Positions 1 through 64,000 of a stretch of 64,000 nt of DNA are shown in pieces; position 1 is the first letter of the stretch; each line of letters starts with the position of its first letter. The notes under the pieces are model-generated. The model worked only from the letters and a program-made list of their open reading frames with translations. It had not been told where the DNA came from and searched no databases. The stretch lies in assembly GCF_040729435.1 (NCBI RefSeq), contig NZ_CP160398.1, forward strand, positions 4,135,001 to 4,199,000, in the 5' to 3' direction. The DNA is from Pseudomonas sp. HOU2. GTDB lineage: Bacteria > Pseudomonadota > Gammaproteobacteria > Pseudomonadales > Pseudomonadaceae. Both the position numbers and the translations under genes were made by a program.

Positions 1-542
<542 letters not shown>

Positions 543-696
543 TATAACACCCAAGCAATCTGCATGCTCGAAAGAGACCAGATTGCGGTGTGTGAAGACG
601 CAATGAACCGAAAGTTCGCGCTGCTCACAAACACCTGTATCACATACCCGATTTGCTGAAGCGAGGCCAGCCGGTCACGAGTCAGTACCCGAATTT

Positions 697-812
697 CTTG
701 ACGACCATAGAGCGTTGGAACCACCTGATCCCATCCCGAACTCAGAAGTGAAACGATGCATCGCCGATGGTAGTGTGGGGTTTCCCCATGTGAGAGTAGG
801 TCATCGTCAAGA
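697..812 (+). rRNA. rrf: 5S ribosomal RNA
   Basis: A complete 5S rRNA of about 116 bases. The ends pair (CTTGAC at 697-702 with GTCAAG at 806-811) and the interior carries the conserved stretch with CCGAACTCAGAAGTGAAAC. It is the last RNA of the rRNA operon. No tRNA gene is seen between 23S and 5S or after 5S. Confidence 0.97.
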
Positions 813-822
813 TTAAATTCCG

Positions 823-857
823 AAACCCCAATTGCGAAAGCAGTTGGGGTTTTGTTT
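823..857 (+). terminator. rRNA operon terminator
   Basis: A 12-bp stem (824-835 with 840-851, one G-U type pair) closes a GAAA tetraloop and runs into a T-rich tract (TTTGTTTT). It lies 12 bases after 5S and separates the rRNA operon from recC, so recC needs its own promoter between here and 967. Confidence 0.9.
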
Positions 858-966
858 TGCCCGCAGGAAAGTTCCTACGACATGCAGGTGCCCCTTCCGG
901 CTGTCACAGCCCGCCGACAGTGCTAAGGTTCTGCCCTGGCTTTTGTACTTTTCCAAGGAAGCTTTT

Positions 967-3900
967 ATGCCGGACGCCTCGTCCCTCAATGCTGCATTCA
1001 TGGTGGTCCAGAGCAATAGCCTGGACGAGCTGCGCAGCCTGGTGGTCAGCATTATGCGGCGCTATCCATTGGCGCCCTTGGAGAATGAAATCGCTCTCGT
1101 GCAGAGCAACGGTATTGCCCAATGGCTCAAGTTGGCATTGGCTGAGGATCCCCAGGACGATGATCTCGGTGGTTGCGGAATTGCTGCAGCCATCGACGTG
1201 CAATTACCCGGCAGCTTTATGTGGCAGCTCTACCGCATGGTCCTGGGCCGAGATGAAATCCCTGCCAAATCCCTGCTCGACAAGGCACCCTTGACCTGGC
1301 GATTGATGCGTCTGTTACCTCAGTTGATCGACCGTCCGCATTTCGAGCCGCTCCAGCGCTTCCTCACCCACGACACCGACTTGCGCAAGCGCTATCAATT
1401 GTCTGAACGCCTGGCGGATCTTTTCGACCAATATCAGGTGTATCGCGCGGATTGGCTTGAAGACTGGGCGCAAGGTTTCCACCAATTACGTAATGTCAGG
1501 GGCGAAATCAAACCCCTGCCGCCGACCAGTTGCTGGCAGGCCGAACTGTGGCGTGCGCTATTGCAGGATGTTGGCGAACAAGGCATGGCCCAGAGTCGTG
1601 CGGGTGTCCATCAGCGGTTTATCGAGAGAATAAACACCCTCGAAGTCGCCCCCGCAGGCCTGCCCTCGCGGGTGATCGTTTTTGGTATTTCTTCTCTGCC
1701 GGCTCAAGTGCTTGAGGCTCTGGCCGGACTTGCACGTTTCAGTCAGGTCCTACTTTGTGTGCACAACCCCTGCCGTCACCATTGGGCCGATATCGTTGCC
1801 GACAAAGATCTGCTGCGCCATCAGTACAAGCGCCAGAGCCGCAAGACCGGCATGCCGTTCGTACTTGATCCTGACACCTTGCATCAACATGCCCACCCGC
1901 TGCTCGCCGCGTGGGGCAAACAAGGTCGCGACTACATCAGCCTGCTCGACAGCTATGATGATCCAAATAGTTATCGCGCGGCATTTCGTGACGGGCGCAT
2001 CGACCTGTTCAGCGAAACGCGGCCGCAGAACCTGCTCAATCAGCTCCAGGACGACATCCTGGAGTTGCGACCACTTGATGAAACGCGCGAGCATTGGCCC
2101 GCTGTCGATCTGATGCAGGATGAGTCGATCCGCTTTCACATCGCCCACAGCGCGCAGCGTGAGGTCGAGATTCTTCATGATCAGTTGTTGGCCCGCTTCA
2201 GCGCCAACCCTCAACTGCGTCCCCGCGATGTGATCGTCATGGTGCCGGACATCGACAGCTATGCCCCGCACATCCGCGCGGTGTTTGGCCAGCTCGAGCG
2301 ACACGATCCGCGCTTCATCCCGTTTACTCTGGCCGATCAGGGGCAGCGCGGCCGCGATCCCTTGCTGATTGCCGTCGAGCACCTGCTCAAGTTGCCGGAC
2401 AGTCGTTTTCCGGTCAGTGAAATCCTCGATTTGCTCGACGTTCCCGCATTGCGTGCCCGATTCGGTGTTGAGGAACGTGATTTGCCGACCCTGCATCGCT
2501 GGATTGAAGGCGCTGGTGTGCGCTGGGGCATGAATGCCGAGCAACGGGCCGGTCTCGGACTGCCATGTGAACTCGAACAAAACAGCTGGCATTTTGGCTT
2601 GCGCCGGATGTTGCTCGGTTACGCTGTCGGCAGTTCCAATGCCTGTGCGGGTATCGAGCCCTATGATGAAATCGGTGGGTTGGATGCCGCGCTGATCGGG
2701 CCTCTGGTCGCGTTGCTCGATGCGCTGGAACTGGCGCATCAGGAACTCACGCAACCGGCACAACCCCATGAGTGGGGCCTACGTCTCCAGGCGCTGATGC
2801 AATTGTTCTTCAAGGCCTGCAATGAACATGACGACTTCTTGCTGACCCAGTTGGAGGAGCTTCGCGAGACATGGCTGGAAACCTGCGAATCGGTAGGCCT
2901 GACAGATGAACTGCCGCTGACAGTGGTGCGTGAGGCCTGGCTTGCCGGTCTGGATCAGGGCCGCCTGTCCCAGCGCTTTCTCGCCGGTGCCGTGAATTTC
3001 TGCACTTTGATGCCGATGCGTGCGATTCCTTTCAAACTCGTCTGTTTGCTGGGAATGAATGATGGTGACTATCCACGCGCGCAGCCGCCCCTGGATTTCG
3101 ACCTGATGGGCAGCGATTACCGTCCGGGAGATCGTTCCCGACGGGAGGACGACCGTTATCTATTGCTGGAAGCGTTGCTGTCTGCGCGCAATCAGCTCTA
3201 TATCAGTTGGGTCGGCCGCAGTATTCGCGACAACAGCGAGCGCCCGGCGTCGGTGCTGATCGGGCAACTGCGAGACCATCTCGCCGGTGGCTGGCGATTG
3301 GCCGACGAGAGCAGGAATCTGCTGGATGCGTTAACCGAGGAGCACCCGTTGCAACCGTTCAGCGCGCGTTACTTCCATGAGGGCAATCAGCTATTCAGCT
3401 ATGCCAGAGAATGGCAGGTCTTGCATCAACCCGTTCAGAGCCAAACTGCGGAGCAGTTGCTCGATCCCTATGTCCAGGAAGAACCTCTGACTCTGGTCCT
3501 GCTGCAGGACTTCCTGCGCAACCCGGTTCGCCACTTTTTCACCCAGCGACTCAAGGTGTATTTCGAGGCCGCCGAAGCACCACTGGCGGACGAGGAGCCT
3601 TTCGTACTCGATGCATTGCAGCGCTACACCCTCAGTGACAGCCTGCTCGACGCGGCACTCCGGCAACCGGACAATGTCGATCAGGCGCTCGAGGCGCATG
3701 CCCGTCGCCTGCAAAACAGTGGTCTGCTGCCCATGGCCGGTTTCGGTGAGTGCCTGCAGCGTGAGTTGATCGAACCGCTGCCGAATTTGCTTCAGCGCTT
3801 TCAGCAACTGCTCACTTTATGGCCAACACCGCTGACCAGCGCAGTTCCGATCAGTCTCCGATTGCACGGACTGCGCCTTGAAGGTTGGCTCGCCAGCCTG

Positions 3901-4419
3901 CATCAGCGTGCCGATGGTGGATTGCTATCAGTCACGACCATTCCCAACAGCATCGGCTCGATCAAGAGTCGAAAATGGCACCGGTTGATCAAACCGTGGG
4001 TCAATCATCTTGTTGCCTGTGCCAGCGGACTATCGATGACCACTGCGTTGGTAGCCAGTGATGACACGCTGTTGCTCGAGCCCATGGAGCAGGATCGGGC
4101 GCTACGTTTCCTCGGTGATCTGCTGCTTGCCTGGCAGGCCGGAATGCGTCAGCCGTTGCCGATCGCAGTAAAAACCGCATTTGCCTGGTTGTCCCAATCC
4201 GATCCGCTCAAGGCGCAAGCTGCGGCCCGCAAAGCCTATGAAGGTGATGGCCAGACCAGCGAAGGCGAGCGTCGTGAGAGCCCGGCGCTGTCCAGGCAAT
4301 TCGCCGACTTTGATTCGCTACTCAGCGATGAGACATTTTCAGGGTGGTGCGACGCCTTGTATCGCCCTCTATTCGAAGCACCCTGGCGCTCACTCGCAAG
4401 CGAAGGGGGGCGCTCATGA
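967..4419 (+). CDS. recC: Exodeoxyribonuclease V gamma subunit RecC
   Basis: This 1150-residue protein is RecC, the Chi-recognising, helicase-like subunit of RecBCD, which processes double-strand ends for recombination and degrades foreign linear DNA. The N-terminus carries the conserved VQSNGIAQWLK block at residues 45-55, and the length fits the family (about 1120-1150). An open frame runs back to 832, but that part overlaps the rRNA terminator. The ATG at 967 has a good site (AAGGAAG at 954-960), so it is preferred. The TGA overlaps the recB ATG (ATGA), implying coupled translation. The order recC-recB-recD without ptr is the known Pseudomonas arrangement. Confidence 0.95.
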   Translation: MPDASSLNAAFMVVQSNSLDELRSLVVSIMRRYPLAPLENEIALVQSNGIAQWLKLALAEDPQDDDLGGCGIAAAIDVQLPGSFMWQLYRMVLGRDEIPAKSLLDKAPLTWRLMRLLPQLIDRPHFEPLQRFLTHDTDLRKRYQLSERLADLFDQYQVYRADWLEDWAQGFHQLRNVRGEIKPLPPTSCWQAELWRALLQDVGEQGMAQSRAGVHQRFIERINTLEVAPAGLPSRVIVFGISSLPAQVLEALAGLARFSQVLLCVHNPCRHHWADIVADKDLLRHQYKRQSRKTGMPFVLDPDTLHQHAHPLLAAWGKQGRDYISLLDSYDDPNSYRAAFRDGRIDLFSETRPQNLLNQLQDDILELRPLDETREHWPAVDLMQDESIRFHIAHSAQREVEILHDQLLARFSANPQLRPRDVIVMVPDIDSYAPHIRAVFGQLERHDPRFIPFTLADQGQRGRDPLLIAVEHLLKLPDSRFPVSEILDLLDVPALRARFGVEERDLPTLHRWIEGAGVRWGMNAEQRAGLGLPCELEQNSWHFGLRRMLLGYAVGSSNACAGIEPYDEIGGLDAALIGPLVALLDALELAHQELTQPAQPHEWGLRLQALMQLFFKACNEHDDFLLTQLEELRETWLETCESVGLTDELPLTVVREAWLAGLDQGRLSQRFLAGAVNFCTLMPMRAIPFKLVCLLGMNDGDYPRAQPPLDFDLMGSDYRPGDRSRREDDRYLLLEALLSARNQLYISWVGRSIRDNSERPASVLIGQLRDHLAGGWRLADESRNLLDALTEEHPLQPFSARYFHEGNQLFSYAREWQVLHQPVQSQTAEQLLDPYVQEEPLTLVLLQDFLRNPVRHFFTQRLKVYFEAAEAPLADEEPFVLDALQRYTLSDSLLDAALRQPDNVDQALEAHARRLQNSGLLPMAGFGECLQRELIEPLPNLLQRFQQLLTLWPTPLTSAVPISLRLHGLRLEGWLASLHQRADGGLLSVTTIPNSIGSIKSRKWHRLIKPWVNHLVACASGLSMTTALVASDDTLLLEPMEQDRALRFLGDLLLAWQAGMRQPLPIAVKTAFAWLSQSDPLKAQAAARKAYEGDGQTSEGERRESPALSRQFADFDSLLSDETFSGWCDALYRPLFEAPWRSLASEGGRS

Positions 4420-7400
4420 GTTCGAAGATCCCGCTGGCACTGGCTTTCCCGCTGCACGGCAGCCAATTGATCGAAGCCAGTGCCGGTACCGGCAAAACCT
4501 TCACCATTTCCGCTCTGTATCTGCGGCTGATCCTCGGCCATGGCGGCGACCTGAATGGCTTCGGTCGTGAGTTGTTGCCTCCGCAAATCCTCGTGGTGAC
4601 CTTTACCGATGCGGCAACCAAGGAGCTGCGCGAGCGGATTCGTACTCGATTGGCCGAGGCTGCCCGATTTTTCCGTGATGAGATACCGGCGCCTGATGCC
4701 CTGATTGCTGATCTGCGCGAGCAATATGCGCCGCAACAATGGTCCGGTTGCGCCAATCGGCTGGATATCGCCGCGCAATGGATGGACGAGGCCGCCGTTT
4801 CCACCATTCACAGTTGGTGTCAGCGCATGTTGCGTGAACACGCCTTTGATAGCGGCAGCCTGTTTACTCAATCCCTCGAGACCGATCACAGCGATTTGCT
4901 TGGCGAGGTGCTGCGCGACTACTGGCGTCTGTTCTGCTACCCGATGCAGGGCGATGTCCTCAATTGGGTGCGCAACAACTGGGGCGGACCCGCGGCGCTG
5001 CTGCCTCGAGTGCGTGGCCTGTTTGCCAGCGAGCGCGACAGCGACGAAGGCAAGCCCCCGGCAGAGCTGATCGACGAGTGTCTGCAGGAGCGTCGTGCTG
5101 CCTTGCTTGAACTGAAGATGCCCTGGCGCCAATGGGCCGATGAGCTGCTCGTCATTTGTCATGAAGGCGTTGCGAACAAGGCCGTCGACGGTCGCAAGAT
5201 GCAGGCGCGTTACTTTGAGCCCTGGTTTGAAAAGCTCAAGGCCTGGGCTGAGGACGAATCGCTGGAGCAACTGGACATCGGCACCGGCTTCACCCGGCTG
5301 ACGCCCGACGGCATGGCGGAAGCCTGGAAAGGCCAGGCACCGAGCCACCCGGGACTCGATGCAATGGCAGGGCTCAAGTCGAGTCTCGATGCATTGCCGA
5401 CCCCTGATGCTGCAGTTCTGCAACACGCGGCCAAATGGGTAGGCGCGCGTTTTGAAGAAGAGAAACGTCGTCGCGCCGAGATGGGGTTCGATGACATGTT
5501 GCTGCGTCTTGACGCGGCACTGCAGTCCGATGGCGCGGAGCGCCTTGCCACACTGATCCGCGAGCAGTTTCCAGTCGCGCTGATCGACGAGTTTCAGGAC
5601 ACCGATCCGGTGCAGTACCGGATCTTCGAAAGTATCTATCGCATCGAAGACAACAGCCCGGACACTGGTCTGTTTCTGATCGGCGATCCCAAACAGGCGA
5701 TCTACGCGTTCCGTGGCGCCGATATCTACACTTATCTGCGTGCACGTGAGGCTACCGCCGGCCGACTGCATACGCTGGGTACCAACTTCCGCTCCAGCCA
5801 CGGCATGGTGAAAGCGGTTAACCATGTGTTTGAACGCGCCGAGTCCCGAGAGCTGGGGCGCGGCGCGTTTCTGTTTCGGCAGAAAACCGGCAAGAACCCG
5901 GTACCGTTTCAACCCGTCGAGTCTCAGGGTCGCAAAGAATGGCTACAGATTGCCGGACAGGACGTTGCGGCGCTGAACGTCTGGCACCTGCCTACCGACC
6001 AGCCGCTGTCGGGTGCCGTCTATCGCCAGCAACTGGCGGCGGCCTGTGCCAGTCAAATCACCGCGTTGCTCAATGGCGGGCAAGCCGGCAGTGCTGGATT
6101 TGTGCAGAGTGGCAAGGAATTCAGAGGCCTGCGTCCTTCGGACATTGCGATTCTGGTTCGCGATGGCAAGGAGGCGCAGGCCGTTCGTGGCGAACTGGCT
6201 GCGCGTGGCGTGCGCAGCGTCTACCTTTCGGACAAGGACTCGGTTTTCGCCGCCCAGGAAGCCCATGACTTGCTGTCGTGGCTCAAGGCCTGCGCGGAGC
6301 CGGACGTCGAGCGCTCGCTGAAAGCCGCGCTGGCCTGCATCACTCTCAACCTGCCACTGGTCGAGCTGGAACGCCTGAACCAGGACGAGTTGGTCTGGGA
6401 AACCCGCGTCATGCAGTTCCGCGGTTATCGCGAATTGTGGCGCAAGCAAGGTGTGCTGCCGATGCTGCGTCGCCTGCTGCACGACTTCCAGTTGCCGCAG
6501 ATCCTCATGGCACGCAGCGACGGCGAACGCGTGCTGACCAACCTGCTGCACTTGTCGGAATTGCTGCAGCAGGCTGCTGCTGAGCTCGACGGCGAGCAGG
6601 CGTTGATCCGGCATCTGGCCGAACACCTGGCATTGTCCGGTCAGGCGGGGGAAGAGCAGATTCTGCGTCTGGAAAGCGACGAACAACTGGTCAAGGTCGT
6701 GACCATCCACAAGTCGAAAGGCCTTGAGTATCCCCTGGTGTTCCTGCCGTTCATCTGCTCGGCAAAACCAGTGGACGGTAGCCGCTTGCCACTCAATTAC
6801 CACGACGCGTCGGGCAAGGCGCAGGTAAGCCTGAAACCGACTGCTGAGTTGATTGCCTTGGCCGATGATGAGCGTCTCGCCGAAGACCTGCGTCTGCTCT
6901 ACGTGGCATTGACCCGCGCGCAGCATGCCTGCTGGCTGGGCGTGACCGATCTCAAGCGCGGTAATAACAACAGTTCAGTGCTGCATCTTTCTGCCCTTGG
7001 ATACCTGCTGGGTGGTGGCGAGATGCTGGGCGAGTCCACCGGATTGAATCACTGGCTGCAGGACCTGCAACAGGATTGCCCGGCCATCGCCATCGCTGAC
7101 ATGCCTCAACCCACGGACGAGCATTATCAGCCACCGCGCACTGCAGCGACGCTCAGCGCGACGCTGTTGCCCAAGCGCAAGGCCAGTGAAAACTGGTGGA
7201 TTGCTTCCTACAGTGCCTTGCGCATCAGTGATGTATTGAGTGTCGGCAGTGATGAAGCGCCGGACAGTCCGCAAGCGCAAAAACTGTTTGATGATGAGCG
7301 CCTTGATCCCGAGGCACCGAGAGAAATCATCGCTGGTGGCGCCGATATACATCGCTTCCCACGCGGGCCCAATCCAGGGACATTCCTCCACGGTTTGCTG

Positions 7401-8105
7401 GAATGGGCGGGTGACGAAGGTTTCGCCGTTCCGCGCGATGCGCTGGAGGACGCGATTGCCCGGCGCTGCAACCTGCGTGGCTGGAAAGGCTGGATCACCA
7501 CATTGAGTGATTGGCTGGAGCATCTGCTGAAGACACCGTTGCCGGCAGGTACCGGGCGATCACCAGTGGTACTGGAGCAATTGACACAGTACCGGGTCGA
7601 GATGGAGTTCTGGTTCGCCAGCCATCAGGTCGACGTGCTCAAACTCGATGAGCTGGTGCGCCAGCACACCCATGGTGGCGTGGCGCGGGTGGCGGCCGAG
7701 CCGGTGCAGCTCAACGGGATGTTCAAGGGATTCATCGACCTGACCTTTGAACACGATGGCCGCTACTACGTGGCCGACTACAAATCCAACTGGTTGGGTG
7801 CTGACGACATGGCTTATACCGAGCAGGCCATGGAACGCTCGATTCTCGACAGCCGCTATGACCTTCAATACGTGCTGTATCTTTTGGCACTGCATCGTCA
7901 GCTCAAGGCGCGGCTGCCTGATTACGATTACGACCGGCATGTGGGGGGCGCGCTGTATCTGTTCCTGCGCGGCACACGGTCGGACAGTCGCGGCGTGTAT
8001 TTTGCCCGTCCGCCACGAGAGCTCATCGAAAGCCTGGACCGCTTGTTCCAGGGCAAGCCTGCACCCAAAACCGAGCCTGCATGGGAACAGGGAGTCCTGT
8101 TATGA
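4416..8105 (+). CDS. recB: Exodeoxyribonuclease V beta subunit RecB
   Basis: RecB, 1229 residues, is the 3'-5' helicase and nuclease subunit of RecBCD. A Walker A motif (ASAGTGKTFT) lies at residues 21-30, the DEFQDTD helicase motif near 390, and GDPKQAIYAFRGAD near 423. The C-terminal nuclease domain shows GFIDLTF and then DYKSNWLG near 1106-1125, matching the catalytic Asp/Asp/Lys set of E. coli RecB. The start is the ATG at 4416 that overlaps the recC stop; an upstream ATG at 4344 would bury the frame deep in recC. The stop overlaps the recD start in the same way, so the three subunits are probably made in step. Confidence 0.96.
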   Translation: MSSKIPLALAFPLHGSQLIEASAGTGKTFTISALYLRLILGHGGDLNGFGRELLPPQILVVTFTDAATKELRERIRTRLAEAARFFRDEIPAPDALIADLREQYAPQQWSGCANRLDIAAQWMDEAAVSTIHSWCQRMLREHAFDSGSLFTQSLETDHSDLLGEVLRDYWRLFCYPMQGDVLNWVRNNWGGPAALLPRVRGLFASERDSDEGKPPAELIDECLQERRAALLELKMPWRQWADELLVICHEGVANKAVDGRKMQARYFEPWFEKLKAWAEDESLEQLDIGTGFTRLTPDGMAEAWKGQAPSHPGLDAMAGLKSSLDALPTPDAAVLQHAAKWVGARFEEEKRRRAEMGFDDMLLRLDAALQSDGAERLATLIREQFPVALIDEFQDTDPVQYRIFESIYRIEDNSPDTGLFLIGDPKQAIYAFRGADIYTYLRAREATAGRLHTLGTNFRSSHGMVKAVNHVFERAESRELGRGAFLFRQKTGKNPVPFQPVESQGRKEWLQIAGQDVAALNVWHLPTDQPLSGAVYRQQLAAACASQITALLNGGQAGSAGFVQSGKEFRGLRPSDIAILVRDGKEAQAVRGELAARGVRSVYLSDKDSVFAAQEAHDLLSWLKACAEPDVERSLKAALACITLNLPLVELERLNQDELVWETRVMQFRGYRELWRKQGVLPMLRRLLHDFQLPQILMARSDGERVLTNLLHLSELLQQAAAELDGEQALIRHLAEHLALSGQAGEEQILRLESDEQLVKVVTIHKSKGLEYPLVFLPFICSAKPVDGSRLPLNYHDASGKAQVSLKPTAELIALADDERLAEDLRLLYVALTRAQHACWLGVTDLKRGNNNSSVLHLSALGYLLGGGEMLGESTGLNHWLQDLQQDCPAIAIADMPQPTDEHYQPPRTAATLSATLLPKRKASENWWIASYSALRISDVLSVGSDEAPDSPQAQKLFDDERLDPEAPREIIAGGADIHRFPRGPNPGTFLHGLLEWAGDEGFAVPRDALEDAIARRCNLRGWKGWITTLSDWLEHLLKTPLPAGTGRSPVVLEQLTQYRVEMEFWFASHQVDVLKLDELVRQHTHGGVARVAAEPVQLNGMFKGFIDLTFEHDGRYYVADYKSNWLGADDMAYTEQAMERSILDSRYDLQYVLYLLALHRQLKARLPDYDYDRHVGGALYLFLRGTRSDSRGVYFARPPRELIESLDRLFQGKPAPKTEPAWEQGVLL

Positions 8106-10210
8106 ACCGTACCTTCGCCGATCTGCTGCCGACACCGTTGGCCGACGACAGTCTGTCGACCTTGTCACCGCTGACCCGCGCCGACGATCTGCTAATGTTG
8201 CTGACCCGCTGGGTCGAACGGGGCTGGCTGCGTTCACTGGACAAGGCGTTTGTCGCGTTCCTTCATGAGTTGTCACCCGAGGCTGATCCGCTGGTGCTGC
8301 TTGCCGCCGCGTTGACCAGCCATCAGCTCGGTCACGGGCATGTGTGTCTGGATTTGTTCGAAACCCTCAAGGCCCCGGATTTCGCCTTGTCGCTCCCTCC
8401 CGAAGGGGATGTGCAAGGGGGTGTTCTGCTACTGCCGTCGCAATTGCTCGAAGCCCTCGACGGCGCTCATTGGTGCAAGGTGCTGGCGGGCAGTCCGCTG
8501 GTCGCGCTGGCGGCTGACACAAGTGCAGTGGCGCAGGAACGCCCCTTGGTGTTGTCCGGAAAGCGCCTGTATCTGCGCCGCTACTGGGCTTATGAACGAC
8601 GGATCGACAGCGCCTTGCGTCTGCGTCTGGCGCAGAGCGAAATGCCGCCGGCGGACTTGCCGCAGCGCTTGAATGAGCTGTTCGGGGCGAGAAAACCAGG
8701 TGCAGTGATCGACTGGCAGAAACTCGCTTGCGCCCTGGCCACGCGCGGCGCATTCAGTATCGTCACCGGCGGCCCGGGCACCGGCAAGACCACCACGGTG
8801 GTGCGTCTGTTGGCGCTGCTCCAGGCGCCCGCCGTGGAGGCCGGGCAGCCGCTGCGGATTCGTCTGGCGGCGCCCACCGGCAAAGCGGCTGCACGCTTGA
8901 CCGAGTCCATCAGTCAGCAAGTGCAGTCGCTGAAAGTCGCCGACGCCGTGCGCGAGAAAATCCCCTGCGACGTGACCACCGTACACCGTCTGCTCGGCAG
9001 TCGGCCCGGTACCCGTCACTTCCGCCACCATGCGGGCAACCGCTTGCCGCTGGACGTGCTGGTGGTCGACGAAGCGTCGATGATCGACCTGGAAATGATG
9101 GCCAATCTGCTCGATGCCTTGCCGCCCCATGCGCGTCTGGTGCTGCTCGGGGACAAGGACCAACTCGCCTCTGTGGAGGCCGGTGCGGTGCTCGGCGATC
9201 TGTGTCGCGATGCCGAGGCTGGCTGGTATAACCCGCAAACCCGGCAATGGCTGGAGTCAGTCAGTGGCGAATCGCTGCAGGACAGCGGTTTGCACGAAGA
9301 CAACGACGGCGCGCATCCACTGGCCCAGCAACTGGTGATGTTGCGCCACTCCCGACGATTCGGCGAGGGCAGCGGCATCGGGCAACTCGCGCGGCGAGTC
9401 AATCATCAGTTGCCCGAGGAAGCGCGGCAACTACTGAGCGCTGGTCATTACGCCGACGTGTTTTCGCTGCCGCTCAATGGCGAACACAACCACAAGTTCG
9501 AACGTCTGGTGCTCGATGGCCATGGCGACGGGCCGCAGGGCTATCGCCATTACCTGAGCGTGTTGCGAAATCAACGACCACCACAAGGCCGACCGCTGGA
9601 ACACCCGGACTGGATTCACTGGGCGCGTGAAGTGCTGCAGGCATTCGATACGTTCCAGTTGCTGTGCGCGGTGCGCAGAGGCCCTTGGGGTGTAGAAGGC
9701 TTGAACCAGCGCATCACCGACGCCTTGCTCAAGGCGCGGCTGATCGACAGTGACCAGCAATGGTACGAAGGCCGGCCGGTATTGATGACCCGCAACGACT
9801 ATGGCCTGGGCCTGATGAACGGTGACATCGGCATTGCGCTCAAGCTGCCGGAGCGTGAAGGCCCCGACGCGGGCAAACCGATATTGCGCGTGGCCTTTCC
9901 GCGTAACGATGGCCAGGGCGGTGTGCGCTTCGTGCTGCCGAGTCGGCTCAACGACGTGGAAACGGTGTACGCCATGACCGTGCACAAATCCCAGGGTTCG
10001 GAGTTCGCGCACACTGCGCTGATCCTGCCGGATGCCTTGAATCCGGTGCTTACCAAAGAGTTGATCTACACCGGGATCACTCGCGCGAAAAACTGGTTCA
10101 CCCTGATCGAACCTCGCGCAGGCGTGTTCGAAGAGGCCGTGCAGCGCAAGGTCAAGCGACTCAGCGGACTGATGCTGGAACTGGAGGAGGGTGGCGAGGC
10201 TCGGGGATGA
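8102..10210 (+). CDS. recD: Exodeoxyribonuclease V alpha subunit RecD
   Basis: RecD, 702 residues, is the fast 5'-3' helicase subunit of RecBCD. Walker A (GGPGTGKTTT) lies near residue 223, the Walker B region VVDEASMIDLEMM near 320, and the C-terminal UvrD-like motif TVHKSQGSEFAH near 627. The ATG at 8102 overlaps the recB TGA at 8103-8105. The protein is longer than E. coli RecD (608 residues), mainly through linker segments. It ends the recCBD operon; the next gene starts 119 bases on and is functionally unrelated. Confidence 0.95.
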   Translation: MNRTFADLLPTPLADDSLSTLSPLTRADDLLMLLTRWVERGWLRSLDKAFVAFLHELSPEADPLVLLAAALTSHQLGHGHVCLDLFETLKAPDFALSLPPEGDVQGGVLLLPSQLLEALDGAHWCKVLAGSPLVALAADTSAVAQERPLVLSGKRLYLRRYWAYERRIDSALRLRLAQSEMPPADLPQRLNELFGARKPGAVIDWQKLACALATRGAFSIVTGGPGTGKTTTVVRLLALLQAPAVEAGQPLRIRLAAPTGKAAARLTESISQQVQSLKVADAVREKIPCDVTTVHRLLGSRPGTRHFRHHAGNRLPLDVLVVDEASMIDLEMMANLLDALPPHARLVLLGDKDQLASVEAGAVLGDLCRDAEAGWYNPQTRQWLESVSGESLQDSGLHEDNDGAHPLAQQLVMLRHSRRFGEGSGIGQLARRVNHQLPEEARQLLSAGHYADVFSLPLNGEHNHKFERLVLDGHGDGPQGYRHYLSVLRNQRPPQGRPLEHPDWIHWAREVLQAFDTFQLLCAVRRGPWGVEGLNQRITDALLKARLIDSDQQWYEGRPVLMTRNDYGLGLMNGDIGIALKLPEREGPDAGKPILRVAFPRNDGQGGVRFVLPSRLNDVETVYAMTVHKSQGSEFAHTALILPDALNPVLTKELIYTGITRAKNWFTLIEPRAGVFEEAVQRKVKRLSGLMLELEEGGEARG

Positions 10211-10329
10211 AAGATCTGGCGATTGGCGGCGGTTACTGACCAGCCGGTCAGGAGGCACTGTTTCGCGGGTGTTACTCCGCTGTGCTATCGTTGCGGCATC
10301 ATTTCGGTACGATGCAAGAGAATCCCTGC

Positions 10330-10905
10330 ATGAAGGTGGCAGTCTGGGCGACAGAGCGCGTGGTTCGCTGCAAGCACGTATTGCTTGTCGGTCTGCTCTG
10401 TTTGCTGACAGGCATTGCCATGGCACAGCCACAAACGCCCACGGGCATGGCCGAACAGCGCGCCCAGGCAGTGACGCAAGTCGTGCTGGGCATCCTCAGC
10501 TACGCACGCTGGCCGGTCGAGCCTGCGCAGTTGCGCCTGTGTATCGTCGGCCCCACCGAGTACACCGACGATCTGGTCAAAGGCACCACGCAAGCCACTG
10601 GTCGTCCGGTCACTGTACGCCGACTGCTGGCCGACAATCCGGCCATCGTCAGCGAGTGTGATGCGGTGTACATCGGCAAACTCACCGCAGATGAACGCAG
10701 TCGGCTCTTCTCTTCATTGATCGGCCATCCGGTGCTGAGCATCAGCGAAGGTGGCGATCAGTGCACGGTCGGCAGCCTGTTCTGCCTGCGCGTCAGCGAT
10801 GAGCAGGTGTCCTTCGAGGTCAATCTCGACTCCGTTGCCCGTAGCGGTGTACGCATTCACCCGAGCGTGCTGCAGTTGTCGCGCCGCAAACCGGCGGCAC
10901 CATGA
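10330..10905 (+). CDS. yfiR: Periplasmic repressor YfiR of diguanylate cyclase YfiN
   Basis: This 191-residue exported protein belongs to the YfiR (DUF4154) family. YfiR binds the periplasmic domain of YfiN and holds the cyclase inactive. A signal peptide covers residues 1-32 (hydrophobic stretch about 17-30, AMA at the cleavage site). Starting at 10330, the mature cysteines fall at 71, 110, 145 and 152. As I recall, these are the positions of the two disulfides of P. aeruginosa YfiR, which supports both identity and start. GAG at 10318-10320 serves as ribosome site. The stop overlaps the yfiN start by 4 bases. Confidence 0.93.
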   Translation: MKVAVWATERVVRCKHVLLVGLLCLLTGIAMAQPQTPTGMAEQRAQAVTQVVLGILSYARWPVEPAQLRLCIVGPTEYTDDLVKGTTQATGRPVTVRRLLADNPAIVSECDAVYIGKLTADERSRLFSSLIGHPVLSISEGGDQCTVGSLFCLRVSDEQVSFEVNLDSVARSGVRIHPSVLQLSRRKPAAP

Positions 10906-12170
10906 AACTGTTCGGCTCCAGAACCCGCCCGACACTGGGCTCGGTCATCGGTCGTGGACATTTGATTGTCGCGCTGGTGGCCGTGACGATGGCCAGTGTG
11001 TCGCTGACCCTGTTGGGGGTTCTCGCGCTGCGGGTCTACGCCGATCACAACCTGCACCTGATTGCGCGCTCGATCAGCTACACCGTGGAAGCGGCGGTAG
11101 TGTTCAACGACAAGGCTGCCGCGACGGAAGCGCTGGCGTTGATCGCCTCCACCGAAGAAGTGGCGGACGCCCAGGTTTTCGATGCGCAGGGCCAACTGCT
11201 GGCGCGTTGGCAGCGGCCCGAAAACGGCCTGTTTTCCGAGCTGGAAATGCAGGCTGCCCGTACCATTCTGGAAAAACCCATCAGCCTGCCGATCGTGCAT
11301 CAGGATCGTGAGATAGGGCGCATTCTGCTGGTCGGCCACGGCGGTAGCCTCATGCGCTTTTTGCTCAGCGGTCTGGCCGGGATCATCCTGTGTACCGCCA
11401 TCAGTGCCTGGGTCGCGCTCTATCTCGCGCGTCGACAGTTACGCGGTATTACCGGACCACTGCGTAGCCTCGCAACGGTGGCCCACGCTGCCCGCAGCGA
11501 GCGAGCGCTGGATCGACGCGTGCCGCCGGCGCAGATCGCCGAACTGGATAACCTCGGCAACGACTTCAATGCCCTGCTCGACGAACTCGAGTCCTGGCAA
11601 ACCCACCTGCAAAGCGAGAACGAAACCCTCGCCCACCAGGCCAGCCACGACAGCCTGACCGGCTTGCCGAACCGGGCCTTTTTCGAAGGCCGGTTGATCC
11701 GTGCACTGCGCAATGCCGGCAAGCTCAATGAGCGGGTAGCAGTGCTGTTTCTCGACAGTGATCGCTTCAAAGGCATCAATGACAACTTCGGTCATGCCGC
11801 CGGCGATGCAGTTCTGGTGGCGGTCGCCAACCGGGTGCGTGCGCAACTGCGTGAGGAGGATCTGGTGGCGCGCCTGGGCGGTGATGAATTCGCCGTGCTG
11901 CTCGCGCCGTTGCACAAGGTCGAAGACGCCGAGCGCATTGCCGACAAGATTCTCGCCAGCATGGACGTGCCCATCGCGCTGCCGGGGGATACCAGTGTGG
12001 TGACGTCGCTCAGTATCGGCATCGCGGTTTTCCCCGATCATGGTGCCACGCCAGGCGCCTTGCTCAATGCGGCCGACGCGGCGATGTATCAGGCCAAGCG
12101 CCTGTCGCGTGGCGCTCAATTCACGGCCGGGTCGGAGAGCCCGGTCGTCAATCTTCAAACCAGGAGCTGA
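10902..12170 (+). CDS. yfiN: Membrane diguanylate cyclase YfiN (TpbB)
   Basis: YfiN, 422 residues, makes cyclic di-GMP and promotes biofilm and small-colony growth when released from YfiR. Order: transmembrane helix about 18-45, periplasmic PAS-like CHASE8 domain to about 145, second helix about 148-172, HAMP-like linker to about 235, GGDEF domain to the end. The active-site GGDEF is intact near residue 326. An RxxD inhibitory-site motif (REED) stands exactly five residues before it; whether it works is not known from sequence. It starts inside the yfiR stop (ATGA) and lies four bases before the yfiB GTG. Confidence 0.94.
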   Translation: MKLFGSRTRPTLGSVIGRGHLIVALVAVTMASVSLTLLGVLALRVYADHNLHLIARSISYTVEAAVVFNDKAAATEALALIASTEEVADAQVFDAQGQLLARWQRPENGLFSELEMQAARTILEKPISLPIVHQDREIGRILLVGHGGSLMRFLLSGLAGIILCTAISAWVALYLARRQLRGITGPLRSLATVAHAARSERALDRRVPPAQIAELDNLGNDFNALLDELESWQTHLQSENETLAHQASHDSLTGLPNRAFFEGRLIRALRNAGKLNERVAVLFLDSDRFKGINDNFGHAAGDAVLVAVANRVRAQLREEDLVARLGGDEFAVLLAPLHKVEDAERIADKILASMDVPIALPGDTSVVTSLSIGIAVFPDHGATPGALLNAADAAMYQAKRLSRGAQFTAGSESPVVNLQTRS

Positions 12171-12174
12171 TTCC

Positions 12175-12669
12175 GTGTTCACATTTCCCGCTCGACTGTT
12201 TTCCGCCTTGCTGATGATCGCCGTACTGGCGCTGACCGGGTGCCAGACCGCACCGCAGAAAGGCCTGACCCCGGCGCAGATCGCCGTCCTCAAGCAACAA
12301 GGATTCGAGGCGACCGACGAGGGCTGGGAGTTTGGCCTGTCCGGCAAAGTGCTGTTTGGCAGCGATATCGAAAGTCTGAACAACCAGAGCACGGAAATCG
12401 TCGAACGCATCGGCAAGGCGCTGCACGGCGTCGGTATCGAGCGGGTGCGGGTTGACGGTCATACCGACGCGTCGGGCAAAGAGACCTATAACCAGCAACT
12501 GTCGCTGCGTCGGGCCAAAAGTGTGGCCAAAGTGCTGACCACCGTCGGTATGAAAGAAGAGAACATCCAGTTGCGCGGCCTGGGCAGCAGCGAGCCTGTG
12601 GCGTCCAATGACACTGCCGCCGGACGCACCGAGAATCGCCGGGTGTCGATTGTGGTCAGCGCCGATTAA
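12175..12669 (+). CDS. yfiB: OmpA-like outer-membrane lipoprotein YfiB
   Basis: YfiB, 164 residues, is the activator of the YfiRNB system: it sequesters YfiR at the outer membrane and anchors to peptidoglycan. The GTG at 12175 is chosen as start because CAGGAG lies at 12161-12166 and it gives a short lipoprotein signal with lipobox LTGC (Cys23). The OmpA domain follows, with VDGHTDASG near residue 95 and the NRRVSI tail. The TAA overlaps the stop of the convergent lysR gene (the two stops share a TTAA palindrome). Confidence 0.92.
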   Translation: MFTFPARLFSALLMIAVLALTGCQTAPQKGLTPAQIAVLKQQGFEATDEGWEFGLSGKVLFGSDIESLNNQSTEIVERIGKALHGVGIERVRVDGHTDASGKETYNQQLSLRRAKSVAKVLTTVGMKEENIQLRGLGSSEPVASNDTAAGRTENRRVSIVVSAD

Positions 12670-13613
12670 TCGGCAAACCGCATCTCGCGGGTCTGCCCCA
12701 TCAGAAGGCCCTGATTGCGCTCGGTCACTTCGCGGATGTAATCCCACAACAAAGTTATCCGCTTCAATTTCCTCAGATCCTCCCGGCAGTACATCCAGAA
12801 CTGCCGGGTGATGTCGATTTCCTCGGGCAGCACCGGCAGCAGGCGCGGATCCTGCGCGGCGAGGAAGCACGGCAGAATTGCCAGTGAACGCCCTTGCTGC
12901 GCCGCGACGAACTGCGCGATGACGCTGGTGCTGCGCAGGTTTGCGCTGGCGCCGGGCAGCACATTTGCCAGGTACAGCAGCTCCGAGCTGAACGCCAGGT
13001 CATCCACGTAACTGATGAATTGATGCTTGCCCAAATCCGCAGGGCGGCGGATCGGTGGGTGCTGGTCGAGGTAGTCCTGGGTCGCGTACAGCTGCAAGCG
13101 GTAGTCGCAGAGTTTGCAGCACACGTACGGGCCGTGCTCCGGGCGCTCCAGGGCAATGACGATGTCGGCTTCGCGTTTGGACAGGCTGATGAAGTGCGGC
13201 AGCGGCAGGATGTCCACCGAGATCGCCGGGTAGGCGTCGACGAAATGGCTCAGCTGCGGGGTGATGAAAAAGCTGCCGAAACCTTCGGTGCAACCCATGC
13301 GCACGTGCCCGGACAGTGCCACACCAGAGCCCGAAACCTGCTCGCAAGCCATGTGCAACGTGCTTTCAATCGACTCGGCATATCCCAGCAGACGCTGGCC
13401 TTCAGTGGTCAGGACAAAACCGCTGGTGCGTGATTTTTCGAACAGCAATGTGCCCAACGCCGCTTCCAGCGAACTGATGCGCCGCGACACGGTGGTGTAG
13501 TCGACGGCGAGCCGTTTGGCTGCGGTGCTGGCCTTGCGGGTGCGGGCGACTTCGAGGAAAAACTTCAGGTCGTCCCAGTTCAGCGACCCGAGGGAGGTGA
13601 TGTTTTTTTGCAT
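12666..13613 (-). CDS. LysR-family regulator, probably of mmsAB
   Basis: A 315-residue LysR-type transcription factor with an N-terminal winged helix (about 10-70, motif AAKRLAVDYTTVSRRI) and a substrate-binding domain. It is transcribed away from mmsA across a 150-base gap, the usual arrangement for a regulator of the neighbouring operon. P. aeruginosa uses the AraC-type MmsR at this locus, so the control gene differs here. An ATG at 13682 would add 23 residues, but LysR proteins begin just before the helix-turn-helix, so 13613 (MQKNIT) is preferred. That it controls mmsAB is inferred from position. Confidence 0.85.
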   Translation of the reverse strand: MQKNITSLGSLNWDDLKFFLEVARTRKASTAAKRLAVDYTTVSRRISSLEAALGTLLFEKSRTSGFVLTTEGQRLLGYAESIESTLHMACEQVSGSGVALSGHVRMGCTEGFGSFFITPQLSHFVDAYPAISVDILPLPHFISLSKREADIVIALERPEHGPYVCCKLCDYRLQLYATQDYLDQHPPIRRPADLGKHQFISYVDDLAFSSELLYLANVLPGASANLRSTSVIAQFVAAQQGRSLAILPCFLAAQDPRLLPVLPEEIDITRQFWMYCREDLRKLKRITLLWDYIREVTERNQGLLMGQTREMRFAD

Positions 13614-13628
13614 GATGGACGGGCTTAT

Positions 13629-13657
13629 ATGTGCGTTCTTATTAGAAGTTTGCACAT
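13629..13657. promoter_or_regulatory. Candidate LysR operator in lysR-mmsA gap
   Basis: An interrupted palindrome lies between the divergent genes: ATGTGC (13629-13634) pairs with GCACAT (13652-13657), and an inner TTCT pairs with AGAA around TATT. LysR proteins bind such spaced dyads. It sits 16 bases from the lysR start and about 107 from mmsA, so autoregulation is plausible. No clear -35/-10 set could be assigned. Confidence 0.35.
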
Positions 13658-13763
13658 CTATACTCCAAAAACAGTCCGACAACCAATTCGTGACACACGC
13701 CTCATCTCAAGGCGAACCTCTTCGCCTTGGCTCCTACGATAAAAACAAGTTTCGGAGACCAGC

Positions 13764-15290
13764 ATGAACGCATCGCTTACGCCCAACGAAACCACGGTCC
13801 AGAAGGTCAAGCTGCTGATCGACGGCGAATGGGTCGAATCGCAGACCACCGAGTGGCACGACATCGTCAACCCGGCGACCCAGCAAGTGCTGGCCAAGGT
13901 CCCGTTCGCCACTCCCGCTGAAGTCGACGCCGCCATCAGTGCCGCGCACCGCGCGTTCCAGACCTGGAAACTGACCCCGATCGGCGCGCGCATGCGCATC
14001 ATGCTCAAGCTGCAGGCGCTGATTCGTGAACACTCCAAACGCATCGCCGTGGTGCTGAGCGCCGAGCAGGGCAAGACCATTGCCGACGCCGAGGGCGATA
14101 TTTTCCGTGGCCTGGAAGTGGTCGAACACGCCTGCTCCATCGGCACCCTGCAAATGGGCGAGTTCGCCGAAAACGTGGCCGGTGGCGTCGATACCTACAC
14201 TCTGCGCCAGCCGATCGGTGTGTGCGCCGGCATCACCCCGTTCAACTTCCCGGCGATGATTCCGCTGTGGATGTTCCCGATGGCGATCGCTTGCGGCAAC
14301 ACCTTCGTCTTGAAGCCTTCCGAGCAGGACCCGCTGTCGACCATGCTGCTGGTGGAACTGGCGATTGAGGCGGGCGTTCCGGCCGGTGTGCTCAACGTGG
14401 TTCATGGCGGTAAAGACGTGGTTGATGGCCTGTGCACTCACAAGGACATCAAAGCGGTGTCGTTCGTCGGTTCGACCGCGGTCGGTACGCATGTATACGA
14501 CCTGGCCGGCAAGCACGGCAAACGCGTGCAATCGATGATGGGCGCGAAGAACCATGCCGTGGTGCTGCCGGATGCCAATCGCGAGCAAGCGCTGAATGCA
14601 CTGGTCGGCGCGGGCTTCGGTGCCGCCGGGCAGCGTTGCATGGCCACTTCGGTGGTGGTGCTGGTCGGTGCAGCGAAACAATGGCTGCCGGATCTGAAAG
14701 CGCTGGCGCAGAAACTCAAGGTCAACGCCGGCAGCGAGGCGGGCACCGATGTCGGCCCGGTGATCTCGAAGAAAGCCAAGGCGCGGATTCTCGACCTGAT
14801 CGAAAGCGGCATCAAGGAAGGCGCCAAGCTTGAGCTCGATGGTCGCGACATCAAGGTGCCGGGCTACGAGCAAGGCAACTTCGTCGGCCCGACCCTGTTC
14901 TCGGGCGTGACCACCGACATGCAGATCTACACCCAGGAAATCTTCGGCCCGGTGCTGGTGGTGCTGGAAGTCGACACCCTCGATCAGGCCATCGCACTGG
15001 TCAACGCCAACCCGTTCGGCAACGGCACGGGCCTGTTCACCCAGAGCGGTGCAGCGGCGCGCAAATTCCAGAGTGAAATCGATGTCGGCCAGGTCGGTAT
15101 CAACATCCCGATTCCAGTGCCGGTACCGTTCTTCAGTTTCACCGGTTCGCGCGGATCGAAACTCGGCGACCTCGGCCCGTACGGCAAGCAAGTGGTGCAG
15201 TTCTACACCCAGACCAAAACGGTCACGGCGCGCTGGTTCGATGACGACAGCGTCAATGACGGCGTGAACACCACCATCAACCTGCGCTGA
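13764..15290 (+). CDS. mmsA: Methylmalonate-semialdehyde dehydrogenase (CoA-acylating)
   Basis: MmsA, 508 residues, oxidises methylmalonate semialdehyde (and malonate semialdehyde) with NAD+ and CoA to propionyl-CoA (or acetyl-CoA) and CO2, the last step of distal valine breakdown. It is an aldehyde dehydrogenase fold: [15 protein letters not shown] near 154-168, FVGSTAVG near 234, and the catalytic Cys in [11 protein letters not shown] near 292. The family signature GAKNHAVV is present near 259. GGAG precedes the ATG. mmsB follows after 9 bases, so the pair is an operon. Confidence 0.94.
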
Positions 15291-15299
15291 GGACTGGCC

Positions 15300-16187
15300 A
15301 TGAAAATCGCATTTATCGGTCTGGGCAACATGGGCGCGCCGATGGCGCGCAACCTGATCAAGGCCGGCCATTCGCTGAATCTGGTGGACCTGAACAAGAC
15401 GGTGCTGGCGGAACTCGAGCAACTGGGCGGCACCATCCGCGCCTCGGCCCGTGAAGCAGCCGAAGACGCTGAACTGGTGATCACCATGCTCCCGGCCGCC
15501 GTGCATGTGCGCAGCGTCTGGCTCGGTGAGGACGGTGTGCTGGCCGGCATTGGCAAAGGCGTGCCGGCGGTGGATTGCAGCACCATCGATCCGCAGACCG
15601 CCCGCGATGTGGCCGCTGCGGCAGCTAAACAAGGCGTGGCCATGGCTGATGCACCGGTCTCCGGCGGCACCGGCGGCGCAACCGCTGGCACGCTGACCTT
15701 CATGGTCGGCGCCACCCCGGAACTGTTCGCCACCCTGCAACCGGTGCTGGCGCAGATGGGGCGCAATATCGTGCATTGCGGTGAAGTCGGCACTGGGCAG
15801 ATCGCCAAGATTTGCAACAACCTGCTGCTGGCGATTTCGATGGTTGGTGTCAGCGAAGCGATGGCGCTGGGTGATGCGTTGGGGATCGACACTTCGGTGC
15901 TGGCCGGGATCATCAACAGTTCGACCGGGCGTTGCTGGAGTTCGGAAATGTACAACCCGTGGCCGGGCATCGTCGAAACGGCACCGGCCTCGCGCGGTTA
16001 CACCGGTGGTTTCGGCGCCGAACTGATGCTCAAGGATCTGGGCCTGGCGACTGAAGCGGCGCGTCAGGCGCATCAACCGGTGGTGCTCGGCGCGGTGGCG
16101 CAGCAGTTGTATCAGGCGATGAGCCAGCGTGGGGAGGGTGGCAAGGACTTCTCGGCGATTATCAACAGCTATCGCAAGCCACAGTAA
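15300..16187 (+). CDS. mmsB: 3-hydroxyisobutyrate dehydrogenase
   Basis: MmsB, 295 residues, oxidises 3-hydroxyisobutyrate to methylmalonate semialdehyde, the substrate of MmsA encoded just upstream. The NAD-binding motif GLGNMGAPMA is at residues 7-16, the substrate-binding signature DAPVSGGTGGA near 118, and the catalytic lysine in GQIAKICNN near 170. The length is typical of the beta-hydroxyacid dehydrogenase family. A REP pair follows the gene and may act as an mRNA 3' end. Confidence 0.94.
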   Translation: MKIAFIGLGNMGAPMARNLIKAGHSLNLVDLNKTVLAELEQLGGTIRASAREAAEDAELVITMLPAAVHVRSVWLGEDGVLAGIGKGVPAVDCSTIDPQTARDVAAAAAKQGVAMADAPVSGGTGGATAGTLTFMVGATPELFATLQPVLAQMGRNIVHCGEVGTGQIAKICNNLLLAISMVGVSEAMALGDALGIDTSVLAGIINSSTGRCWSSEMYNPWPGIVETAPASRGYTGGFGAELMLKDLGLATEAARQAHQPVVLGAVAQQLYQAMSQRGEGGKDFSAIINSYRKPQ

Positions 16188-16207
16188 TGCCGCTGGGTGC
16201 GATTCTT

Positions 16208-16340
16208 TGTGGCGAGGGAGCTTGCTCCCGCTGGTCTGCGTAGCAGACCCAAACCCGGTCAATGCGGTTCTTCAGAAAAACCGCATTGACTGAATTTACG
16301 ACTGCTGCGCAGCCGAGCGGGAGCAAGCTCCCTCGCCACA
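16208..16340. repeat. REP inverted pair with nested palindromes
   Basis: Two 25-bp arms (16208-16232 and 16316-16340) are perfect inverted copies of a GTGGCGAGGGAGCTTGCTCC-type unit. Inside lie a 7-bp dyad (16233-16249) and a perfect 11-bp inverted repeat (16259-16269 with 16279-16289). The same outer unit recurs at 19891-19994. This is typical of a REPIN, a non-autonomous element spread by a RAYT transposase encoded elsewhere. Confidence 0.85.
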
Positions 16341-16371
16341 GGTGATCTCCCGGCTTTTTTATGTGAGACAA

Positions 16372-16448
16372 AAAAGATCGCAGCCTTCGGCAGCTCCTAC
16401 ATGGGTGAGACTAGACCCTGTAGGAGCTGCCGAAGGCTGCGATCTTTT
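16372..16448. repeat. REP inverted pair, GTAGGAGCTGCCGAAGG type
   Basis: Perfect 30-bp arms (16372-16401 and 16419-16448) around a 17-base spacer form a long hairpin ending in T-rich sequence on both strands. It lies between convergent mmsB and the cupin gene and could also stop transcription. Related units occur at 28337, 36013 and 41053. Confidence 0.85.
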
Positions 16449-16453
16449 GCGTG

Positions 16454-16804
16454 TCAGGCGAAGACGAAATATTTGCGCACGGTCTCCACCACTTCCCAGG
16501 TGCCTTTCATCCCCGGTTCAACCACGAAGATGTCGCCAGCGCGCAGGTGAATCGGCGCCATGCCGTCCGGGGTGATGATGCAGTAGCCTTCCTGGAAGTG
16601 GCAGTACTCCCACTTCACGTAATCGACCCGCCACTTGCCCGGCGTGCAGATCCAGGTGCCCATGATCTTGCTGCCGTCTTCGCTGGTGTAGGCGTTGAGG
16701 TTGACGGTGTGCGGGTCACCTTCGAGTTTTTCCCATTTGCAGGCGTCGAGTACCGGCAGCGGGTGAGTGTCGCGCAGAACGGTGATGGGGGCGGTCGCGG
16801 TCAT
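16454..16804 (-). CDS. Small cupin-domain protein
   Basis: A 116-residue single-domain cupin of the DUF861 / ureidoglycine-aminohydrolase-like group. The central part carries EGYCIITPDG, then RAGDIFVVEPGMKGTWEV, the two conserved cupin strands. The role is unknown: such proteins may bind a metal and a small ligand, but the classical histidines are poorly kept, so catalysis is doubtful. It stands alone between REP elements and is followed, in its own direction, by the REP pair at 16372-16448. The ATG at 16804 is the only sensible start. Confidence 0.75.
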   Translation of the reverse strand: MTATAPITVLRDTHPLPVLDACKWEKLEGDPHTVNLNAYTSEDGSKIMGTWICTPGKWRVDYVKWEYCHFQEGYCIITPDGMAPIHLRAGDIFVVEPGMKGTWEVVETVRKYFVFA

Positions 16805-16838
16805 GTGGACTCCGGGCAGAAGGATTTGAAGTCGAACC

Positions 16839-17777
16839 CTATAGCGCCTGCTCGTCGTTCAGTTGTCTGGGGTCGACATCGGGCTGCTCAGAAACGCGCG
16901 GATCGGTGAGCGCGTGTAACAACGCCCGGGCGTAATTGGGCAACGCGGTGAAGTCCCTGGCGCACAGCATGAGCGTGCGGCGCGCCCACGTTTCATTGAG
17001 CGCAACCCATTTGAACGACCGCAACGCGGCCCGCTCGACAGCGGCCAGCGGCATAATTGCCAGCCCGGCACCTCGGGCGACCATGCGCATGACCCCGTCG
17101 AAACCGTCGGCGCGGATGCGGATCTGCATCCGCGAACCGCTGTGCAGTGCTTGTTCTTCCAGATACACCGCCAGTGCACTGTCGGCGCGCAGCCCTACAA
17201 AGTCATGTTGCAGGGCGTCGCTGAAGCTGACCTCGTCAGCGTCAGACAACGGATGCCCGAAGGGCAGGATCAGTGCCAACGGATCATGCCGAAACGGCAG
17301 CGTCTGCAGGTCTGAACTGTCCACCGCGTCGGACACGATCCCCAGATCCGCCGCCCCTTGGCGTAACGCATGGGTGATGCGCGCGCTGGGCAACTCCTGC
17401 AGATCGATGTCGAGGTTGGGATGGTCGCGCAAAAAGTCCGCCAGTGCCTCCGGCAGGTATTCGGTGATCGCGGTGGTGTTGCACAGCAGCCGCACCTGAC
17501 CTTTCACCCCCTGAGCGTAATCCGCCAGATCCTGCTGCATGCGCTCGGACTGCTGCAGCAGCACGCGCGCATGTTGCGCCAGTGCCTTGCCCGCGGGTGT
17601 CGGGGTCACACCACGGCGGCCGCGGTGCAGAAACTCGGTGCCCAGCGAGGCTTCCATCGCACGAATCCGCGCACTGGCGGCGGCCAGTGACAAATGACTG
17701 CGCGCGGCGCCGGCGGTGATGTTGCCGGTGTCGAGGATGTGCAGGTAGAGGCGCAGGTCGGTGAGGTCGAAGTGCAT
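16839..17777 (-). CDS. LysR-family transcription regulator
   Basis: A 312-residue LysR-type regulator: winged helix-turn-helix at about 4-62, then a LysR substrate domain to about 295 and a polar tail. The start at 17777 (MHFDLTDLRL) fits the family; the frame stays open to 18011, but that stretch is a REP element. It is divergent from the TauE/SafE permease gene at 18010, with the REP pair at 17817-17906 in between. It may control that permease; this is inferred only from position. Confidence 0.85.
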   Translation of the reverse strand: MHFDLTDLRLYLHILDTGNITAGAARSHLSLAAASARIRAMEASLGTEFLHRGRRGVTPTPAGKALAQHARVLLQQSERMQQDLADYAQGVKGQVRLLCNTTAITEYLPEALADFLRDHPNLDIDLQELPSARITHALRQGAADLGIVSDAVDSSDLQTLPFRHDPLALILPFGHPLSDADEVSFSDALQHDFVGLRADSALAVYLEEQALHSGSRMQIRIRADGFDGVMRMVARGAGLAIMPLAAVERAALRSFKWVALNETWARRTLMLCARDFTALPNYARALLHALTDPRVSEQPDVDPRQLNDEQAL

Positions 17778-17816
17778 GGGGCAGCCTCTGGTTTTTCTGG
17801 TGTCCGGGATGGCCCT

Positions 17817-17906
17817 ATCGCTGGCAAGCCAGCTCCCACAGGATTTGTGTTGTGCACAAATCCTGTGGTCCACACTGAAACCTGTGGGAGCTGGCTTGCC
17901 AGCGAT
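17817..17906. repeat. REP inverted pair, GTGGGAGCTGGCTTGCCAGC type
   Basis: Perfect 26-bp arms (17817-17842 and 17881-17906) enclose a second, inner inverted repeat (AGGATTTGTG with CACAAATCCT). It occupies the gap between a LysR gene and the permease gene. The same unit recurs at 21967, 29877 and, with variant arms, 39548, 41181 and 42125. Confidence 0.85.
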
Positions 17907-18009
17907 GAGGCCAGAAGCCCTAATCAAATACCAAGCCTCTTGTATTGGAAGAGGCAGCCTCAGTATATGGCAGATTTTCAGTACACCCGCAAAGGCGCAC
18001 AGTAGCGCC

Positions 18010-18774
18010 ATGAACGCATTCGCCGATTTCTATCAAAACCTGGGTCTGGCCTTGTCCTTGCTGGTCATCGCCACCTTCATAATGGCCGGCCTGGTCAAAG
18101 GCGTGATCGGCCTCGGCCTGCCCACTGTTGCCATGGGCCTGCTCGGTCTGGCTATGGCGCCATCACAGGCAGCCGCGCTGCTGATCATTCCGGCGACGCT
18201 GACCAACCTCTGGCAACTCGCGTTCGGCGGGCATCTGCAGGCGCTGATCAAACGCCTGTGGCCGCTGCTGCTGATGATCTTCCTCGGCACCGCCGTCGGC
18301 ACGCTGTCGATCGGCATGGCGGGCGGGCATTGGGTCGTGCGCGGGCTGGGCGCGGCGTTGCTGCTTTATGCGTTGAGCGGGTTGTTGCTGCCGACGTTGC
18401 GGGTCAATCCGCGCCTTGAGCCGTGGCTCGGTCCGCTGTGCGGGTTGATCACCGGCGTCATCACCTCGGCCACAGGCGTGTTCGTGATTCCGGCGGTGCC
18501 GTACTTGCAAGCGCTGGGCTTTAATCGCGATGAACTGGTGCAGGCGTTGGGGCTGTCGTTCACCGTCTCGACCCTGGCGCTGGCCGGCGGCCTGTTCTGG
18601 CGCGGTGCGCTGGGTGGTGGCGAATTGAGTGCGTCGCTGCTGGTGCTGATCCCGGCGATGCTGGGCATGTGGTTTGGGCATTGGTTGCGTCAGCGCATCA
18701 GTGCCGTGCTGTTCAAGCGGGTGTTCTTTATCGGACTGGGCGCACTCGGCGCCCATTTGCTGATCAGCGGCTAG
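18010..18774 (+). CDS. TauE/SafE-family membrane permease
   Basis: A 254-residue integral membrane protein with about eight hydrophobic segments. It carries the duplicated TauE/SafE pattern: GLVKGVIGLGLPTVAMGLL near 24-43 and the matching second-half GLITGVITSATGVFVIPAV near 140-158. The family exports sulfite, sulfoacetate or related organic anions; the substrate cannot be read from the sequence. The open frame starts earlier, but the ATG at 18010 begins the first amphipathic/helix pattern of the family. Its 3' end overlaps the convergent ABM gene by 11 bases. Confidence 0.85.
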   Translation: MNAFADFYQNLGLALSLLVIATFIMAGLVKGVIGLGLPTVAMGLLGLAMAPSQAAALLIIPATLTNLWQLAFGGHLQALIKRLWPLLLMIFLGTAVGTLSIGMAGGHWVVRGLGAALLLYALSGLLLPTLRVNPRLEPWLGPLCGLITGVITSATGVFVIPAVPYLQALGFNRDELVQALGLSFTVSTLALAGGLFWRGALGGGELSASLLVLIPAMLGMWFGHWLRQRISAVLFKRVFFIGLGALGAHLLISG

Positions 18775-19078
18775 CCGAAGAAGTGCTGAGCATGTCGATC
18801 CGACGGATATCGAAATCGCGCTCCAGGTACGTCATGCGGTTGTCGAAAAACTCGCGCATGTGCGGCAGGTTCGAGTGCACGTCCAGATGCGCCTGGCTTT
18901 CCCAGATCTCGTAAAAGATGAACAGCGTCGGGTCTTCCTTGTCGCGCAGCATGTGGTACTCGATGCAGCCGGGCTCGGCGCGGCTCGGCTCGACATAGGC
19001 GCGAAACAGCGCTTCGAAGGCCTCGGCTTTCTCCGGGCGGGTCTTGGCGTGCAGGATGAAACCGTGGCGTTCACTCAT
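18764..19078 (-). CDS. Antibiotic-biosynthesis-monooxygenase-fold protein
   Basis: A 104-residue ABM-domain protein of the YgiN/quinol-monooxygenase type: KTRPEKAEAFEALF near 11-24, EPGCIEYHMLRD near 36-47, and FYEIWESQAHLDVHS near 54-68. Members are small ferredoxin-like dimers that oxidise quinols or act as heme-free monooxygenases; the substrate is unknown. A TTG precedes the ATG; the ATG at 19078 is favoured by GAGGAG nine bases upstream. The mdaB-like gene is divergent from it by 182 bases, and the two activities (quinone reduction, quinol oxidation) often go together. Confidence 0.82.
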   Translation of the reverse strand: MSERHGFILHAKTRPEKAEAFEALFRAYVEPSRAEPGCIEYHMLRDKEDPTLFIFYEIWESQAHLDVHSNLPHMREFFDNRMTYLERDFDIRRIDMLSTSSASR

Positions 19079-19260
19079 CAAAACAACTCCTCAAATGCAG
19101 ATGGCCGAAAATGCTATTGCAATAATCGGCATTCGATTCGTGCTTTTTGATCAAATGTATTTTGCGCCGGCGCGGCTTATTTCGCGCGAGAGGGATGGTT
19201 AACCTGCCGCCATTCGTTTTCCCATCTTTCTCCAGCCTGATGGCTGCGTGAGGCGTTCTC

Positions 19261-19851
19261 ATGAAAAAAGTGCTGTTGCTCAATGGCGGCAAGAAATTCG
19301 CCCACTCCGACGGTCGTTACAACGCCACCCTGCACGAAACTGCACTGAGCGTGCTGGATCGCGGTGGTCTGGATGTCAAAACCACGTTCATTGACGAGGG
19401 TTACGACGTCGCTGAAGAAGTGGCGAAATTCCTCTGGGCCGACGTGATCATTTATCAGATGCCGGGCTGGTGGATGGGCGCGCCGTGGACGGTGAAAAAA
19501 TACATCGACGAAGTGTTCACCGAAGGCCATGGCAGCCTCTATGCCAGTGACGGTCGCACCCGTTCCGATTCGTCGCAGAAATACGGCAGCGGCGGCCTGA
19601 TTCAGGGCAAGCAGTACATGCTGTCGCTGACCTGGAATGCACCGCAGCAGGCCTTTGATGACCCGACAGATTTCTTTGAAGCCAAGGGTGTGGATGCGGT
19701 GTATTTCCCGTTCCACAAGGCCAATGAGTTTTTGGGCATGAGCGGGCTGCCGACGTTCCTCTGTGTGGACGTGATGAAGCGCCCGAACATCGAGAATGAT
19801 GTTGCGCGGTATGAGCAGCATCTGAAACAGGTGTTTGCTCTCAAGGCTTGA
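19261..19851 (+). CDS. mdaB: MdaB-like NADPH:quinone reductase
   Basis: A 196-residue flavodoxin-fold reductase matching MdaB, which transfers two electrons from NADPH to quinones and protects against redox cycling. Visible blocks are LLNGGKKFAHSDGRYN at 6-21, YQMPGWWMGAPWTVKKYID near 65-83, and LTWNAPQQAFD near 122. It sits next to an ABM-fold gene of opposite direction and upstream of a LysR gene of the same direction. A REP pair (19891-19994) follows the stop. Confidence 0.88.
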   Translation: MKKVLLLNGGKKFAHSDGRYNATLHETALSVLDRGGLDVKTTFIDEGYDVAEEVAKFLWADVIIYQMPGWWMGAPWTVKKYIDEVFTEGHGSLYASDGRTRSDSSQKYGSGGLIQGKQYMLSLTWNAPQQAFDDPTDFFEAKGVDAVYFPFHKANEFLGMSGLPTFLCVDVMKRPNIENDVARYEQHLKQVFALKA

Positions 19852-19890
19852 TGGATTTCAGGCTACTATCGAATGGCTTGGCCTGATCCT

Positions 19891-19994
19891 GTGGCGAGGG
19901 AGCTTGCTCCCGCTGGGCTGCGCAGCGGCCCTCGCTTTTACCTGAACCGCAGGGGAGCGCTTCGCACTCCAGCGGGAGCAAGCTCCCTCGCCAC
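19891..19994. repeat. REP inverted pair, GTGGCGAGGGAGC type
   Basis: Perfect 24-bp arms (19891-19914 and 19971-19994) of the same unit as at 16208-16340, with a shorter, weakly paired centre. It separates mdaB from the downstream LysR gene and ends 30 bases before the latter's GTG. Confidence 0.85.
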
Positions 19995-20024
19995 GATGAA
20001 TACGCATTCGATTAGAGAGTTTCC

Positions 20025-20936
20025 GTGAAAGCCAGATCCGATGAGTTGCAGATTTTCGTCTGCGTGATCGAGTGCGGTTCGATTTCCGCCGCCGCCGAAC
20101 AGGTCGGGCAGACGCCGTCGGCGGTCAGCCGCACACTGTCGCGGCTCGAAGCCAAGCTCGACACCACGCTGATCAACCGCACCACGCGGCGCATGGACCT
20201 AACCGAGGAGGGCAAGTATTTCTTCGAGCAGGCCAAGCTGATTCTCGACCAGATGGATGCCCTCGAAGAGCGTCTGTCGTCACGCCAGCAAACCCCGTCC
20301 GGGCGCCTGCGGATCAACGCCGCGTCGCCATTCATGCTGCACGCCATCGTGCCGTACATCGACGAATTCCGTGATCTGTACCCGGACATCCAGCTCGAAC
20401 TCAACAGCAATGACCTGATCATTGACCTTCTGGAACAAAGCACCGACGTCGCCATCCGCATCGGCACCCTTGCCGATTCGACATTGCATGCGCGCTCGCT
20501 CGGTTGCAGTCCGCTGCTGATCGTCGCCAGCCCGGCCTATCTGGAAAAGCACGGCGCGCCGCAGCAGGTTGCCGACTTGAGCGAACACGCCTTGCTCGGC
20601 TTCACCCACAACGAAGGCCTCAACCAATGGCCGCTGCGCTACGTGCACGGTGACCGCTGGCCGATCACCCCAGCCATCAGCGCCTCTAGCGGTGAAACCG
20701 TGCGCCATCTGGCGCTGGAGGGGCAGGGCATTGCCTGCCTGTCGCACTTCATGACCATCGACGACATTCGCGCCGGGCGCCTCAAGGTGCTGTTGGCGGA
20801 GTTCAACAGCGGTTATCGCCAGCCGATCAACGCGGTGTACTACCGGAACTTGCAACTGGCGCTGCGCATTCAGTGCTTTCTCGACTTTATCCAGAGCAAG
20901 CTTGCGGCGTACGCCAGCAGCGATTTCAAAGGTTGA
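20025..20936 (+). CDS. LysR-family transcription regulator
   Basis: A 303-residue LysR-type regulator of the group that controls quinone- and oxidoreductase genes: helix-turn-helix AAEQVGQTPSAVSRTLS near 22-38, then the substrate-binding domain. It starts at a GTG (20025); AGAGAG about eight bases upstream can serve as ribosome site. It lies in the same direction as mdaB and the SDR gene; targets are not evident. The downstream SDR gene follows after 103 bases. Confidence 0.85.
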   Translation: MKARSDELQIFVCVIECGSISAAAEQVGQTPSAVSRTLSRLEAKLDTTLINRTTRRMDLTEEGKYFFEQAKLILDQMDALEERLSSRQQTPSGRLRINAASPFMLHAIVPYIDEFRDLYPDIQLELNSNDLIIDLLEQSTDVAIRIGTLADSTLHARSLGCSPLLIVASPAYLEKHGAPQQVADLSEHALLGFTHNEGLNQWPLRYVHGDRWPITPAISASSGETVRHLALEGQGIACLSHFMTIDDIRAGRLKVLLAEFNSGYRQPINAVYYRNLQLALRIQCFLDFIQSKLAAYASSDFKG

Positions 20937-21039
20937 TTCGTGACCCCTGCGCAACAGTGAATTGGGTGATCGCGGGTTTTTCCACCGGGGTGAGCGGTCG
21001 ATACTCACTGCATCACTTATTCACGCAGGGAGTTTCTCC

Positions 21040-21933
21040 ATGAACGTATTCATCACCGGCGCCGCCGGTTTTATCGGCGGTTCCATCGCTACCGGTCTGG
21101 TTCAGGCCGGGCACAGTGTCACGGGCCTGGTGCGCAGCGTCGCACAGGCTGACGAGCTGAAAGCACTGGGCATCACCCCGGTGATCGGCACCCTCGAAGA
21201 CAGCACATTGCTGGCCGATCAGGCCCGCGCCGCCGATGCGGTGATCAACGCCGCCAGCAGTGACCATCGCGGCGCAGTCGAAGCGTTGCTCGATGCCCTG
21301 CGCGGTTCTAACAAAGTGTTCCTGCACACCAGCGGTTCGAGCATCGTCGGTGATGCGTCGGGCGGCAAGTCCAGCGACGTCATCTACTACGAAGACAACC
21401 TGCCGGAACCCACCGTCGACAAGGCGGCTCGCGTGGCCATCGACAACCTGATCCTCGCCGCTGCCAAGGACGGGGTGAACTCGGCAGTGATCTGCAACAC
21501 CTTGATCTACGGCCACAGCCTGGGCGTCAATCGCGACAGCGTGCAGTTGCCGCGCCTGCTCAAGCAAGCGCGCAAAAGCGGCGTGGTGCGGCATGTCGGC
21601 ACGGGCCAGAACATCTGGTCCAACGTGCACATCGAAGACGTCGTCGCCCTGTACCTGCTGGCGCTGACCAAAAACGTGCCCGGCACCTTCTACTTTGTCG
21701 AAAGCGGCGAAGCGTCGTTCATCGACATGACCACAGCCATGGCCGAAGCGCTGAATCTCGGCGAGCCACAGGACTGGCCACTGCAAGACGCCGAAGCCGA
21801 GTGGGGCTATGAAATGGCCAACTACGGCCTCGGCTCCAACAGCCGCGTACGCGGCAAACACGCTCGCGAACTGCTGGGCTGGGTGCCGAAGCGGACGTCG
21901 GTGGTGGACTGGATTCGTAGCGAGATGGTGTGA
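21040..21933 (+). CDS. NAD-dependent epimerase/dehydratase-family (atypical SDR) protein
   Basis: A 297-residue Rossmann-fold protein. The nucleotide-binding motif GAAGFIGGSIATGL is at residues 7-20. The usual YxxxK catalytic pair is not obvious, which marks it as an atypical SDR. A sugar or aldehyde substrate is possible, but none can be named. GCAGGGAG at 21025-21032 fits the ATG at 21040; the frame remains open to 20962 without a better site. It is probably paired with the LysR gene upstream. Confidence 0.8.
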   Translation: MNVFITGAAGFIGGSIATGLVQAGHSVTGLVRSVAQADELKALGITPVIGTLEDSTLLADQARAADAVINAASSDHRGAVEALLDALRGSNKVFLHTSGSSIVGDASGGKSSDVIYYEDNLPEPTVDKAARVAIDNLILAAAKDGVNSAVICNTLIYGHSLGVNRDSVQLPRLLKQARKSGVVRHVGTGQNIWSNVHIEDVVALYLLALTKNVPGTFYFVESGEASFIDMTTAMAEALNLGEPQDWPLQDAEAEWGYEMANYGLGSNSRVRGKHARELLGWVPKRTSVVDWIRSEMV

Positions 21934-21966
21934 GCCCTACACAAACCATCCAAACACCACCGAATC

Positions 21967-22056
21967 TGTGGGAGCTGGCTTGCCAGCGATAGCGGTCGAC
22001 CAGTCAGCATCTGTGTTGGATGTTACGCCGCCATCGCCACCAGGCTGGCTCCCACA
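21967..22056. repeat. Degenerate REP pair, GTGGGAGCTGGCTTGCC type
   Basis: The left arm (21967-21990) is an intact copy of the unit found at 17817. The right arm (about 22040-22056) keeps only GGCTGGCTCCCACA, so the pair is decayed. Confidence 0.7.
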
Positions 22057-22091
22057 AGTGAACCGCATTCTGACTGACGGAATGCAATCAA

Positions 22092-22121
22092 CCTGTAGGA
22101 GCGAGCCTGCTCGCGAAAGCG
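22092..22121. repeat. Single REP unit, GTAGGAGCGAGCCTGCTCGCG type
   Basis: A single palindromic unit (about 30 bases) of another common Pseudomonas type; its core GCGAGCCTGCTCGC folds on itself. No second copy occurs in this window. Confidence 0.6.
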
Positions 22122-22130
22122 CTGGCTCAA

Positions 22131-22571
22131 ACAACAGAATAGTCGGCTGGCACGCCGTCATCGCCCGTTTTTTTGTCCCGGTAAACCCCCGCAAATACGC
22201 CGCATGCCAGTGGAATTTAATTTTTAGCGGGGACTTGTCCGGGCGCTCGGGAAATTACCGGCTAGGCTGCTACCGCGGTGAAACGAGGGCGGCTGCGATG
22301 CATGTCGCGCTCTATGTGTTGCAGGCATGAGGCCCGTTCAGCACGGCACCACCCATGGAGTTTTTCTGGCAAAAGGAATTTGCGATGGCGACACCCATTG
22401 ATGCCTTCTCGTAAAGGCGTATCCCCCGGCGGACACACATGAATCCGCGATCTCCCGATGAGTAATGGTCGGCCATGACGGCCGGCATCTGTCATTGACT
22501 CTGGTTATTGCATTGCACGCTACGCGCGTGGGCGAAGCCGTCACCTCAATTGGCGAAAACAAGGAATAGTT
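22131..22571 (+). other. Leader region of the carbamoyltransferase cluster
   Basis: About 440 bases without an ordinary gene. Two very short frames on the plus strand have start codons: one at 22298 (10 residues) and one at 22355 (19 residues, see next entry). The stretch just before 22572 contains AAGGA, the ribosome site of the carbamoyltransferase gene. Promoters probably lie here but none could be assigned with confidence. Confidence 0.5.
22355..22414 (+). CDS. Possible 19-residue leader peptide
   Basis: The frame reads MEFFWQKEFAMATPIDAFS. An inner ATG at 22385 has a strong ribosome site (AAAAGGA, 7 bases away) and would give the 9-residue MATPIDAFS. It lies 157 bases before the carbamoyltransferase ATG. 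It could be a leader peptide, a very small precursor peptide, or chance. Nothing but the ribosome site supports it. Confidence 0.2.
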   Translation: MEFFWQKEFAMATPIDAFS

Positions 22572-24293
22572 ATGATCATTTTGGGTATTACGAATAATGA
22601 TTTGGCGGGTGCTTGCCTGGTACGTGACGGTCAGATTCTTTCGGCGGTCAGCGAAGAGCGTTTCACCCGGATCAAGGACCATAAAATCTGGCCGGCCAAG
22701 TCCATCGAGTTTGTGTTGAGCCAGGCCGGCGTGTCGCTGGAAGACGTCGATCATGTCGCCTATGGATGGAACGCCGGTTTCAGTGCCGACAAACATCTGG
22801 AGTTGTACTTCGATCGCATTGTCGAGGAGGTCAGGAACAACCCCCAGGGGCTGGCGCAGTTCCGCCAGCGGGTGACCGATGAAATCAACAACGACAAGGC
22901 AAGGCGCGGCGAATTCGACCAGTTCATTGTCGACAACGGTCTGCAAGGCAAGGCGTATTACATCGATCACCACGAGTGCCATGCGCTCGGTGCCTATGTC
23001 TGCTCGCCATTCGAGGAAGCGTTGACATTGACCTGCGACGGACGCGGCGATTTCCAGTCGCTGACCGTCACCTGGTACAGCCCGACAGAAACCACGGTGC
23101 TGCAACGCGAAACCAGCATCGACAGCCTCGGTTATTTCTATGGCCGGATCACCCACCTGCTCGGTTACAAGCCCAACCGCCACGAAGGCAAGGTCACCGG
23201 GCTGGCCGCATTCGGTGATCCGCAGAAACTGCTGGGCGTGATGCAGCAGATGATCCGTTTCGAAGACGGCCGTATCAAGGCGCGCTGCGGCGATATGTTC
23301 CTGCCGTCCTACAACACCTACAGCGAGCCGCTGGAAACCCTGTTTGCCCGGGAAACCCCCGAAGACATCGCCGCCGCCGTGCAGCGTCACAGCGAAGACC
23401 TGCTGGTGGCCACCGTCAGCCATCATCTGGCGCAGCGCGGCACTGCCAACCTGTGCCTGGCCGGCGGCGTGTTTGGCAACGTCAAACTCAACCAGCGCCT
23501 GCGCGAGATCCCGGGCGTCAAAGACGTCTACGTGCTGCCGTGCATGGGCGATGGCGGCCTGGCACTAGCGGCGGCAGTCGGCGCCGCATACCTGGAAAAC
23601 GGCACCCGTTTCAAGAATCCGTCGATGATGCTCGGGCCACAATCGCGCAGCGTTTCGCAGAACATCAACCTGATCATTCGTGACTACCCTGAACTCGGTT
23701 ATCACACGCCGTCGAACATCATCGAGGTGCTGACCGAGGCGCTGACGGAAAATCAGGTGCTGGGCATGTTCAAGGGCAAGATGGAGTTCGGCCCGCGCTC
23801 GCTGTGCAACCGCAGCATCGTCTATCACGCGCAGGATGCCGAGGTGAACGACTGGCTCAACAAACGCATGCACCGCACCGAGTTCATGCCCTTCGGCCCG
23901 GTCACGGCCATCGAGCAGGCGGCGGCCTGCTACGTCGGTTGGGACGAGCAGCAAGTGGCCGCCGACACCATGACCATGACCTACGACTGCCATCCGCAAT
24001 TTCGCGAGGCGAGTCCGGCGGTGGTGCACATCGACGGCACCGCGCGCCCGCAGATCATTCGCCCGCAGAGCGACCCGTTCATGCATCGCCTGCTGACGGC
24101 CTGGCATCAGAAAACCGGTCAGGCGGCCTTGATCAACACCTCGTTCAACCGCCATGAAGAGCCGATCGTGTGCTCTTCCCAGGACGCACTGGATGCGCTG
24201 AAAGAAGGCATGGTCGATCTGGTGGTCATGAGCGAATCGCTGATTGTCTGGCGCAAGGGCAGAAACAGCTTTACTCAACAACGCTTCGAATAA
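22572..24293 (+). CDS. NodU/CmcH/TobZ-family O-carbamoyltransferase
   Basis: A 573-residue carbamoyltransferase that moves a carbamoyl group from carbamoyl phosphate, via carbamoyl-AMP, to a hydroxyl of a sugar or natural product. The N-terminal Kae1-like domain has the metal motif HHECHA at 133-138 and the ATPase-like TCDGRGD near 155. The C-terminal domain has FKGKMEFGPRSLCNRSI near 396-412 and INTSFNRHEEPIV near 520. AAGGA precedes the ATG. It leads a run of five same-strand genes with permease, phosphatase, DUF218 and D-aminoacylase, which points to a dedicated small-molecule pathway; the acceptor is unknown. Confidence 0.9.
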   Translation: MIILGITNNDLAGACLVRDGQILSAVSEERFTRIKDHKIWPAKSIEFVLSQAGVSLEDVDHVAYGWNAGFSADKHLELYFDRIVEEVRNNPQGLAQFRQRVTDEINNDKARRGEFDQFIVDNGLQGKAYYIDHHECHALGAYVCSPFEEALTLTCDGRGDFQSLTVTWYSPTETTVLQRETSIDSLGYFYGRITHLLGYKPNRHEGKVTGLAAFGDPQKLLGVMQQMIRFEDGRIKARCGDMFLPSYNTYSEPLETLFARETPEDIAAAVQRHSEDLLVATVSHHLAQRGTANLCLAGGVFGNVKLNQRLREIPGVKDVYVLPCMGDGGLALAAAVGAAYLENGTRFKNPSMMLGPQSRSVSQNINLIIRDYPELGYHTPSNIIEVLTEALTENQVLGMFKGKMEFGPRSLCNRSIVYHAQDAEVNDWLNKRMHRTEFMPFGPVTAIEQAAACYVGWDEQQVAADTMTMTYDCHPQFREASPAVVHIDGTARPQIIRPQSDPFMHRLLTAWHQKTGQAALINTSFNRHEEPIVCSSQDALDALKEGMVDLVVMSESLIVWRKGRNSFTQQRFE

Positions 24294-24356
24294 ATGGATG
24301 GTATTCAGGGCTCCCCGGGAGTCCTGTTTCAGGAGTACCGGGCGTATGGTTGACGC

Positions 24357-25532
24357 ATGTATTTAATCTTTTTCGGGTTCTTTGCGGCGGAAGGGATCAT
24401 CTATCCGTTCTGGCCGACCTGGCTGGATTCCCTGGGCTTCAGTGCCAGTGAAATCGGTTTGCTGATCGCCGCCGCGTATTGGCCGCAGGTGGTGACCGGG
24501 GTGCTGATCACCTACGTGGCCGACTGGCGCGTGGATCAGTTGCGGCTCGCCGCTGTTCTGAGCGTTACCGCCGCGTTATGTACGTTGCTGTTCTACTTCA
24601 TCCCGGCGCATTTGTGGATGTTCGTGTGCCTGAGTGTGCTGTTTGGCGGGGTGTGGATGGTGGTGCTGCCGCTGTCCGAATCCTATCTGCTCAAGCGCGA
24701 CAAACTGGCCCTGCAGAATTACGGCTGGGTGCGGGCGGTGGGTTCTTCGGCCTTTATCCTGACCTCGACCCTCGGTGGTTTTCTGTTTGCGCAGTACAGC
24801 CAGTCGTGGGTGCCGCTGGTGATCGCGGCGAGCATGTTGATCACCGCTGTGGCGTGTCTGCGCCTGAAACGCCAGGTGTCGCGGGCGCATCTGGCGCCGC
24901 CCGGCCCGGCGCGCAAACGGCCTGAGTGGCGGGCGCTGTTGGCGCACAAAAGCCTGTTGATTGCGATTGCTGCCGCCAGCTTCATTCAACTGAGTCACAC
25001 CCTGTACTTTTCCACGGCTTCGATCGGTTGGGGGGTGAAGGGCTTTTCTTCCTCGGCGATCGGCATGTTCTGGGCAGTGGCGGTGATTGCGGAAATCATC
25101 TGGTTCGCGCTGTCCAACAAGGTCCTGGCGTTTTGCGCGCCGTTGTCGTTGGTGATGTTTTCCAGTGTCTGCGCGGCGCTGCGCTGGGTGCTGTTTGCCA
25201 ACAGCGATGCGGTGTCGATGATCCTGCTGGGCCAGTGCCTGCACGCGCTGAGCTTTGCCGCCTACCACGCGGCGATCATGCGTTTTATTCGCGACCAGGC
25301 ACCGCAGGATATTCAGGTCTTTACTCAAGGGGTTTATTACTCCCTGGCGGTGGCCTTGCCCATGGGCCTGGCCACACCTTTCGCCGGTTACCTGTACCAG
25401 ACCCGGCCGCAGTGGTCCTACTACGTGATGGCGCTGTTCGCGTTGGTCGGAACGGTGCTGGCGTTCATTGCTCATCAGAAAATGCGAAGTTCAACTCATG
25501 GCTCAACAAACGTTTACAGCCGTCTGCTTTGA
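24357..25532 (+). CDS. MFS transporter
   Basis: A 391-residue major facilitator with about twelve hydrophobic segments. The first helix opens FGFFAAEGIIYPFWPTWLD, the PFWP pattern of the phenylpropionate-permease/nucleoside-permease-like branch, and a central polar loop follows helix six (about 178-197). An in-frame stop lies at 24351-24353, so 24357 is the earliest ATG; the ribosome site is weak. It overlaps the next gene by 35 bases. Given the cluster it could export the carbamoylated product or import its precursor. Confidence 0.85.
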   Translation: MYLIFFGFFAAEGIIYPFWPTWLDSLGFSASEIGLLIAAAYWPQVVTGVLITYVADWRVDQLRLAAVLSVTAALCTLLFYFIPAHLWMFVCLSVLFGGVWMVVLPLSESYLLKRDKLALQNYGWVRAVGSSAFILTSTLGGFLFAQYSQSWVPLVIAASMLITAVACLRLKRQVSRAHLAPPGPARKRPEWRALLAHKSLLIAIAAASFIQLSHTLYFSTASIGWGVKGFSSSAIGMFWAVAVIAEIIWFALSNKVLAFCAPLSLVMFSSVCAALRWVLFANSDAVSMILLGQCLHALSFAAYHAAIMRFIRDQAPQDIQVFTQGVYYSLAVALPMGLATPFAGYLYQTRPQWSYYVMALFALVGTVLAFIAHQKMRSSTHGSTNVYSRLL

Positions 25533-26208
25533 TATGGACGGTGTGCTCATCCAGTCCCGCGAGGTGATTGAACACGCCTGGACCACCGTGGCGCGCGAGT
25601 ACGGGATCAGCGTCGATCAGGCGTTCATCGATGAACACATCCACGGCCGTCCCGGCGGTCATACCCTCAGGACCTTGTTCGCCGAGTTTGACGAAGCGCA
25701 GCAGGTGGCGATCAAGCGCGAAGTCGACGCCATTGAGCAGGTAACGAACTGTGCGCTGGTGCCGGGCGTCGCGACGTTGATCGCCCGACTGCGCGAGCAC
25801 GCCGTGCCGCTGGCGCTGGTCACCAGCAGTTGGCGGGCGCGGGTCGGGCACGTTCTGCAGCAACACGACCTGATGTCGGCGTTCGACAGCATCATCTGTC
25901 GCGACGACGTGCGCAGCGGCAAACCGGCGCCCGATCCCTATCGCCTGGCGGCAGCACAATTGGGCCGGCAAAGTGATGAATGCCTGGTCTTTGAAGACTC
26001 TGTCAGCGGTGTGCAGTCGGCGGTCAGCAGCGGTGCGCTGTGTATCGGCATTGGCGACGACCCGACGCTGACCGCGCATGGCGCCGCAGGCGTGTATGCC
26101 GATTTCACCCGGCTTGCGCTCAGGCTGGACGGCAGGGGCGCCCACGGTTATGCCGATGGAGCGCTGTTCATCAACACGCACCCGACCCAAAGGTTTGCCC
26201 GCTCATGA
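25498..26208 (+). CDS. HAD-superfamily phosphatase (beta-phosphoglucomutase-like)
   Basis: A 236-residue HAD hydrolase. Motif I is FDMDGVL (Asp12 and Asp14), motif II TSS near 107, motif III lysine in SGKPAPDPY near 141, and motif IV FEDSVSGV near 163. The helical cap between I and II puts it in the subclass of sugar-phosphate phosphatases and beta-phosphoglucomutases. It overlaps the MFS gene by 35 bases and the next gene by 4 (ATGA), so translation is coupled. In the cluster it may remove phosphate from an intermediate. Confidence 0.87.
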   Translation: MAQQTFTAVCFDMDGVLIQSREVIEHAWTTVAREYGISVDQAFIDEHIHGRPGGHTLRTLFAEFDEAQQVAIKREVDAIEQVTNCALVPGVATLIARLREHAVPLALVTSSWRARVGHVLQQHDLMSAFDSIICRDDVRSGKPAPDPYRLAAAQLGRQSDECLVFEDSVSGVQSAVSSGALCIGIGDDPTLTAHGAAGVYADFTRLALRLDGRGAHGYADGALFINTHPTQRFARS

Positions 26209-26843
26209 CATTGACGTTGCAGCACGCCAGCGTGCTCTGGAAATTCCTCTGTGCGGGGCGCCAACACAGCGCTTGTGAACTGATCGTGGTCTGCGGCTCC
26301 TACGACTTGCGGGTCTGCGATTACGCCTGCCAACTGTTGAAAGACGGCGTGGCACCGCACCTTTTGTTCACTGGCAATACCGGCAACTGGACCCGACATT
26401 TGTGGGAACGCAGCGAAGCCGATATTTTTGCCCAACGTGCCCTGGCGCAAGGGGTGACGGCGCAGCAGTTCACCCTGGAAACCCGCGCGACCAATTTTGC
26501 CGAAAACATCGCGTTTGCCCGGGCGATGTTTCCCGATGTGCGTCGCGCGACCTTTCTGACCAAGCCCAATTCGATCCGGCGCGTGGCGTTGACCCTGCCC
26601 GTGCAGTGGCCCGGACTGGAAGCCTTTGTTGATGCGCCGTCGTTCGGTTTTCCTGATGACGTCAGCAACCTGATCGGGGTCTTGGGCCTGATCGACGAAA
26701 TGGTCGGCGATGTACACCGCATCATGGTTTACCCTTCGCTGGGATTTCAGGTCGAGCAGACCATCCCCGAAGAGGTTCAGGTAGCCTGGCGGTATCTGGT
26801 GGAGCAAGGCTTCGATCACCATTTGATCAAGGGCAGGAGTTGA
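26205..26843 (+). CDS. YdcF/ElyC-like DUF218 protein
   Basis: A 212-residue DUF218 protein. It shows the family layout: VVCGSYDLRVCDYACQLL near 29-46, then LLFTGNTGNWTR near 54-65, ETRATNFAENIAFARAMF near 93-110, and FLTKPNSIRRVALTL near 117-131. It lacks an N-terminal membrane anchor, so it is the cytoplasmic YdcF type. E. coli YdcF binds S-adenosylmethionine in vitro; no reaction is known. It starts inside the HAD stop codon and is followed by the deacylase gene after 25 bases. Confidence 0.85.
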   Translation: MTLTLQHASVLWKFLCAGRQHSACELIVVCGSYDLRVCDYACQLLKDGVAPHLLFTGNTGNWTRHLWERSEADIFAQRALAQGVTAQQFTLETRATNFAENIAFARAMFPDVRRATFLTKPNSIRRVALTLPVQWPGLEAFVDAPSFGFPDDVSNLIGVLGLIDEMVGDVHRIMVYPSLGFQVEQTIPEEVQVAWRYLVEQGFDHHLIKGRS

Positions 26844-26868
26844 CGCTGACTCCCGCCGGGAGACAGAC

Positions 26869-28326
26869 ATGCAGTACGACACGCTGATCCGCAACGCCAC
26901 CGTCATCGATGGCAGCAACACGCCCGGTTACCGCGCCGATGTGGCGCTTCTCAACGGGCGCATCGAGCGTATCGGCGACTTGCACGATGCCCGCGCCACG
27001 GAGGAAATCGACGCCGCCGGCCGCGTGCTCGCCCCAGGCTTCATCGACGTGCACACCCACGACGACACCGTGGTCATCCGCCAGCCGCAGATGCTGCCGA
27101 AACTCAGTCAGGGCGTGACCACGGTGATCGTCGGCAACTGTGGGATCAGCGCCTCGCCGGTCAGTCTGAAAGGCGATCCGCCGGACCCGATGAACCTGCT
27201 CGGCAGCGCAGCGGCGTTCGTCTATCCACGTTTCAGCGATTACCGCGCCGCCGTCGAAGCAGCGAATATCACGCTGAATGTCGCCGCACTCGTCGGTCAC
27301 ACCGCACTGCGCAGCAATCACCTCGACGACCTGTTCCGCACCGCCACGCCTGACGAAATCGCCGCGATGCGCGAGCAATTGCGTGAAAGCCTTGAAGCCG
27401 GCGCGCTCGGTTTATCCACAGGTCTGGCCTACGCCAGCGCCTACAACGCCTCCACCGACGAAGTGAAACAACTGACCGAAGAACTGACGGCATTCGGCGC
27501 GGTGTACACCACGCACCTGCGCAGTGAATTCGAACCGGTGCTGGAAGCGATGGACGAAGCGTTCGGCATTGGCCGTCACTCGCGGTCACCGGTGATCATT
27601 TCCCACCTCAAATGTGCCGGTGTCGGTAATTGGGGGCGCAGTCCGCAGTTGCTCGCGGCGTTGGAGGAAGCAGCGAAAACCCAGCACGTAGGATGCGATT
27701 GCTATCCCTACGCGGCGAGTTCTTCGACGCTGGATCTGAAGCAGGTTACCGATGCTCACCGCATCACCATCACCTGGTCGACGCCGCACCCCGAAGTCAG
27801 CGGCCGTGATCTGATCGACATCGCCGCCGAATGGAACGTGCCACTGCTCGAAGCCGCCAAGCGCCTGAAACCGGCGGGCGCGGTGTACTACGGCATGGAC
27901 GAGGCGGATGTGCGAAAAATCCTCGCCCATCCGTTGTCGATGGTCGGGTCTGACGGACTGCCGGAAGACCCGTTCCCGCATCCACGCCTGTGGGGCGCTT
28001 TCCCACGGGTATTGGGACATTTCAGCCGTGATGTCGGGCTGTTTCCGCTGCACACCGCCGTGCACAAGATGACCGGTCTGTCGGCGGCGCGGTTTGGCTT
28101 GAAAGGGCGCGGCGAGATTCGTAAAGGCTATTGGGCGGATTTGGTGTTGTTTGATCCGGCGACGGTGCGCGATGTGGCGGATTTCACTGATCCGCAGCGG
28201 GCGGCGCAGGGGATTGACGGGGTGTGGGTCAATGGCGTGTTGAGTTATCGCGACGGACAGGCGAACGGTCGTCGGGAAGGACGATTTCTGGCGCGGAACG
28301 GGGATTTGCGCGAAGGATTTCATTGA
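26869..28326 (+). CDS. N-acyl-D-amino-acid deacylase (D-aminoacylase)
   Basis: A 485-residue amidohydrolase-fold enzyme that cleaves N-acyl-D-amino acids. Metal ligands expected for the family are visible: HTH in DVHTHDD near 62-68, Cys in VGNCGISASP near 101, HLKCAG near 247, and the catalytic Asp in VGSDGLP near 364. The ATG at 26869 has GGGAGA eight bases upstream. It is 25 bases after the DUF218 gene, so it may belong to the same transcript; if so, the pathway may involve an acylated D-amino acid. It could equally be an independent catabolic gene. Confidence 0.88.
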   Translation: MQYDTLIRNATVIDGSNTPGYRADVALLNGRIERIGDLHDARATEEIDAAGRVLAPGFIDVHTHDDTVVIRQPQMLPKLSQGVTTVIVGNCGISASPVSLKGDPPDPMNLLGSAAAFVYPRFSDYRAAVEAANITLNVAALVGHTALRSNHLDDLFRTATPDEIAAMREQLRESLEAGALGLSTGLAYASAYNASTDEVKQLTEELTAFGAVYTTHLRSEFEPVLEAMDEAFGIGRHSRSPVIISHLKCAGVGNWGRSPQLLAALEEAAKTQHVGCDCYPYAASSSTLDLKQVTDAHRITITWSTPHPEVSGRDLIDIAAEWNVPLLEAAKRLKPAGAVYYGMDEADVRKILAHPLSMVGSDGLPEDPFPHPRLWGAFPRVLGHFSRDVGLFPLHTAVHKMTGLSAARFGLKGRGEIRKGYWADLVLFDPATVRDVADFTDPQRAAQGIDGVWVNGVLSYRDGQANGRREGRFLARNGDLREGFH

Positions 28327-28336
28327 TTGCCAAGCC

Positions 28337-28368
28337 CCTGTAGGAGCTGCCGAAGGCTGCGATCCTTT
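28337..28368. repeat. Single REP unit, GTAGGAGCTGCCGAAGG type
   Basis: One arm of the repeat seen as pairs at 16372, 36013 and 41053, here without a partner. It follows the D-aminoacylase stop by about ten bases. Confidence 0.7.
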
Positions 28369-28477
28369 GATCTGCGTCTCATAGTGGCACTCTGAGATTA
28401 AAGAATGTCGAAACCAAGCCGAATTGCTGACATCCAGCCCGGCTACACTCTTGGGCCAACCAGTCAGGGAGCACCCC

Positions 28478-28846
28478 ATGAGCTTCGGCAAAACCACCCC
28501 GATCCTGCGGATTTTCGATGAAGCCAAGGCGTTGGAATTTTACGTCGACTTCCTCGGTTTCAAGATCGACTGGCAGCATCGCTTCGAAGCGAATTTCCCG
28601 CTGTATCTGCAGGTGTCGCGTGGCGAGTGCGTGCTGCACCTGTCCGAGCATCATGGCGATGCGACGCCGGGTTCGGCGCTGCGTATCGAGACCGATGAGC
28701 TGGAGGTGTTTCAGCAGCAATTGGTGGCCAAGGACTACAAGTTCTCGCACCCACAGATTCAGGCGATGCCGTGGGGCAGTCAGGACATGACGATTGCTGA
28801 TCCGTTTGGTAATCGGTTGGTGTTTACCAACGCGATCAGTGTTTGA
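28478..28846 (+). CDS. Glyoxalase/bleomycin-resistance-fold protein
   Basis: A 122-residue VOC-superfamily protein with one beta-alpha-beta pair: PILRIFDEAKALEFYVDFLGF at the start (two adjacent pieces, residues 7-27) and DPFGNRLVF near the end. Members range from bleomycin-binding proteins to lyases and dioxygenases. A glutamate or histidine metal set is only partly present, so a binding role is possible. The ATG at 28478 follows AGGGAG. A bidirectional terminator follows at 29056. Confidence 0.82.
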   Translation: MSFGKTTPILRIFDEAKALEFYVDFLGFKIDWQHRFEANFPLYLQVSRGECVLHLSEHHGDATPGSALRIETDELEVFQQQLVAKDYKFSHPQIQAMPWGSQDMTIADPFGNRLVFTNAISV

Positions 28847-28857
28847 GCTGAGAAGAG

Positions 28858-29035
28858 CCCCTCACCCTAACCCTCTCCCGGAGGGAGAGGGGGACTGACC
28901 CCGGGGATATTCGAGAAATACGCCGACCTGAACCTCCTTTACCGAATCCATAATCGACTCGGTCATTCAGGTCGATGTACGACGCCAGACACCTCGATGG
29001 CCCCCTCTCCCTCCGGGAGAGGGTTGGGGTGAGGG
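28858..29035. repeat. Long inverted repeat, CCCTCACCC / GAGGGAGAGGG type
   Basis: Arms of about 35 bases (28858-28895 and 29000-29035) are near-perfect inverted copies. Each arm is itself a palindrome around CTCCCGGAGGGAG. An inner 9-bp dyad (CGACCTGAA with TTCAGGTCG) closes the centre. This is another repeat family frequent in Pseudomonas intergenic DNA. Confidence 0.75.
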
Positions 29036-29055
29036 AAAAAGATTCACGCCATACA

Positions 29056-29100
29056 AAAAAGCCCGCAGCCAAACCATTAAGGTCTGGCTGCGGGCTTTTT
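29056..29100. terminator. Bidirectional terminator
   Basis: A 16-bp perfect stem (29056-29071 with 29085-29100) begins with A-tract and ends with T-tract, so it can stop transcription from both sides. It lies between the convergent glyoxalase-fold and DUF6124 genes. Confidence 0.92.
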
Positions 29101-29102
29101 CG

Positions 29103-29468
29103 TTATTCGGTCGGCACTAATTGATCCAGCACCCGGTTGACGGCGATCTCCGCCACCATCACTACTTGCGCGATGCCTTGCAGGGTCTTGCGGTGCGAGC
29201 CTTCCAGCAGCCCGGCGAAGTCGTTGAGCATTACGGTGGCCGAGCCGAGGGATTCGCAGGCATCGGCCAGCAACGGTTCGGTGCCGCTGGCCGGGTTGGC
29301 CATGTAGAGACGATTGGGCTGGTACGGGGTGGCCATGATCGCGGGCCTCGGTGGGCCGAGGTAGTGGTCGAGGGCGCGCTCGGCGGCTTCGTGGAATTTC
29401 TTTGATTCGGGGGATTCGTAGGGGGAGGCCGCGTCGGTGGGCGGCGGGTTGGGTGTAACTTTGAACAT
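29103..29468 (-). CDS. DUF6124-family protein
   Basis: A 121-residue protein of a family found mainly in Pseudomonas. The signature is the N-terminal segment TPNPP, then SPYESPESKKFHEAAERAL and DHYLGPP (residues about 4-47), followed by a helical part with ADACESLGSATVMLNDFAGL. No membrane segment or signal is seen and the function is unknown. The ATG at 29468 (MFKVTPNPP) fits the family; five residues upstream there is another start. A long hairpin-rich leader precedes it (29524-29800), and a strong terminator follows two bases after the stop. Confidence 0.8.
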   Translation of the reverse strand: MFKVTPNPPPTDAASPYESPESKKFHEAAERALDHYLGPPRPAIMATPYQPNRLYMANPASGTEPLLADACESLGSATVMLNDFAGLLEGSHRKTLQGIAQVVMVAEIAVNRVLDQLVPTE

Positions 29469-29523
29469 TTGCCAGATCCTCATTGAGGGCTGGCCGCCGT
29501 TTCCCTACTAAAAGAAATGGAGG

Positions 29524-29800
29524 CAGCCGTGCGCAGGTTAGTAGACCGGGGATCTGGGAAACCGGCGCGCCCGAGGGCGCCCTGCGCACAGCCACCATAA
29601 CGTTCAGGCAAGACCTGACTGTCTGATGAGCGATACGCCCCAAAAACCTCGGGCTACTAAACCCGATCACTGGAAATCAGTGACGGACTCAAGTTACCGA
29701 CGGCCTCCGGGGCGCACAAGCCGGCGGATTCTGGCGTAGCCGTAGGCAGTGGCGCAAGGATTTGTAGGCAGTAGGGCGTAACACTGAGTGTCTTTAAACA
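29524..29800 (-). promoter_or_regulatory. Hairpin-rich leader of the DUF6124 gene
   Basis: The gap upstream of the DUF6124 gene holds several clear hairpins: a long one (about 29524-29536 with 29580-29593, core TGCGCAGG/CCTGCGCA) enclosing GGCGC/GCGCC; CAGG-CAAGA-CCTG at 29605-29617; CGGG-8-CCCG at 29650-29665; TCACTG-GAAAT-CAGTGA at 29667-29683; and ACACT-G-AGTGT near 29783. The sequence CTACTAA or TAGTAG recurs in or beside loops. It looks like a structured 5' untranslated region or a small RNA; the strand and function are inferred. Confidence 0.4.
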
Positions 29801-29876
29801 CTGGGGCTGCAGCGGGTTTATCGGCCGCTGAAATTGAGGAATTGTCTGTCGGGTTTTTGGTGTGGCCACTGCCGCC

Positions 29877-29966
29877 ATCGCTGGCAAGCCAGCTCCCACA
29901 GGGTTATGTGCGAGCCGCAGATGTTGTGTACGACCCGGTCAATGTGGGAGCTGGCTTGCCAGCGAT
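29877..29966. repeat. REP inverted pair, GTGGGAGCTGGCTTGCC type
   Basis: Perfect 24-bp arms (29877-29900 and 29943-29966) of the unit at 17817-17906. It lies just after the 3' end of the AraC-type gene. Confidence 0.85.
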
Positions 29967-29979
29967 GAGGCCAGAATAG

Positions 29980-30996
29980 TCACCCCCGATGCATCTGCCG
30001 AAACTCCCCCGGCGGCATCCCGCGCCGGCTCTTGAACGTGCGGTGAAACGATCGCGGCTCGGTAAACCCCAGATACTGCGCAATGTCCTGGATCGGCAAC
30101 GTGCTGTTGAGCAAATAATGCTCCGCCAGTTCCTGACGCAAATCATCGAGAATCTGCTGATACGACGTCCCCGCCTGATGCAACTGGCGTTGCAACGTGC
30201 GCACCGACACCGCGAGCTGTTCTGCCACCTGCTCCTTGCGCGGCAAGCCTTCCTTGAGCAACTGGCGCAGGATGCTTTTGACCCGCTGTTCCAGCGACGC
30301 ATCCTCCAGCGTCGCCATCAAGCCCATCGCGTGTTCTTCCAGGGTACGCAGCAATTGCGCGTCGGCCTGGCGCAGCGGTAACTGCAGATACGCCAGCGGC
30401 ACGATCAGCGCCGAATACGCCTGCTCGAACAGCACCGGGCAATCGAAAAACGCTTCGTACTGCGCCTGCGTAGCGTTTGGCGGGCATGGATGTTCCAGCC
30501 ACACGGCAGCGGGTGACATCTGCGTGTCGGCGATCCAGCGCGCATATTGCAGCCATGAACCAAGAACGTTTTCCACCAGATGCCGGCGAATTCGCGGACG
30601 CTCATAGCGGCAAGTCCAGATCAGATGCACATGGCCGTCCTGCACTTCGGCGCGGCTGACGCCCATGTCGCCCACCAGTTTTTCGAACGGCATGATCCGG
30701 CTCATCGCATCGCCCAGGGTCGCGCAGTTCATGGTGATGTAACCGAGCACGCTCCAGGAATTGGGCAGGACGAAATTGGCCGCGTTGAGACCAAACAGCG
30801 GATCGCCCGAGTGCTCACAGAAATAATCGAGCAGGCGCTCATGAGTTTCGCCCGGCAGGCGCAGGCTGTTGTCGCTCAGTTGCTGCGCCTGCAAACCGGC
30901 TGCCGCCAGCGCCGGCTCGATGGCCATGCCCAGTTGCTCGGCATGGCGCACGTATTTGAGCAGCGGCGGAACCGAGGTGAAGCCGAGCGATTGCAT
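29980..30996 (-). CDS. AraC-family transcription regulator
   Basis: A 338-residue regulator of the AraC group with an N-terminal ligand-sensing domain of the OruR/ArgR-like (PF12625) kind and a C-terminal double helix-turn-helix (about 235-335, ending LGFTEPRSFHRTFKSRRG). The frame is open to 31083, but 30996 (MQSLGF) is the better start, with AAGGGA upstream. It is divergent from a gene set for FAD oxidase, GlpD-like enzyme and FGGY kinase, 211 bases away, and is the likely regulator of that set. Confidence 0.87.
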   Translation of the reverse strand: MQSLGFTSVPPLLKYVRHAEQLGMAIEPALAAAGLQAQQLSDNSLRLPGETHERLLDYFCEHSGDPLFGLNAANFVLPNSWSVLGYITMNCATLGDAMSRIMPFEKLVGDMGVSRAEVQDGHVHLIWTCRYERPRIRRHLVENVLGSWLQYARWIADTQMSPAAVWLEHPCPPNATQAQYEAFFDCPVLFEQAYSALIVPLAYLQLPLRQADAQLLRTLEEHAMGLMATLEDASLEQRVKSILRQLLKEGLPRKEQVAEQLAVSVRTLQRQLHQAGTSYQQILDDLRQELAEHYLLNSTLPIQDIAQYLGFTEPRSFHRTFKSRRGMPPGEFRQMHRG

Positions 30997-31207
30997 GATC
31001 CGAATCCCTTGATCAAGGCCTGCGTGAGCGAATGAATGGCTGAAAGGTAATTTGAAACCCCGACTAAAGTAAATGCCTGGCACTTGCGCGACGTTTGACT
31101 CAATTGGCTACTCGAACTGGCCGGATGCGACCGTGACACTTTGCGGCCGCTGACTAGTATGGAGGCCTGCCACATCACTGATCAGACTGCATAAGAAGGA
31201 CACACGC

Positions 31208-32803
31208 ATGCGACGCTGGAACGGCTGGGGAGAGGCAACAACGGTGGTCGAACTGCCGGCCCAGGGCGCGAGGTTTCTCCATGAACGACTGGGGGCCGGG
31301 CGCGCGCTACCCGATGCCACGTTGGACGCGGCATTGGCGCGGGTGCCGCTCTCGCGGCTGGCGGCGCACGCCTTGTACAGCGTCGACGCTCACGACCGTC
31401 TGCTGCATGCCCGGGGCCAGAGCCTGCCGGACTGGCTGGCGCTGCGCGAAGGCGCGCTGGGCAACTATCCCGATGCGGTGGCGTTTCCCGAAACTGCGGA
31501 GCAGATCCGCCAATTGCTGGCGCTCGCCCATGAGCAGGACCTGTGCCTGATTCCCTACGGCGGCGGCACTTCGGTGGCCGGGCACATCAACCCGCCGGAT
31601 TCGGCGCGGCCGGTGGTGACGGTGTCGCTGGCGCGGATGAATCGCCTGATCGACCTCGACGAGCAGAGCCAACTGGCGACGTTCGGCCCCGGCGCCAGTG
31701 GCCCGCAGGTGGAAAGTCAGCTGCGCGCTCGCGGCTACACGCTGGGGCATTTCCCGCAGTCGTGGGAGTTGTCGACGCTGGGTGGTTGGGTTGCCAGTCG
31801 CTCCAGCGGTCAGCAGTCGTTGCGCTATGGGCGCATCGAGCAATTGTTCGCTGGCGGCACCCTGGAAACTTTCGCCGGGCCCTTGGAAATTCCGACCTTT
31901 CCAGCCTCGGCGGCGGGGCCTGATCTGCGCGAAGTGGTGCTCGGTTGCGAGGGCCGTTTCGGGATCATTTCCGAGGTCAAAGTGCGAGTCAGTCCGCTGC
32001 CGGTCGATGAACGTTTTTACGGGGTGTTCCTGCCCAACTGGAGCAAGGCGCTGCAAGCGATTCGCCAATTGGCCCAGGCGCGGGTGCCGCTGTCGATGCT
32101 GCGGCTGTCGAACGCGGTGGAGACCGAAACCCAACTGGCGCTGGCCGGCCATCCACAGCAGATCGCCTGGCTGGAGAAGTATCTGAACCTGCGCGGTGCC
32201 GGTGAAGGCAAGTGCCTGCTGACCTTCGGCGTGACCGGCAACCGTCGGCAAAACGCGCTGTCGCTGAGCCAGGCGCGCCAGCATCTGAAAGCCTTCGGCG
32301 GTGTGTTCACCGGTACTTTGCTCGGCAAGAAATGGGCGCAGAACCGCTTCCGTTTCCCCTACCTGCGCGAGAACCTGTGGAACGCCGGTTACGTGGTCGA
32401 CACCCTGGAAACGGCCACCGACTGGAGCAACGTCGACCACCTGCTCAACCTGATCGAAAACAGCCTGCGCGACGCCTTGGCAGCGCAGGGCGAGCGGGTG
32501 CATGTGTTCACCCATCTGTCCCACGTCTATGGCGAAGGTTCGAGCATCTACACCACTTACGTGTTTCGCCCGGCGGCGGATTATCCGGCGACGCTGGCGC
32601 GCTGGCAGGCACTCAAGCACGCGGCCAGCCAGACCATCGTCGACAACCACGGCACCATCAGCCACCAGCACGGCGTCGGCAAGGATCACGCGCCGTATCT
32701 GCCGCGCGAGAAAGGCGCGCTGGCGATGGACACCTTGCAGGCGCTGAGCAAGCACTTCGATCCGGCCGGGCGCCTCAACCCCGGCACGCTGTTGCAGGAG
32801 TGA
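31208..32803 (+). CDS. FAD-binding oxidoreductase, alkyl-DHAP-synthase-like
   Basis: A 531-residue flavoprotein of the VAO family. The FAD-binding domain has PYGGGTSVAGHI near 115-126 and PQSWELSTLGGWVASRSSGQ near 182-201 (20 residues). The C-terminal half carries HVYGEGSSIYTTYVF near 440-454 and HGTISHQHGVGKDHA near 478-492, all typical of the alkyldihydroxyacetonephosphate synthase (AGPS) branch. The known relative exchanges an acyl for an alkyl chain on DHAP; here the enzyme may act on an ether- or ester-linked glycerol. Five bases separate it from the GlpD-like gene. Confidence 0.83.
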   Translation: MRRWNGWGEATTVVELPAQGARFLHERLGAGRALPDATLDAALARVPLSRLAAHALYSVDAHDRLLHARGQSLPDWLALREGALGNYPDAVAFPETAEQIRQLLALAHEQDLCLIPYGGGTSVAGHINPPDSARPVVTVSLARMNRLIDLDEQSQLATFGPGASGPQVESQLRARGYTLGHFPQSWELSTLGGWVASRSSGQQSLRYGRIEQLFAGGTLETFAGPLEIPTFPASAAGPDLREVVLGCEGRFGIISEVKVRVSPLPVDERFYGVFLPNWSKALQAIRQLAQARVPLSMLRLSNAVETETQLALAGHPQQIAWLEKYLNLRGAGEGKCLLTFGVTGNRRQNALSLSQARQHLKAFGGVFTGTLLGKKWAQNRFRFPYLRENLWNAGYVVDTLETATDWSNVDHLLNLIENSLRDALAAQGERVHVFTHLSHVYGEGSSIYTTYVFRPAADYPATLARWQALKHAASQTIVDNHGTISHQHGVGKDHAPYLPREKGALAMDTLQALSKHFDPAGRLNPGTLLQE

Positions 32804-32808
32804 CGGCC

Positions 32809-34404
32809 ATGCACCCGGACTGGAACGCCGCGTGGCGCCAGAAAACCTTGCCGACATTGGCCGACGAAACGTGGGACCTGATCGTCATCGGCGGTGGCAT
32901 CAGCGGTGCCGGCATTCTGCGCGAAGCGGCGCGGCGCGGTTGGCGTTGTCTGCTGCTGGAGCAACGGGATTTCGCCTGGGGCACCTCCAGCCGATCATCG
33001 AAAATGGTTCATGGCGGTTTGCGTTACATCGCCAAGGGCCAGTGGCGGCTGACCCGTGATTCAGTGCGCGAGCGTCAGCGCCTGCTCGACGAAGCGCCGG
33101 GGCTGGTGGAACCGATGAGTTTCATGATGCCGCACTATCGCGGCGGCTTTCCCGGGCCGCGTGTGTTCGGTGGCTTGTTGTCGGTGTACGACGCATTGGC
33201 GGGACGCCGCAGCCATCGTTTTCATGACGCGCAGCAACTACGTTTTCTCGCACCGGGGGTGAAGGAAACCCAGCTGCTGGGTGGCACCTGTTTTATTGAT
33301 GCACTGACCGATGATGCGCGGCTGGTGATGCGCGTGTTGCGCGAAGCGCGGACCGATGGCGCAGTGGTGCTTAACGGGGTGCGCGTCGAACATTTGCTGC
33401 GCGAAGACGGCCGGGTGTGCGGGGTTCAGGTCGAAGATTGCGAAGCGGGCGGGTCGTTGCAACTGCGTTGCGGCGTGCTGGCGGTGGCGACCGGGGCATG
33501 GGCTGAGCGCTTGCGGTTGCCCGAGGCACCACGACAACTGCGGCCTTTGCGCGGCAGCCATCTGCTGCTGCCGGGCTGGCGTTTGCCGGTGGCGCAGGCG
33601 TTCACGTTTCTGCATGAGCGCGACCGTCGGCCGGTGTTCGTTTTTCCGTGGGAAGGGGCGACGGTGGTTGGCACTACGGATCTCGATCATCGCGAGAATC
33701 TGGACCAGAGCGCGAGCATCAGCGCCGAAGAACTCGACTATCTGCTGGCGGCTTGCACGCAACAATTTCCCGGTGCCGAAGTGACGGCCAGCGATGTGCT
33801 GTCGACCTGGTCCGGCGTACGTCCGGTGGTGGGCAGCGCGGCGGGTGAGCAGCAAGGCAAGCCGTCGAATGAAACCCGTGAGCATGTGCTGTGGCAGGAG
33901 CCGGGGTGCGTCACGTTGGCTGGCGGCAAACTGACGACGTTTCGCCCGCAAGCCATCGAAGTGCTCAAGGCCTGTGCCGACATGCTTGGCCGCAATTTCG
34001 AAGATGATGCCGCGCCGGTGTTCGCCGCGATACCGCCACTGATCATTCCCGGACTCAGCCCGCAACAGTGGCGACGTCTGGCTGGACGCCATGGCCGTGA
34101 CTTGCCGAAGCTGGCGCAACTGATCACTGAGTTGGGTCACGAAACGGTCGGCAACACCGACACCTTGTGGGCCGAACTGGCCTTCGCCTGTGAGGCGGAA
34201 ATGGTGCTGCACCTCGATGATCTGTTGCTGCGCCGCACCCGTCTGGGCCTGTTGCTGGCGCGCGGTGGCGAAGCGCATTTCGCGGCCATCCGCCAACTCT
34301 GCCAGCCCCGCCTGGGCTGGGACGATGCACACTGGCAGCAAGAGCTGCAGCGTTACCGGGCATTGTGGCAACGCCATCACGGTCTGCCGGATGCCACGCC
34401 TTGA
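32809..34404 (+). CDS. Glycerol-3-phosphate dehydrogenase-like flavoenzyme
   Basis: A 531-residue FAD enzyme of the GlpD family. The dinucleotide motif [10 protein letters not shown] is at residues 24-33, followed by the GlpD signature [14 protein letters not shown] near 61-74; GGKLTTFR near 371 binds the isoalloxazine end. It would oxidise glycerol 3-phosphate or an analogue to the ketone. A longer open frame begins at 32212, but the ATG at 32809, five bases after the preceding stop, starts the family's N-terminus. It lies between the AGPS-like and FGGY kinase genes. A housekeeping glpD is not in the window, so this may be a paralogue. Confidence 0.86.
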
Positions 34405-34424
34405 GGCCCCTTGAAGAGAGCGCC

Positions 34425-35993
34425 ATGGATAACCACCCGAACAAGCGCTACCTGCTGGCGATCGACAACGGCACCCAGAGCGTGCGCGCATTGCTTTTCG
34501 ATTTGCAGGGCAATCTGCTCGGTAAAGGCAAGGTCGAGTTGCAGGCGTACTACTCGACGCAACCGGGCTGGGCCGAGCAGGATCCGGACTATTACTGGGC
34601 GAAACTCGGCGAGGCCTGTCAGCAGGTGTGGGCGCAAACCGGGATTGATCGCTCGCAGATTGCCGGGGTGTCGCTGACCACTCAGCGCGGCACGGTGATC
34701 AATGTCGATGCCGAGGGCAAACCACTGCGCCCGGCCATTCTGTGGCTCGATCAGCGCCAGAGCGAAGTCGAGGGCGGGATTAAGGGGCCGTGGGGCTGGC
34801 TGTTCAAACTGGTCGGCGCGCAGGCCACCGTGGATTATTTTCGCGCGCAGGCCGAGGCCAACTGGATCGCCCGACATCAACCGGAAATCTGGGCGGCGAC
34901 CGACAAGTTTCTGCTGCTCTCGGGCTTTCTCACCCATCGCCTGTGCGGGCGCTTTGTCGACTCGGTGGGTTGCTGCGTCGGCTACCTGCCGTTCGACTTC
35001 AAACGCCTGAAATGGGCCGCGCCCAGTGACTGGAAATGGCAGGCGTTGGCGGTGCGTGCGGAGCAATTGCCGACCTTGCACAAACCCGGCGAAACCCTCG
35101 GCTACATCAGCGCTGAAGCCAGCCGCCACACCGGGATTCCCGAGGGCTTGCCGCTGATTGCGGCGGGCGCTGACAAGGCCTGCGAAGTGGTCGGCTCCGG
35201 CGTGGTCGATGCGAGCACGGTGTGCCTGTCCTACGGCACCACGGCGACGATCACCAGCACTCGCTCGCGCTACCTGGAAATCGTCCCGCTGATCCCGCCG
35301 TACCCCTCGGCGGTGCCGGATCAGTACAACTGCGAGGTGATGATTTATCGCGGTTACTGGATGGTCAGCTGGTTCAAGAACGAGTTCGGCCTGCGCGAAA
35401 TGCAGCAGGCCAAAGAGCAGGGCATCGAGCCCGAGCAACTGTTCGATGCGCTGGTCAACGCGGTGCCGCCGGGGTCGATGGGGCTGATGCTGCAACCGTA
35501 CTGGTCGCCGGGAATTCGTGAGCCGGGTGTCGAAGCCAAAGGCGCGATGATCGGCTTCGGCGACGTGCACACCCGCGCGCATATTTACCGGGCAATTCTC
35601 GAAGGGCTGGCGTATGCGTTGCGTCAGGGCATGGAGAACATCGAGAGGCGTTCGAAGGTGTCGATCAAGCGTCTGCGCGTGGCCGGTGGCGGTTCGCAGA
35701 GTGATGCGGCGATGCAACTTACGGCGAATATTTTTGGCCTGCCGGCGGAGCGTCCGCATGTGTACGAAGCGTCGGGGCTGGGCGCGGCGATCTGTTGTGC
35801 GGTGGGGTTGGGCTTGTATGCGGACTTCCCCACGGCGATCGCCGCGATGACGCGCGTGGGCACGGTATTCACCCCACAGCCCGAGGCACAGCAGATCTAT
35901 GAGCGTTTGTACAACGAGGTGTACCTGCGCATGTATCGCCAGCTCAAACCGTTGTACCAGAGCATCCGCAAAATCACCGGTTACCCCGCCTGA
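34425..35993 (+). CDS. FGGY-family carbohydrate kinase
   Basis: A 522-residue kinase of the FGGY family, which phosphorylates glycerol, sugars or polyols. The N-terminal phosphate-binding loop is [15 protein letters not shown] at 12-26, the adenosine/phosphate-2 loop SYGTTATI near 269, and the C-terminal [13 protein letters not shown] near 423. It lies 20 bases after the GlpD-like gene with GAAGAGAG as ribosome site. Kinase, dehydrogenase and AGPS-like enzyme together suggest a route that phosphorylates a glycerol-like compound and oxidises it. The substrate cannot be read from the sequence. Confidence 0.87.
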
Positions 35994-36012
35994 AACAACA
36001 CCACCAATCCCC

Positions 36013-36097
36013 TGTAGGAGCTGCCGAAGGCTGCGATCTTTTGACTTGGATTTTTAAAAACAAGATCAAAAGATCGCAGCCTTCGGCAGCTCCTACA
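36013..36097. repeat. REP inverted pair, GTAGGAGCTGCCGAAGG type
   Basis: Perfect 32-bp arms (36013-36044 and 36066-36097) with an AT-rich loop. It follows the FGGY kinase gene and may end its transcript. Confidence 0.87.
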
Positions 36098-36221
36098 CAG
36101 GTGAGCGGTGAGCTTCATATGGCGCTATCGGAGACTTTTTCTGGTGAGATCGGACAGTGTCAGCGCCGGAGGCGGTTGTTAGGCTCAACCCCCACAGCAC
36201 CTCCAATAAGAATTAAAAGCA

Positions 36222-37511
36222 ATGAAGCTGACATTTCTCCTGTTGCTGCTTTGTGCAATGGCCCCGACGGCGTGGGGCTGGTCGAACCACACGGTGGGCA
36301 GCTATCTGGCGTTGCAGGAACTGCCGGCGCTGCGCGATGCGCCGCCGGTCGAAGTCGAGCCGCTGGAGCGTTTTCTCGCCGAGCAGTATCCGGCCGTGGT
36401 CGCGCTGCTGGAGCAACAGGAAAGCTTCGCCCGTGAACACTTCACCCAGTACCCGCCGCGCCCCGACAATCTGAAGCTGCCCGCCGTACCGAGTGACGAT
36501 CTGCGCCATGATTTTCTCACCGCGTTGCGACTCAATCCGCGCATTCATCTGGCGATGGTCATTCAGCCGCTGCCGGGCCAAGACATCCCCGAGCGCGAAC
36601 ATCTCAGCGCCGATCAGGTGATGGTCGAGCAGACGCTTTCGCCATGGAATCGTCAGCGTTTCATTCGCGTGGCGGACGGCGAAAAAGTCGCGGCGCTGGC
36701 GGTATTGGCGAGCGCCGCCGACGAGCCGGATTACGGTCACGACATCAACCTGTTCAGCGATAACCCCGGCGAGGTCGGCGCGCTGTATGGCTTCGGCCCG
36801 CAGCCGTTTGGCGATGTGCGTTTTCAGTACAGCTCGCAGGCACCGTTCCACATGGGCTTCTTCCATGAAAGCGCGGTGGTGTATGCCGCTGCCGGATTTC
36901 TTCAGCGCAGTTGGCCGGACTGGCGCGCCTATCAGTACCTGGGGCTGGCGCGTTTGGCATTCGCCTCTGGCCATCCTTACTGGGGCTACCGGTTTCTCGG
37001 TTGGGGCGTGCACCACGTGCAGGATCTGACCCAGCCGTATCACGCCAAGCCATTGCCCGGGGTGGAGCTGCCGAGTCTGTTGCTGCTGGAGGGCAAGGCG
37101 CTGGCCGGTTTTGCCGAGGACAAACAGGCGTCCATCGAGCGCGTCGCCACCCGCCATATGGAAATCGAGAAATATCAATCGACCTGGCTGCGCCGCGTGC
37201 TGCGCACCGGTCAGGCGCATCCGATGCTCGCGGCCTACGCCGATGTCGCTCAAGACCAACAGTATCCGCCGTACTCGGTGGACTACTTGCGCGAGGTGGT
37301 CAGCGCCGAGTCGGTCGAGGACTCGGCAGCGTTCGATGAGGCCATCGGTCAATGGCTGGATACGGCGCCGGTGACCAGTGATTTCAGCAGCGGCAATCAG
37401 TTGCAGCGCGAGACGTTCGAGCATCCGGCACTCAATCAGCAGCTGTTCAGACTGCTCGGCCATTTCGGCGCGCACAGCCGGATTTATGTCCGTGCGGGAC
37501 TGGCACCGTAG
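36222..37511 (+). CDS. Secreted zinc phospholipase C/P1-nuclease-like protein
   Basis: A 429-residue exported protein. A signal peptide (1-19, hydrophobic 4-12) ends TAWG, which would leave Trp20 as the mature N-terminus. In the zinc phospholipase C / P1 nuclease fold the N-terminal Trp binds a zinc, and two further blocks fit: DYGHDIN near 171 and GWGVHHVQDLTQPYH near 261-275, which resembles the HxxxDxxxPxH zinc motif. HMGFFHE near 207 may add a ligand. It would act in the periplasm or outside on phosphoesters such as phospholipids. The assignment rests on motif pattern only. The DUF1302 gene follows after 43 bases. Confidence 0.6.
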   Translation: MKLTFLLLLLCAMAPTAWGWSNHTVGSYLALQELPALRDAPPVEVEPLERFLAEQYPAVVALLEQQESFAREHFTQYPPRPDNLKLPAVPSDDLRHDFLTALRLNPRIHLAMVIQPLPGQDIPEREHLSADQVMVEQTLSPWNRQRFIRVADGEKVAALAVLASAADEPDYGHDINLFSDNPGEVGALYGFGPQPFGDVRFQYSSQAPFHMGFFHESAVVYAAAGFLQRSWPDWRAYQYLGLARLAFASGHPYWGYRFLGWGVHHVQDLTQPYHAKPLPGVELPSLLLLEGKALAGFAEDKQASIERVATRHMEIEKYQSTWLRRVLRTGQAHPMLAAYADVAQDQQYPPYSVDYLREVVSAESVEDSAAFDEAIGQWLDTAPVTSDFSSGNQLQRETFEHPALNQQLFRLLGHFGAHSRIYVRAGLAP

Positions 37512-37554
37512 CCATCGCGGCCACGCATAAAACAATAAGAACAAGGAGGAACCC

Positions 37555-39513
37555 ATGATCAACACTCGATTGCGCCTCACCGGCGTAGCACTTCCCGGTG
37601 TCGGCCTGGCAGGGCTGCTGCAACTCTGTGCGGTGGATGCGCTGCAGGCTGCCGAGTTCAGCGTGCTGGGCAATCAGGTCACCGGCTCGATCGACACGAC
37701 CCTGTCCTATGGTCGCTTGTGGCGGGTGCAGGGCCGCGACAAGAACAACGATGACGTCAACACCAACGACGGCAATCGCAACTTCGACACCGGACTGGTT
37801 TCCGAGGTGTACAAGATCACTTCCGAGCTGGAAGCCAACTACCAGAACTACGGGATGTTCCTGCGCGGCACGGCGTTCTACGACACCCAGCTGATGGACA
37901 AGCGCAACGATTACTACCGCAACAACAACCCGGCACAGCCGAGCCAGAGCTATCCGCAGGACGACCGTTTCACCAGCCAGACCCGCGACATCGCCGGCAG
38001 CCGGATCGAGATGCTCGACGCCTATGTCTACGGCAATTGGGACGTGGCGCAGATGCCAGTCACCGCGCGGGTCGGGCGTCAGGTGTTCAACTGGGGCGAG
38101 GGGATTTTCTATCGCGGCGGTGTCAACACCACCAACCCGGTGGACGCCGCGAAATACCGCTTGCCCGGCGCCGAGGTCAAGGAAGTGCTGATGCCAGTGG
38201 AGGCGGTGAGCTTCAACGTTGGCCTCAGCGATTCGCTGACCCTGGAGAGCTTCTACCAGACCAACTGGAAGGAAACCCGCATCGACCCGGTCGGCACGTT
38301 CTATTCGCAGACCGACCTGTTCGCCGATGGCGGCAACACCGGTTACAACAACTTCAGCGGCACTGCGCTCGACACCCCGGTACCCGGCTTTGGCAACGTC
38401 ATCGGGCTGTACAGCGCACTGGGCAACAACCCGTTGCTCGGCCCGGCACTGAAAAGCACCGGCCTCTACGCCAACGGTGTGACGCCGGCCTACGGCAATA
38501 CGCTGAAAGTGGCGTCGATCGGCAAGGACTACAACGCACGCAATGACGGCCAGTTCGGCTTCGCCTTCCGCTACATCGCCGAGGAACTCAACAGCACTGA
38601 GTTCGGCCTGTACCTGGTCAACTACCACGCCAAGGAGCCGACCATCGCCGCTGACCTCGGTGGCTACAAAGGCATCGACATGAATGCCCTGACCAACATG
38701 CTCGCCGGTGTCGCCGGCAGTCAGGCCGGGGCGCTGGCCAACGGTCTGGCGACGGCCGATGTGATGGGCAACATTCAGGCGCATCGGCGTTACGCCGAAG
38801 ACATTCGCATGTACGGGTTCAGCTTCAACACGACTTTGGGTCAGGCCTCGGTGTTCGGCGAGATCGCCTATCGACCGAATCTGCCGATCGGCATCGCCGC
38901 GACCAACGACCTGATCGGCGACCTGGCCAACGGCGCCGCTGTGGCGGTGACCGGCAAGCCCGTCAACGTCGGCGGGCAGATGGTCACCCTCGACAGCGAG
39001 ATCAACAACGCCGAGCGCGTCGAGGCGTTCAACACCTCGCTGGGCAGCATCTACAACTTCGGTCCGACGCTGTCGTTCGACTCGATGTTCGGCATCTTCG
39101 AACTGGCCTCCGAGCACTTGCGCGGCAGCAGCCTGCAATACACCGCCTACGACGGCAGCACGCGCTATTACGCCGGTACCGGCAACACCTCTTATGTGTC
39201 CGGCGGTGATCGTGACGATCAGGTCAACCGCAACTCCTACAGCTACACGGTGATGTTCAACGGCACCTTGAACGACGTGTACGCCGGGGTCAACGTCTCG
39301 CCGTATGTCGTCTACAAGGACGACTTCAAGGGCAACAGCTATCAGGCCGGCAACACCATCGACGGGCGCAAGGCCTACACCCTGGGGATCAAGGCCAACT
39401 ACCAGAACAAGCTCGAAGCCGAGGTGCAATACACCAACTTCTGGGGCGGCGGGCAGAACAACGGGATTCGCGACCGCGACAACGTTGGGTTCAATCTCAA
39501 GTATTTCTTGTGA
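37555..39513 (+). CDS. DUF1302 outer-membrane protein
   Basis: A 652-residue DUF1302 protein. It has a signal peptide (cleavage near AAE, residues 32-34), then many alternating aromatic/polar strands typical of a beta-barrel, ending in NVGFNLKYFL with the C-terminal Phe-x-x-aromatic/Phe-Leu pattern of outer-membrane proteins. DUF1302 genes usually pair with DUF1329 genes, as here, and occur near lipid or hydrophobic-substrate catabolic genes. The transported or bound substrate is unknown. AGGAGG precedes the ATG. Confidence 0.85.
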   Translation: MINTRLRLTGVALPGVGLAGLLQLCAVDALQAAEFSVLGNQVTGSIDTTLSYGRLWRVQGRDKNNDDVNTNDGNRNFDTGLVSEVYKITSELEANYQNYGMFLRGTAFYDTQLMDKRNDYYRNNNPAQPSQSYPQDDRFTSQTRDIAGSRIEMLDAYVYGNWDVAQMPVTARVGRQVFNWGEGIFYRGGVNTTNPVDAAKYRLPGAEVKEVLMPVEAVSFNVGLSDSLTLESFYQTNWKETRIDPVGTFYSQTDLFADGGNTGYNNFSGTALDTPVPGFGNVIGLYSALGNNPLLGPALKSTGLYANGVTPAYGNTLKVASIGKDYNARNDGQFGFAFRYIAEELNSTEFGLYLVNYHAKEPTIAADLGGYKGIDMNALTNMLAGVAGSQAGALANGLATADVMGNIQAHRRYAEDIRMYGFSFNTTLGQASVFGEIAYRPNLPIGIAATNDLIGDLANGAAVAVTGKPVNVGGQMVTLDSEINNAERVEAFNTSLGSIYNFGPTLSFDSMFGIFELASEHLRGSSLQYTAYDGSTRYYAGTGNTSYVSGGDRDDQVNRNSYSYTVMFNGTLNDVYAGVNVSPYVVYKDDFKGNSYQAGNTIDGRKAYTLGIKANYQNKLEAEVQYTNFWGGGQNNGIRDRDNVGFNLKYFL

Positions 39514-39547
39514 GTTTCAGACGCAGATCCCGGGACAACTCATCCCC

Positions 39548-39641
39548 CTGTGGGAGCGGGCTTGCCCGCGAAGACGGCAGCACATTCGACATCAATGGTG
39601 GCTGACCCACCGCTATCGCTGGCAAGCCAGCTCCCACAGGG
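39548..39641. repeat. Hybrid REP pair
   Basis: The left arm is the GTGGGAGCGGGCTTGCCCGCG variant and the right arm the inverted GTGGGAGCTGGCTTGCCAGCG variant. The arms pair at the outer bases but differ in the middle, so the pair is of mixed type. It lies in the 148-base gap between the DUF1302 and DUF1329 genes. Confidence 0.75.
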
Positions 39642-39661
39642 TACGCATTCTGGAGAAGAAC

Positions 39662-41035
39662 ATGTTTCATATTTCAAGATTGACGAAGACAACGCTGGCG
39701 CTTGTGCTGGGTCTCGCTGCGAGCAGCGCTTTCGCCGCCATCACCCCCCAACAAGCCGAACAACTGAAAACCACCCTCACACCCATGGGCGCCGAGCGCG
39801 CCGGCAACGCCGCCGGGACCATTCCGGCCTGGACCGGCGGCATCACCCAGGCGCCCGCCGGCTACAAACCGGGCCAACATCACCCGGATCCATATGCCGC
39901 GGACAAGCCGCTGTTCACCATCACCAAGGCCAATCTCGATCAGTACAAGGCCCACCTCAGCCCCGGTCAGATCGCGCTGTTCAACAGCTACCCCGACACG
40001 TTCCAGATGCCGGTCTATCCGTCGCGTCGCTCGGGTTCGGCGCCGCAGTGGCTGTATGACAACACCCTGAAGAATGCGACCTCGGCCAAGCTGCTGGAGG
40101 GCGGCAGCGGGTTCGCCGATGCCTACGGTGGCGTGCCGTTCCCGGTGCCCAAGGACGGCATCGAAGTGCTGTGGAATCACATCACCCGTTATCGCGGGAT
40201 CTATGTGGTACGCCGCGCCTCCGAAGCCCCGGTGCAGCGCAACGGCAGCTTTGCGCTGGTGACTTCGCAGCAGGAAGCGCTGTTCAATTTCTACCGTCCG
40301 GGCGGGCAGTACGCCGACCTGAAAAACATCCTGTTCTACTACCTCGCCTTCGTGAAAAGTCCGGCGCGACTGGCCGGTGGTGCGGCGCTGGTGCACGAGA
40401 TGCTCGATCAGCTTAAGGATCCGCGCCAGGCCTGGGTCTACGACGCCGGGCAACGCCGCGTGCGCCGCGCGCCGAACCTGGCGTACGACACGCCGATCGC
40501 CTCATCCGATGGCCTGCGCACTGCCGATGACACCGACCTGTTTAACGGCGCACCGGACCGCTACGACTGGAAGCTCAAGGGCAAGCAGGAAATCTACATC
40601 CCCTACAACAACTACAAGGTCGGCAGCCCAGACGTGAAGTACGCGCAACTGCTGACCCCGGGCCACCTCAACCCGCAATTCACCCGCTACGAGCTGCACC
40701 GCGTGTGGGTGGTCGAAGGCAATCTCAAACCGGGTGCGCGGCATGTCTATTCCAAGCGCGTGCTGTTTCTCGACGAGGACAGCTGGGGCGCGGCGCTGGT
40801 TGATCAATACGATGGGCGAGGGGAGTTGTGGCGGGTGTCGATGGCCTACCTGAAAAACTTCTACGACCTGCCGACCACCTGGAGCGCACTGGACGTATTC
40901 CACGACCTGCAGGCCCGCCGTTACTACGTGCAGAACCTCGATAACGAAGAAGCTTCCACCGTGGACTTCTCGCAACCGGTGCCGGAAGACGCCTATTTCA
41001 TGCCATCGGCGTTGCGCCAGCGCGGGACACGATAG
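39662..41035 (+). CDS. DUF1329 periplasmic protein
   Basis: A 457-residue DUF1329 protein with a clear signal peptide (LALVLGLAASSAFA, cleavage near residue 25). The family's N-terminal motif follows (LTPMGAERAGNAAGTIPAWT, residues 39-58, 20 residues). The domain is thought to have a LolA-like fold and probably carries a lipid or hydrophobic ligand between membranes with its DUF1302 partner. The ATG at 39662 is chosen because it starts the signal sequence; the frame is open further upstream through the REP element. Confidence 0.86.
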   Translation: MFHISRLTKTTLALVLGLAASSAFAAITPQQAEQLKTTLTPMGAERAGNAAGTIPAWTGGITQAPAGYKPGQHHPDPYAADKPLFTITKANLDQYKAHLSPGQIALFNSYPDTFQMPVYPSRRSGSAPQWLYDNTLKNATSAKLLEGGSGFADAYGGVPFPVPKDGIEVLWNHITRYRGIYVVRRASEAPVQRNGSFALVTSQQEALFNFYRPGGQYADLKNILFYYLAFVKSPARLAGGAALVHEMLDQLKDPRQAWVYDAGQRRVRRAPNLAYDTPIASSDGLRTADDTDLFNGAPDRYDWKLKGKQEIYIPYNNYKVGSPDVKYAQLLTPGHLNPQFTRYELHRVWVVEGNLKPGARHVYSKRVLFLDEDSWGAALVDQYDGRGELWRVSMAYLKNFYDLPTTWSALDVFHDLQARRYYVQNLDNEEASTVDFSQPVPEDAYFMPSALRQRGTR

Positions 41036-41052
41036 AGGCGTATCACAACCCC

Positions 41053-41137
41053 TGTAGGAGCTGCCGAAGGCTGCGATCTTTTGACTTTGATTTTAAAAAA
41101 CAGGATCAAAAGATCGCAGCCTGCGGCAGCTCCTACA
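41053..41137. repeat. REP inverted pair, GTAGGAGCTGCCGAAGG type
   Basis: Arms of about 32 bases (41053-41084 and 41106-41137) with a single mismatch (CTTCGGCAG against CTGCGGCAG) and an AT-rich loop, almost identical to the pair at 36013. It follows the DUF1329 gene. Confidence 0.85.
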
Positions 41138-41160
41138 CAAGGCGGGTTGTCTTTGACATT

Positions 41161-41332
41161 GGGTTGACTGGTCGGACGCCATCGCGGGCAAGTCCGCTCC
41201 CACAGGTTTTTCGGTCGTTCACACATTTTGTGTTCGACTCGTGACCTGTGGGAGCGGGCTTGCCCGCGATTGGATTTACGCTTTGGCTGCTGACTGAAGG
41301 TCAGACGCGGATATGGCTGACCATCTGCTGCA
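41161..41332. repeat. Left 172-bp direct repeat flanking the fitAB genes
   Basis: This stretch matches 42105-42275 over its whole length with about 14 differences and one indel by eye. It contains a REP pair (41181-41206 with 41245-41270) and ends with a minus-strand remnant of a chemoreceptor gene: 41332-41301 reads QQMVSHIRV then stop, against QQMVSHFRV in the intact gene. Similarity ceases exactly at 41332. It is best seen as the scar of a lost neighbouring chemoreceptor paralogue or of a duplication. Confidence 0.85.
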
Positions 41333-41387
41333 ATGAGAATGGCCGTTCGGAAGATTGCCCGGTGTGAGCCAGAACCGATGTGTTAGT

Positions 41388-41415
41388 CTGCAATCAATGA
41401 TTTCATTGATTGCAG
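41388..41415. promoter_or_regulatory. Perfect 13-bp dyad, probable FitAB operator
   Basis: CTGCAATCAATGA (41388-41400) and its exact reverse complement (41403-41415) are separated by TT. The dyad ends 8 bases before the fitA ATG and touches the ribosome site. FitA-type antitoxins repress their own operon through such palindromes. Confidence 0.75.
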
Positions 41416-41423
41416 GGGGCGTC

Positions 41424-41669
41424 ATGGCCAGCATCACCATTCGAAACCTTGACGAGAAGCTCAAGGAACAGTTGCGTATCACCGCTGCTCACAACGGACA
41501 TTCCATGGAAGAAGAGGCGCGCCTGATTCTCGGTCGAGCCTTGGCCACAGTTGATCGTGCCGGCGGACTTGGAAGCCGGATACGCAACAGGTTCAGTGCA
41601 AACGGCGGAGTTGAACTGGATTTGCCAGAGCGCGCAGAGAAAGCCACCGGGGTGGATTTTTCTGAATGA
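41424..41669 (+). CDS. fitA: FitA-type ribbon-helix-helix antitoxin
   Basis: An 81-residue antitoxin. The N-terminal MASITIRNLDEKLKEQLR is a ribbon-helix-helix DNA-binding strand and first helix, followed by NGHSMEEEARLIL, the pattern of FitA/StbC proteins. The C-terminal tail should wrap and block the toxin. The ATG at 41424 follows AGGGGG and starts the domain; upstream starts would run through the operator. The stop overlaps the toxin start (ATGA), the classical layout of a type II pair. It likely represses from the palindrome at 41388-41415. Confidence 0.9.
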   Translation: MASITIRNLDEKLKEQLRITAAHNGHSMEEEARLILGRALATVDRAGGLGSRIRNRFSANGGVELDLPERAEKATGVDFSE

Positions 41670-42085
41670 TAGTGCTCGATACCAACGTGCTTTCAGAGTT
41701 CATGCGTATCGAACCTGAAGCCAGAGTGCTGGCTTGGGTTGATGCGCAGCCCGCCATGGATCTGGCCATCAGTGCGATAACGGTGGCTGAGATACTCCAC
41801 GGCATCGCCCGACTTCCCTCAGGCAAGCGCAAACAGAATCTTCAAGCCCATGCGATGGCTATGTTCGAGGAAGACTTCGCGGGACGCATTTTGCCGTTCG
41901 ACGCGCATGCCGCTGTCGAGTACGCGGCACTCGTCGCAGATTGCGAAGCAAAGGGGCGGGCGGTGTCGATGGCTGATGCTCAGATAGCCGCAATCTGTCG
42001 GGCTCATGGTGCGGCAATCGCCACGCGTAACGTGAAGGACTTTCAGTTCTCGGGAGTGGAAGTGATTAATCCGTGGGAAGCGTGA
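41666..42085 (+). CDS. fitB: FitB/VapC-type PIN-domain toxin
   Basis: A 139-residue PIN-domain ribonuclease toxin. The acidic active-site set is visible: Asp5 in VLDTNVLSEFM, Glu42 in ITVAEILHGI, and the Asp in VSMADAQIAAI near 103, with TRNVKDF near 120. Such toxins cleave RNA unless bound by FitA. It begins within the fitA stop. The pair sits between two direct repeats next to a chemoreceptor gene, so it is an acquired or mobile cassette. No disabling change is seen, so it is probably functional. Confidence 0.9.
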   Translation: MIVLDTNVLSEFMRIEPEARVLAWVDAQPAMDLAISAITVAEILHGIARLPSGKRKQNLQAHAMAMFEEDFAGRILPFDAHAAVEYAALVADCEAKGRAVSMADAQIAAICRAHGAAIATRNVKDFQFSGVEVINPWEA

Positions 42086-42104
42086 GCGTTGAGGCAGTGA
42101 GTAT

Positions 42105-42275
42105 GGGCTGACTGGACTGACGCCATCGCGGGCAAGCCCGCTCCCACAGGTTTTTCGGTCGTTCACATATTCCGTGTTCGACTCGTTTCCTGTGGGAGCG
42201 GGCTTGCCCGCGATTCGATTTACGCTTTGGCGCTGACTGAAGATCAGACGCGGAAGTGGCTGACCATCTGCTGCA
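42105..42275. repeat. Right 171-bp direct repeat flanking fitAB
   Basis: Second copy of the repeat at 41161-41332. It contains a REP pair with perfect 26-bp arms (42125-42150 and 42189-42214) and runs into the last nine codons and stop of the intact chemoreceptor gene (42244-42275). Confidence 0.85.
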
Positions 42276-44163
42276 GCTGGCCGCCCAGGCGCGCCAGTTC
42301 AACGCTGGACGCTGCGGTTTCATCACTGGCCGCGGCGGTCTGTTCCGACACGTCGCGCACGTTGATGATGCTGCGGCTGATTTCTTCGGCCACGGCGCTT
42401 TGCTGCTCGGCCGCGGCGGCGATCTGCTGGTTCATCGACTGGATATTCGACACCGTGCGGGTGATGTTTTCCAGGGAGTCGCCAGCCTTGCGGGTCAGGG
42501 CCACGCTGCTGTCGGTCAGGGCGCGGCTGTTGTTCATCACGGCAGCCACTTGCTGGGTGCCGTTCTGCAGACCGGCGACCAGGCCTTCGATTTCTTCGGT
42601 GGATTTCTGCGTACGCTGAGCCAGGCCACGGACTTCGTCGGCAACCACGGCAAACCCACGACCGGCTTCACCGGCACGCGCCGCCTCAATCGCGGCGTTG
42701 AGTGCCAGCAAGTTGGTCTGTTCGGCCACGGCCTTGATCACGTCCATGACGCTGCCGATCTTGTCGCTTTCCTGTTGCAGCACGCTCATGGCTTCGGTGG
42801 AACGCACCACTTCGCTGGCCAGACGCTCGATCTGCGCGATGGCTTCGTTGACTACCTTGTCGCCTTCACGGGCTTCGCCATCAGCGGCGGCAGCGGCTTG
42901 CGAGGCTTCTTCGGCGTTGCGCGCGACTTCCTGCACGGTGGCGGTCATCTCATGCATGGCGGTGGCCACCTGGTCGGTCTCGACCTTCTGGCTGTTCACA
43001 CCGGCGCTGGTCTGCTCGGTCACGGCGGAGAGTTCTTCGGCGGCGCTGGCGATCTGGGTGACGCCGTCGCGGATGCCGCTGATCAGGTCGCGCAGGGTCA
43101 CGCCCATGCGCGCGATGCCCTGTTGCAGCACACCGAGTTCGTCGCGGCGGGTGACGGTGACGTTCTGGGTCAGGTCGCCGCTGGCAATGCGCTCGACCAC
43201 GGCCAGGGTTTCCTGCAATGGACGGGTGATCTGACGGGTGATGATCACCGCGGCAATCACACCGACCAGCAGTGCCAGCAGGGTGCTGATCAGCTGGAAA
43301 GTACGGGCCTGGGCGCTTTCGATGTCGCGACGGTCGAGCTGAATCTGGTACAGCTGCTCGCTGGTGTTGACGATCGCGGTGCCCTGATCGGTCATCTCCT
43401 TACGCGCCTGCACCGCTTCGCTGTTGGCGTTCTTGTAGGCCTGCAACGCGCTGCGGTAGTTGCTCAGGGCGGTTTCCAGCTGACGCAGGGCGTCTTGCTG
43501 GGTGGCGGCGAAATGCACGTTCAATTGCTTGAGGCTGGCGATCGCTGCGTCCAGTTGGCCGACGGCTTTCTGCTCGGTTTCGGCGTTGGTGGTGGCGGTG
43601 TAGCCGCGCACTTCATAGCGCGCGAGGATGAAGGCTTCCTTGGCCTGGGTGATGGCCTGGAACTGCTCGAAGCGCTGCTCGCTCATGTCCATTTGCTGCA
43701 CGCGCTTGCTGATGGTTTCGATCAGGTTGTAAGCGGTGTCGGCGTTGGTGCCCATCACGTCGCGGGCGCTGTTGCCGGTGCGGTAGGCGTTGCGCATCTT
43801 GTTCAGCGAGGTCTGGTATTCGGCGATAGTCGCGGCCTGCTCTTTCAGCAGTTTGACGTTTTCCGGGCTCTTGAACTTGTTGATCAGCGCCTGTTGTTGC
43901 GCGGCGAAGCTTTCGAGGGTGGTTTGTACATTCTGCGCGGCGGTTTCGTCGCCGTTGGTCAGCATGTATTGCAGGCGCACCACGCGCAGCTTGGTCAGAC
44001 CGGCATTGAGCTGGGTGATGTCGCTCATCCAGTTGCTGCGGTCAATCAGGCCGCCGAGGCTGGTCCAGCCCGTCAGGGCCAGCACGCAGGTCAGGGCCAG
44101 GACCAGGCCGAAGCCCAGGCCCAATTTCATGTTCACGCTGATGTTGCCGAACCAGCTATTCAT
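42244..44163 (-). CDS. HBM-domain methyl-accepting chemotaxis protein
   Basis: A 639-residue chemoreceptor. Order: membrane helix about 12-32, a long helical periplasmic sensor (about 33-285) of the bimodular HBM type known from McpS-like receptors, a second membrane helix about 288-310, HAMP, then the signalling domain. The hairpin tip carries [20 protein letters not shown] and [17 protein letters not shown]. No C-terminal CheR-binding pentapeptide is seen. A GTG codon precedes it, but the ATG at 44163 has GGAGG seven bases upstream. Ligands of HBM receptors are often organic acids; this one's is unknown. Confidence 0.92.
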
Positions 44164-44418
44164 CACAATTCCTCCAGGAACGTAGAGCTACTTGATCGTC
44201 GGTCAGGCTGGAAGATTGTTGTTTTTTTGAGCCAGCAAGGGTGTTAGCAGGACTGTATCGGCCGCAAACACGAGAGCTGAAAGGATTTTGTCCGGCGGAA
44301 TTTGTAACAAGGGCACTTCAAGACTTTTTTCACATACGTTTCACCGACCGCTTACGCCGGCTTCACTAACCTCGCCGCATCGAATTGACTGTGATGGATG
44401 CCGACGAGGCGGCCCGAT

Positions 44419-45090
44419 GTGGAATTGAGACTGAGTCTGTTCGGCGTCAAACGCTCGATATCCCTGAGCGGATTGGCCCGCTATCGCAATACCTGGGCCG
44501 TGCTTGGCGCATCGCTGCTGGTGATTCCGCTGACCCTGTGGCTGCTCGCCCCGGCGGCGGTGCCGGATCTGGCCCATGGCAATATGTCCGGTGCCAAGGC
44601 GCTGGCGGCCGGTTGGGCCAAGGGCGAGATGATTGTGCTGGTGCGTCACGTCGAGCGCTGCGATCACTCGCCGGCGCCGTGCCTGAGTGGCGATGATGGC
44701 ATCACCGACCGCTCGCGCAGTGTTGCGGTTGGTGTCGGCGCACAGTTCGAGCATCTGGGCCTGAATAACGCCGACATCTACAACAGCCCGATGCTGCGCA
44801 CCGTGCAGACCGCCGGTTACATGTTCAATCGCGCGGCCAGCGGCGAAGACTGGCTGATCAGTTGCAAGGGCCACATCCTGCAGGAAGCGCTGGCGCACAA
44901 GCTTCCGGGGCGCAATCTGATTCTGGTGACCCACAGTGAGTGCATGGCGGAGTTGGAGAAGGACTTGAATTCACCGGTTTCTGATCCTGGCTACGGTTCC
45001 TCGCTTTTTGTATCTGCCGCAAACAAAGCGGACCCGCGCGTGCTTGGCTTCATCGAAGCCTCCGACTGGCACTCAGTGAGCACTCGATGA
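44419..45090 (+). CDS. Ais-like histidine phosphatase
   Basis: A 223-residue membrane-anchored histidine phosphatase. After one hydrophobic segment (about 26-44) comes LVRHVERCD near 74-82, the RH phosphate motif in the form used by Ais/PmrG proteins, which remove phosphate from lipopolysaccharide core heptose. The second catalytic His lies in LVTHSECMAE. The GTG at 44419 with GAGGCGG upstream is preferred; an ATG at 44398 would add seven residues. It is convergent with an ArnT-like transferase gene, which supports a role in lipid A or core modification. Confidence 0.75.
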   Translation: MELRLSLFGVKRSISLSGLARYRNTWAVLGASLLVIPLTLWLLAPAAVPDLAHGNMSGAKALAAGWAKGEMIVLVRHVERCDHSPAPCLSGDDGITDRSRSVAVGVGAQFEHLGLNNADIYNSPMLRTVQTAGYMFNRAASGEDWLISCKGHILQEALAHKLPGRNLILVTHSECMAELEKDLNSPVSDPGYGSSLFVSAANKADPRVLGFIEASDWHSVSTR

Positions 45091-45120
45091 ACTGACGTTT
45101 GCCAAGCGTCAGCGCAAACA

Positions 45121-45150
45121 AAACCCGCCAGCGACGGCGGGTTTTTTATT
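45121..45150. terminator. Terminator between convergent genes
   Basis: AAACCCGCC at 45121-45129 pairs with GGCGGGTTT at 45136-45144 around AGCGAC, followed by a T-tract. The minus strand reads out into TTTTGTTTG, so it can serve both genes. Confidence 0.9.
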
Positions 45151-45167
45151 GTCTGGCGCGAAGGATG

Positions 45168-46646
45168 TTAGTAGCCGACGAAGTAATACGCCTGGCGCCC
45201 GACCATCATGGTCTTGAGCACCTTGAGTGGTGGGACGGGTTCGCTATCTGCCGAGATCACCGCGACGTTCGAGGGTGAAGCACTGAGGAAGTCGTGCAGT
45301 TGCGCGTCGGTGTCCAGACCCTTGAGCACGCTTTGGGTGTAGAACACGCTGGCGCCACCGACCCGTTCATTGGCCTGGAACAGCGCAACCTGCTGACCAT
45401 TGGCTTGCAGGGTCTGAATGTGTTCAGTCAGCGGCAGGAACGACAGTTCCTTGTCGGCGTTGGGCAATGCCCACTGGGCCGCGCCGAGGTAGCTGGCGAT
45501 CACCACCGTGAGCAATCCTGCGGCAAGCGCCTGACGATGGCGCGCGACTTTTCCGATAAACCGGTCGGCGGTTTCACGCGCCTGCAAGCGCTCGAACAAC
45601 ACGCGCGCGTACTCCGCGGCGATCACCGCCGCCGCCGGGGTCATCGACATCAGGTACACCGTGCGTTTGCTCGAGGCCAGGGTCAGCATGATGAACTGCG
45701 CGACGATCCACAGGCTGAAAAACAGCAGATAACGGTTGGCCTTCAGCGCCTTGCGGAAATGCCACAGCCCCAGATACACCAGAATGTTCCACGGCAGGAA
45801 CGCTTCCGGCAGTTTGGCCAGATAGTAATAGAACGGCTCGTAATGCCCGGCCTCGACGAACGAGCCGCTGAAGCGGCCGACGCTGTTGGTCAGCAGCACT
45901 TCAGCGACAGCGTGCGAACCACCACGCTGATAGAGCACGGCGAGCCAGATCAGCAACGGAATCAGACCCACCACCGTCAGCAGGCCGGGACGCAGCCAGG
46001 CGCCGACCTTCAGGCGTTTGTCGATCAGGTTGTCGGCCAGCAGGTAGGCGAAAATCACCACCCCCGGCATCGCCAGTCCCAGCACGCCCTTGCTCAAAGT
46101 GGCGATGGCGATGCCGACGATAAACAGCAGCGAGTTAGCCGCGTTCGGTGCGCGTTGCGCCTGAAAGAACGCCAGCAGCGCGGTGGTCACGCCGAGCGCC
46201 AGCAGCGCATCTTCGCCGACCCCGCGCACGTTGCTCCAGTAACTGGCCATGGTCGCCAGCAGAATCCCCGCTGTCCATGCCAGCGCTTTCGGCCGACCGA
46301 AGCGGCGCAACATGCCGTACAGCACCATGACACTGAGCAACCCGGCCACCGCCGACGCCAGCCGCACCGCCCACGGCGAAACGCCGAACACGCGCATGGC
46401 GCCGGCGTCCAGCCACAGGCTCAGCGGTGGTTTTTCCAGAAACGGTTCGCCGAACAGGCGCGGCGTCACCCAGTCATCATCCAGATGCATCTCCATGGCG
46501 ATCCCGGCGACCCGGGCCTCGGTGGAGCCTTGCAACTGGTGGTTACCCAAAGCGAAAAAAAACAGCAGGGCGGCGAGTAGAAACAGTGAAGTGGCGGCAC
46601 GCGGCATGGGTTTCAGGCAACCGGAAAGGGCAGGAGCCTTGAGCAT
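45168..46646 (-). CDS. ArnT-like family 39 glycosyltransferase
   Basis: A 492-residue polytopic membrane protein of the PMT/ArnT group, which moves a sugar from undecaprenyl phosphate to lipid A or protein. After the first helix comes the family's acidic loop, GSTEARVAGIAMEM near 41-54, and then FGEPFLEKPPLSLWLDA near 66-82, matching ArnT. About twelve helices follow, then a small periplasmic C-terminal domain. Two starts are possible (46646 or 46607); the first is taken. It is alone, without the arnBCADEF genes, so the donor sugar may not be aminoarabinose. Confidence 0.82.
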   Translation of the reverse strand: MLKAPALSGCLKPMPRAATSLFLLAALLFFFALGNHQLQGSTEARVAGIAMEMHLDDDWVTPRLFGEPFLEKPPLSLWLDAGAMRVFGVSPWAVRLASAVAGLLSVMVLYGMLRRFGRPKALAWTAGILLATMASYWSNVRGVGEDALLALGVTTALLAFFQAQRAPNAANSLLFIVGIAIATLSKGVLGLAMPGVVIFAYLLADNLIDKRLKVGAWLRPGLLTVVGLIPLLIWLAVLYQRGGSHAVAEVLLTNSVGRFSGSFVEAGHYEPFYYYLAKLPEAFLPWNILVYLGLWHFRKALKANRYLLFFSLWIVAQFIMLTLASSKRTVYLMSMTPAAAVIAAEYARVLFERLQARETADRFIGKVARHRQALAAGLLTVVIASYLGAAQWALPNADKELSFLPLTEHIQTLQANGQQVALFQANERVGGASVFYTQSVLKGLDTDAQLHDFLSASPSNVAVISADSEPVPPLKVLKTMMVGRQAYYFVGY

Positions 46647-46676
46647 ACTTCGCCAATGCTTAACAAATTGTGAAAC

Positions 46677-47264
46677 TCACGCCAGTTGACGCGACCAACG
46701 CTTTTCCGGCGTTTCAAACAACGGATTGACCAGCGCCGTCAGCACATGGTCCTGCCAGCGGCCAGCGATATTCAGGTACGCCTTGGCATAGCCCTCGCGC
46801 TCGAAACCCAGGCGCTCCAGCAAGCGCGCACTGCGCTCGTTGCCGGGCATGTAATTGGCCATGATCCGATGCAGGTTCTGCGTGTCGAACATGTAGCCGA
46901 TGCCGGCCTCCAGACCTTCCCGCATCAGGCCCTGACCCTGATGCGCGTGATCAATGTGATAACCCAGATAACACGCCTGAAACGCACCGCGAATGATCCC
47001 GCTGAAATTGCACGCGCCGATCATCTGCTCGCCATCCGCCGTCAACAGGGCGAAATGCATCGCCAGCCCGGCCTCGAAAGCACTGGCCTGGACTTCAAGC
47101 CGACGACGAATCTGCTCGGTGGAAAAGTATTCGGTGGTGCGAATCGGCGACCACGGCGCGAGGTGGCGCTGGTTGCGTGCATAGAACGCACTTTCCAGTT
47201 CGGCCTGTTCCGGAGCGAGGATGGCGAGCGTCAGGCGTTGGCAGGGCAGGCTCAGCAGTGACAT
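46677..47264 (-). CDS. GNAT acetyltransferase, RimJ/RimL-like
   Basis: A 195-residue N-acetyltransferase of the RimJ type, which acetylates N-terminal amines of ribosomal proteins or other targets. It shows LGYHIDHAHQGQGLMREGL near 100-118, the acetyl-CoA pyrophosphate loop, and MPGNERSARLLERLGFEREG near 138-157 (20 residues). The frame extends to 47363, but the ATG at 47264 (MSLLSLP) starts the first strand. It lies 31 bases after the ArnT-like start and is divergent from another GNAT gene. The target is unknown. Confidence 0.85.
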   Translation of the reverse strand: MSLLSLPCQRLTLAILAPEQAELESAFYARNQRHLAPWSPIRTTEYFSTEQIRRRLEVQASAFEAGLAMHFALLTADGEQMIGACNFSGIIRGAFQACYLGYHIDHAHQGQGLMREGLEAGIGYMFDTQNLHRIMANYMPGNERSARLLERLGFEREGYAKAYLNIAGRWQDHVLTALVNPLFETPEKRWSRQLA

Positions 47265-47406
47265 CGGGCGCTCCGGTTGGCAGGGTCGAGGGACAGGATT
47301 GATCATGGGGCGGGAAAAAACAAACCGCACTGGCGCCCTGTAAATTTCTTTGGTTGAGTGCACAGGGTTATCGACTGCGGCATTTCCGGGATTGGAGGAA
47401 CAAGCA

Positions 47407-47979
47407 ATGGAGTTTGCATTGACGGTAAATGGGTTGGCACTGTGTGTTCGGGCGCCGGACCCAGCGCTGGTCGCTCCGATGCGGGAGGCGCTGAACGCCA
47501 GTTACCGCGAGCATGCGCCTTTTCTAGAGTGGGCGGTTGAACACACCAGTGAGGAGCGGGCGCTGTCGTCCATGCTGCGAGCAAGGGATGATTTCGCCAG
47601 CGAGACCGGTGAGCGGCGCTTATTCATCGTGACTGAAGACGGAAAAGCCGTCGTTGGCTGCATCGGCCTCGTGCCGCGTCGGCGCAAGCGCTACGTCGTC
47701 GGTTATTGGGCCCACAGCGCGTTTGCCGGCAAGGGCTACATGCGCGAAGTGCTCCAGCAACTGGTCAGGCGCCTGCCTGAGTTCACCTTTTACCTGACCA
47801 CATCGTCGGCCAACACCCGCAGTCAGCGTCTGGCTGAAGCGGCGGGGTTTGCGCTGATCAGGGTTCACCCACAGGCGCGGCAATCGCAGCAGCACGGCGT
47901 GCAGGACACTTGGGTGTATCGCTCCGGCAGCAAACGCCAAGCAAAAAAAAGCCCGCGGGAGAGCGCGGGCGAACCGTAG
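47407..47979 (+). CDS. GNAT-family acetyltransferase
   Basis: A 190-residue N-acetyltransferase: FLEWAVEHTSEERALS near 39-54, VVGCIGLVPRRRKRYVVGYW near 82-101 (20 residues), and FAGKGYMREVLQQLV near 105-119. The last twelve or so codons run through a terminator hairpin that serves the opposite-strand DUF2252 gene (47943-47970), so the tail AKKSPRESAGEP is a by-product of that overlap. The ATG at 47407 follows GGAGGAAC. The substrate is unknown. Confidence 0.85.
   Translation: MEFALTVNGLALCVRAPDPALVAPMREALNASYREHAPFLEWAVEHTSEERALSSMLRARDDFASETGERRLFIVTEDGKAVVGCIGLVPRRRKRYVVGYWAHSAFAGKGYMREVLQQLVRRLPEFTFYLTTSSANTRSQRLAEAAGFALIRVHPQARQSQQHGVQDTWVYRSGSKRQAKKSPRESAGEP
47943..47970 (-). terminator. 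Terminator of the DUF2252 gene, inside a CDS end
   Basis: On the minus strand GCCCGCG-CTCTCC-CGCGGGC is followed by eight T residues, a classical terminator. It lies about 100 bases after the DUF2252 stop but within the 3' end of the plus-strand GNAT gene. Confidence 0.85.
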
Positions 47980-48069
47980 TTTCTTGAATGAGCGAGCGGA
48001 CTGTACCGTGTTGATCGAACGGGGGCAGTGAAGAAAAATTCATCTCGGCGGCGACCGCTCTGCAACGCG

Positions 48070-49476
48070 TCAAGGCAAGTGATCCGCAGCGAAATCGGCT
48101 TCCGAACGTGCCCGCAGCCGACCCTTGCGACAGGCCTGCTGAAAGCGTTCGAAGTCGCGCTCGTTCTGCGCGGTGTAACTGCGGGCGTATTTGAACAGTG
48201 CGTCAGCCAAGGCATCACCCTTGCCGATGTAACCACTGATCAGCGCCGCATTGCCCGAGGCTTTGGCGTGGGCGCGGGCCAGTGCGCGGCCGCAGACCCG
48301 GGCATAGGCGGCGAAGGTTTCGGCGTCGAAGTTTTCCAGCTCGGCGGAGATCTTCATGTCGCGCAACTGCCGCACATAGAAATGCCGACCGTTGGGACCA
48401 GTGGTCCAGCCGAGAAACAGATCGCTCGCCGACTGCATCAGGCGCTGCCCTTCGACCACTCGCTGGCCTTCATGGCGCGTGCGGGACTTGGCCTTCACGT
48501 AATCGGCAAGCACCGAGCGCCGCGCCTCCTTGAATTGCAGAAACAACGGAAATTCCTGATCGTCAGTCAGCAACGCCACCAGACACCGGGTGCCGACACT
48601 GCCAACGCCGACCACTTTGAACGCCAGATCCTGCACGTGAAACCGCGAGAGCAATTCCCGCCGGTCAGCCTGCAGCGTGGTTCGGTAATCACGCATGAAC
48701 GTATCGAACAACGGTCGCCAATCCGCCAGCCGCAACCAGTCATCATCGGCGTCGAGCAGCGTGGTGTTCTTGTGCAGGTGGAAAATCTCCGGCAAATCGT
48801 CACGAATGACCAGCCGCCCATTCGCGTCGCGCTCGCTGATCTTCGGCAGCAACTCGGCGTGGGTGCGCCGCTCGGCCTTATCGACGGCGCGCTGCACATG
48901 CTCCAGCGCACTCTTGCGCGCCTGATCGAGCAAGTCTTCGTACTTGATCGATTCGTACCAGGTTTCCAGCGCGCTCTGTTCGGCGCACTCCAGCATCGTC
49001 GCCTGATAGGCGCCGACCATCTGCCGACACACGTCTTCCTCAACCGACTCGCCATGGCGCAAATCCCGCGCCGCCACCACAAAACTCGCCGCCAGCCGCT
49101 TCACATCCCATTCCCAAGGCCCGGGATGCGCCTCGTCGAAATCATTCACGCTGAACAACAGATTGCGCTCCGGCGTGGCAAACCCGCCGAAATTCATCAA
49201 GTGCGCATCCCCACAGATCGGCCCGACCAGCCCCATGTTTTCGGTACTCGACAGATCATGCGCCTGCAGCAATGCATTGCCACGGAAGAACGTGAAGGGC
49301 GACACCAGCATGCGTCCGTAACGCAGTTCCACCAGTGACGCGACGCGGCCCTGACTGGAGGCCTTGATCAGCGGGATTGGATCGCGGTTCATTTTTCCGC
49401 TGGTGGCGTGGGCGCTGCGCGAGCATTGCTTGCGGGCGTCCTTGCCTTGCTTCATGCGGGTTTGGAGGGTGGTCAT
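48070..49476 (-). CDS. DUF2252 protein
   Basis: A 468-residue DUF2252 protein. The family shares distant features with the kinase-like phosphotransferase fold: FFRGNALLQAHDL near 63-75, ICGDAHLMNFGGF near 87-99 (similar to the catalytic HGDLH loop), and VNDFDEAHPGPWEWDVKRLA near 109-128 (20 residues). No reaction is established. It begins at the ATG 49476 and is followed by a strong terminator. The gene stands alone, 76 bases downstream of the PliG-like gene on the same strand. Confidence 0.85.
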   Translation of the reverse strand: MTTLQTRMKQGKDARKQCSRSAHATSGKMNRDPIPLIKASSQGRVASLVELRYGRMLVSPFTFFRGNALLQAHDLSSTENMGLVGPICGDAHLMNFGGFATPERNLLFSVNDFDEAHPGPWEWDVKRLAASFVVAARDLRHGESVEEDVCRQMVGAYQATMLECAEQSALETWYESIKYEDLLDQARKSALEHVQRAVDKAERRTHAELLPKISERDANGRLVIRDDLPEIFHLHKNTTLLDADDDWLRLADWRPLFDTFMRDYRTTLQADRRELLSRFHVQDLAFKVVGVGSVGTRCLVALLTDDQEFPLFLQFKEARRSVLADYVKAKSRTRHEGQRVVEGQRLMQSASDLFLGWTTGPNGRHFYVRQLRDMKISAELENFDAETFAAYARVCGRALARAHAKASGNAALISGYIGKGDALADALFKYARSYTAQNERDFERFQQACRKGRLRARSEADFAADHLP

Positions 49477-49552
49477 CAGCGCTCGCTCTGGGAAGGGGCG
49501 CTGTGAGTGTAGAAGGGGATTTGCGGTTTATCCGTCGAGCCGTCGCTGCCTT

Positions 49553-49999
49553 TCAGGGACTTTTTGTTGCCGGTTTTTTCGCGTCCGTCGGCGGGTTGTC
49601 GGAAAGCCACAACGACAACGAATAACTGGCCACCGCCTGCCGCCGCGCCGCGTTGCGCATCAGATACACCTGAACCGTGTACTCGCCATCAACAGGCACG
49701 GCGGCGGCAAAGTGATCACCCATGATCGAACCGTTGAACAGCGCCTCGTCAGCACCCGGGGCGGCGACGTTGAAATAGGCGGACGTGTTGGAAGATTTGA
49801 AATCAACCGTCAGCGTCTGACCGGCCTTGGCAACGAGTTTGTATTCGGCGGTTTGATAGCCTTTGATCTTCTGTTTGAACTGCACGCTGCCGACTTCGCT
49901 CTTGAACGTGACCTGTTGCACACGGGGGGGAGGGGCGTCTGCAGCGATGGCGGGGAGTGACATCAACGAGGCCAAGGCGGCGGCGATCCAGGTGTTCAT
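49553..49999 (-). CDS. PliG-like periplasmic protein
   Basis: A 148-residue exported protein (signal 1-20, cleavage after AIAA). The mature part carries VQFKQKIKGYQTAEYKLVAK and then AGQTLTVDFK (residues about 39-68, given in two pieces), and later DGEYTVQVYLMRNAAR near 104-119. This pattern resembles PliG, the periplasmic inhibitor of g-type lysozyme; homologues are often mislabelled DNA breaking-rejoining proteins. A role in protection from lysozyme is possible but rests on resemblance only. It is the last gene before the presumed island. Confidence 0.6.
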   Translation of the reverse strand: MNTWIAAALASLMSLPAIAADAPPPRVQQVTFKSEVGSVQFKQKIKGYQTAEYKLVAKAGQTLTVDFKSSNTSAYFNVAAPGADEALFNGSIMGDHFAAAVPVDGEYTVQVYLMRNAARRQAVASYSLSLWLSDNPPTDAKKPATKSP

Positions 50000-50121
50000 G
50001 GTGTGTAATCTCCTTGATGTTCAAGCCGTAGCTGGGGGCTTCCAGTCACTGTGACAGTCGGATTTTGCAGGAGTGCGGCCTGCGCTAAAGGGGTCGCTCC
50101 GGTTGAGGGAACGCCAGATGC

Positions 50122-50150
50122 GATAAAGCCCGCATAAGGCGGGCTTTATC
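50122..50150. terminator. Strong palindrome, probable terminator
   Basis: A perfect 12-bp stem (50122-50133 with 50139-50150, GATAAAGCCCGC) around ATAAG. It lacks a long T-tract. It marks the end of ordinary chromosomal sequence; AT-richer DNA and the restriction genes start right after. Confidence 0.7.
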
Positions 50151-50193
50151 GTGGAGAGTTGATGGGCCGGGGTAATTTGAAAAGGCTCTGTAG

Positions 50194-50394
50194 CTATCTG
50201 TTTTTATTGGCTAATAATTGATCAGATAAATTCCTTGGAATACCAGCTGGAATGCTGTGTGGTCTAGTTTCCGATGGACGGTCATTTTTGAGTTGCGTCC
50301 CCTCCACGGCTTCGAGGTTAAAGCTCCAAGCGAATGGGCGTGACGGCGTTAGCCGTATGGACCGGACATGCTGAGACATACCGAGCTTGCACAT
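50194..50394 (-). CDS. Doubtful 66-residue ORF after hsdR
   Basis: An open frame (MCKLGMSQHV...) starts three bases after the hsdR stop. There is no good ribosome site (only GAG directly before the ATG) and no recognised domain. It could be the decayed remnant of a gene at the island edge or chance. Confidence 0.2.
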   Translation of the reverse strand: MCKLGMSQHVRSIRLTPSRPFAWSFNLEAVEGTQLKNDRPSETRPHSIPAGIPRNLSDQLLANKNR

Positions 50395-50397
50395 ATC

Positions 50398-53300
50398 TCA
50401 GCCCAGCATGCCCCTCATGCTCTGCTGCAACGAAGACTTGAGCGCTTCATCACTGGCTACCAGCCGGTAAAGCTCTAGGTCCTGGCGGCGGCGTATCAGC
50501 ATGACTTCCTCGAAAATCTTCTCGAACGCCAGTGCACGATGGTCTTCGTCCTGGCTCTTTTGGTACTTTGGCTCAAAGTCCGGATGTTCCTGAATGCCCT
50601 TTAGAATACTCAGGAACTTCACGCGCTTTTCTTCAGTGGTCACACCCCAGCCCTGGAACCAACGCTCGTTGAAGCTCTGGATGATTTGGTCAAGCGGGTC
50701 CTTTTCCTGCTCACCACCATGTACCCCACGCGGATTTGGGTTGGCTGGATCCAGCTCGGTTTCCACGTCATCCAACGCAATGCTGTGGTTCAACTTGACT
50801 CGTTCCAGCCCATAGGACGCGAGGTCAACCGAGTTAAGCAGAGCGTCGATTTCGTCGGCGTCTTTGTCCTGCACTTTGAGTTTCGGGATCAGGAACTTGA
50901 GGAACCAGAACAGCTTTTCCCAGGCCACAATCTCATACGGCATGATCGAGGCCATCTGGCCGTAGATCTTCACGAACTGCTTGGCCTTGATTTTGAAATC
51001 GACCTTGGCCTCATCCTCTAGCTCTAGTTCCACGTCGAAACGCTCAGTGGCGATATCGATCAGCACAGCCAGCTTTTCAGCATCGACGTTGTCGAAATAC
51101 TGCGTGGCAAATGCCTCTACTTCCGGCCACTCGTAGACGCCGACCTCGTCCAGCTGGTCCTTGAGTTCGTGCAGCACATTGATATCCGTTGCTCCGGACA
51201 GGCTGGTAGCCGTATAGAATGGGTCGAAGGAGGCTTTGATGTCCTCCACCTGGTTGAAGAAATCCAGAACGAAGAGGTCTTCGGTCTTCTTGCCCCACTT
51301 CGGCGCGGCTCGATTAAGGCGCGACAGCGCTTGCACTGCGAGTACGTACTGCAGCTTCTTGTCCACGTACATGGCACACAGCTTAGGCTGATCGAAGCCT
51401 GTCAGGTACTTGTTGGCCACCACCAGCAATCGGTATTCGTCGGTGTCGAATTTGTCTCGCGTATCCGCTTCGGGGAAGCGGTTGATGCCGGCTTCGGTGT
51501 ACTCGATACCATCAACCAATTTTTCGCCGGAGAAGGCAATTAGCGCCTTGAACGGGTTGCCGCGCGCTGCCAGCAAGCGGCTGATGGCCTTGTGATAACG
51601 GATGGCGGCTTCGATGTTTTGGGTTATGACCATGCCCTTGGCCTGGCCCTTGAGCTTTTTCGGCGTGACCACCTGCTCAATAAAATGCTCCAGCATCACC
51701 TCGGCCTTAACGTCGATGGTCTGCTGGTCGCGTTCGACATAGGCGCGTAGCTTCTTCTGTGCTTTCAGCGTGTCAAACAGCGGATTGTCCTCGATGGACT
51801 TCTGAATTTCGTAGTAGCTGCGGTACGTGGTGTAGTTGGCCAGCACATCGAGGATAAAGCCCTCTTCAATGGCCTGCTTCATCGAGTACAGGTGGAAGGG
51901 CGCGAAGCGGCCATCGGCCTGCTGCTCGCCGAACTTCTCCAGCGTGCTGTTCTTCGGCGTGGCGGTGAAGGCAAAGTACGAGGCATTGCCGCGCATCTTG
52001 CTGTTCTTGATGGCGCTGAGGATCTTCTCCTGAGTGTCGTCTTGCTCGTCGCCGCCCATCACCTTGTTCATCGTGCCGTGGCTGCTACCGTCCTGCGAGC
52101 TGTGTGCCTCGTCGATGATCACGGCAAAGCGTTTGCCGGCCATGTCGTCGATGCCATCCACGATCACCGGGAATTTCTGGATGGTGGTAATGATGATTTT
52201 TTTTCCCTGCTCCAGCGCCCGCTGGAGGTCAGAGGACTTCAGCGCCGGAGCGATGATGTTTTTTACCTCGGAGAACTCGCGTAGGTTCTCGCGCAATTGC
52301 TTGTCCAGCAGGCGGCGGTCGGTCACCACAATCACCGAGTCGAACAGCGGCACATCTAGAGCGCGCGCGCCGACAACGTCCAGTGAAGCCGGATAGGTTT
52401 CTATCAACTGATAGGCCGCCCAGGTGATGGAGTTCGATTTGCCCGAGCCGGCTGAGTGCTGAATCAGGTAGCGCTGACCCACGCCATGCTGGCTGGCATG
52501 CGTCACTAGGCGGCGCACCACATCCAGTTGGTGGTAGCGCGGGAAAAACAGCGTACGCTTGGCCAGTGGCATCTTGCTGCTGCCGTCCAGGCGCACAAAG
52601 TGTTGGATGATGTTGGCCACACTTTCGCGGCTGAAAATCTCCTGCCACAGGTAGGCGCTCTTGTGCCCGGCGGGGTTGGGCGGGTTACCAGCCCCGTGAT
52701 TGTGGCCTTTGTTGAATGGCAGGAAGAACGTCGCGACACCTGCCAACTTCGTGGTCATGTAGACCTCGTCGGTGTCTACCGTCATGTGCACTAGGCAGCG
52801 GCCGAATTGCAGCAACGGCTGGCCCGTGTCGCGGTTCTGCTTGTACTGCTTTTGCCCGTGATAACGGGCGTTCTGGCCCGTCCAGGGGTTCTTCAGCTCC
52901 AGCGTGGCGAAGGGCAAGCCATTGATAAACAGCACCAGGTCGATTTCTTCCAGTGGATTACTCATGGAGTAACGCACTTGGCGGGTGCTGCTAAAGATAT
53001 TCGCCGCAAACTGCTGTTTGACTCGCTCCGAACTGCTCGCAAGCGGCGCGGGGTACATCAGGTTAAGGTGCACGTCGTCGATGGCCAGGCCGCGCTTGAG
53101 CAGGTGCAGTACACCGTACTTCTTGGCCAGCCGGTCGAAGCGTTCGAGGATGCGTAGATCCCAGTCCTCGTAGCGCTGCTTGAGACGCTCAAGATCATCG
53201 CCTTGGCTGGCCTCAAAAAATTGCCACAAGCAACGGCTATCCACGGCATAGTGGGCATTGAAATCCTGAGCTCGACCCAGTCGATACCCGTGGTTGAGGG

Positions 53301-53409
53301 CCGCCGGCACCGCGCTGTCACGGACCAGCGCCTGCTCTTCTAGGCAAGTGCCGGTGAGGTATTTCTCGATGCTAGCTTCCAGCGCCTGTTCGTTGGTCTT
53401 GCTTACCAT
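50398..53409 (-). CDS. hsdR: Type I restriction enzyme R subunit HsdR
   Basis: HsdR, 1003 residues, is the translocase and endonuclease of a type I system; with HsdM2 and HsdS it cuts unmodified DNA after ATP-driven translocation. The N-terminal nuclease domain shows EIDLVLFINGLPFATLELKN near 153-172 (20 residues), with the Asp and ExK active site. Helicase motifs follow: SAGSGKSNS near 320, VVTDRRLL near 365, and IIDEAHSSQDG near 431-441. Start ATG 53409 has AAGGAAG six bases upstream. It is separated from hsdS by 228 bases that hold a 27-residue frame. Confidence 0.95.
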   Translation of the reverse strand: MVSKTNEQALEASIEKYLTGTCLEEQALVRDSAVPAALNHGYRLGRAQDFNAHYAVDSRCLWQFFEASQGDDLERLKQRYEDWDLRILERFDRLAKKYGVLHLLKRGLAIDDVHLNLMYPAPLASSSERVKQQFAANIFSSTRQVRYSMSNPLEEIDLVLFINGLPFATLELKNPWTGQNARYHGQKQYKQNRDTGQPLLQFGRCLVHMTVDTDEVYMTTKLAGVATFFLPFNKGHNHGAGNPPNPAGHKSAYLWQEIFSRESVANIIQHFVRLDGSSKMPLAKRTLFFPRYHQLDVVRRLVTHASQHGVGQRYLIQHSAGSGKSNSITWAAYQLIETYPASLDVVGARALDVPLFDSVIVVTDRRLLDKQLRENLREFSEVKNIIAPALKSSDLQRALEQGKKIIITTIQKFPVIVDGIDDMAGKRFAVIIDEAHSSQDGSSHGTMNKVMGGDEQDDTQEKILSAIKNSKMRGNASYFAFTATPKNSTLEKFGEQQADGRFAPFHLYSMKQAIEEGFILDVLANYTTYRSYYEIQKSIEDNPLFDTLKAQKKLRAYVERDQQTIDVKAEVMLEHFIEQVVTPKKLKGQAKGMVITQNIEAAIRYHKAISRLLAARGNPFKALIAFSGEKLVDGIEYTEAGINRFPEADTRDKFDTDEYRLLVVANKYLTGFDQPKLCAMYVDKKLQYVLAVQALSRLNRAAPKWGKKTEDLFVLDFFNQVEDIKASFDPFYTATSLSGATDINVLHELKDQLDEVGVYEWPEVEAFATQYFDNVDAEKLAVLIDIATERFDVELELEDEAKVDFKIKAKQFVKIYGQMASIMPYEIVAWEKLFWFLKFLIPKLKVQDKDADEIDALLNSVDLASYGLERVKLNHSIALDDVETELDPANPNPRGVHGGEQEKDPLDQIIQSFNERWFQGWGVTTEEKRVKFLSILKGIQEHPDFEPKYQKSQDEDHRALAFEKIFEEVMLIRRRQDLELYRLVASDEALKSSLQQSMRGMLG

Positions 53410-53554
53410 GCCGGCTTCCTTATGCCTGTTCTTTCTGCCAGGCTAGCCCGGCGCGGGGTGCAAATTTCTAAAACTGCCCAGCCAGCGGGGGTAGACATTC
53501 GTCGCTACCCACCTGACTTACCACTAACCCATTGATCCACTCGACAGCAAACAA

Positions 53555-53638
53555 TTAACAGAGCTGGCCGACAGCCTGCTGAATGTCTAACGGCTCGGCG
53601 TATTTGTCTAAGCACTGCAGTTGCTGCTGGGCATCCAT
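53555..53638 (-). CDS. 27-residue ORF overlapping the hsdS stop
   Basis: The frame reads MDAQQQLQCLDKYAEPLD and ends nine residues later (QQAVGQLC follow an Ile). Its ATG overlaps the hsdS TGA (TGATG), so it would be coupled to hsdS. It may be the stump of an accessory gene lost between hsdS and hsdR, or a real small protein. No family is recognised. Confidence 0.35.
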   Translation of the reverse strand: MDAQQQLQCLDKYAEPLDIQQAVGQLC

Positions 53639-54966
53639 CAGGCCACCTCCATATCTTGAGTCTCCGGCTCCGACACGCCCGGCACTTTGATCTTGCCGGT
53701 CACGGCGCTATTGATCAGGGTGACTTTGTATTCTTTGAGTTTGGTGATTTGTTGTTCAAGTAAATCGAGAGCTTTGTTCAGCTTCTCCGACTCAAGATCA
53801 AGGTGCGCCACTATTGCGTCCTGTTCCTCACGGTTTGGAAAACCAATTTCCATAGACATAAACATATGACCGTAAAAGCGCAAGCGTGAAGAGTGCAGGC
53901 CCGTTGAGACTTTGTTGTAGTGCGCAATATAAGTCGTAGTTTTCAGAAGCATCTCAAGGTACTGCGGATTTAATGTGCCGTGATTCAGCTGCCTGTAAAC
54001 CCCATAGGCCGAACTAACGATGCCAGCCCGATCAGAAACGCCAAGCGCGCCCATCCAGGCCCACATAATGTTGAATATAAGATCATCTTTCTGGCAAGTC
54101 TTTGATCCGGTGTAATCCTCAGACATAAACATTGTCACATTCTTTTCTGAGCGAGGCGTTACTCCAGTCAGATGAGAAACTGAGAGAAGCTCTTGCTGCC
54201 CGTCGGGGGAGCGCTCATCGACTTCGCGGAAAATATACTTGGCTCGCTTTATCGACCAATGCGACGGAATTTCGCCAATCCATTCGATATCGGAGTTCCG
54301 CATGGGTGCACGCGGATTAAGGCCGCGGGTTACGGCCTGCTGGATCAGTATCTGCTTGCGCTCCTTGAGTAGTTCGATCTGGCGTTCCTTGGTCTGAATC
54401 GCCTGATCAATTTGTGCAGTTTTAACAGATAAAAATCGAGCAATAAGCTTCTGTTCTTGAATTGGCGGGTTGAGTGATTTAAAAGCCAGAAATACATCCT
54501 TCGGAATGGTATTTCTCAAGCCTTTGTACAGAAACCTCAGTCGCTTTCCTGAGTCAAGACTTAGGTAAAGGTATTGAAGATATTCTTCATCGAATTTTCT
54601 GCGCGGCCGGAACACCGTGTAGGCGCCCGTTATCATTCCATGCAAAGAGGAAAGACCAATGGTTCTAGGCGTTTCCTCAACATCGAACAAGCAGAAAACA
54701 AAGTCGCCAGGAGTGACCTCTTGGTAGGTGTCAAACTCTGCGGGAAACTTTCCTTCTGGATTGTCCATGTCGCGTTTGATAATCCCGCCTAGAGTGAGCG
54801 ACAGAAGCGTATAACGATTGGAATTCTTGCCAACAAGATTTTTGTTAAGATCAAAAATGTACTTGTTTGCCAGGGTCTTCCAGTGTGCGGGAACACTTCC
54901 ATAGCACTCAACGCCGGAGTCACGATAGTTCTCATAGGTCGGGAAAGAGCCGAGAGATTTAGACAT
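53638..54966 (-). CDS. hsdS: Type I restriction specificity subunit HsdS
   Basis: HsdS, 442 residues, sets the DNA target of the methylase and restriction enzyme. Two target-recognition domains are visible, each opening with a similar phrase: GSVPAHWKTLANKYIF near 23-38 and GEIPSHWSIKRAKYIF near 234-249. Each ends in a helical spacer: QEQKLIARFLSVKTAQIDQA near 175-194 (20 residues) and REEQDAIVAHLDLESEKLN near 383-401. The target sequence cannot be read. The start at 54966 overlaps the hsdM stop by 8 bases. The base composition is AT-richer than the neighbours, as is usual for swapped specificity domains. Confidence 0.93.
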   Translation of the reverse strand: MSKSLGSFPTYENYRDSGVECYGSVPAHWKTLANKYIFDLNKNLVGKNSNRYTLLSLTLGGIIKRDMDNPEGKFPAEFDTYQEVTPGDFVFCLFDVEETPRTIGLSSLHGMITGAYTVFRPRRKFDEEYLQYLYLSLDSGKRLRFLYKGLRNTIPKDVFLAFKSLNPPIQEQKLIARFLSVKTAQIDQAIQTKERQIELLKERKQILIQQAVTRGLNPRAPMRNSDIEWIGEIPSHWSIKRAKYIFREVDERSPDGQQELLSVSHLTGVTPRSEKNVTMFMSEDYTGSKTCQKDDLIFNIMWAWMGALGVSDRAGIVSSAYGVYRQLNHGTLNPQYLEMLLKTTTYIAHYNKVSTGLHSSRLRFYGHMFMSMEIGFPNREEQDAIVAHLDLESEKLNKALDLLEQQITKLKEYKVTLINSAVTGKIKVPGVSEPETQDMEVA

Positions 54967-57373
54967 TGTTGACTCCAGAAACCTCGTCGAGAGGCACTCC
55001 CAAAATCTCCGCAATCAACCCTTCCGCCTGCTGCTCCAGCGCCACTATCTTCCGAGCCACTTCGTCCATGCTGCGCAGAGGTTGGTGCTTGTAGAAGTAT
55101 TTGTTGAAGCTGATCTCGTAGCCGATCTTCACCGACTCCAGATTGATCCAGGCCTCGGCGACATGGGGCACCACTTCGGCCTTGAAGAAGCGGTGGATGG
55201 AATCGGCCAGGGGGATGCTTTCGCTGTCGCGCAGGTCGCTATTGGATTCATAGGTAATAAATTCGCCGGTCCTGTCGCTGGGGTAGTAGCCGAAGTCCGG
55301 TAGGTCGGCCTCGCGGCAGTCCAGCCGCTCCAGCAGCGCGGCCAGCTCAGAGCGGTCAAATTTCTCCACCTTGCGGATGACCTTGGCGGCGTTTTCGTCG
55401 TACCAGCTCACTGCATTGAGCACCTGATTGCGCTCACTGGCACCGAGCTTGATGCTGGCCTCTTTACTCAGTTGTTTAAGCGCCTTGTCCACCTGTTTGG
55501 CGAACAGGTTGAAGTCGTCATATTCCTCGCTGCCGATGGCTTGCATCAGGTAGTTGGCCACGGTGACCAGCAGGGACTGCTTAGCCCATGTTTCCAGGCT
55601 CAGCAGCTTTTTGCGCTGCTTGGCGTTGAGCTCCAGGCCTTGTTCTTCACACCAGGTGAGGATGGCTTTTTCATGGGTGGTCAAGGTAGCGTCCTGATAC
55701 ACCGCCTCGCCCCACTCTTGGTAAATCCACTGCATGGGTTCGCGCAGAGCCTTATCGAAACGTAGGGTTTCGATGCGCTCGGCGCTGAACTGCGCCTTGC
55801 GCCGGTCTGGCCGTTCGATGCTGACCTTGTGGTAGCCGAAGTCGCGGTTATCAAACACCTGCGCGGCAATGCCGTCACCACCGGCCGGGCGGTCGCAGCT
55901 GGCCAGGTCGAGGTAGGTTTGGGTGATCTGCTCGATATGCTCGGGGGCAAATTCACAGTTTTTGTTGCCGAGGTTTTTGCGCAGTTTGCGGTAGAGCAGG
56001 CTGGCATCGATCAGTTGCACCTTACCTCGGCGCTGCGCCGGCTTATTGCTGGTGAGCAGCCAGATATAGGTGGTGATGCCGGTGTTGTAGAACAGATTGT
56101 TGGGCAACTGGATGATTGCATCAAGCAGGTCGTTTTCGATCAGGTGGCGGCGGATATTGCTCTCGCCACCACCGGCGTCGCCGGTAAACAGGCTGGAGCC
56201 GTTATGCACCGAGGCGATTCGCGAGCCGAGGCCGCTATCTCCGGGAGCTTTCATTTTGTTGACCATTTCCATCAGAAACAGCAACTGGCCGTCGCTGGAG
56301 CGCGGGGTGGCGTCCTGCAACTCGGCGTTGTCCCAATAGTCTGCGAGGCTAACCTTGAAGCGCGGATCGATCACGTCGCCGCCGTCTTTGATGAACTTCT
56401 GTTCGCTGGCCCAACTTTTACCGTAGGGCGGGTTGGACAGCATGAAGTCGAAGCGGCTGCCGGCAAATTCGTCCACCGAGAGGGTGGAGCCGGGGCGGAT
56501 GTGGGCAGGGTTGTTGCCCTTGATCATCATGTCCGACTTGCAAATGGCATAGGTCTCGTCGTTGATCTCCTTGCCATAGAGGTGAATGTCGCGCTGGATG
56601 GCCGAGTCCGGGTATTTTTCTTCGATAAAATTCTGCGACTCGGTGAGCATGCCGCCACTGCCGCAGGCCGGGTCGTAGATGGTCATCACGGTGGGCAGGC
56701 GGTCTTTGATCGGGTCGAAGACCAGGTGGGTCATCAGCTCGATCACTTCGCGCGGGGTGAAGTGCTCGCCGGCTTCCTCGTTGTTCTCTTCGTTGAACTT
56801 GCGGATCAGCTCTTCGAACACATAGCCCATGCCCAGGTTGCTCAGGGCTGGTAGGCGGTTGCCGTGCGGGTCTTCGCTGTCCTGCGGGGTGAGGTTGATG
56901 GTGGGCGAGGTGAATTTCTCAAGTACGTCAAGCAGCACGTCTTTGCTGGCCATGTGGCGCATCTGCGACTTGAGATTGAAGCGCCGGATGATGTCTTTGA
57001 CGTTGTCGCTAAAGCCGTCGAGGTATTCCTCAACGTTGCTCAGGAGGATCTGCTGGTTGTTGGTGGCGGTCTTCTGCAGTTGGCTTAGCGTCCACTTGCT
57101 GGTGTTGTAGAACACATAACCGGAAGCGGCACGCAGGGCGCTGTCGTCCAGTTCGGTCTGGCTCATTTCATTTTGCTGAAAGGCCAGCTCTTCCATTACC
57201 TTGACCTTGCTCGCCTCCAGCAGGGCATCGAGCCGGCGCAGCACCACCATAGGCAGGATGACGTCACGGTATTTTCCGCGCACATACACGTCGCGCAGGC
57301 AGTCGTCGGCAATCGACCAGATAAATGAAACCAGTTTGTTGTGGACCGCGTGGTTCAACTGCAGATACTCCAA
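54959..57373 (-). CDS. hsdM: Type I restriction modification subunit HsdM
   Basis: HsdM, about 800 residues, is the N6-adenine methyltransferase of the type I system. The helical N-terminal domain precedes EAGEHFTPREVIELMTHL near 191-208, the S-adenosylmethionine motif DPACGSGGML near 228-237, and the catalytic NPPYG near 310-314. The C-terminal 250 residues are longer than in E. coli HsdM. No ATG fits the N-terminus: a TTG at 57373 is the first start codon, and a TTG at 57358 has GGAG nine bases upstream and may be the true start. It is the first gene of hsdM-hsdS-hsdR, 233 bases after the OGFr-like gene. Confidence 0.93.
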   Translation of the reverse strand: MEYLQLNHAVHNKLVSFIWSIADDCLRDVYVRGKYRDVILPMVVLRRLDALLEASKVKVMEELAFQQNEMSQTELDDSALRAASGYVFYNTSKWTLSQLQKTATNNQQILLSNVEEYLDGFSDNVKDIIRRFNLKSQMRHMASKDVLLDVLEKFTSPTINLTPQDSEDPHGNRLPALSNLGMGYVFEELIRKFNEENNEEAGEHFTPREVIELMTHLVFDPIKDRLPTVMTIYDPACGSGGMLTESQNFIEEKYPDSAIQRDIHLYGKEINDETYAICKSDMMIKGNNPAHIRPGSTLSVDEFAGSRFDFMLSNPPYGKSWASEQKFIKDGGDVIDPRFKVSLADYWDNAELQDATPRSSDGQLLFLMEMVNKMKAPGDSGLGSRIASVHNGSSLFTGDAGGGESNIRRHLIENDLLDAIIQLPNNLFYNTGITTYIWLLTSNKPAQRRGKVQLIDASLLYRKLRKNLGNKNCEFAPEHIEQITQTYLDLASCDRPAGGDGIAAQVFDNRDFGYHKVSIERPDRRKAQFSAERIETLRFDKALREPMQWIYQEWGEAVYQDATLTTHEKAILTWCEEQGLELNAKQRKKLLSLETWAKQSLLVTVANYLMQAIGSEEYDDFNLFAKQVDKALKQLSKEASIKLGASERNQVLNAVSWYDENAAKVIRKVEKFDRSELAALLERLDCREADLPDFGYYPSDRTGEFITYESNSDLRDSESIPLADSIHRFFKAEVVPHVAEAWINLESVKIGYEISFNKYFYKHQPLRSMDEVARKIVALEQQAEGLIAEILGVPLDEVSGVNNV

Positions 57374-57606
57374 ATCAAAGCGCTGAATAGCAGCGCTGCT
57401 AGGGCGGCTTTACCGCACCCATGTGCAAGCTAAGGAGCGCATCATAACCAATGCAGCTGCGCTTTTGGCGGAGGTGAGGTAAGCGGATCGAACACACCTT
57501 CAGAACTCCAGCATTAAGGTCGACGATGGTTGAACACTTTAAGAAGGCGCCATGATGCTTGCTGAACGAGTCTAGGCTCCGCAGGTGGTGGTCTGCGGCG
57601 CGTATT

Positions 57607-58131
57607 TTATGAGGGGAGAGATAGCGCTTCACGCCAGAATCGTAACGGCACTTGATCGCATGGCTCACGCGTTTGGTGGATAACCTCTTCCAGGATGACG
57701 AACAGCCTCAGCGCCTGTGCCCGGTGACCCAGTAAGCACAACGATTTTAGGATGCGCGTCATTCGCAGGTCGTTGTGATTCTGCCTGAATGCCCAGTTCT
57801 GACTCCGGCTATCCCAGTCGCCTGATTTCTCGATCAGCCCTGACGCTTGCTGGCGTAAACCATAGAAACTCAGCATGCGACGCAGAGCGCGTCCTACTCC
57901 GCCTCTGACGCGCTCGTCGTTCGCTAGCTCGTCGAACTCGGCAAGGCTCGCCACTGGCGAGTGGCTGTTGAAAGCACTGGGCTCAGCCAGCGGAAACCAC
58001 CATTGTATGAAGTCATGTGTGCTTTCCAGAGTTCCATCATCCCAGGCCAATGCCTGGGCTAATGTACGCTGGCGATGGTCCATGCCATCGTAACCCAGAT
58101 AGTTGCGAATCAATTCTTTCGCACTCGCCAT
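57607..58131 (-). CDS. OGFr-domain protein
   Basis: A 174-residue protein with the conserved domain of the opioid growth factor receptor family (PF04664-like). The marker is FIQWWFPLAEPSAFN at 41-55, preceded by ALAWDDGTLESTHD at 27-40, which matches the family's phrase on a work-day-and-loop pattern. The domain is known in vertebrates but also scattered in bacteria and fungi, without a known molecular role. Its ATG (58131, GAGGG upstream) lies 12 bases after the macro-domain gene, so it ends the sirtuin operon. The rest is helical and charged. No catalytic motif is seen. Confidence 0.75.
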   Translation of the reverse strand: MASAKELIRNYLGYDGMDHRQRTLAQALAWDDGTLESTHDFIQWWFPLAEPSAFNSHSPVASLAEFDELANDERVRGGVGRALRRMLSFYGLRQQASGLIEKSGDWDSRSQNWAFRQNHNDLRMTRILKSLCLLGHRAQALRLFVILEEVIHQTREPCDQVPLRFWREALSLPS

Positions 58132-58143
58132 ACATTGCCCTCG

Positions 58144-59613
58144 TTACGCTTTATTGGCCACCAGTTCCAGCGCTTTACGGATGACATCAGGCGCTACTTC
58201 TGGTTGGTCTTGTGTTGTCCGCTGGAAGACAACGATAGTGATCTTTTTGCGACGCTGCCTATCAGCACCGTAACGAGCGGCCTCCGTCAACGCCAATACC
58301 AACCCGGCAATCGCCAACGATGGATCAATTCCACCGTGCCCGGCGCCTAGCACTGGCATGACCACTTCGTTGATCCGCTTGTCAGCAAGCAGCTCGAACA
58401 GTTCCTGCATACCATCGAATACGTAGGACATCCTGGCGGCAAGCCCTTGCCCGGCGCGCTGCGTGGTGGTGGAAACTAAGGCTATTGCGGCCGCGTTTTT
58501 CGAGGGGTCCGAAACAAGGATGGCTCGGCCGGGACCATAGCTTTCGCTAGACTCATCCATCGTCTTTTGTTGCTGCGTACCGACGCCAAAGCGCATCTGG
58601 CATTGCTGTCTGACAAGATCCGAGAATTCCGGCGCCGTATCGGGGCAATGCCGGTTGATATAAACGCCCAACGCACTCCGGGTATCGCGGGTGCAATAGT
58701 CTTCGAAATACTCATTGCAAGGTAATGCCACCACGGTTGTTTTCGCGTCCACCGGATGGTTTTCGATTCGCCCGGTGACGATGCTGATCTCACTCTCTCC
58801 GACGCTGGTACAGAAGCCGCCGGGGCATTCCCAGACATTGGTGGTATTGCCCTTTTGCTGCACGATACCTTCGATGAAATCACACAACACGCGGTGCTGA
58901 ATGGCCTGTGCATCCGCCGGCTTGGCGATGGAAAAATGATCTGACAACGGGACCTTTAGAGCATCGCCGAAATAGATGGCCCCACTGACCGGGGGCACGA
59001 CCTGTGCCAACCACAAAAAGCGCTTGAGCACCACGAACTGGTCTTCCACCAATTCCCGACCATAGATCACCAGCTTGCGGCTCATCAACACATTGCGAAA
59101 ATCGCTATTCAGATCGTTGAGCCAGACATTGTTCTGACAAAACGCCAACGCCTGGCCTTGAACATGCCCCATGAACTTTGCGATCGGCCCAAGCCAATTA
59201 GCATAGGACGAACCCAGTGAGGGAGAGGCGATCAGGAAAAGCCCAACTTCAGCACCACGCTCCACAAGGTCATCCAAGCGCTGCACGATATAGCGTCGGG
59301 CCACGATGCCACCCATGCTATGAGCAACGAAGACAATTTTCCGCGCCCTGTTGACACCATCGAGGTGCAGGCTTTCCTTCAATGCATCGACAACATCGCC
59401 TAGGCTGTAGGACCCGCTGAAGAACTCGGTGCGATAGGTGAACTCATAAATGCCCACGCTCCCTATAGCCGCGTGCTGGGAAAGCAGGTCCGGCCAGTAG
59501 GTTTTATTTTGATGACGCCAGCACGTTTCACCGTCGGACAGCACCCCATGCAGAAACACTACGGCCATCGGCGATGCCGTATCGTCCATTGCTCTGATCC
59601 AGCGCCCCTTCAT
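58144..59613 (-). CDS. Lipase-like alpha/beta hydrolase fused to a macro domain
   Basis: A 489-residue two-domain protein. Residues 15-250 form an alpha/beta hydrolase of the SERAC1/PGAP1/lipase kind: oxyanion loop FLHGVLSDGE at 20-29, nucleophile AHSMGG (Ser99), and the likely catalytic His in SDHFSIAKP (His226). Residues about 275-465 look like a macro domain, with VTGRIENHPVDA at 279-290 and VMPVLGAGHGGIDPSLA at 418-434, the ADP-ribose-binding loop. An ATG at 59643 exists, but 59613 has GAGAG seven bases upstream. It lies 37 bases after the sirtuin gene. It may act on O-acyl-ADP-ribose or ADP-ribosylated targets; this is inference. Confidence 0.75.
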   Translation of the reverse strand: MKGRWIRAMDDTASPMAVVFLHGVLSDGETCWRHQNKTYWPDLLSQHAAIGSVGIYEFTYRTEFFSGSYSLGDVVDALKESLHLDGVNRARKIVFVAHSMGGIVARRYIVQRLDDLVERGAEVGLFLIASPSLGSSYANWLGPIAKFMGHVQGQALAFCQNNVWLNDLNSDFRNVLMSRKLVIYGRELVEDQFVVLKRFLWLAQVVPPVSGAIYFGDALKVPLSDHFSIAKPADAQAIQHRVLCDFIEGIVQQKGNTTNVWECPGGFCTSVGESEISIVTGRIENHPVDAKTTVVALPCNEYFEDYCTRDTRSALGVYINRHCPDTAPEFSDLVRQQCQMRFGVGTQQQKTMDESSESYGPGRAILVSDPSKNAAAIALVSTTTQRAGQGLAARMSYVFDGMQELFELLADKRINEVVMPVLGAGHGGIDPSLAIAGLVLALTEAARYGADRQRRKKITIVVFQRTTQDQPEVAPDVIRKALELVANKA

Positions 59614-59650
59614 AGCGTTTCTCTCACGTCCATTTCCGTACATTCACGAA

Positions 59651-60418
59651 TCATAAAAAGGCGCAGTTAACCAATGCCGGTAAGGCGACTCCAGCCTTCC
59701 CCCGAACATTCCAGGTACAGACGCTGTCGAGCGCGGTTTTCTCTGGATTGATCTGGATAACTTTGCAGCCCGCCCGGCTCGCCTCTTTTGGAAGCCGAGC
59801 GGCAGGGTGAACATTGCCCGAGGTGCCCACCACGATGAGCAGATCGGATGAACTGGTTGATTTAAATGCCCTATCTAGCATGCCCTCAGGCAACAGTTCG
59901 TTGAACCATACGACGCCTGGCCTGACCTTACCTGCGCATGTCTGGCACTGGGGTGGCGACAAACGCCCGTCCCCCCCAGGCACCTCAGACAGGCTGTCCA
60001 CCAACGAGAACGGGCTCGCGCACTCGAAGCACCGCGGATGGTGAAGACTGCCGTGAAGATGCTGCACATCGGTGCTTCCGGCACGCTCATGCAGATCGTC
60101 GACGTTCTGGGTAAACAATGTAAGTTGCGGGACACGGCGAGCAAGCTCGGAGATGGCCACATGAGCGGCATTAGGCCGCGCCGCAAGAACCTGCGCGCGC
60201 CGCCACTCGTACCAGCCCCACACCAAGGCAGGATCGCGCCGGAACGCTTCGGGCGTGGCAAGCTTCTCGGCGTCGAAATTCGCCCAAAGCCCGGTCAGTG
60301 CATCGCGGAACGTCGGAATACCGCTTTCAGCGGATACACCCGCTCCTGTCAATACGGTGATCTTTTGCGCACCTTGCAGTGCCGTGATTAATTCGGGATC
60401 AAAATCGGTGAAGTCCAT
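59651..60418 (-). CDS. Sir2-family NAD-dependent protein deacylase
   Basis: A 255-residue sirtuin. GAGVSAESGIPTFR at 25-38 binds NAD, TQNVDDLHERAG at 103-114 and catalytic His122 (HLHGS) are intact, and a zinc is held by Cys130/133 and Cys158/161. Tyr70 and Arg73 (YEWR) form the YxxR pair that marks class III sirtuins able to remove succinyl groups, as in CobB and SIRT5. It would release nicotinamide and O-acyl-ADP-ribose. The start at 60418 follows AAAGGTG; the frame is open upstream through non-coding DNA. It heads an operon with the hydrolase-macro and OGFr genes. Confidence 0.92.
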   Translation of the reverse strand: MDFTDFDPELITALQGAQKITVLTGAGVSAESGIPTFRDALTGLWANFDAEKLATPEAFRRDPALVWGWYEWRRAQVLAARPNAAHVAISELARRVPQLTLFTQNVDDLHERAGSTDVQHLHGSLHHPRCFECASPFSLVDSLSEVPGGDGRLSPPQCQTCAGKVRPGVVWFNELLPEGMLDRAFKSTSSSDLLIVVGTSGNVHPAARLPKEASRAGCKVIQINPEKTALDSVCTWNVRGKAGVALPALVNCAFL

Positions 60419-60440
60419 GGCACCTTTCTGACGGCCTACT

Positions 60441-60554
60441 CCACGTGACCAGCACGTGGCGCTAACCGAATCAGTCCTTGGGATGAGCGGGGTTCGACCT
60501 GACAATACGAAACCAGAACGCTTCTGGCTCCTAAAATTCCAGAGCCGAATTTTA
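60441..60554. promoter_or_regulatory. Three inverted repeats upstream of the sirtuin gene
   Basis: CCACGTG-ACCAG-CACGTGG at 60441-60459, CCAGAA-CGC-TTCTGG at 60513-60527 and TAAAATTC-7-GAATTTTA at 60532-60554 are all perfect dyads within 140 bases of the sirtuin start. They are candidate operators or hairpins in the leader. The rest of this 541-base gap holds the MITE-like element and about 190 bases in which nothing is recognised. Confidence 0.4.
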
Positions 60555-60584
60555 CGTACAACCACGAAATAAAAAAGCCCCTTA

Positions 60585-60771
60585 GGTTGTGTACGAAAGG
60601 TTCTGAAACGCAGGTTCGGCAAGGCGAAAACCAGTGAGGAAGCGGACTGGGCCCGCTCTCGGTTGACTGGTTGCCAGTGAGCTTTCCGACCCGGTCGCGT
60701 CCGACCTGGCTCGCGATCGAGCCTGTTTTCAAAGCGGCATTGGTGAACTCGGATGCATTTCGTACAGAGCC
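60585..60771. mobile_element. MITE-like element with TA flanks
   Basis: Ends GGTTGTGTACGAAAGG (60585-60600) and, inverted, GGCTCTGTACGAAATG (60756-60771) match at 13 of 16 positions. Both sides are flanked by TA (60583-60584 and 60772-60773), as expected for a TA target duplication by an IS630- or IS5-like transposase. At about 187 bp it has no room for a transposase. Short frames inside are not considered genes. The family is not identified. Confidence 0.55.
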
Positions 60772-60959
60772 TAGAGCTTACAGCGACGAGTTGGATCATT
60801 GGGCACATACCCGCCCGCGACTGTTCAGCCCTGCGGTCGACCTGAAACGCCAGCCAACTGTGCCCATGATGCTCAAGCAAGTATCGAAGCGGCGAAATGG
60901 AATAAAGCCAGCGATTGGGAGGGAATGACGCAACAGATCCGTGCTTTGAGCGCACGCCA

Positions 60960-62777
60960 TCATTCCTGACATATCACGCATCCGAAGGCTCCGACCTCCG
61001 TACAGGCAGCAAAGAAAGACGACAGTAACCAATAGAGCTGGACGAAGTAGGGGCTGGCGCTGTGACCCGCTTTGATGTCCTCAAAAGCTTGCTCAACTGC
61101 GGCCTTGCTCAGGGATGAGGTCACGATGGCCACCCGTTTGAAGGTGTGAGGGGCATTCCTGCAAAACTCCACTGCAGTTCGAGAATCTGCGGTTGTGCCT
61201 CGGCATGTGCGATGAATGCCTGTTTTTACCCTGTTGTTGGTATAAAGCCGATTCCATCGCGCGAATTTCTTGGTCATGGCCGGCGCGGGCAAATTGAGAT
61301 TGCCCAGGTTTTTGATAGCCTGGCTGACAGAAACGTGGAACGCGCTCGCGCCGAGAGTCAACTCCCCGTGCTTGGCATGGTAGAAGGTGATTCTTGGAGA
61401 GGCTGGATCCGTTCGGAAGCCAATGAAATCAGCCCATTCGTCACCAAGATCATCGCAGACCATAACATCGTCTTCGGGCGCGACCGTCGATAGTACTGCG
61501 CCGAACGTGGAGTCAAGATCGAACGTATGATGGACAGCGGTAAAGGCACCTTTCTCGTCCGTGACAGTAGCCAGCTCTGCATTGCCGAAGAGGTAGCCCA
61601 GGAACTGATTGCCACCGTTCACCAAGGAGTCGTCCTGGTAAAGGTTGCCGTCCAGATAGGCAAAGCGAGGCTGGTCGAACAGGACAATGTACGTGTCTTC
61701 TTTGTCGATGAACTGCTTAAGCAGAACGCGACCTTCGTCCGCTCCTAGAGCGAACTGTGTGTCCTCGACATAGACATCGGCGAGCAGAGGTAGCGTGAGG
61801 CGTTTCAAAGCGATTCGCGTTTTGTTGATCGCGAGTTCGCCCACTTCGACGCCTGTTGCAAGCTGGGACACGAGTAGTTTGCCGGCGGCGTTTTTGGCAA
61901 CTCCCAAGATGTCTGTCAACTCTGCGAGTATCGGATCGACTTCTACCTTTGGCAGCTCTCGATAGCCACCTCCGTCCCGCTTGACCAAACGAATAACTTT
62001 GTCGTCAAAGATGGCCTGTCCGAGGATGGCGGTATCAACCGCAAATTGGGTAGGGCTAGCCGTCAGATCCGATAGCTCCAGCGGTCGGGCGAAAGCTGCC
62101 AGAAAAGGGGAGGACGATGGCCTTCCAGGTCGAGGGTGCAGGCGGTCAATGATACTGCAGGCATAGTCCACCAGTTCCAGGTAGCCAGCACGATCCGCTC
62201 GAAGTGAAATCCGGCCGGTTCGCGGTGTTGTTGAGAAGTGCTCGTCCGCCTCTGTGAAGCTGTAACCCAGCGGGGCAAATCGAGCCGAGGAGGCCATGCC
62301 CACGTTGTTCTGGAGGTTCTCGCCCTCAAGTGTCTTGCTGCGCAATGCAAAGCGGGACAACGTCATATGGCGTAGCCGAACCCGGGCAAATACTGAATCC
62401 TTGCTAGTGAGTCCACGGTCAACATCTTGGGAGCTGATGCGCTGCAGGTGCCGCTTGGTGAAATCTGCGGGGACGTCGATCTGGGATTTGAAAATGGCGA
62501 CGTAATCACGGTGCTCGACGATCAGCAAATATCCGGTTACTCGGTCGATCACGTCGTCAGCCTCAGGTAGGAAAGCTGGTGTCTTGTCGAATTGAAAGCA
62601 TAGAGCAGACCAGATTGATGCCCCGTGGGCCTGCCGTATGAAAGAGAATAGGTTGTTCGAGGGAGATGTGTGAGCACATCTGATCGCCCGGAACAACGCC
62701 GTGATTGCGCCCATTGTGATCGGAGCTTTTCGGCGATAGAAGTAGCAGGATTTGCTGGCTTGAAGCTCATCGATCAT
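60960..62777 (-). CDS. 605-residue protein with possible PD-(D/E)XK-like C-terminal domain
   Basis: The family is not recognised with certainty. The N-terminal 430 residues have no clear motif and no membrane segments. Residues 441-470 read CDDLGDEWADFIGF, a short gap, then ITFYHAKH. This Asp/Glu ... YHAK pattern resembles the nuclease-type domain at the C-terminus of some DEAD/DEAH-helicase restriction proteins (GEIADF ... YHCK). The end, with QLYWLLSSFFAACTEVGAFG, also recalls that domain. Start ATG 62777 has AGGGA about ten bases upstream. It lies 541 bases before the sirtuin operon on the same strand. It might be an effector nuclease; this is weakly supported. Confidence 0.45.
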   Translation of the reverse strand: MIDELQASKSCYFYRRKAPITMGAITALFRAIRCAHTSPSNNLFSFIRQAHGASIWSALCFQFDKTPAFLPEADDVIDRVTGYLLIVEHRDYVAIFKSQIDVPADFTKRHLQRISSQDVDRGLTSKDSVFARVRLRHMTLSRFALRSKTLEGENLQNNVGMASSARFAPLGYSFTEADEHFSTTPRTGRISLRADRAGYLELVDYACSIIDRLHPRPGRPSSSPFLAAFARPLELSDLTASPTQFAVDTAILGQAIFDDKVIRLVKRDGGGYRELPKVEVDPILAELTDILGVAKNAAGKLLVSQLATGVEVGELAINKTRIALKRLTLPLLADVYVEDTQFALGADEGRVLLKQFIDKEDTYIVLFDQPRFAYLDGNLYQDDSLVNGGNQFLGYLFGNAELATVTDEKGAFTAVHHTFDLDSTFGAVLSTVAPEDDVMVCDDLGDEWADFIGFRTDPASPRITFYHAKHGELTLGASAFHVSVSQAIKNLGNLNLPAPAMTKKFARWNRLYTNNRVKTGIHRTCRGTTADSRTAVEFCRNAPHTFKRVAIVTSSLSKAAVEQAFEDIKAGHSASPYFVQLYWLLSSFFAACTEVGAFGCVICQE

Positions 62778-62990
62778 GTCCGTTTCCCTACGGCAAGGGG
62801 TAAAACGTGGAGTCCATCAACTCGATGAGGGTAGCCCAATGCCACTAAGACTGTATAGATGGATACGCTTTAACAGAGCATGGCTGCTTGCGAGCAATCA
62901 TAGGCTGACATGAAGGACTGCTAATGGTGGATTACTTCCTGTAATGACTGACCGGTTTGGATCGTCTGTAGTCGGTCGTGACTATCAAAA

Positions 62991-63278
62991 TCAGATCCTC
63001 TCTCTGGGGGGCAAAGTCCATGATTTTTCTAAACGACGAACGATCAGCCGCACGGTCAGCAAATAGTAATACCGCGTCGCGTCGCTGCGTCGATCTAGGC
63101 GATGTTCAAGGAACCAAGCCACATGCTTTCTCTGCCAAGCCCAAGGCGTTTTTCGCTGCCAGCGCTCTGCAATTTCAGTCTGGATGATTTTCGCCTGTCG
63201 CACATGGCGTTGCCGGGTTGCGTGCGAGCCGGTCAGCACGCCAGCCAAAAACAGCTCCATATCGAATGGCTTACTCAT
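62991..63278 (-). CDS. Small integrase-partner protein
   Basis: A 95-residue, strongly basic helical protein. The pattern ATRQRHVRQAKIIQTEIAER near 20-39 (20 residues) followed by WQRKHVAWFLEHRLD is like the SAM-like N-terminal domain of phage integrases (PF12834 type), here as a separate product. The ATG at 63278 overlaps the integrase stop (ATGA) and has GGAGG seven bases upstream, so the two are co-translated. It may assist DNA binding of the recombinase. Confidence 0.6.
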   Translation of the reverse strand: MSKPFDMELFLAGVLTGSHATRQRHVRQAKIIQTEIAERWQRKTPWAWQRKHVAWFLEHRLDRRSDATRYYYLLTVRLIVRRLEKSWTLPPRERI

Positions 63279-64000
63279 GACCACCCTCCAATGTACGCGG
63301 CGACCACGTCGATCCGCCCGTGCCCCAGCTCATAGCTGATTTGTCTTCGGGCCTGACGATCAAGGTTCTTGTCTACATGACCACCGTTGATAGGGGAGCG
63401 GTGTTGGGTGATTTGTTCATAGCGCTCACACGCGTACGCCGCTCGCAGCTCATGGAAGCCTTTGAGGTTGTGTGCATGCAGGATGTGCCGTGCAGGCCGG
63501 ACGACTTCCTTCACAACGTTCAGGTAATTTTCATTTGGGGCAATCAGGTTGCGGCTACCGGCAGGCGACACTTGCCGTGCAAACCCAAGTGCACGTCGAA
63601 CAATCTCGTCCACCGCAATCCAACGTGGCGCCGAGGCGCCGGCGCGGCCGCCTTTGGTGCCATCCTGAATGTTAATCCTGCCTTGGTCGTTAGCCTCACG
63701 GCTTAGCCGAGGCAGGTCGGCCAAGATAGCCTCACGCAAGCGCATGCCGGTGGCTCTTGCCAACAGGACGATCGCGGCGGCCCGTCTCTGGTCACGACTG
63801 CAAAGCGCATCGACGATCTGCATAACCTGCTTGCGGTCCTGACCCTGTGGCACCCACTGACGAACACCGTTGCGCTGCATACCCAGCGCCTTGCTCGGGC
63901 TGGACAATTTCACGCACTGATCACCGCGAAGCGCCGCCATGGTCCTGTTAACGCTGGATAGCCGGTTTTGTGCGGTGCTGACGGCGAGGTCACCGCGCCC
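63275..64000 (-). CDS. Tyrosine recombinase/integrase, 5' end outside window
   Basis: The C-terminal 241 residues of a tyrosine recombinase of the Integrase_1 (PF12835-like) kind. The frame is open to the last base, so the gene continues to the right; the ATG at 63940 is probably internal. Catalytic-type residues are visible: Arg in ATGMRLREA, His-x-x-Arg in FHELRAAY, and ELGHGRIDVVAAY with a closing Tyr. It probably moves the island. Its stop overlaps the start of the small partner gene. Confidence 0.8.
   Translation of the reverse strand, partial: GRGDLAVSTAQNRLSSVNRTMAALRGDQCVKLSSPSKALGMQRNGVRQWVPQGQDRKQVMQIVDALCSRDQRRAAAIVLLARATGMRLREAILADLPRLSREANDQGRINIQDGTKGGRAGASAPRWIAVDEIVRRALGFARQVSPAGSRNLIAPNENYLNVVKEVVRPARHILHAHNLKGFHELRAAYACERYEQITQHRSPINGGHVDKNLDRQARRQISYELGHGRIDVVAAYIGGWS

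Follow-up and report, generated by a model that had tools for sequence, protein, structure and literature searches.

A rare, mobile sirtuin, hydrolase–macro and OGFr_N gene trio that looks like an undescribed NAD-linked system

The window, a 64,000-nt stretch of Pseudomonas sp. HOU2 DNA, carries three minus-strand genes encoding a sirtuin, a hydrolase–macro fusion protein and an OGFr protein. These genes form a co-inherited mobile cassette, though a rare one: the whole trio, in the same order, stands at all five loci that hold an intact hydrolase–macro gene (the window and four others). Our best explanation, which rests on neighbourhood and modularity and to which we assign a tentative probability of about 0.45, is that the trio serves in phage defence, with a lipase-like effector under the control of an NAD-derived ligand. 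The features are as follows.

59651..60418, minus strand: sirtuin, 255 aa (Pfam SIR2, E 3e-50)
58144..59613, minus strand: hydrolase–macro fusion protein, 489 aa, with full-length relatives in four other species
58864..59613, minus strand: alpha/beta-hydrolase half (lipase/esterase-like), residues 1–250, from aligned sequences and PDB matches
58147..58830, minus strand: macro half (Thoeris ThsA type), residues 262–489, from PF20016 and hhalign
57607..58131, minus strand: OGFr_N-domain protein, 174 aa (PF04664, 78.9 bits against a cut-off of 22)
60419..60970, minus strand: leader upstream of the sirtuin, presumed promoter region, from blastn of the window against the other loci

None of the three genes has an internal stop, and the recomputed coordinates and intergenic gaps (37 nt, then 12 nt) agree with a preliminary description of this DNA, which had reported three intact genes so spaced; Ser99 of the hydrolase and His122 of the sirtuin also lie at the positions it gave. 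An alternative in-frame ATG upstream would extend the hydrolase–macro protein to 499 aa. It is present in P. cuatrocienegasensis and absent in the other three relatives, and the 489-aa start was therefore adopted. The leader is common to P. lactucae (alignment 57463–60970, 94% identity by blastn), and its trio-proximal 160 bp also occur in P. cuatrocienegasensis. Rfam gave no matches across 57300–64000.

A single pattern-based scan, covering 84,980 species genomes, was used to seek relatives. Besides the window gene it yielded four intact hydrolase–macro genes, of which three are in Pseudomonas and one in Aquabacterium. An apparent further member lies on a contig as long as the P. gessardii one (136,873 nt) and was left out of the count as a likely duplicate. 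Across the five loci the gaps are 33–39 nt and 12–14 nt, and this order and spacing, repeated in all four other loci, place the co-occurrence beyond chance. The concern that homologues might rarely occur together thus fails, with the full trio at 5/5 intact loci. Three of the five family members are 89–96% identical per protein, so that the family represents about three independent lineages. The trio genes are under purifying selection, with Ka/Ks of 0.15–0.22 for the sirtuin, 0.12–0.27 for the hydrolase–macro gene and 0.10–0.42 for OGFr (nine of ten pairs computable).

Similarity between loci in blastn stops at or near the trio, except for the leader and ~145 bp downstream in P. lactucae, and the flanks are mutually unrelated. 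The GC content is 0.55–0.57 for the trio and 0.52–0.66 for the flanks. The P. gessardii trio follows a tRNA-Ser; at the same tRNA-Ser site in 30 Pseudomonas loci, including that of the window's own genome, the trio was found in none within the stretch examined. A search for repeats at the cassette ends found none clearly marking them. In Acidovorax, the hydrolase and macro halves are split by a DDE transposase gene, and neither a sirtuin nor an OGFr gene was found at that locus at E 1e-4. The trio had no blastn match in E. coli genomes. Integrase and tmRNA genes on the right side of the window trio bear out that end of the genomic island proposed earlier; its left end was not located by DNA search. 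Known or candidate defence genes adjoin the trio in three of the five loci, namely type I restriction and PDC-S71 at one, ZorA/ZorB-like and AAA genes at another, and HEC-09/NYN at a third; in P. gessardii and Aquabacterium the small number of flanking ORFs scanned with PADLOC (3 ORFs) included no defence gene.

The sirtuin is a canonical zinc-type SIR2 protein of sirtuin-5-like kind (Pfam SIR2, 171 bits), and its profile matches archaeal Sir2 (1ici, E 5e-76) and sirtuin-5 (E 5e-55) in the PDB. GAGxSxxSGIPxFR, TQNxD, HG and four zinc cysteines, which we take to be the canonical sirtuin deacylase motifs, are all invariant across the five trio sirtuins, including His122 of HG and C130, C133, C158 and C161. 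The protein scores 284 bits with the NCBIfam deacylase subfamily model (cut-off 243) and 252.8 bits with the CobB equivalog, under that model's own cut-off of 320. It is thus of the canonical deacylase type with its catalytic residues kept, and deacylase activity is predicted, as is a class III acyl preference from Y70xxR73, presumably the YxxR motif of SIRT5. The trio sirtuins are 67–96% identical to one another; sirtuin relatives in 99 plasmid records (30 among the matches listed) are all <60% identical. Four plasmid sirtuin records have no annotated hydrolase, macro or OGFr neighbour, several of the neighbours being labelled only 'hypothetical protein'. We judge a housekeeping CobB, the caveat attached to the preliminary description, to be unlikely, because another SIR2 gene lies elsewhere in the genome and the sirtuin of the trio moves together with its partners. 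The second gene and the <60% identity of the plasmid relatives answer that caveat in part, with partial coverage, the comparison being with trio sirtuins and plasmid records.

The N-terminal half of the fusion protein matches Pfam Abhydrolase_6 (E 1e-8), and its matches in the PDB are to alpha/beta-hydrolases. Ser99 and His226 are invariant in 20/20 aligned hydrolase sequences and Glu190 is kept in 16/20; Ser99 is probably the nucleophile, acting with His226, and Glu190 a possible acid. In six of ten relatives scanned, the hydrolase is joined to NTPase, TPR, GAAD or PD-Lambda-4 parts, and a macro domain was looked for in these relatives and not found. Because of this recurrence the hydrolase half looks like an effector, and the wider family resembles a conflict-system effector. 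The fusion protein had no tblastn match in phage records.

For residues 262–489, the profile evidence is consistent with a ThsA-type macro domain. Pfam ThsA_Macro (PF20016, cut-off 25) matches the whole fusion protein with 25.3 bits (E 1e-5), the macro half alone with 27.7 bits, and all six relatives at E <=0.01 (best E 5e-7), while hhalign aligns the macro half to ThsA-type macros over 181 columns (probability 72.9, E 3e-5). An AlphaFold2 model built from an alignment of eight rows has pLDDT <50 over nearly all of 274–489. DarG models match a short segment, residues 393–430 (PADLOC, E 8e-6; NCBIfam, 25 bits, far under the cut-off of 250), and the first ADPR loop is incompletely conserved, the N of CNEYF being D in P. 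lactucae. No match to the macro half was found by tblastn against plasmids.

The third protein carries OGFr_N (PF04664, E 5e-22), a domain that takes its name from the opioid growth factor receptor of animals and for which we know of no established biochemical role. Its predicted model and its profile found nothing better in the PDB than E 1.7 and E 0.2, respectively. Fusions of OGFr_N with NADAR occur in one bacterium and, with the domains in reverse order, in a large viral contig; two related viral contigs place OGFr_N between PRPP synthetase (Prs) and PARP. These NADAR fusions and the Prs–OGFr–PARP neighbourhood are new here. The viral relatives were detected by a scan with the OGFr alignment; viral scans with single sequences as queries returned none. 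At 12 bacterial OGFr_N loci elsewhere, none had a sirtuin or hydrolase–macro partner and only one had a NADAR match. The earlier statement that this protein has no known activity is refined by the family's independent NADAR fusions and its PARP adjacency, and, together with the sirtuin and the macro domain, these links mean that all three trio proteins point to ADP-ribose chemistry.

In the phage-defence reading, infection would lead the sirtuin, prompted by the OGFr protein or working alongside it, to alter the level of an NAD-derived ligand, for which ADP-ribose, O-acyl-ADP-ribose and an ADP-ribosylated target are candidates. Ligand binding by the macro domain would switch on the lipase-like hydrolase, which would cut lipids or another ester or thioester and so stop the infected cell. 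The analogy is with Thoeris systems of macro-type ThsA, with a sirtuin standing in for the TIR protein and a hydrolase for the membrane effector. Against it counts that a canonical deacylase sirtuin is, to our knowledge, not a known maker of second messengers. The CNEYF loop change, the low-confidence model of the macro half, the partnerless OGFr_N loci, the rarity of the family and the two loci without defence neighbours are further points against it. A more specific form, in which the deacylase sirtuin rather than a TIR protein supplies O-acyl-ADP-ribose or ADP-ribose for immune signalling, the macro domain reads it, the lipase fires, and OGFr_N is an ADP-ribose-linked module of bacterial defence and large phages, seems doubtful to us at present.

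An ADP-ribosylation on/off switch is unlikely in our estimate. Here the sirtuin or a partner would ADP-ribosylate a target, for which the hydrolase and the OGFr protein are candidates, with the macro domain removing or reading the mark, as in SirTM–macrodomain operons and DarTG. Such sirtuin–macro operons are already known (PMC4518038 and PMC9503650), and the NADAR fusions, the PARP adjacency and the DarG matches also favour a switch; however, the trio sirtuin is deacylase-like, with HG rather than the QG of SirTM, and the macro half is nearest to ThsA, whose distal ribose conformation differs from that of hydrolytic MacroD (PMC11204291). In a metabolic relay, of the kind proposed in the preliminary description, O-acyl-ADP-ribose would be made by the sirtuin, held by the macro domain and deacylated by the esterase half. 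Sirtuin deacylases do produce this ester (PMC9503650), and a macro-fused esterase would suit it as a substrate, but the hydrolase half also occurs in the macro-less proteins described above, and its chemistry is therefore not tied to ADP-ribose esters. The effector-like character of the wider hydrolase family thus favours a sensor–effector arrangement over an O-acyl-ADP-ribose esterase, and we find the relay quite improbable.

About as improbable is a guard on NAD+: a sirtuin well supplied with NAD+ would keep the hydrolase deacylated and silent, a fall in NAD+ on infection would free it, and the macro domain would sense ADP-ribose from other enzymes. NAD+-depleting defences are well known and the retained deacylase residues would serve such a guard; the Acidovorax hydrolase–macro gene without detected sirtuin or OGFr might speak against it, but that gene is broken by a transposase and fits either direction. 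That the trio is instead a stress or metabolic cassette riding on islands we hold to be very improbable: two of the five loci have no defence gene alongside, few ORFs having been scanned there, but the hydrolase family is effector-like and the other three loci do have such neighbours. If the phage-defence reading is true, NAD-linked immunity gains a layout with an ordinary-looking deacylase sirtuin in the alarm and a lipase as the weapon, and OGFr_N is placed in ADP-ribose biology by its NADAR fusions, its Prs/PARP neighbours and the sirtuin–macro trio. Signalling by the deacylase sirtuin, if true, would provide a first testable biochemical role for OGFr_N.

Among known systems, Thoeris with a TM–macro ThsA resembles the trio in placing a PF20016 macro domain behind an N-terminal effector, and the ThsA macro domain senses an NAD-derived ligand. 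The ThsA effector is transmembrane, whereas the N-terminal half of the trio protein is an alpha/beta-hydrolase, and the remaining parts, unlike those of Thoeris, are a deacylase sirtuin and an OGFr protein. TIR (ThsB) had no match in eight window proteins (the trio and five neighbours). We therefore rejected Thoeris membership, the macro domain being shared and the TIR gene and transmembrane effector not. SirTM–macrodomain operons, which encode class M sirtuins, likewise have a sirtuin gene adjacent to a macro-domain gene; in the five trio loci these genes are adjacent on the same strand, in a predicted operon. SirTM has QG in place of the catalytic HG (PMC4518038), whereas 5/5 trio sirtuins have HLHG, and membership was rejected on this ground. 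SirTM operons also carry GcvH-L and lipoate ligase, neither of which is in the trio, and the trio differs further in its hydrolase-fused ThsA-type macro domain and its OGFr partner.

DarTG and DarT–NADAR systems share with the trio a macro domain, here with the short DarG-like match, and the link of OGFr_N to NADAR elsewhere; no DarT-type transferase was matched in the trio or the five scanned window neighbours. Defence-associated sirtuins are SIR2 NADases such as ThsA-SIR2 and DSR2. Like the trio, they combine a SIR2 fold with mobile surroundings rich in defence genes, but the sirtuin of the trio is compact, a zinc-type deacylase like sirtuin-5 and CobB, and its best PADLOC SIR2 match reaches only E 0.07. 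The alpha/beta-hydrolase effectors of conflict systems linked to ABC-3C, GAAD, NTPase and PD-Lambda-4 are homologous to the N-terminal hydrolase of the trio and share its Ser/His pair; in the trio a macro domain replaces those partners. No paper in the open-licence literature searched combined sirtuin, macro domain and ogfr, nor did any listed title or opening of an abstract show this make-up. The trio has the look of an NAD-linked system not described before, probably directed against phages.

The window carries the three minus-strand genes that the preliminary description had reported, all of them intact, in a host genome that is a single contig of 6.05 Mb.

Trio genes and neighbouring candidate defence genes
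59651-60418, minus strand: sirtuin, intact gene
58144-59613, minus strand: hydrolase–macro protein, intact gene
57607-58131, minus strand: OGFr protein, intact gene
60960-62777, minus strand: candidate defence protein of 605 aa, upstream of the trio (PADLOC PDC-S71, E 3e-107)
L028:10386-15463 (P. lactucae locus): genes for an AAA ATPase and for ZorA-like and ZorB-like proteins, on the downstream side of the trio

A pattern-based scan of genome contigs with the 489-aa hydrolase–macro protein returned six loci, four of which encode it at full length (P. cuatrocienegasensis, P. lactucae, Aquabacterium commune and P. gessardii; three of these four named species are Pseudomonas). Both partners lie beside it in all four, which bears out the proposed association: the sirtuin gene precedes and the OGFr gene follows, and the full-length trio loci have intergenic gaps of 33-39 nt and 12-14 nt. 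In the Acidovorax locus, a DDE transposase gene splits the hydrolase half from the macro half, and no sirtuin or OGFr partner was detected; the Sphingomonas match is limited to the hydrolase half and has a different C terminus. The ORF upstream of the broken Acidovorax gene (L031:6297-7547) has weak similarity to the PADLOC models named 'Effector Phospholipase' (E 1e-6).

Alignments of the window DNA with the four full-length loci break off at or near the trio ends, except for a leader and a short downstream stretch common to the window and P. lactucae. Amino acid identity to the window varies in step across the three genes (sirtuin 69-96%, hydrolase–macro 74-96%, OGFr 65-90%), and Ka/Ks is 0.15-0.22, 0.12-0.27 and 0.10-0.42, respectively, with one of ten OGFr pairs saturated. 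GC content of the trio is 0.55-0.57 across loci, with flanks of 0.52-0.66. In P. gessardii the trio lies directly behind tRNA-Ser, and it is absent from the stretch compared at this purC–tRNA site in 30 of 59 genomes, the window's own being one of the 30; that stretch covers 1.5 kb beyond the site, or some 0.5 kb in a single short locus. Because of this gene order and spacing, the DNA boundaries, the parallel identities, Ka/Ks, GC content and the purC–tRNA comparison, we regard the trio as a cassette transferred whole, and place the probability that it is a co-inherited cassette at roughly 0.9. Three of the five loci are mutually close, and the sample therefore represents about three independent lineages.

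Among phylum genomes, the macro half occurs in 2 of 398 (one of them the window's own, the other a match both weak and partial), and among genus genomes in 2 of 249 (its own and one taken as P. gessardii). The whole hydrolase–macro protein finds matches in 15 of 369 class genomes, all restricted to the hydrolase half except in its own genome. For OGFr_N the counts are 6 among 144 relatives and 2 among the 369 class genomes, each including the window's own. Given these counts, and since tblastn near 12 non-trio OGFr loci and nine hydrolase-only loci revealed no further trio partner, the combination as such is specific to the cassette; its domains also occur separately.

The trio sirtuin is a conventional Sir2 protein by profile: against the PDB, the five sequences together match archaeal Sir2 (1ici, E 5e-76) and sirtuin-5 (E 5e-55), with the NAD-site motifs, the HG motif and four zinc cysteines invariant. 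Class M sirtuins (SirTMs) carry QG in place of HG (PMC4518038), whereas the trio protein keeps HG, and this identity was therefore rejected. Housekeeping CobB is an unlikely identity, as the genome has another SIR2 gene (G000:C1:995769), which encodes, by eye, a clearly different protein. The window sirtuin passes the NCBIfam deacylase subfamily cut-off and falls below that of the CobB equivalog. All 99 plasmid records with a sirtuin relative are below 60% identity.

Residues 262-489 of the middle protein match ThsA_Macro in six of six sequences, and hhalign aligns this half with seven macro domains of the type found in the Thoeris effector ThsA (181 columns, E 3e-5, probability 72.9), pairing the trio loops LPCNEYF and PVLGAGHGG with VGCNTTF and PILGSGFSR. 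In E. coli ThsA, ADP-ribose is contacted by N114, S217, G218 and T220 (PMC11204291), contacts that would fall within these two loops. On the other side, P. lactucae has Asp in place of the loop asparagine, and AlphaFold gave no usable model of this half from an eight-row alignment.

Residues 1-250 form an alpha/beta-hydrolase, modelled by AlphaFold with pLDDT mostly 78-91 over much of residues 1-130, with weaker stretches within and poorer values beyond. Structural matches comprise dehalogenases, thioesterases, lipases, esterases and one bacterial phospholipase, and Ser99 and His226 are invariant in all 20 aligned sequences, trio proteins included. Pfam and PADLOC scans of ten non-trio relatives found AAA-type NTPase matches in three (L057, L058 and L060, only L058 above a cut-off), an NTPase with TPR in one (L059), the GTPase-associated adaptor domain GAAD in one (L015, E 2e-18), a PD-Lambda-4 component in one (L108, PADLOC E 2e-183) and no recognised partner domain in the remaining four; of 20 relatives on plasmids, three bear the annotation ABC-three-component protein. 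Judged from domain composition, such varied partners are as would be expected of an effector. On a Lelliottia plasmid (L108:3971-8080), the same kind of hydrolase is fused to a PD-Lambda-4_A defence protein.

The OGFr model found no fold match. In G095, a genome of the same order, a 636-aa protein (L055:6565-8475) joins OGFr_N (302-418) to NADAR (481-628, E 1e-24), an established ADP-ribose domain (PMC9503650), and a second OGFr_N gene lies 24 nt downstream; this NADAR found no match in the other bacterial OGFr loci searched. Scanning IMG/VR with the OGFr alignment gave 26 loci, 11 of them in contigs >200 kb, and 21 after removal of four near-duplicates and one without a clear ORF (L120 and L122 are also alike). 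One of the 21 encodes a fusion with the domain order of G095 reversed, NADAR preceding OGFr_N (L130:4350-5483, 240-kb contig, NADAR E 4e-38). In two related contigs, with neighbour proteins about 60% identical, PRPP synthetase and PARP genes flank OGFr (L131:3617-7129 and L140:3605-7193; L131 neighbours match ribose-phosphate pyrophosphokinase at E 6e-71 and PARP1 at E 3e-16 in the PDB), and in another (L135) a NADAR match lies about 4.3 kb from OGFr. The other 17 show no such ADP-ribose link among 25 of 58 Pfam families, covering 105 of 113 listed neighbours. These neighbourhoods are suggestive of a tie between OGFr and ADP-ribose enzymes; the two fusions form a stronger link. OGFr relatives also occur in two phage records: an uncultured 595-kb phage (LR756511.1, E 5e-15) and Xanthomonas phage XacN1 (AP018399.1), where the match is weak (E 5e-3).

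Known or candidate defence genes adjoin the trio in the window, P. lactucae and P. cuatrocienegasensis, so the suggested proximity to defence genes holds at three of five loci. The 605-aa PDC-S71-like protein of the window has no Pfam family above cut-off, and none of the other trio loci showed a homologue of it; downstream of the trio, a type I restriction system is encoded (HsdM, HsdS, HsdR), with an integrase-like gene to the right of the trio. Beyond the right edge, a full tyrosine integrase beside a tmRNA gene (L062:1200-3032) is the probable attachment end of an island, for which no convincing repeat was found in the window; GC content is 0.61 over 1-48000 versus 0.555 over 50398-63940. 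ZorA/ZorB-like, AAA and WYL genes neighbour the P. lactucae trio, and a HEC-09/NYN gene and an integrase that of P. cuatrocienegasensis. At the other two loci, none of the three flanking ORFs scanned matched PADLOC. The P. gessardii trio is bordered by purC–tRNA-Ser and an OprD porin gene, and that of Aquabacterium by a radical-SAM gene and two ORFs without a Pfam family.

On balance, we lean towards the trio being a defence system. A ligand-gated hydrolase is a more tentative proposal, somewhat short of even odds: by analogy with ThsA and from the modularity of the hydrolase, the macro domain would act as sensor and the hydrolase as effector, the sirtuin may make or remove the ligand, and OGFr may tie the system to an ADP-ribosylated cue. 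The combination was not met in the literature searched, and the term 'OGFr' does not appear in a survey of NAD–ADP-ribose systems published in Viruses in 2022. Each domain is of a known kind and we place the trio with NAD/ADP-ribose-linked conflict systems, among which the domain combination and the link between OGFr_N and ADP-ribose appear to be new.
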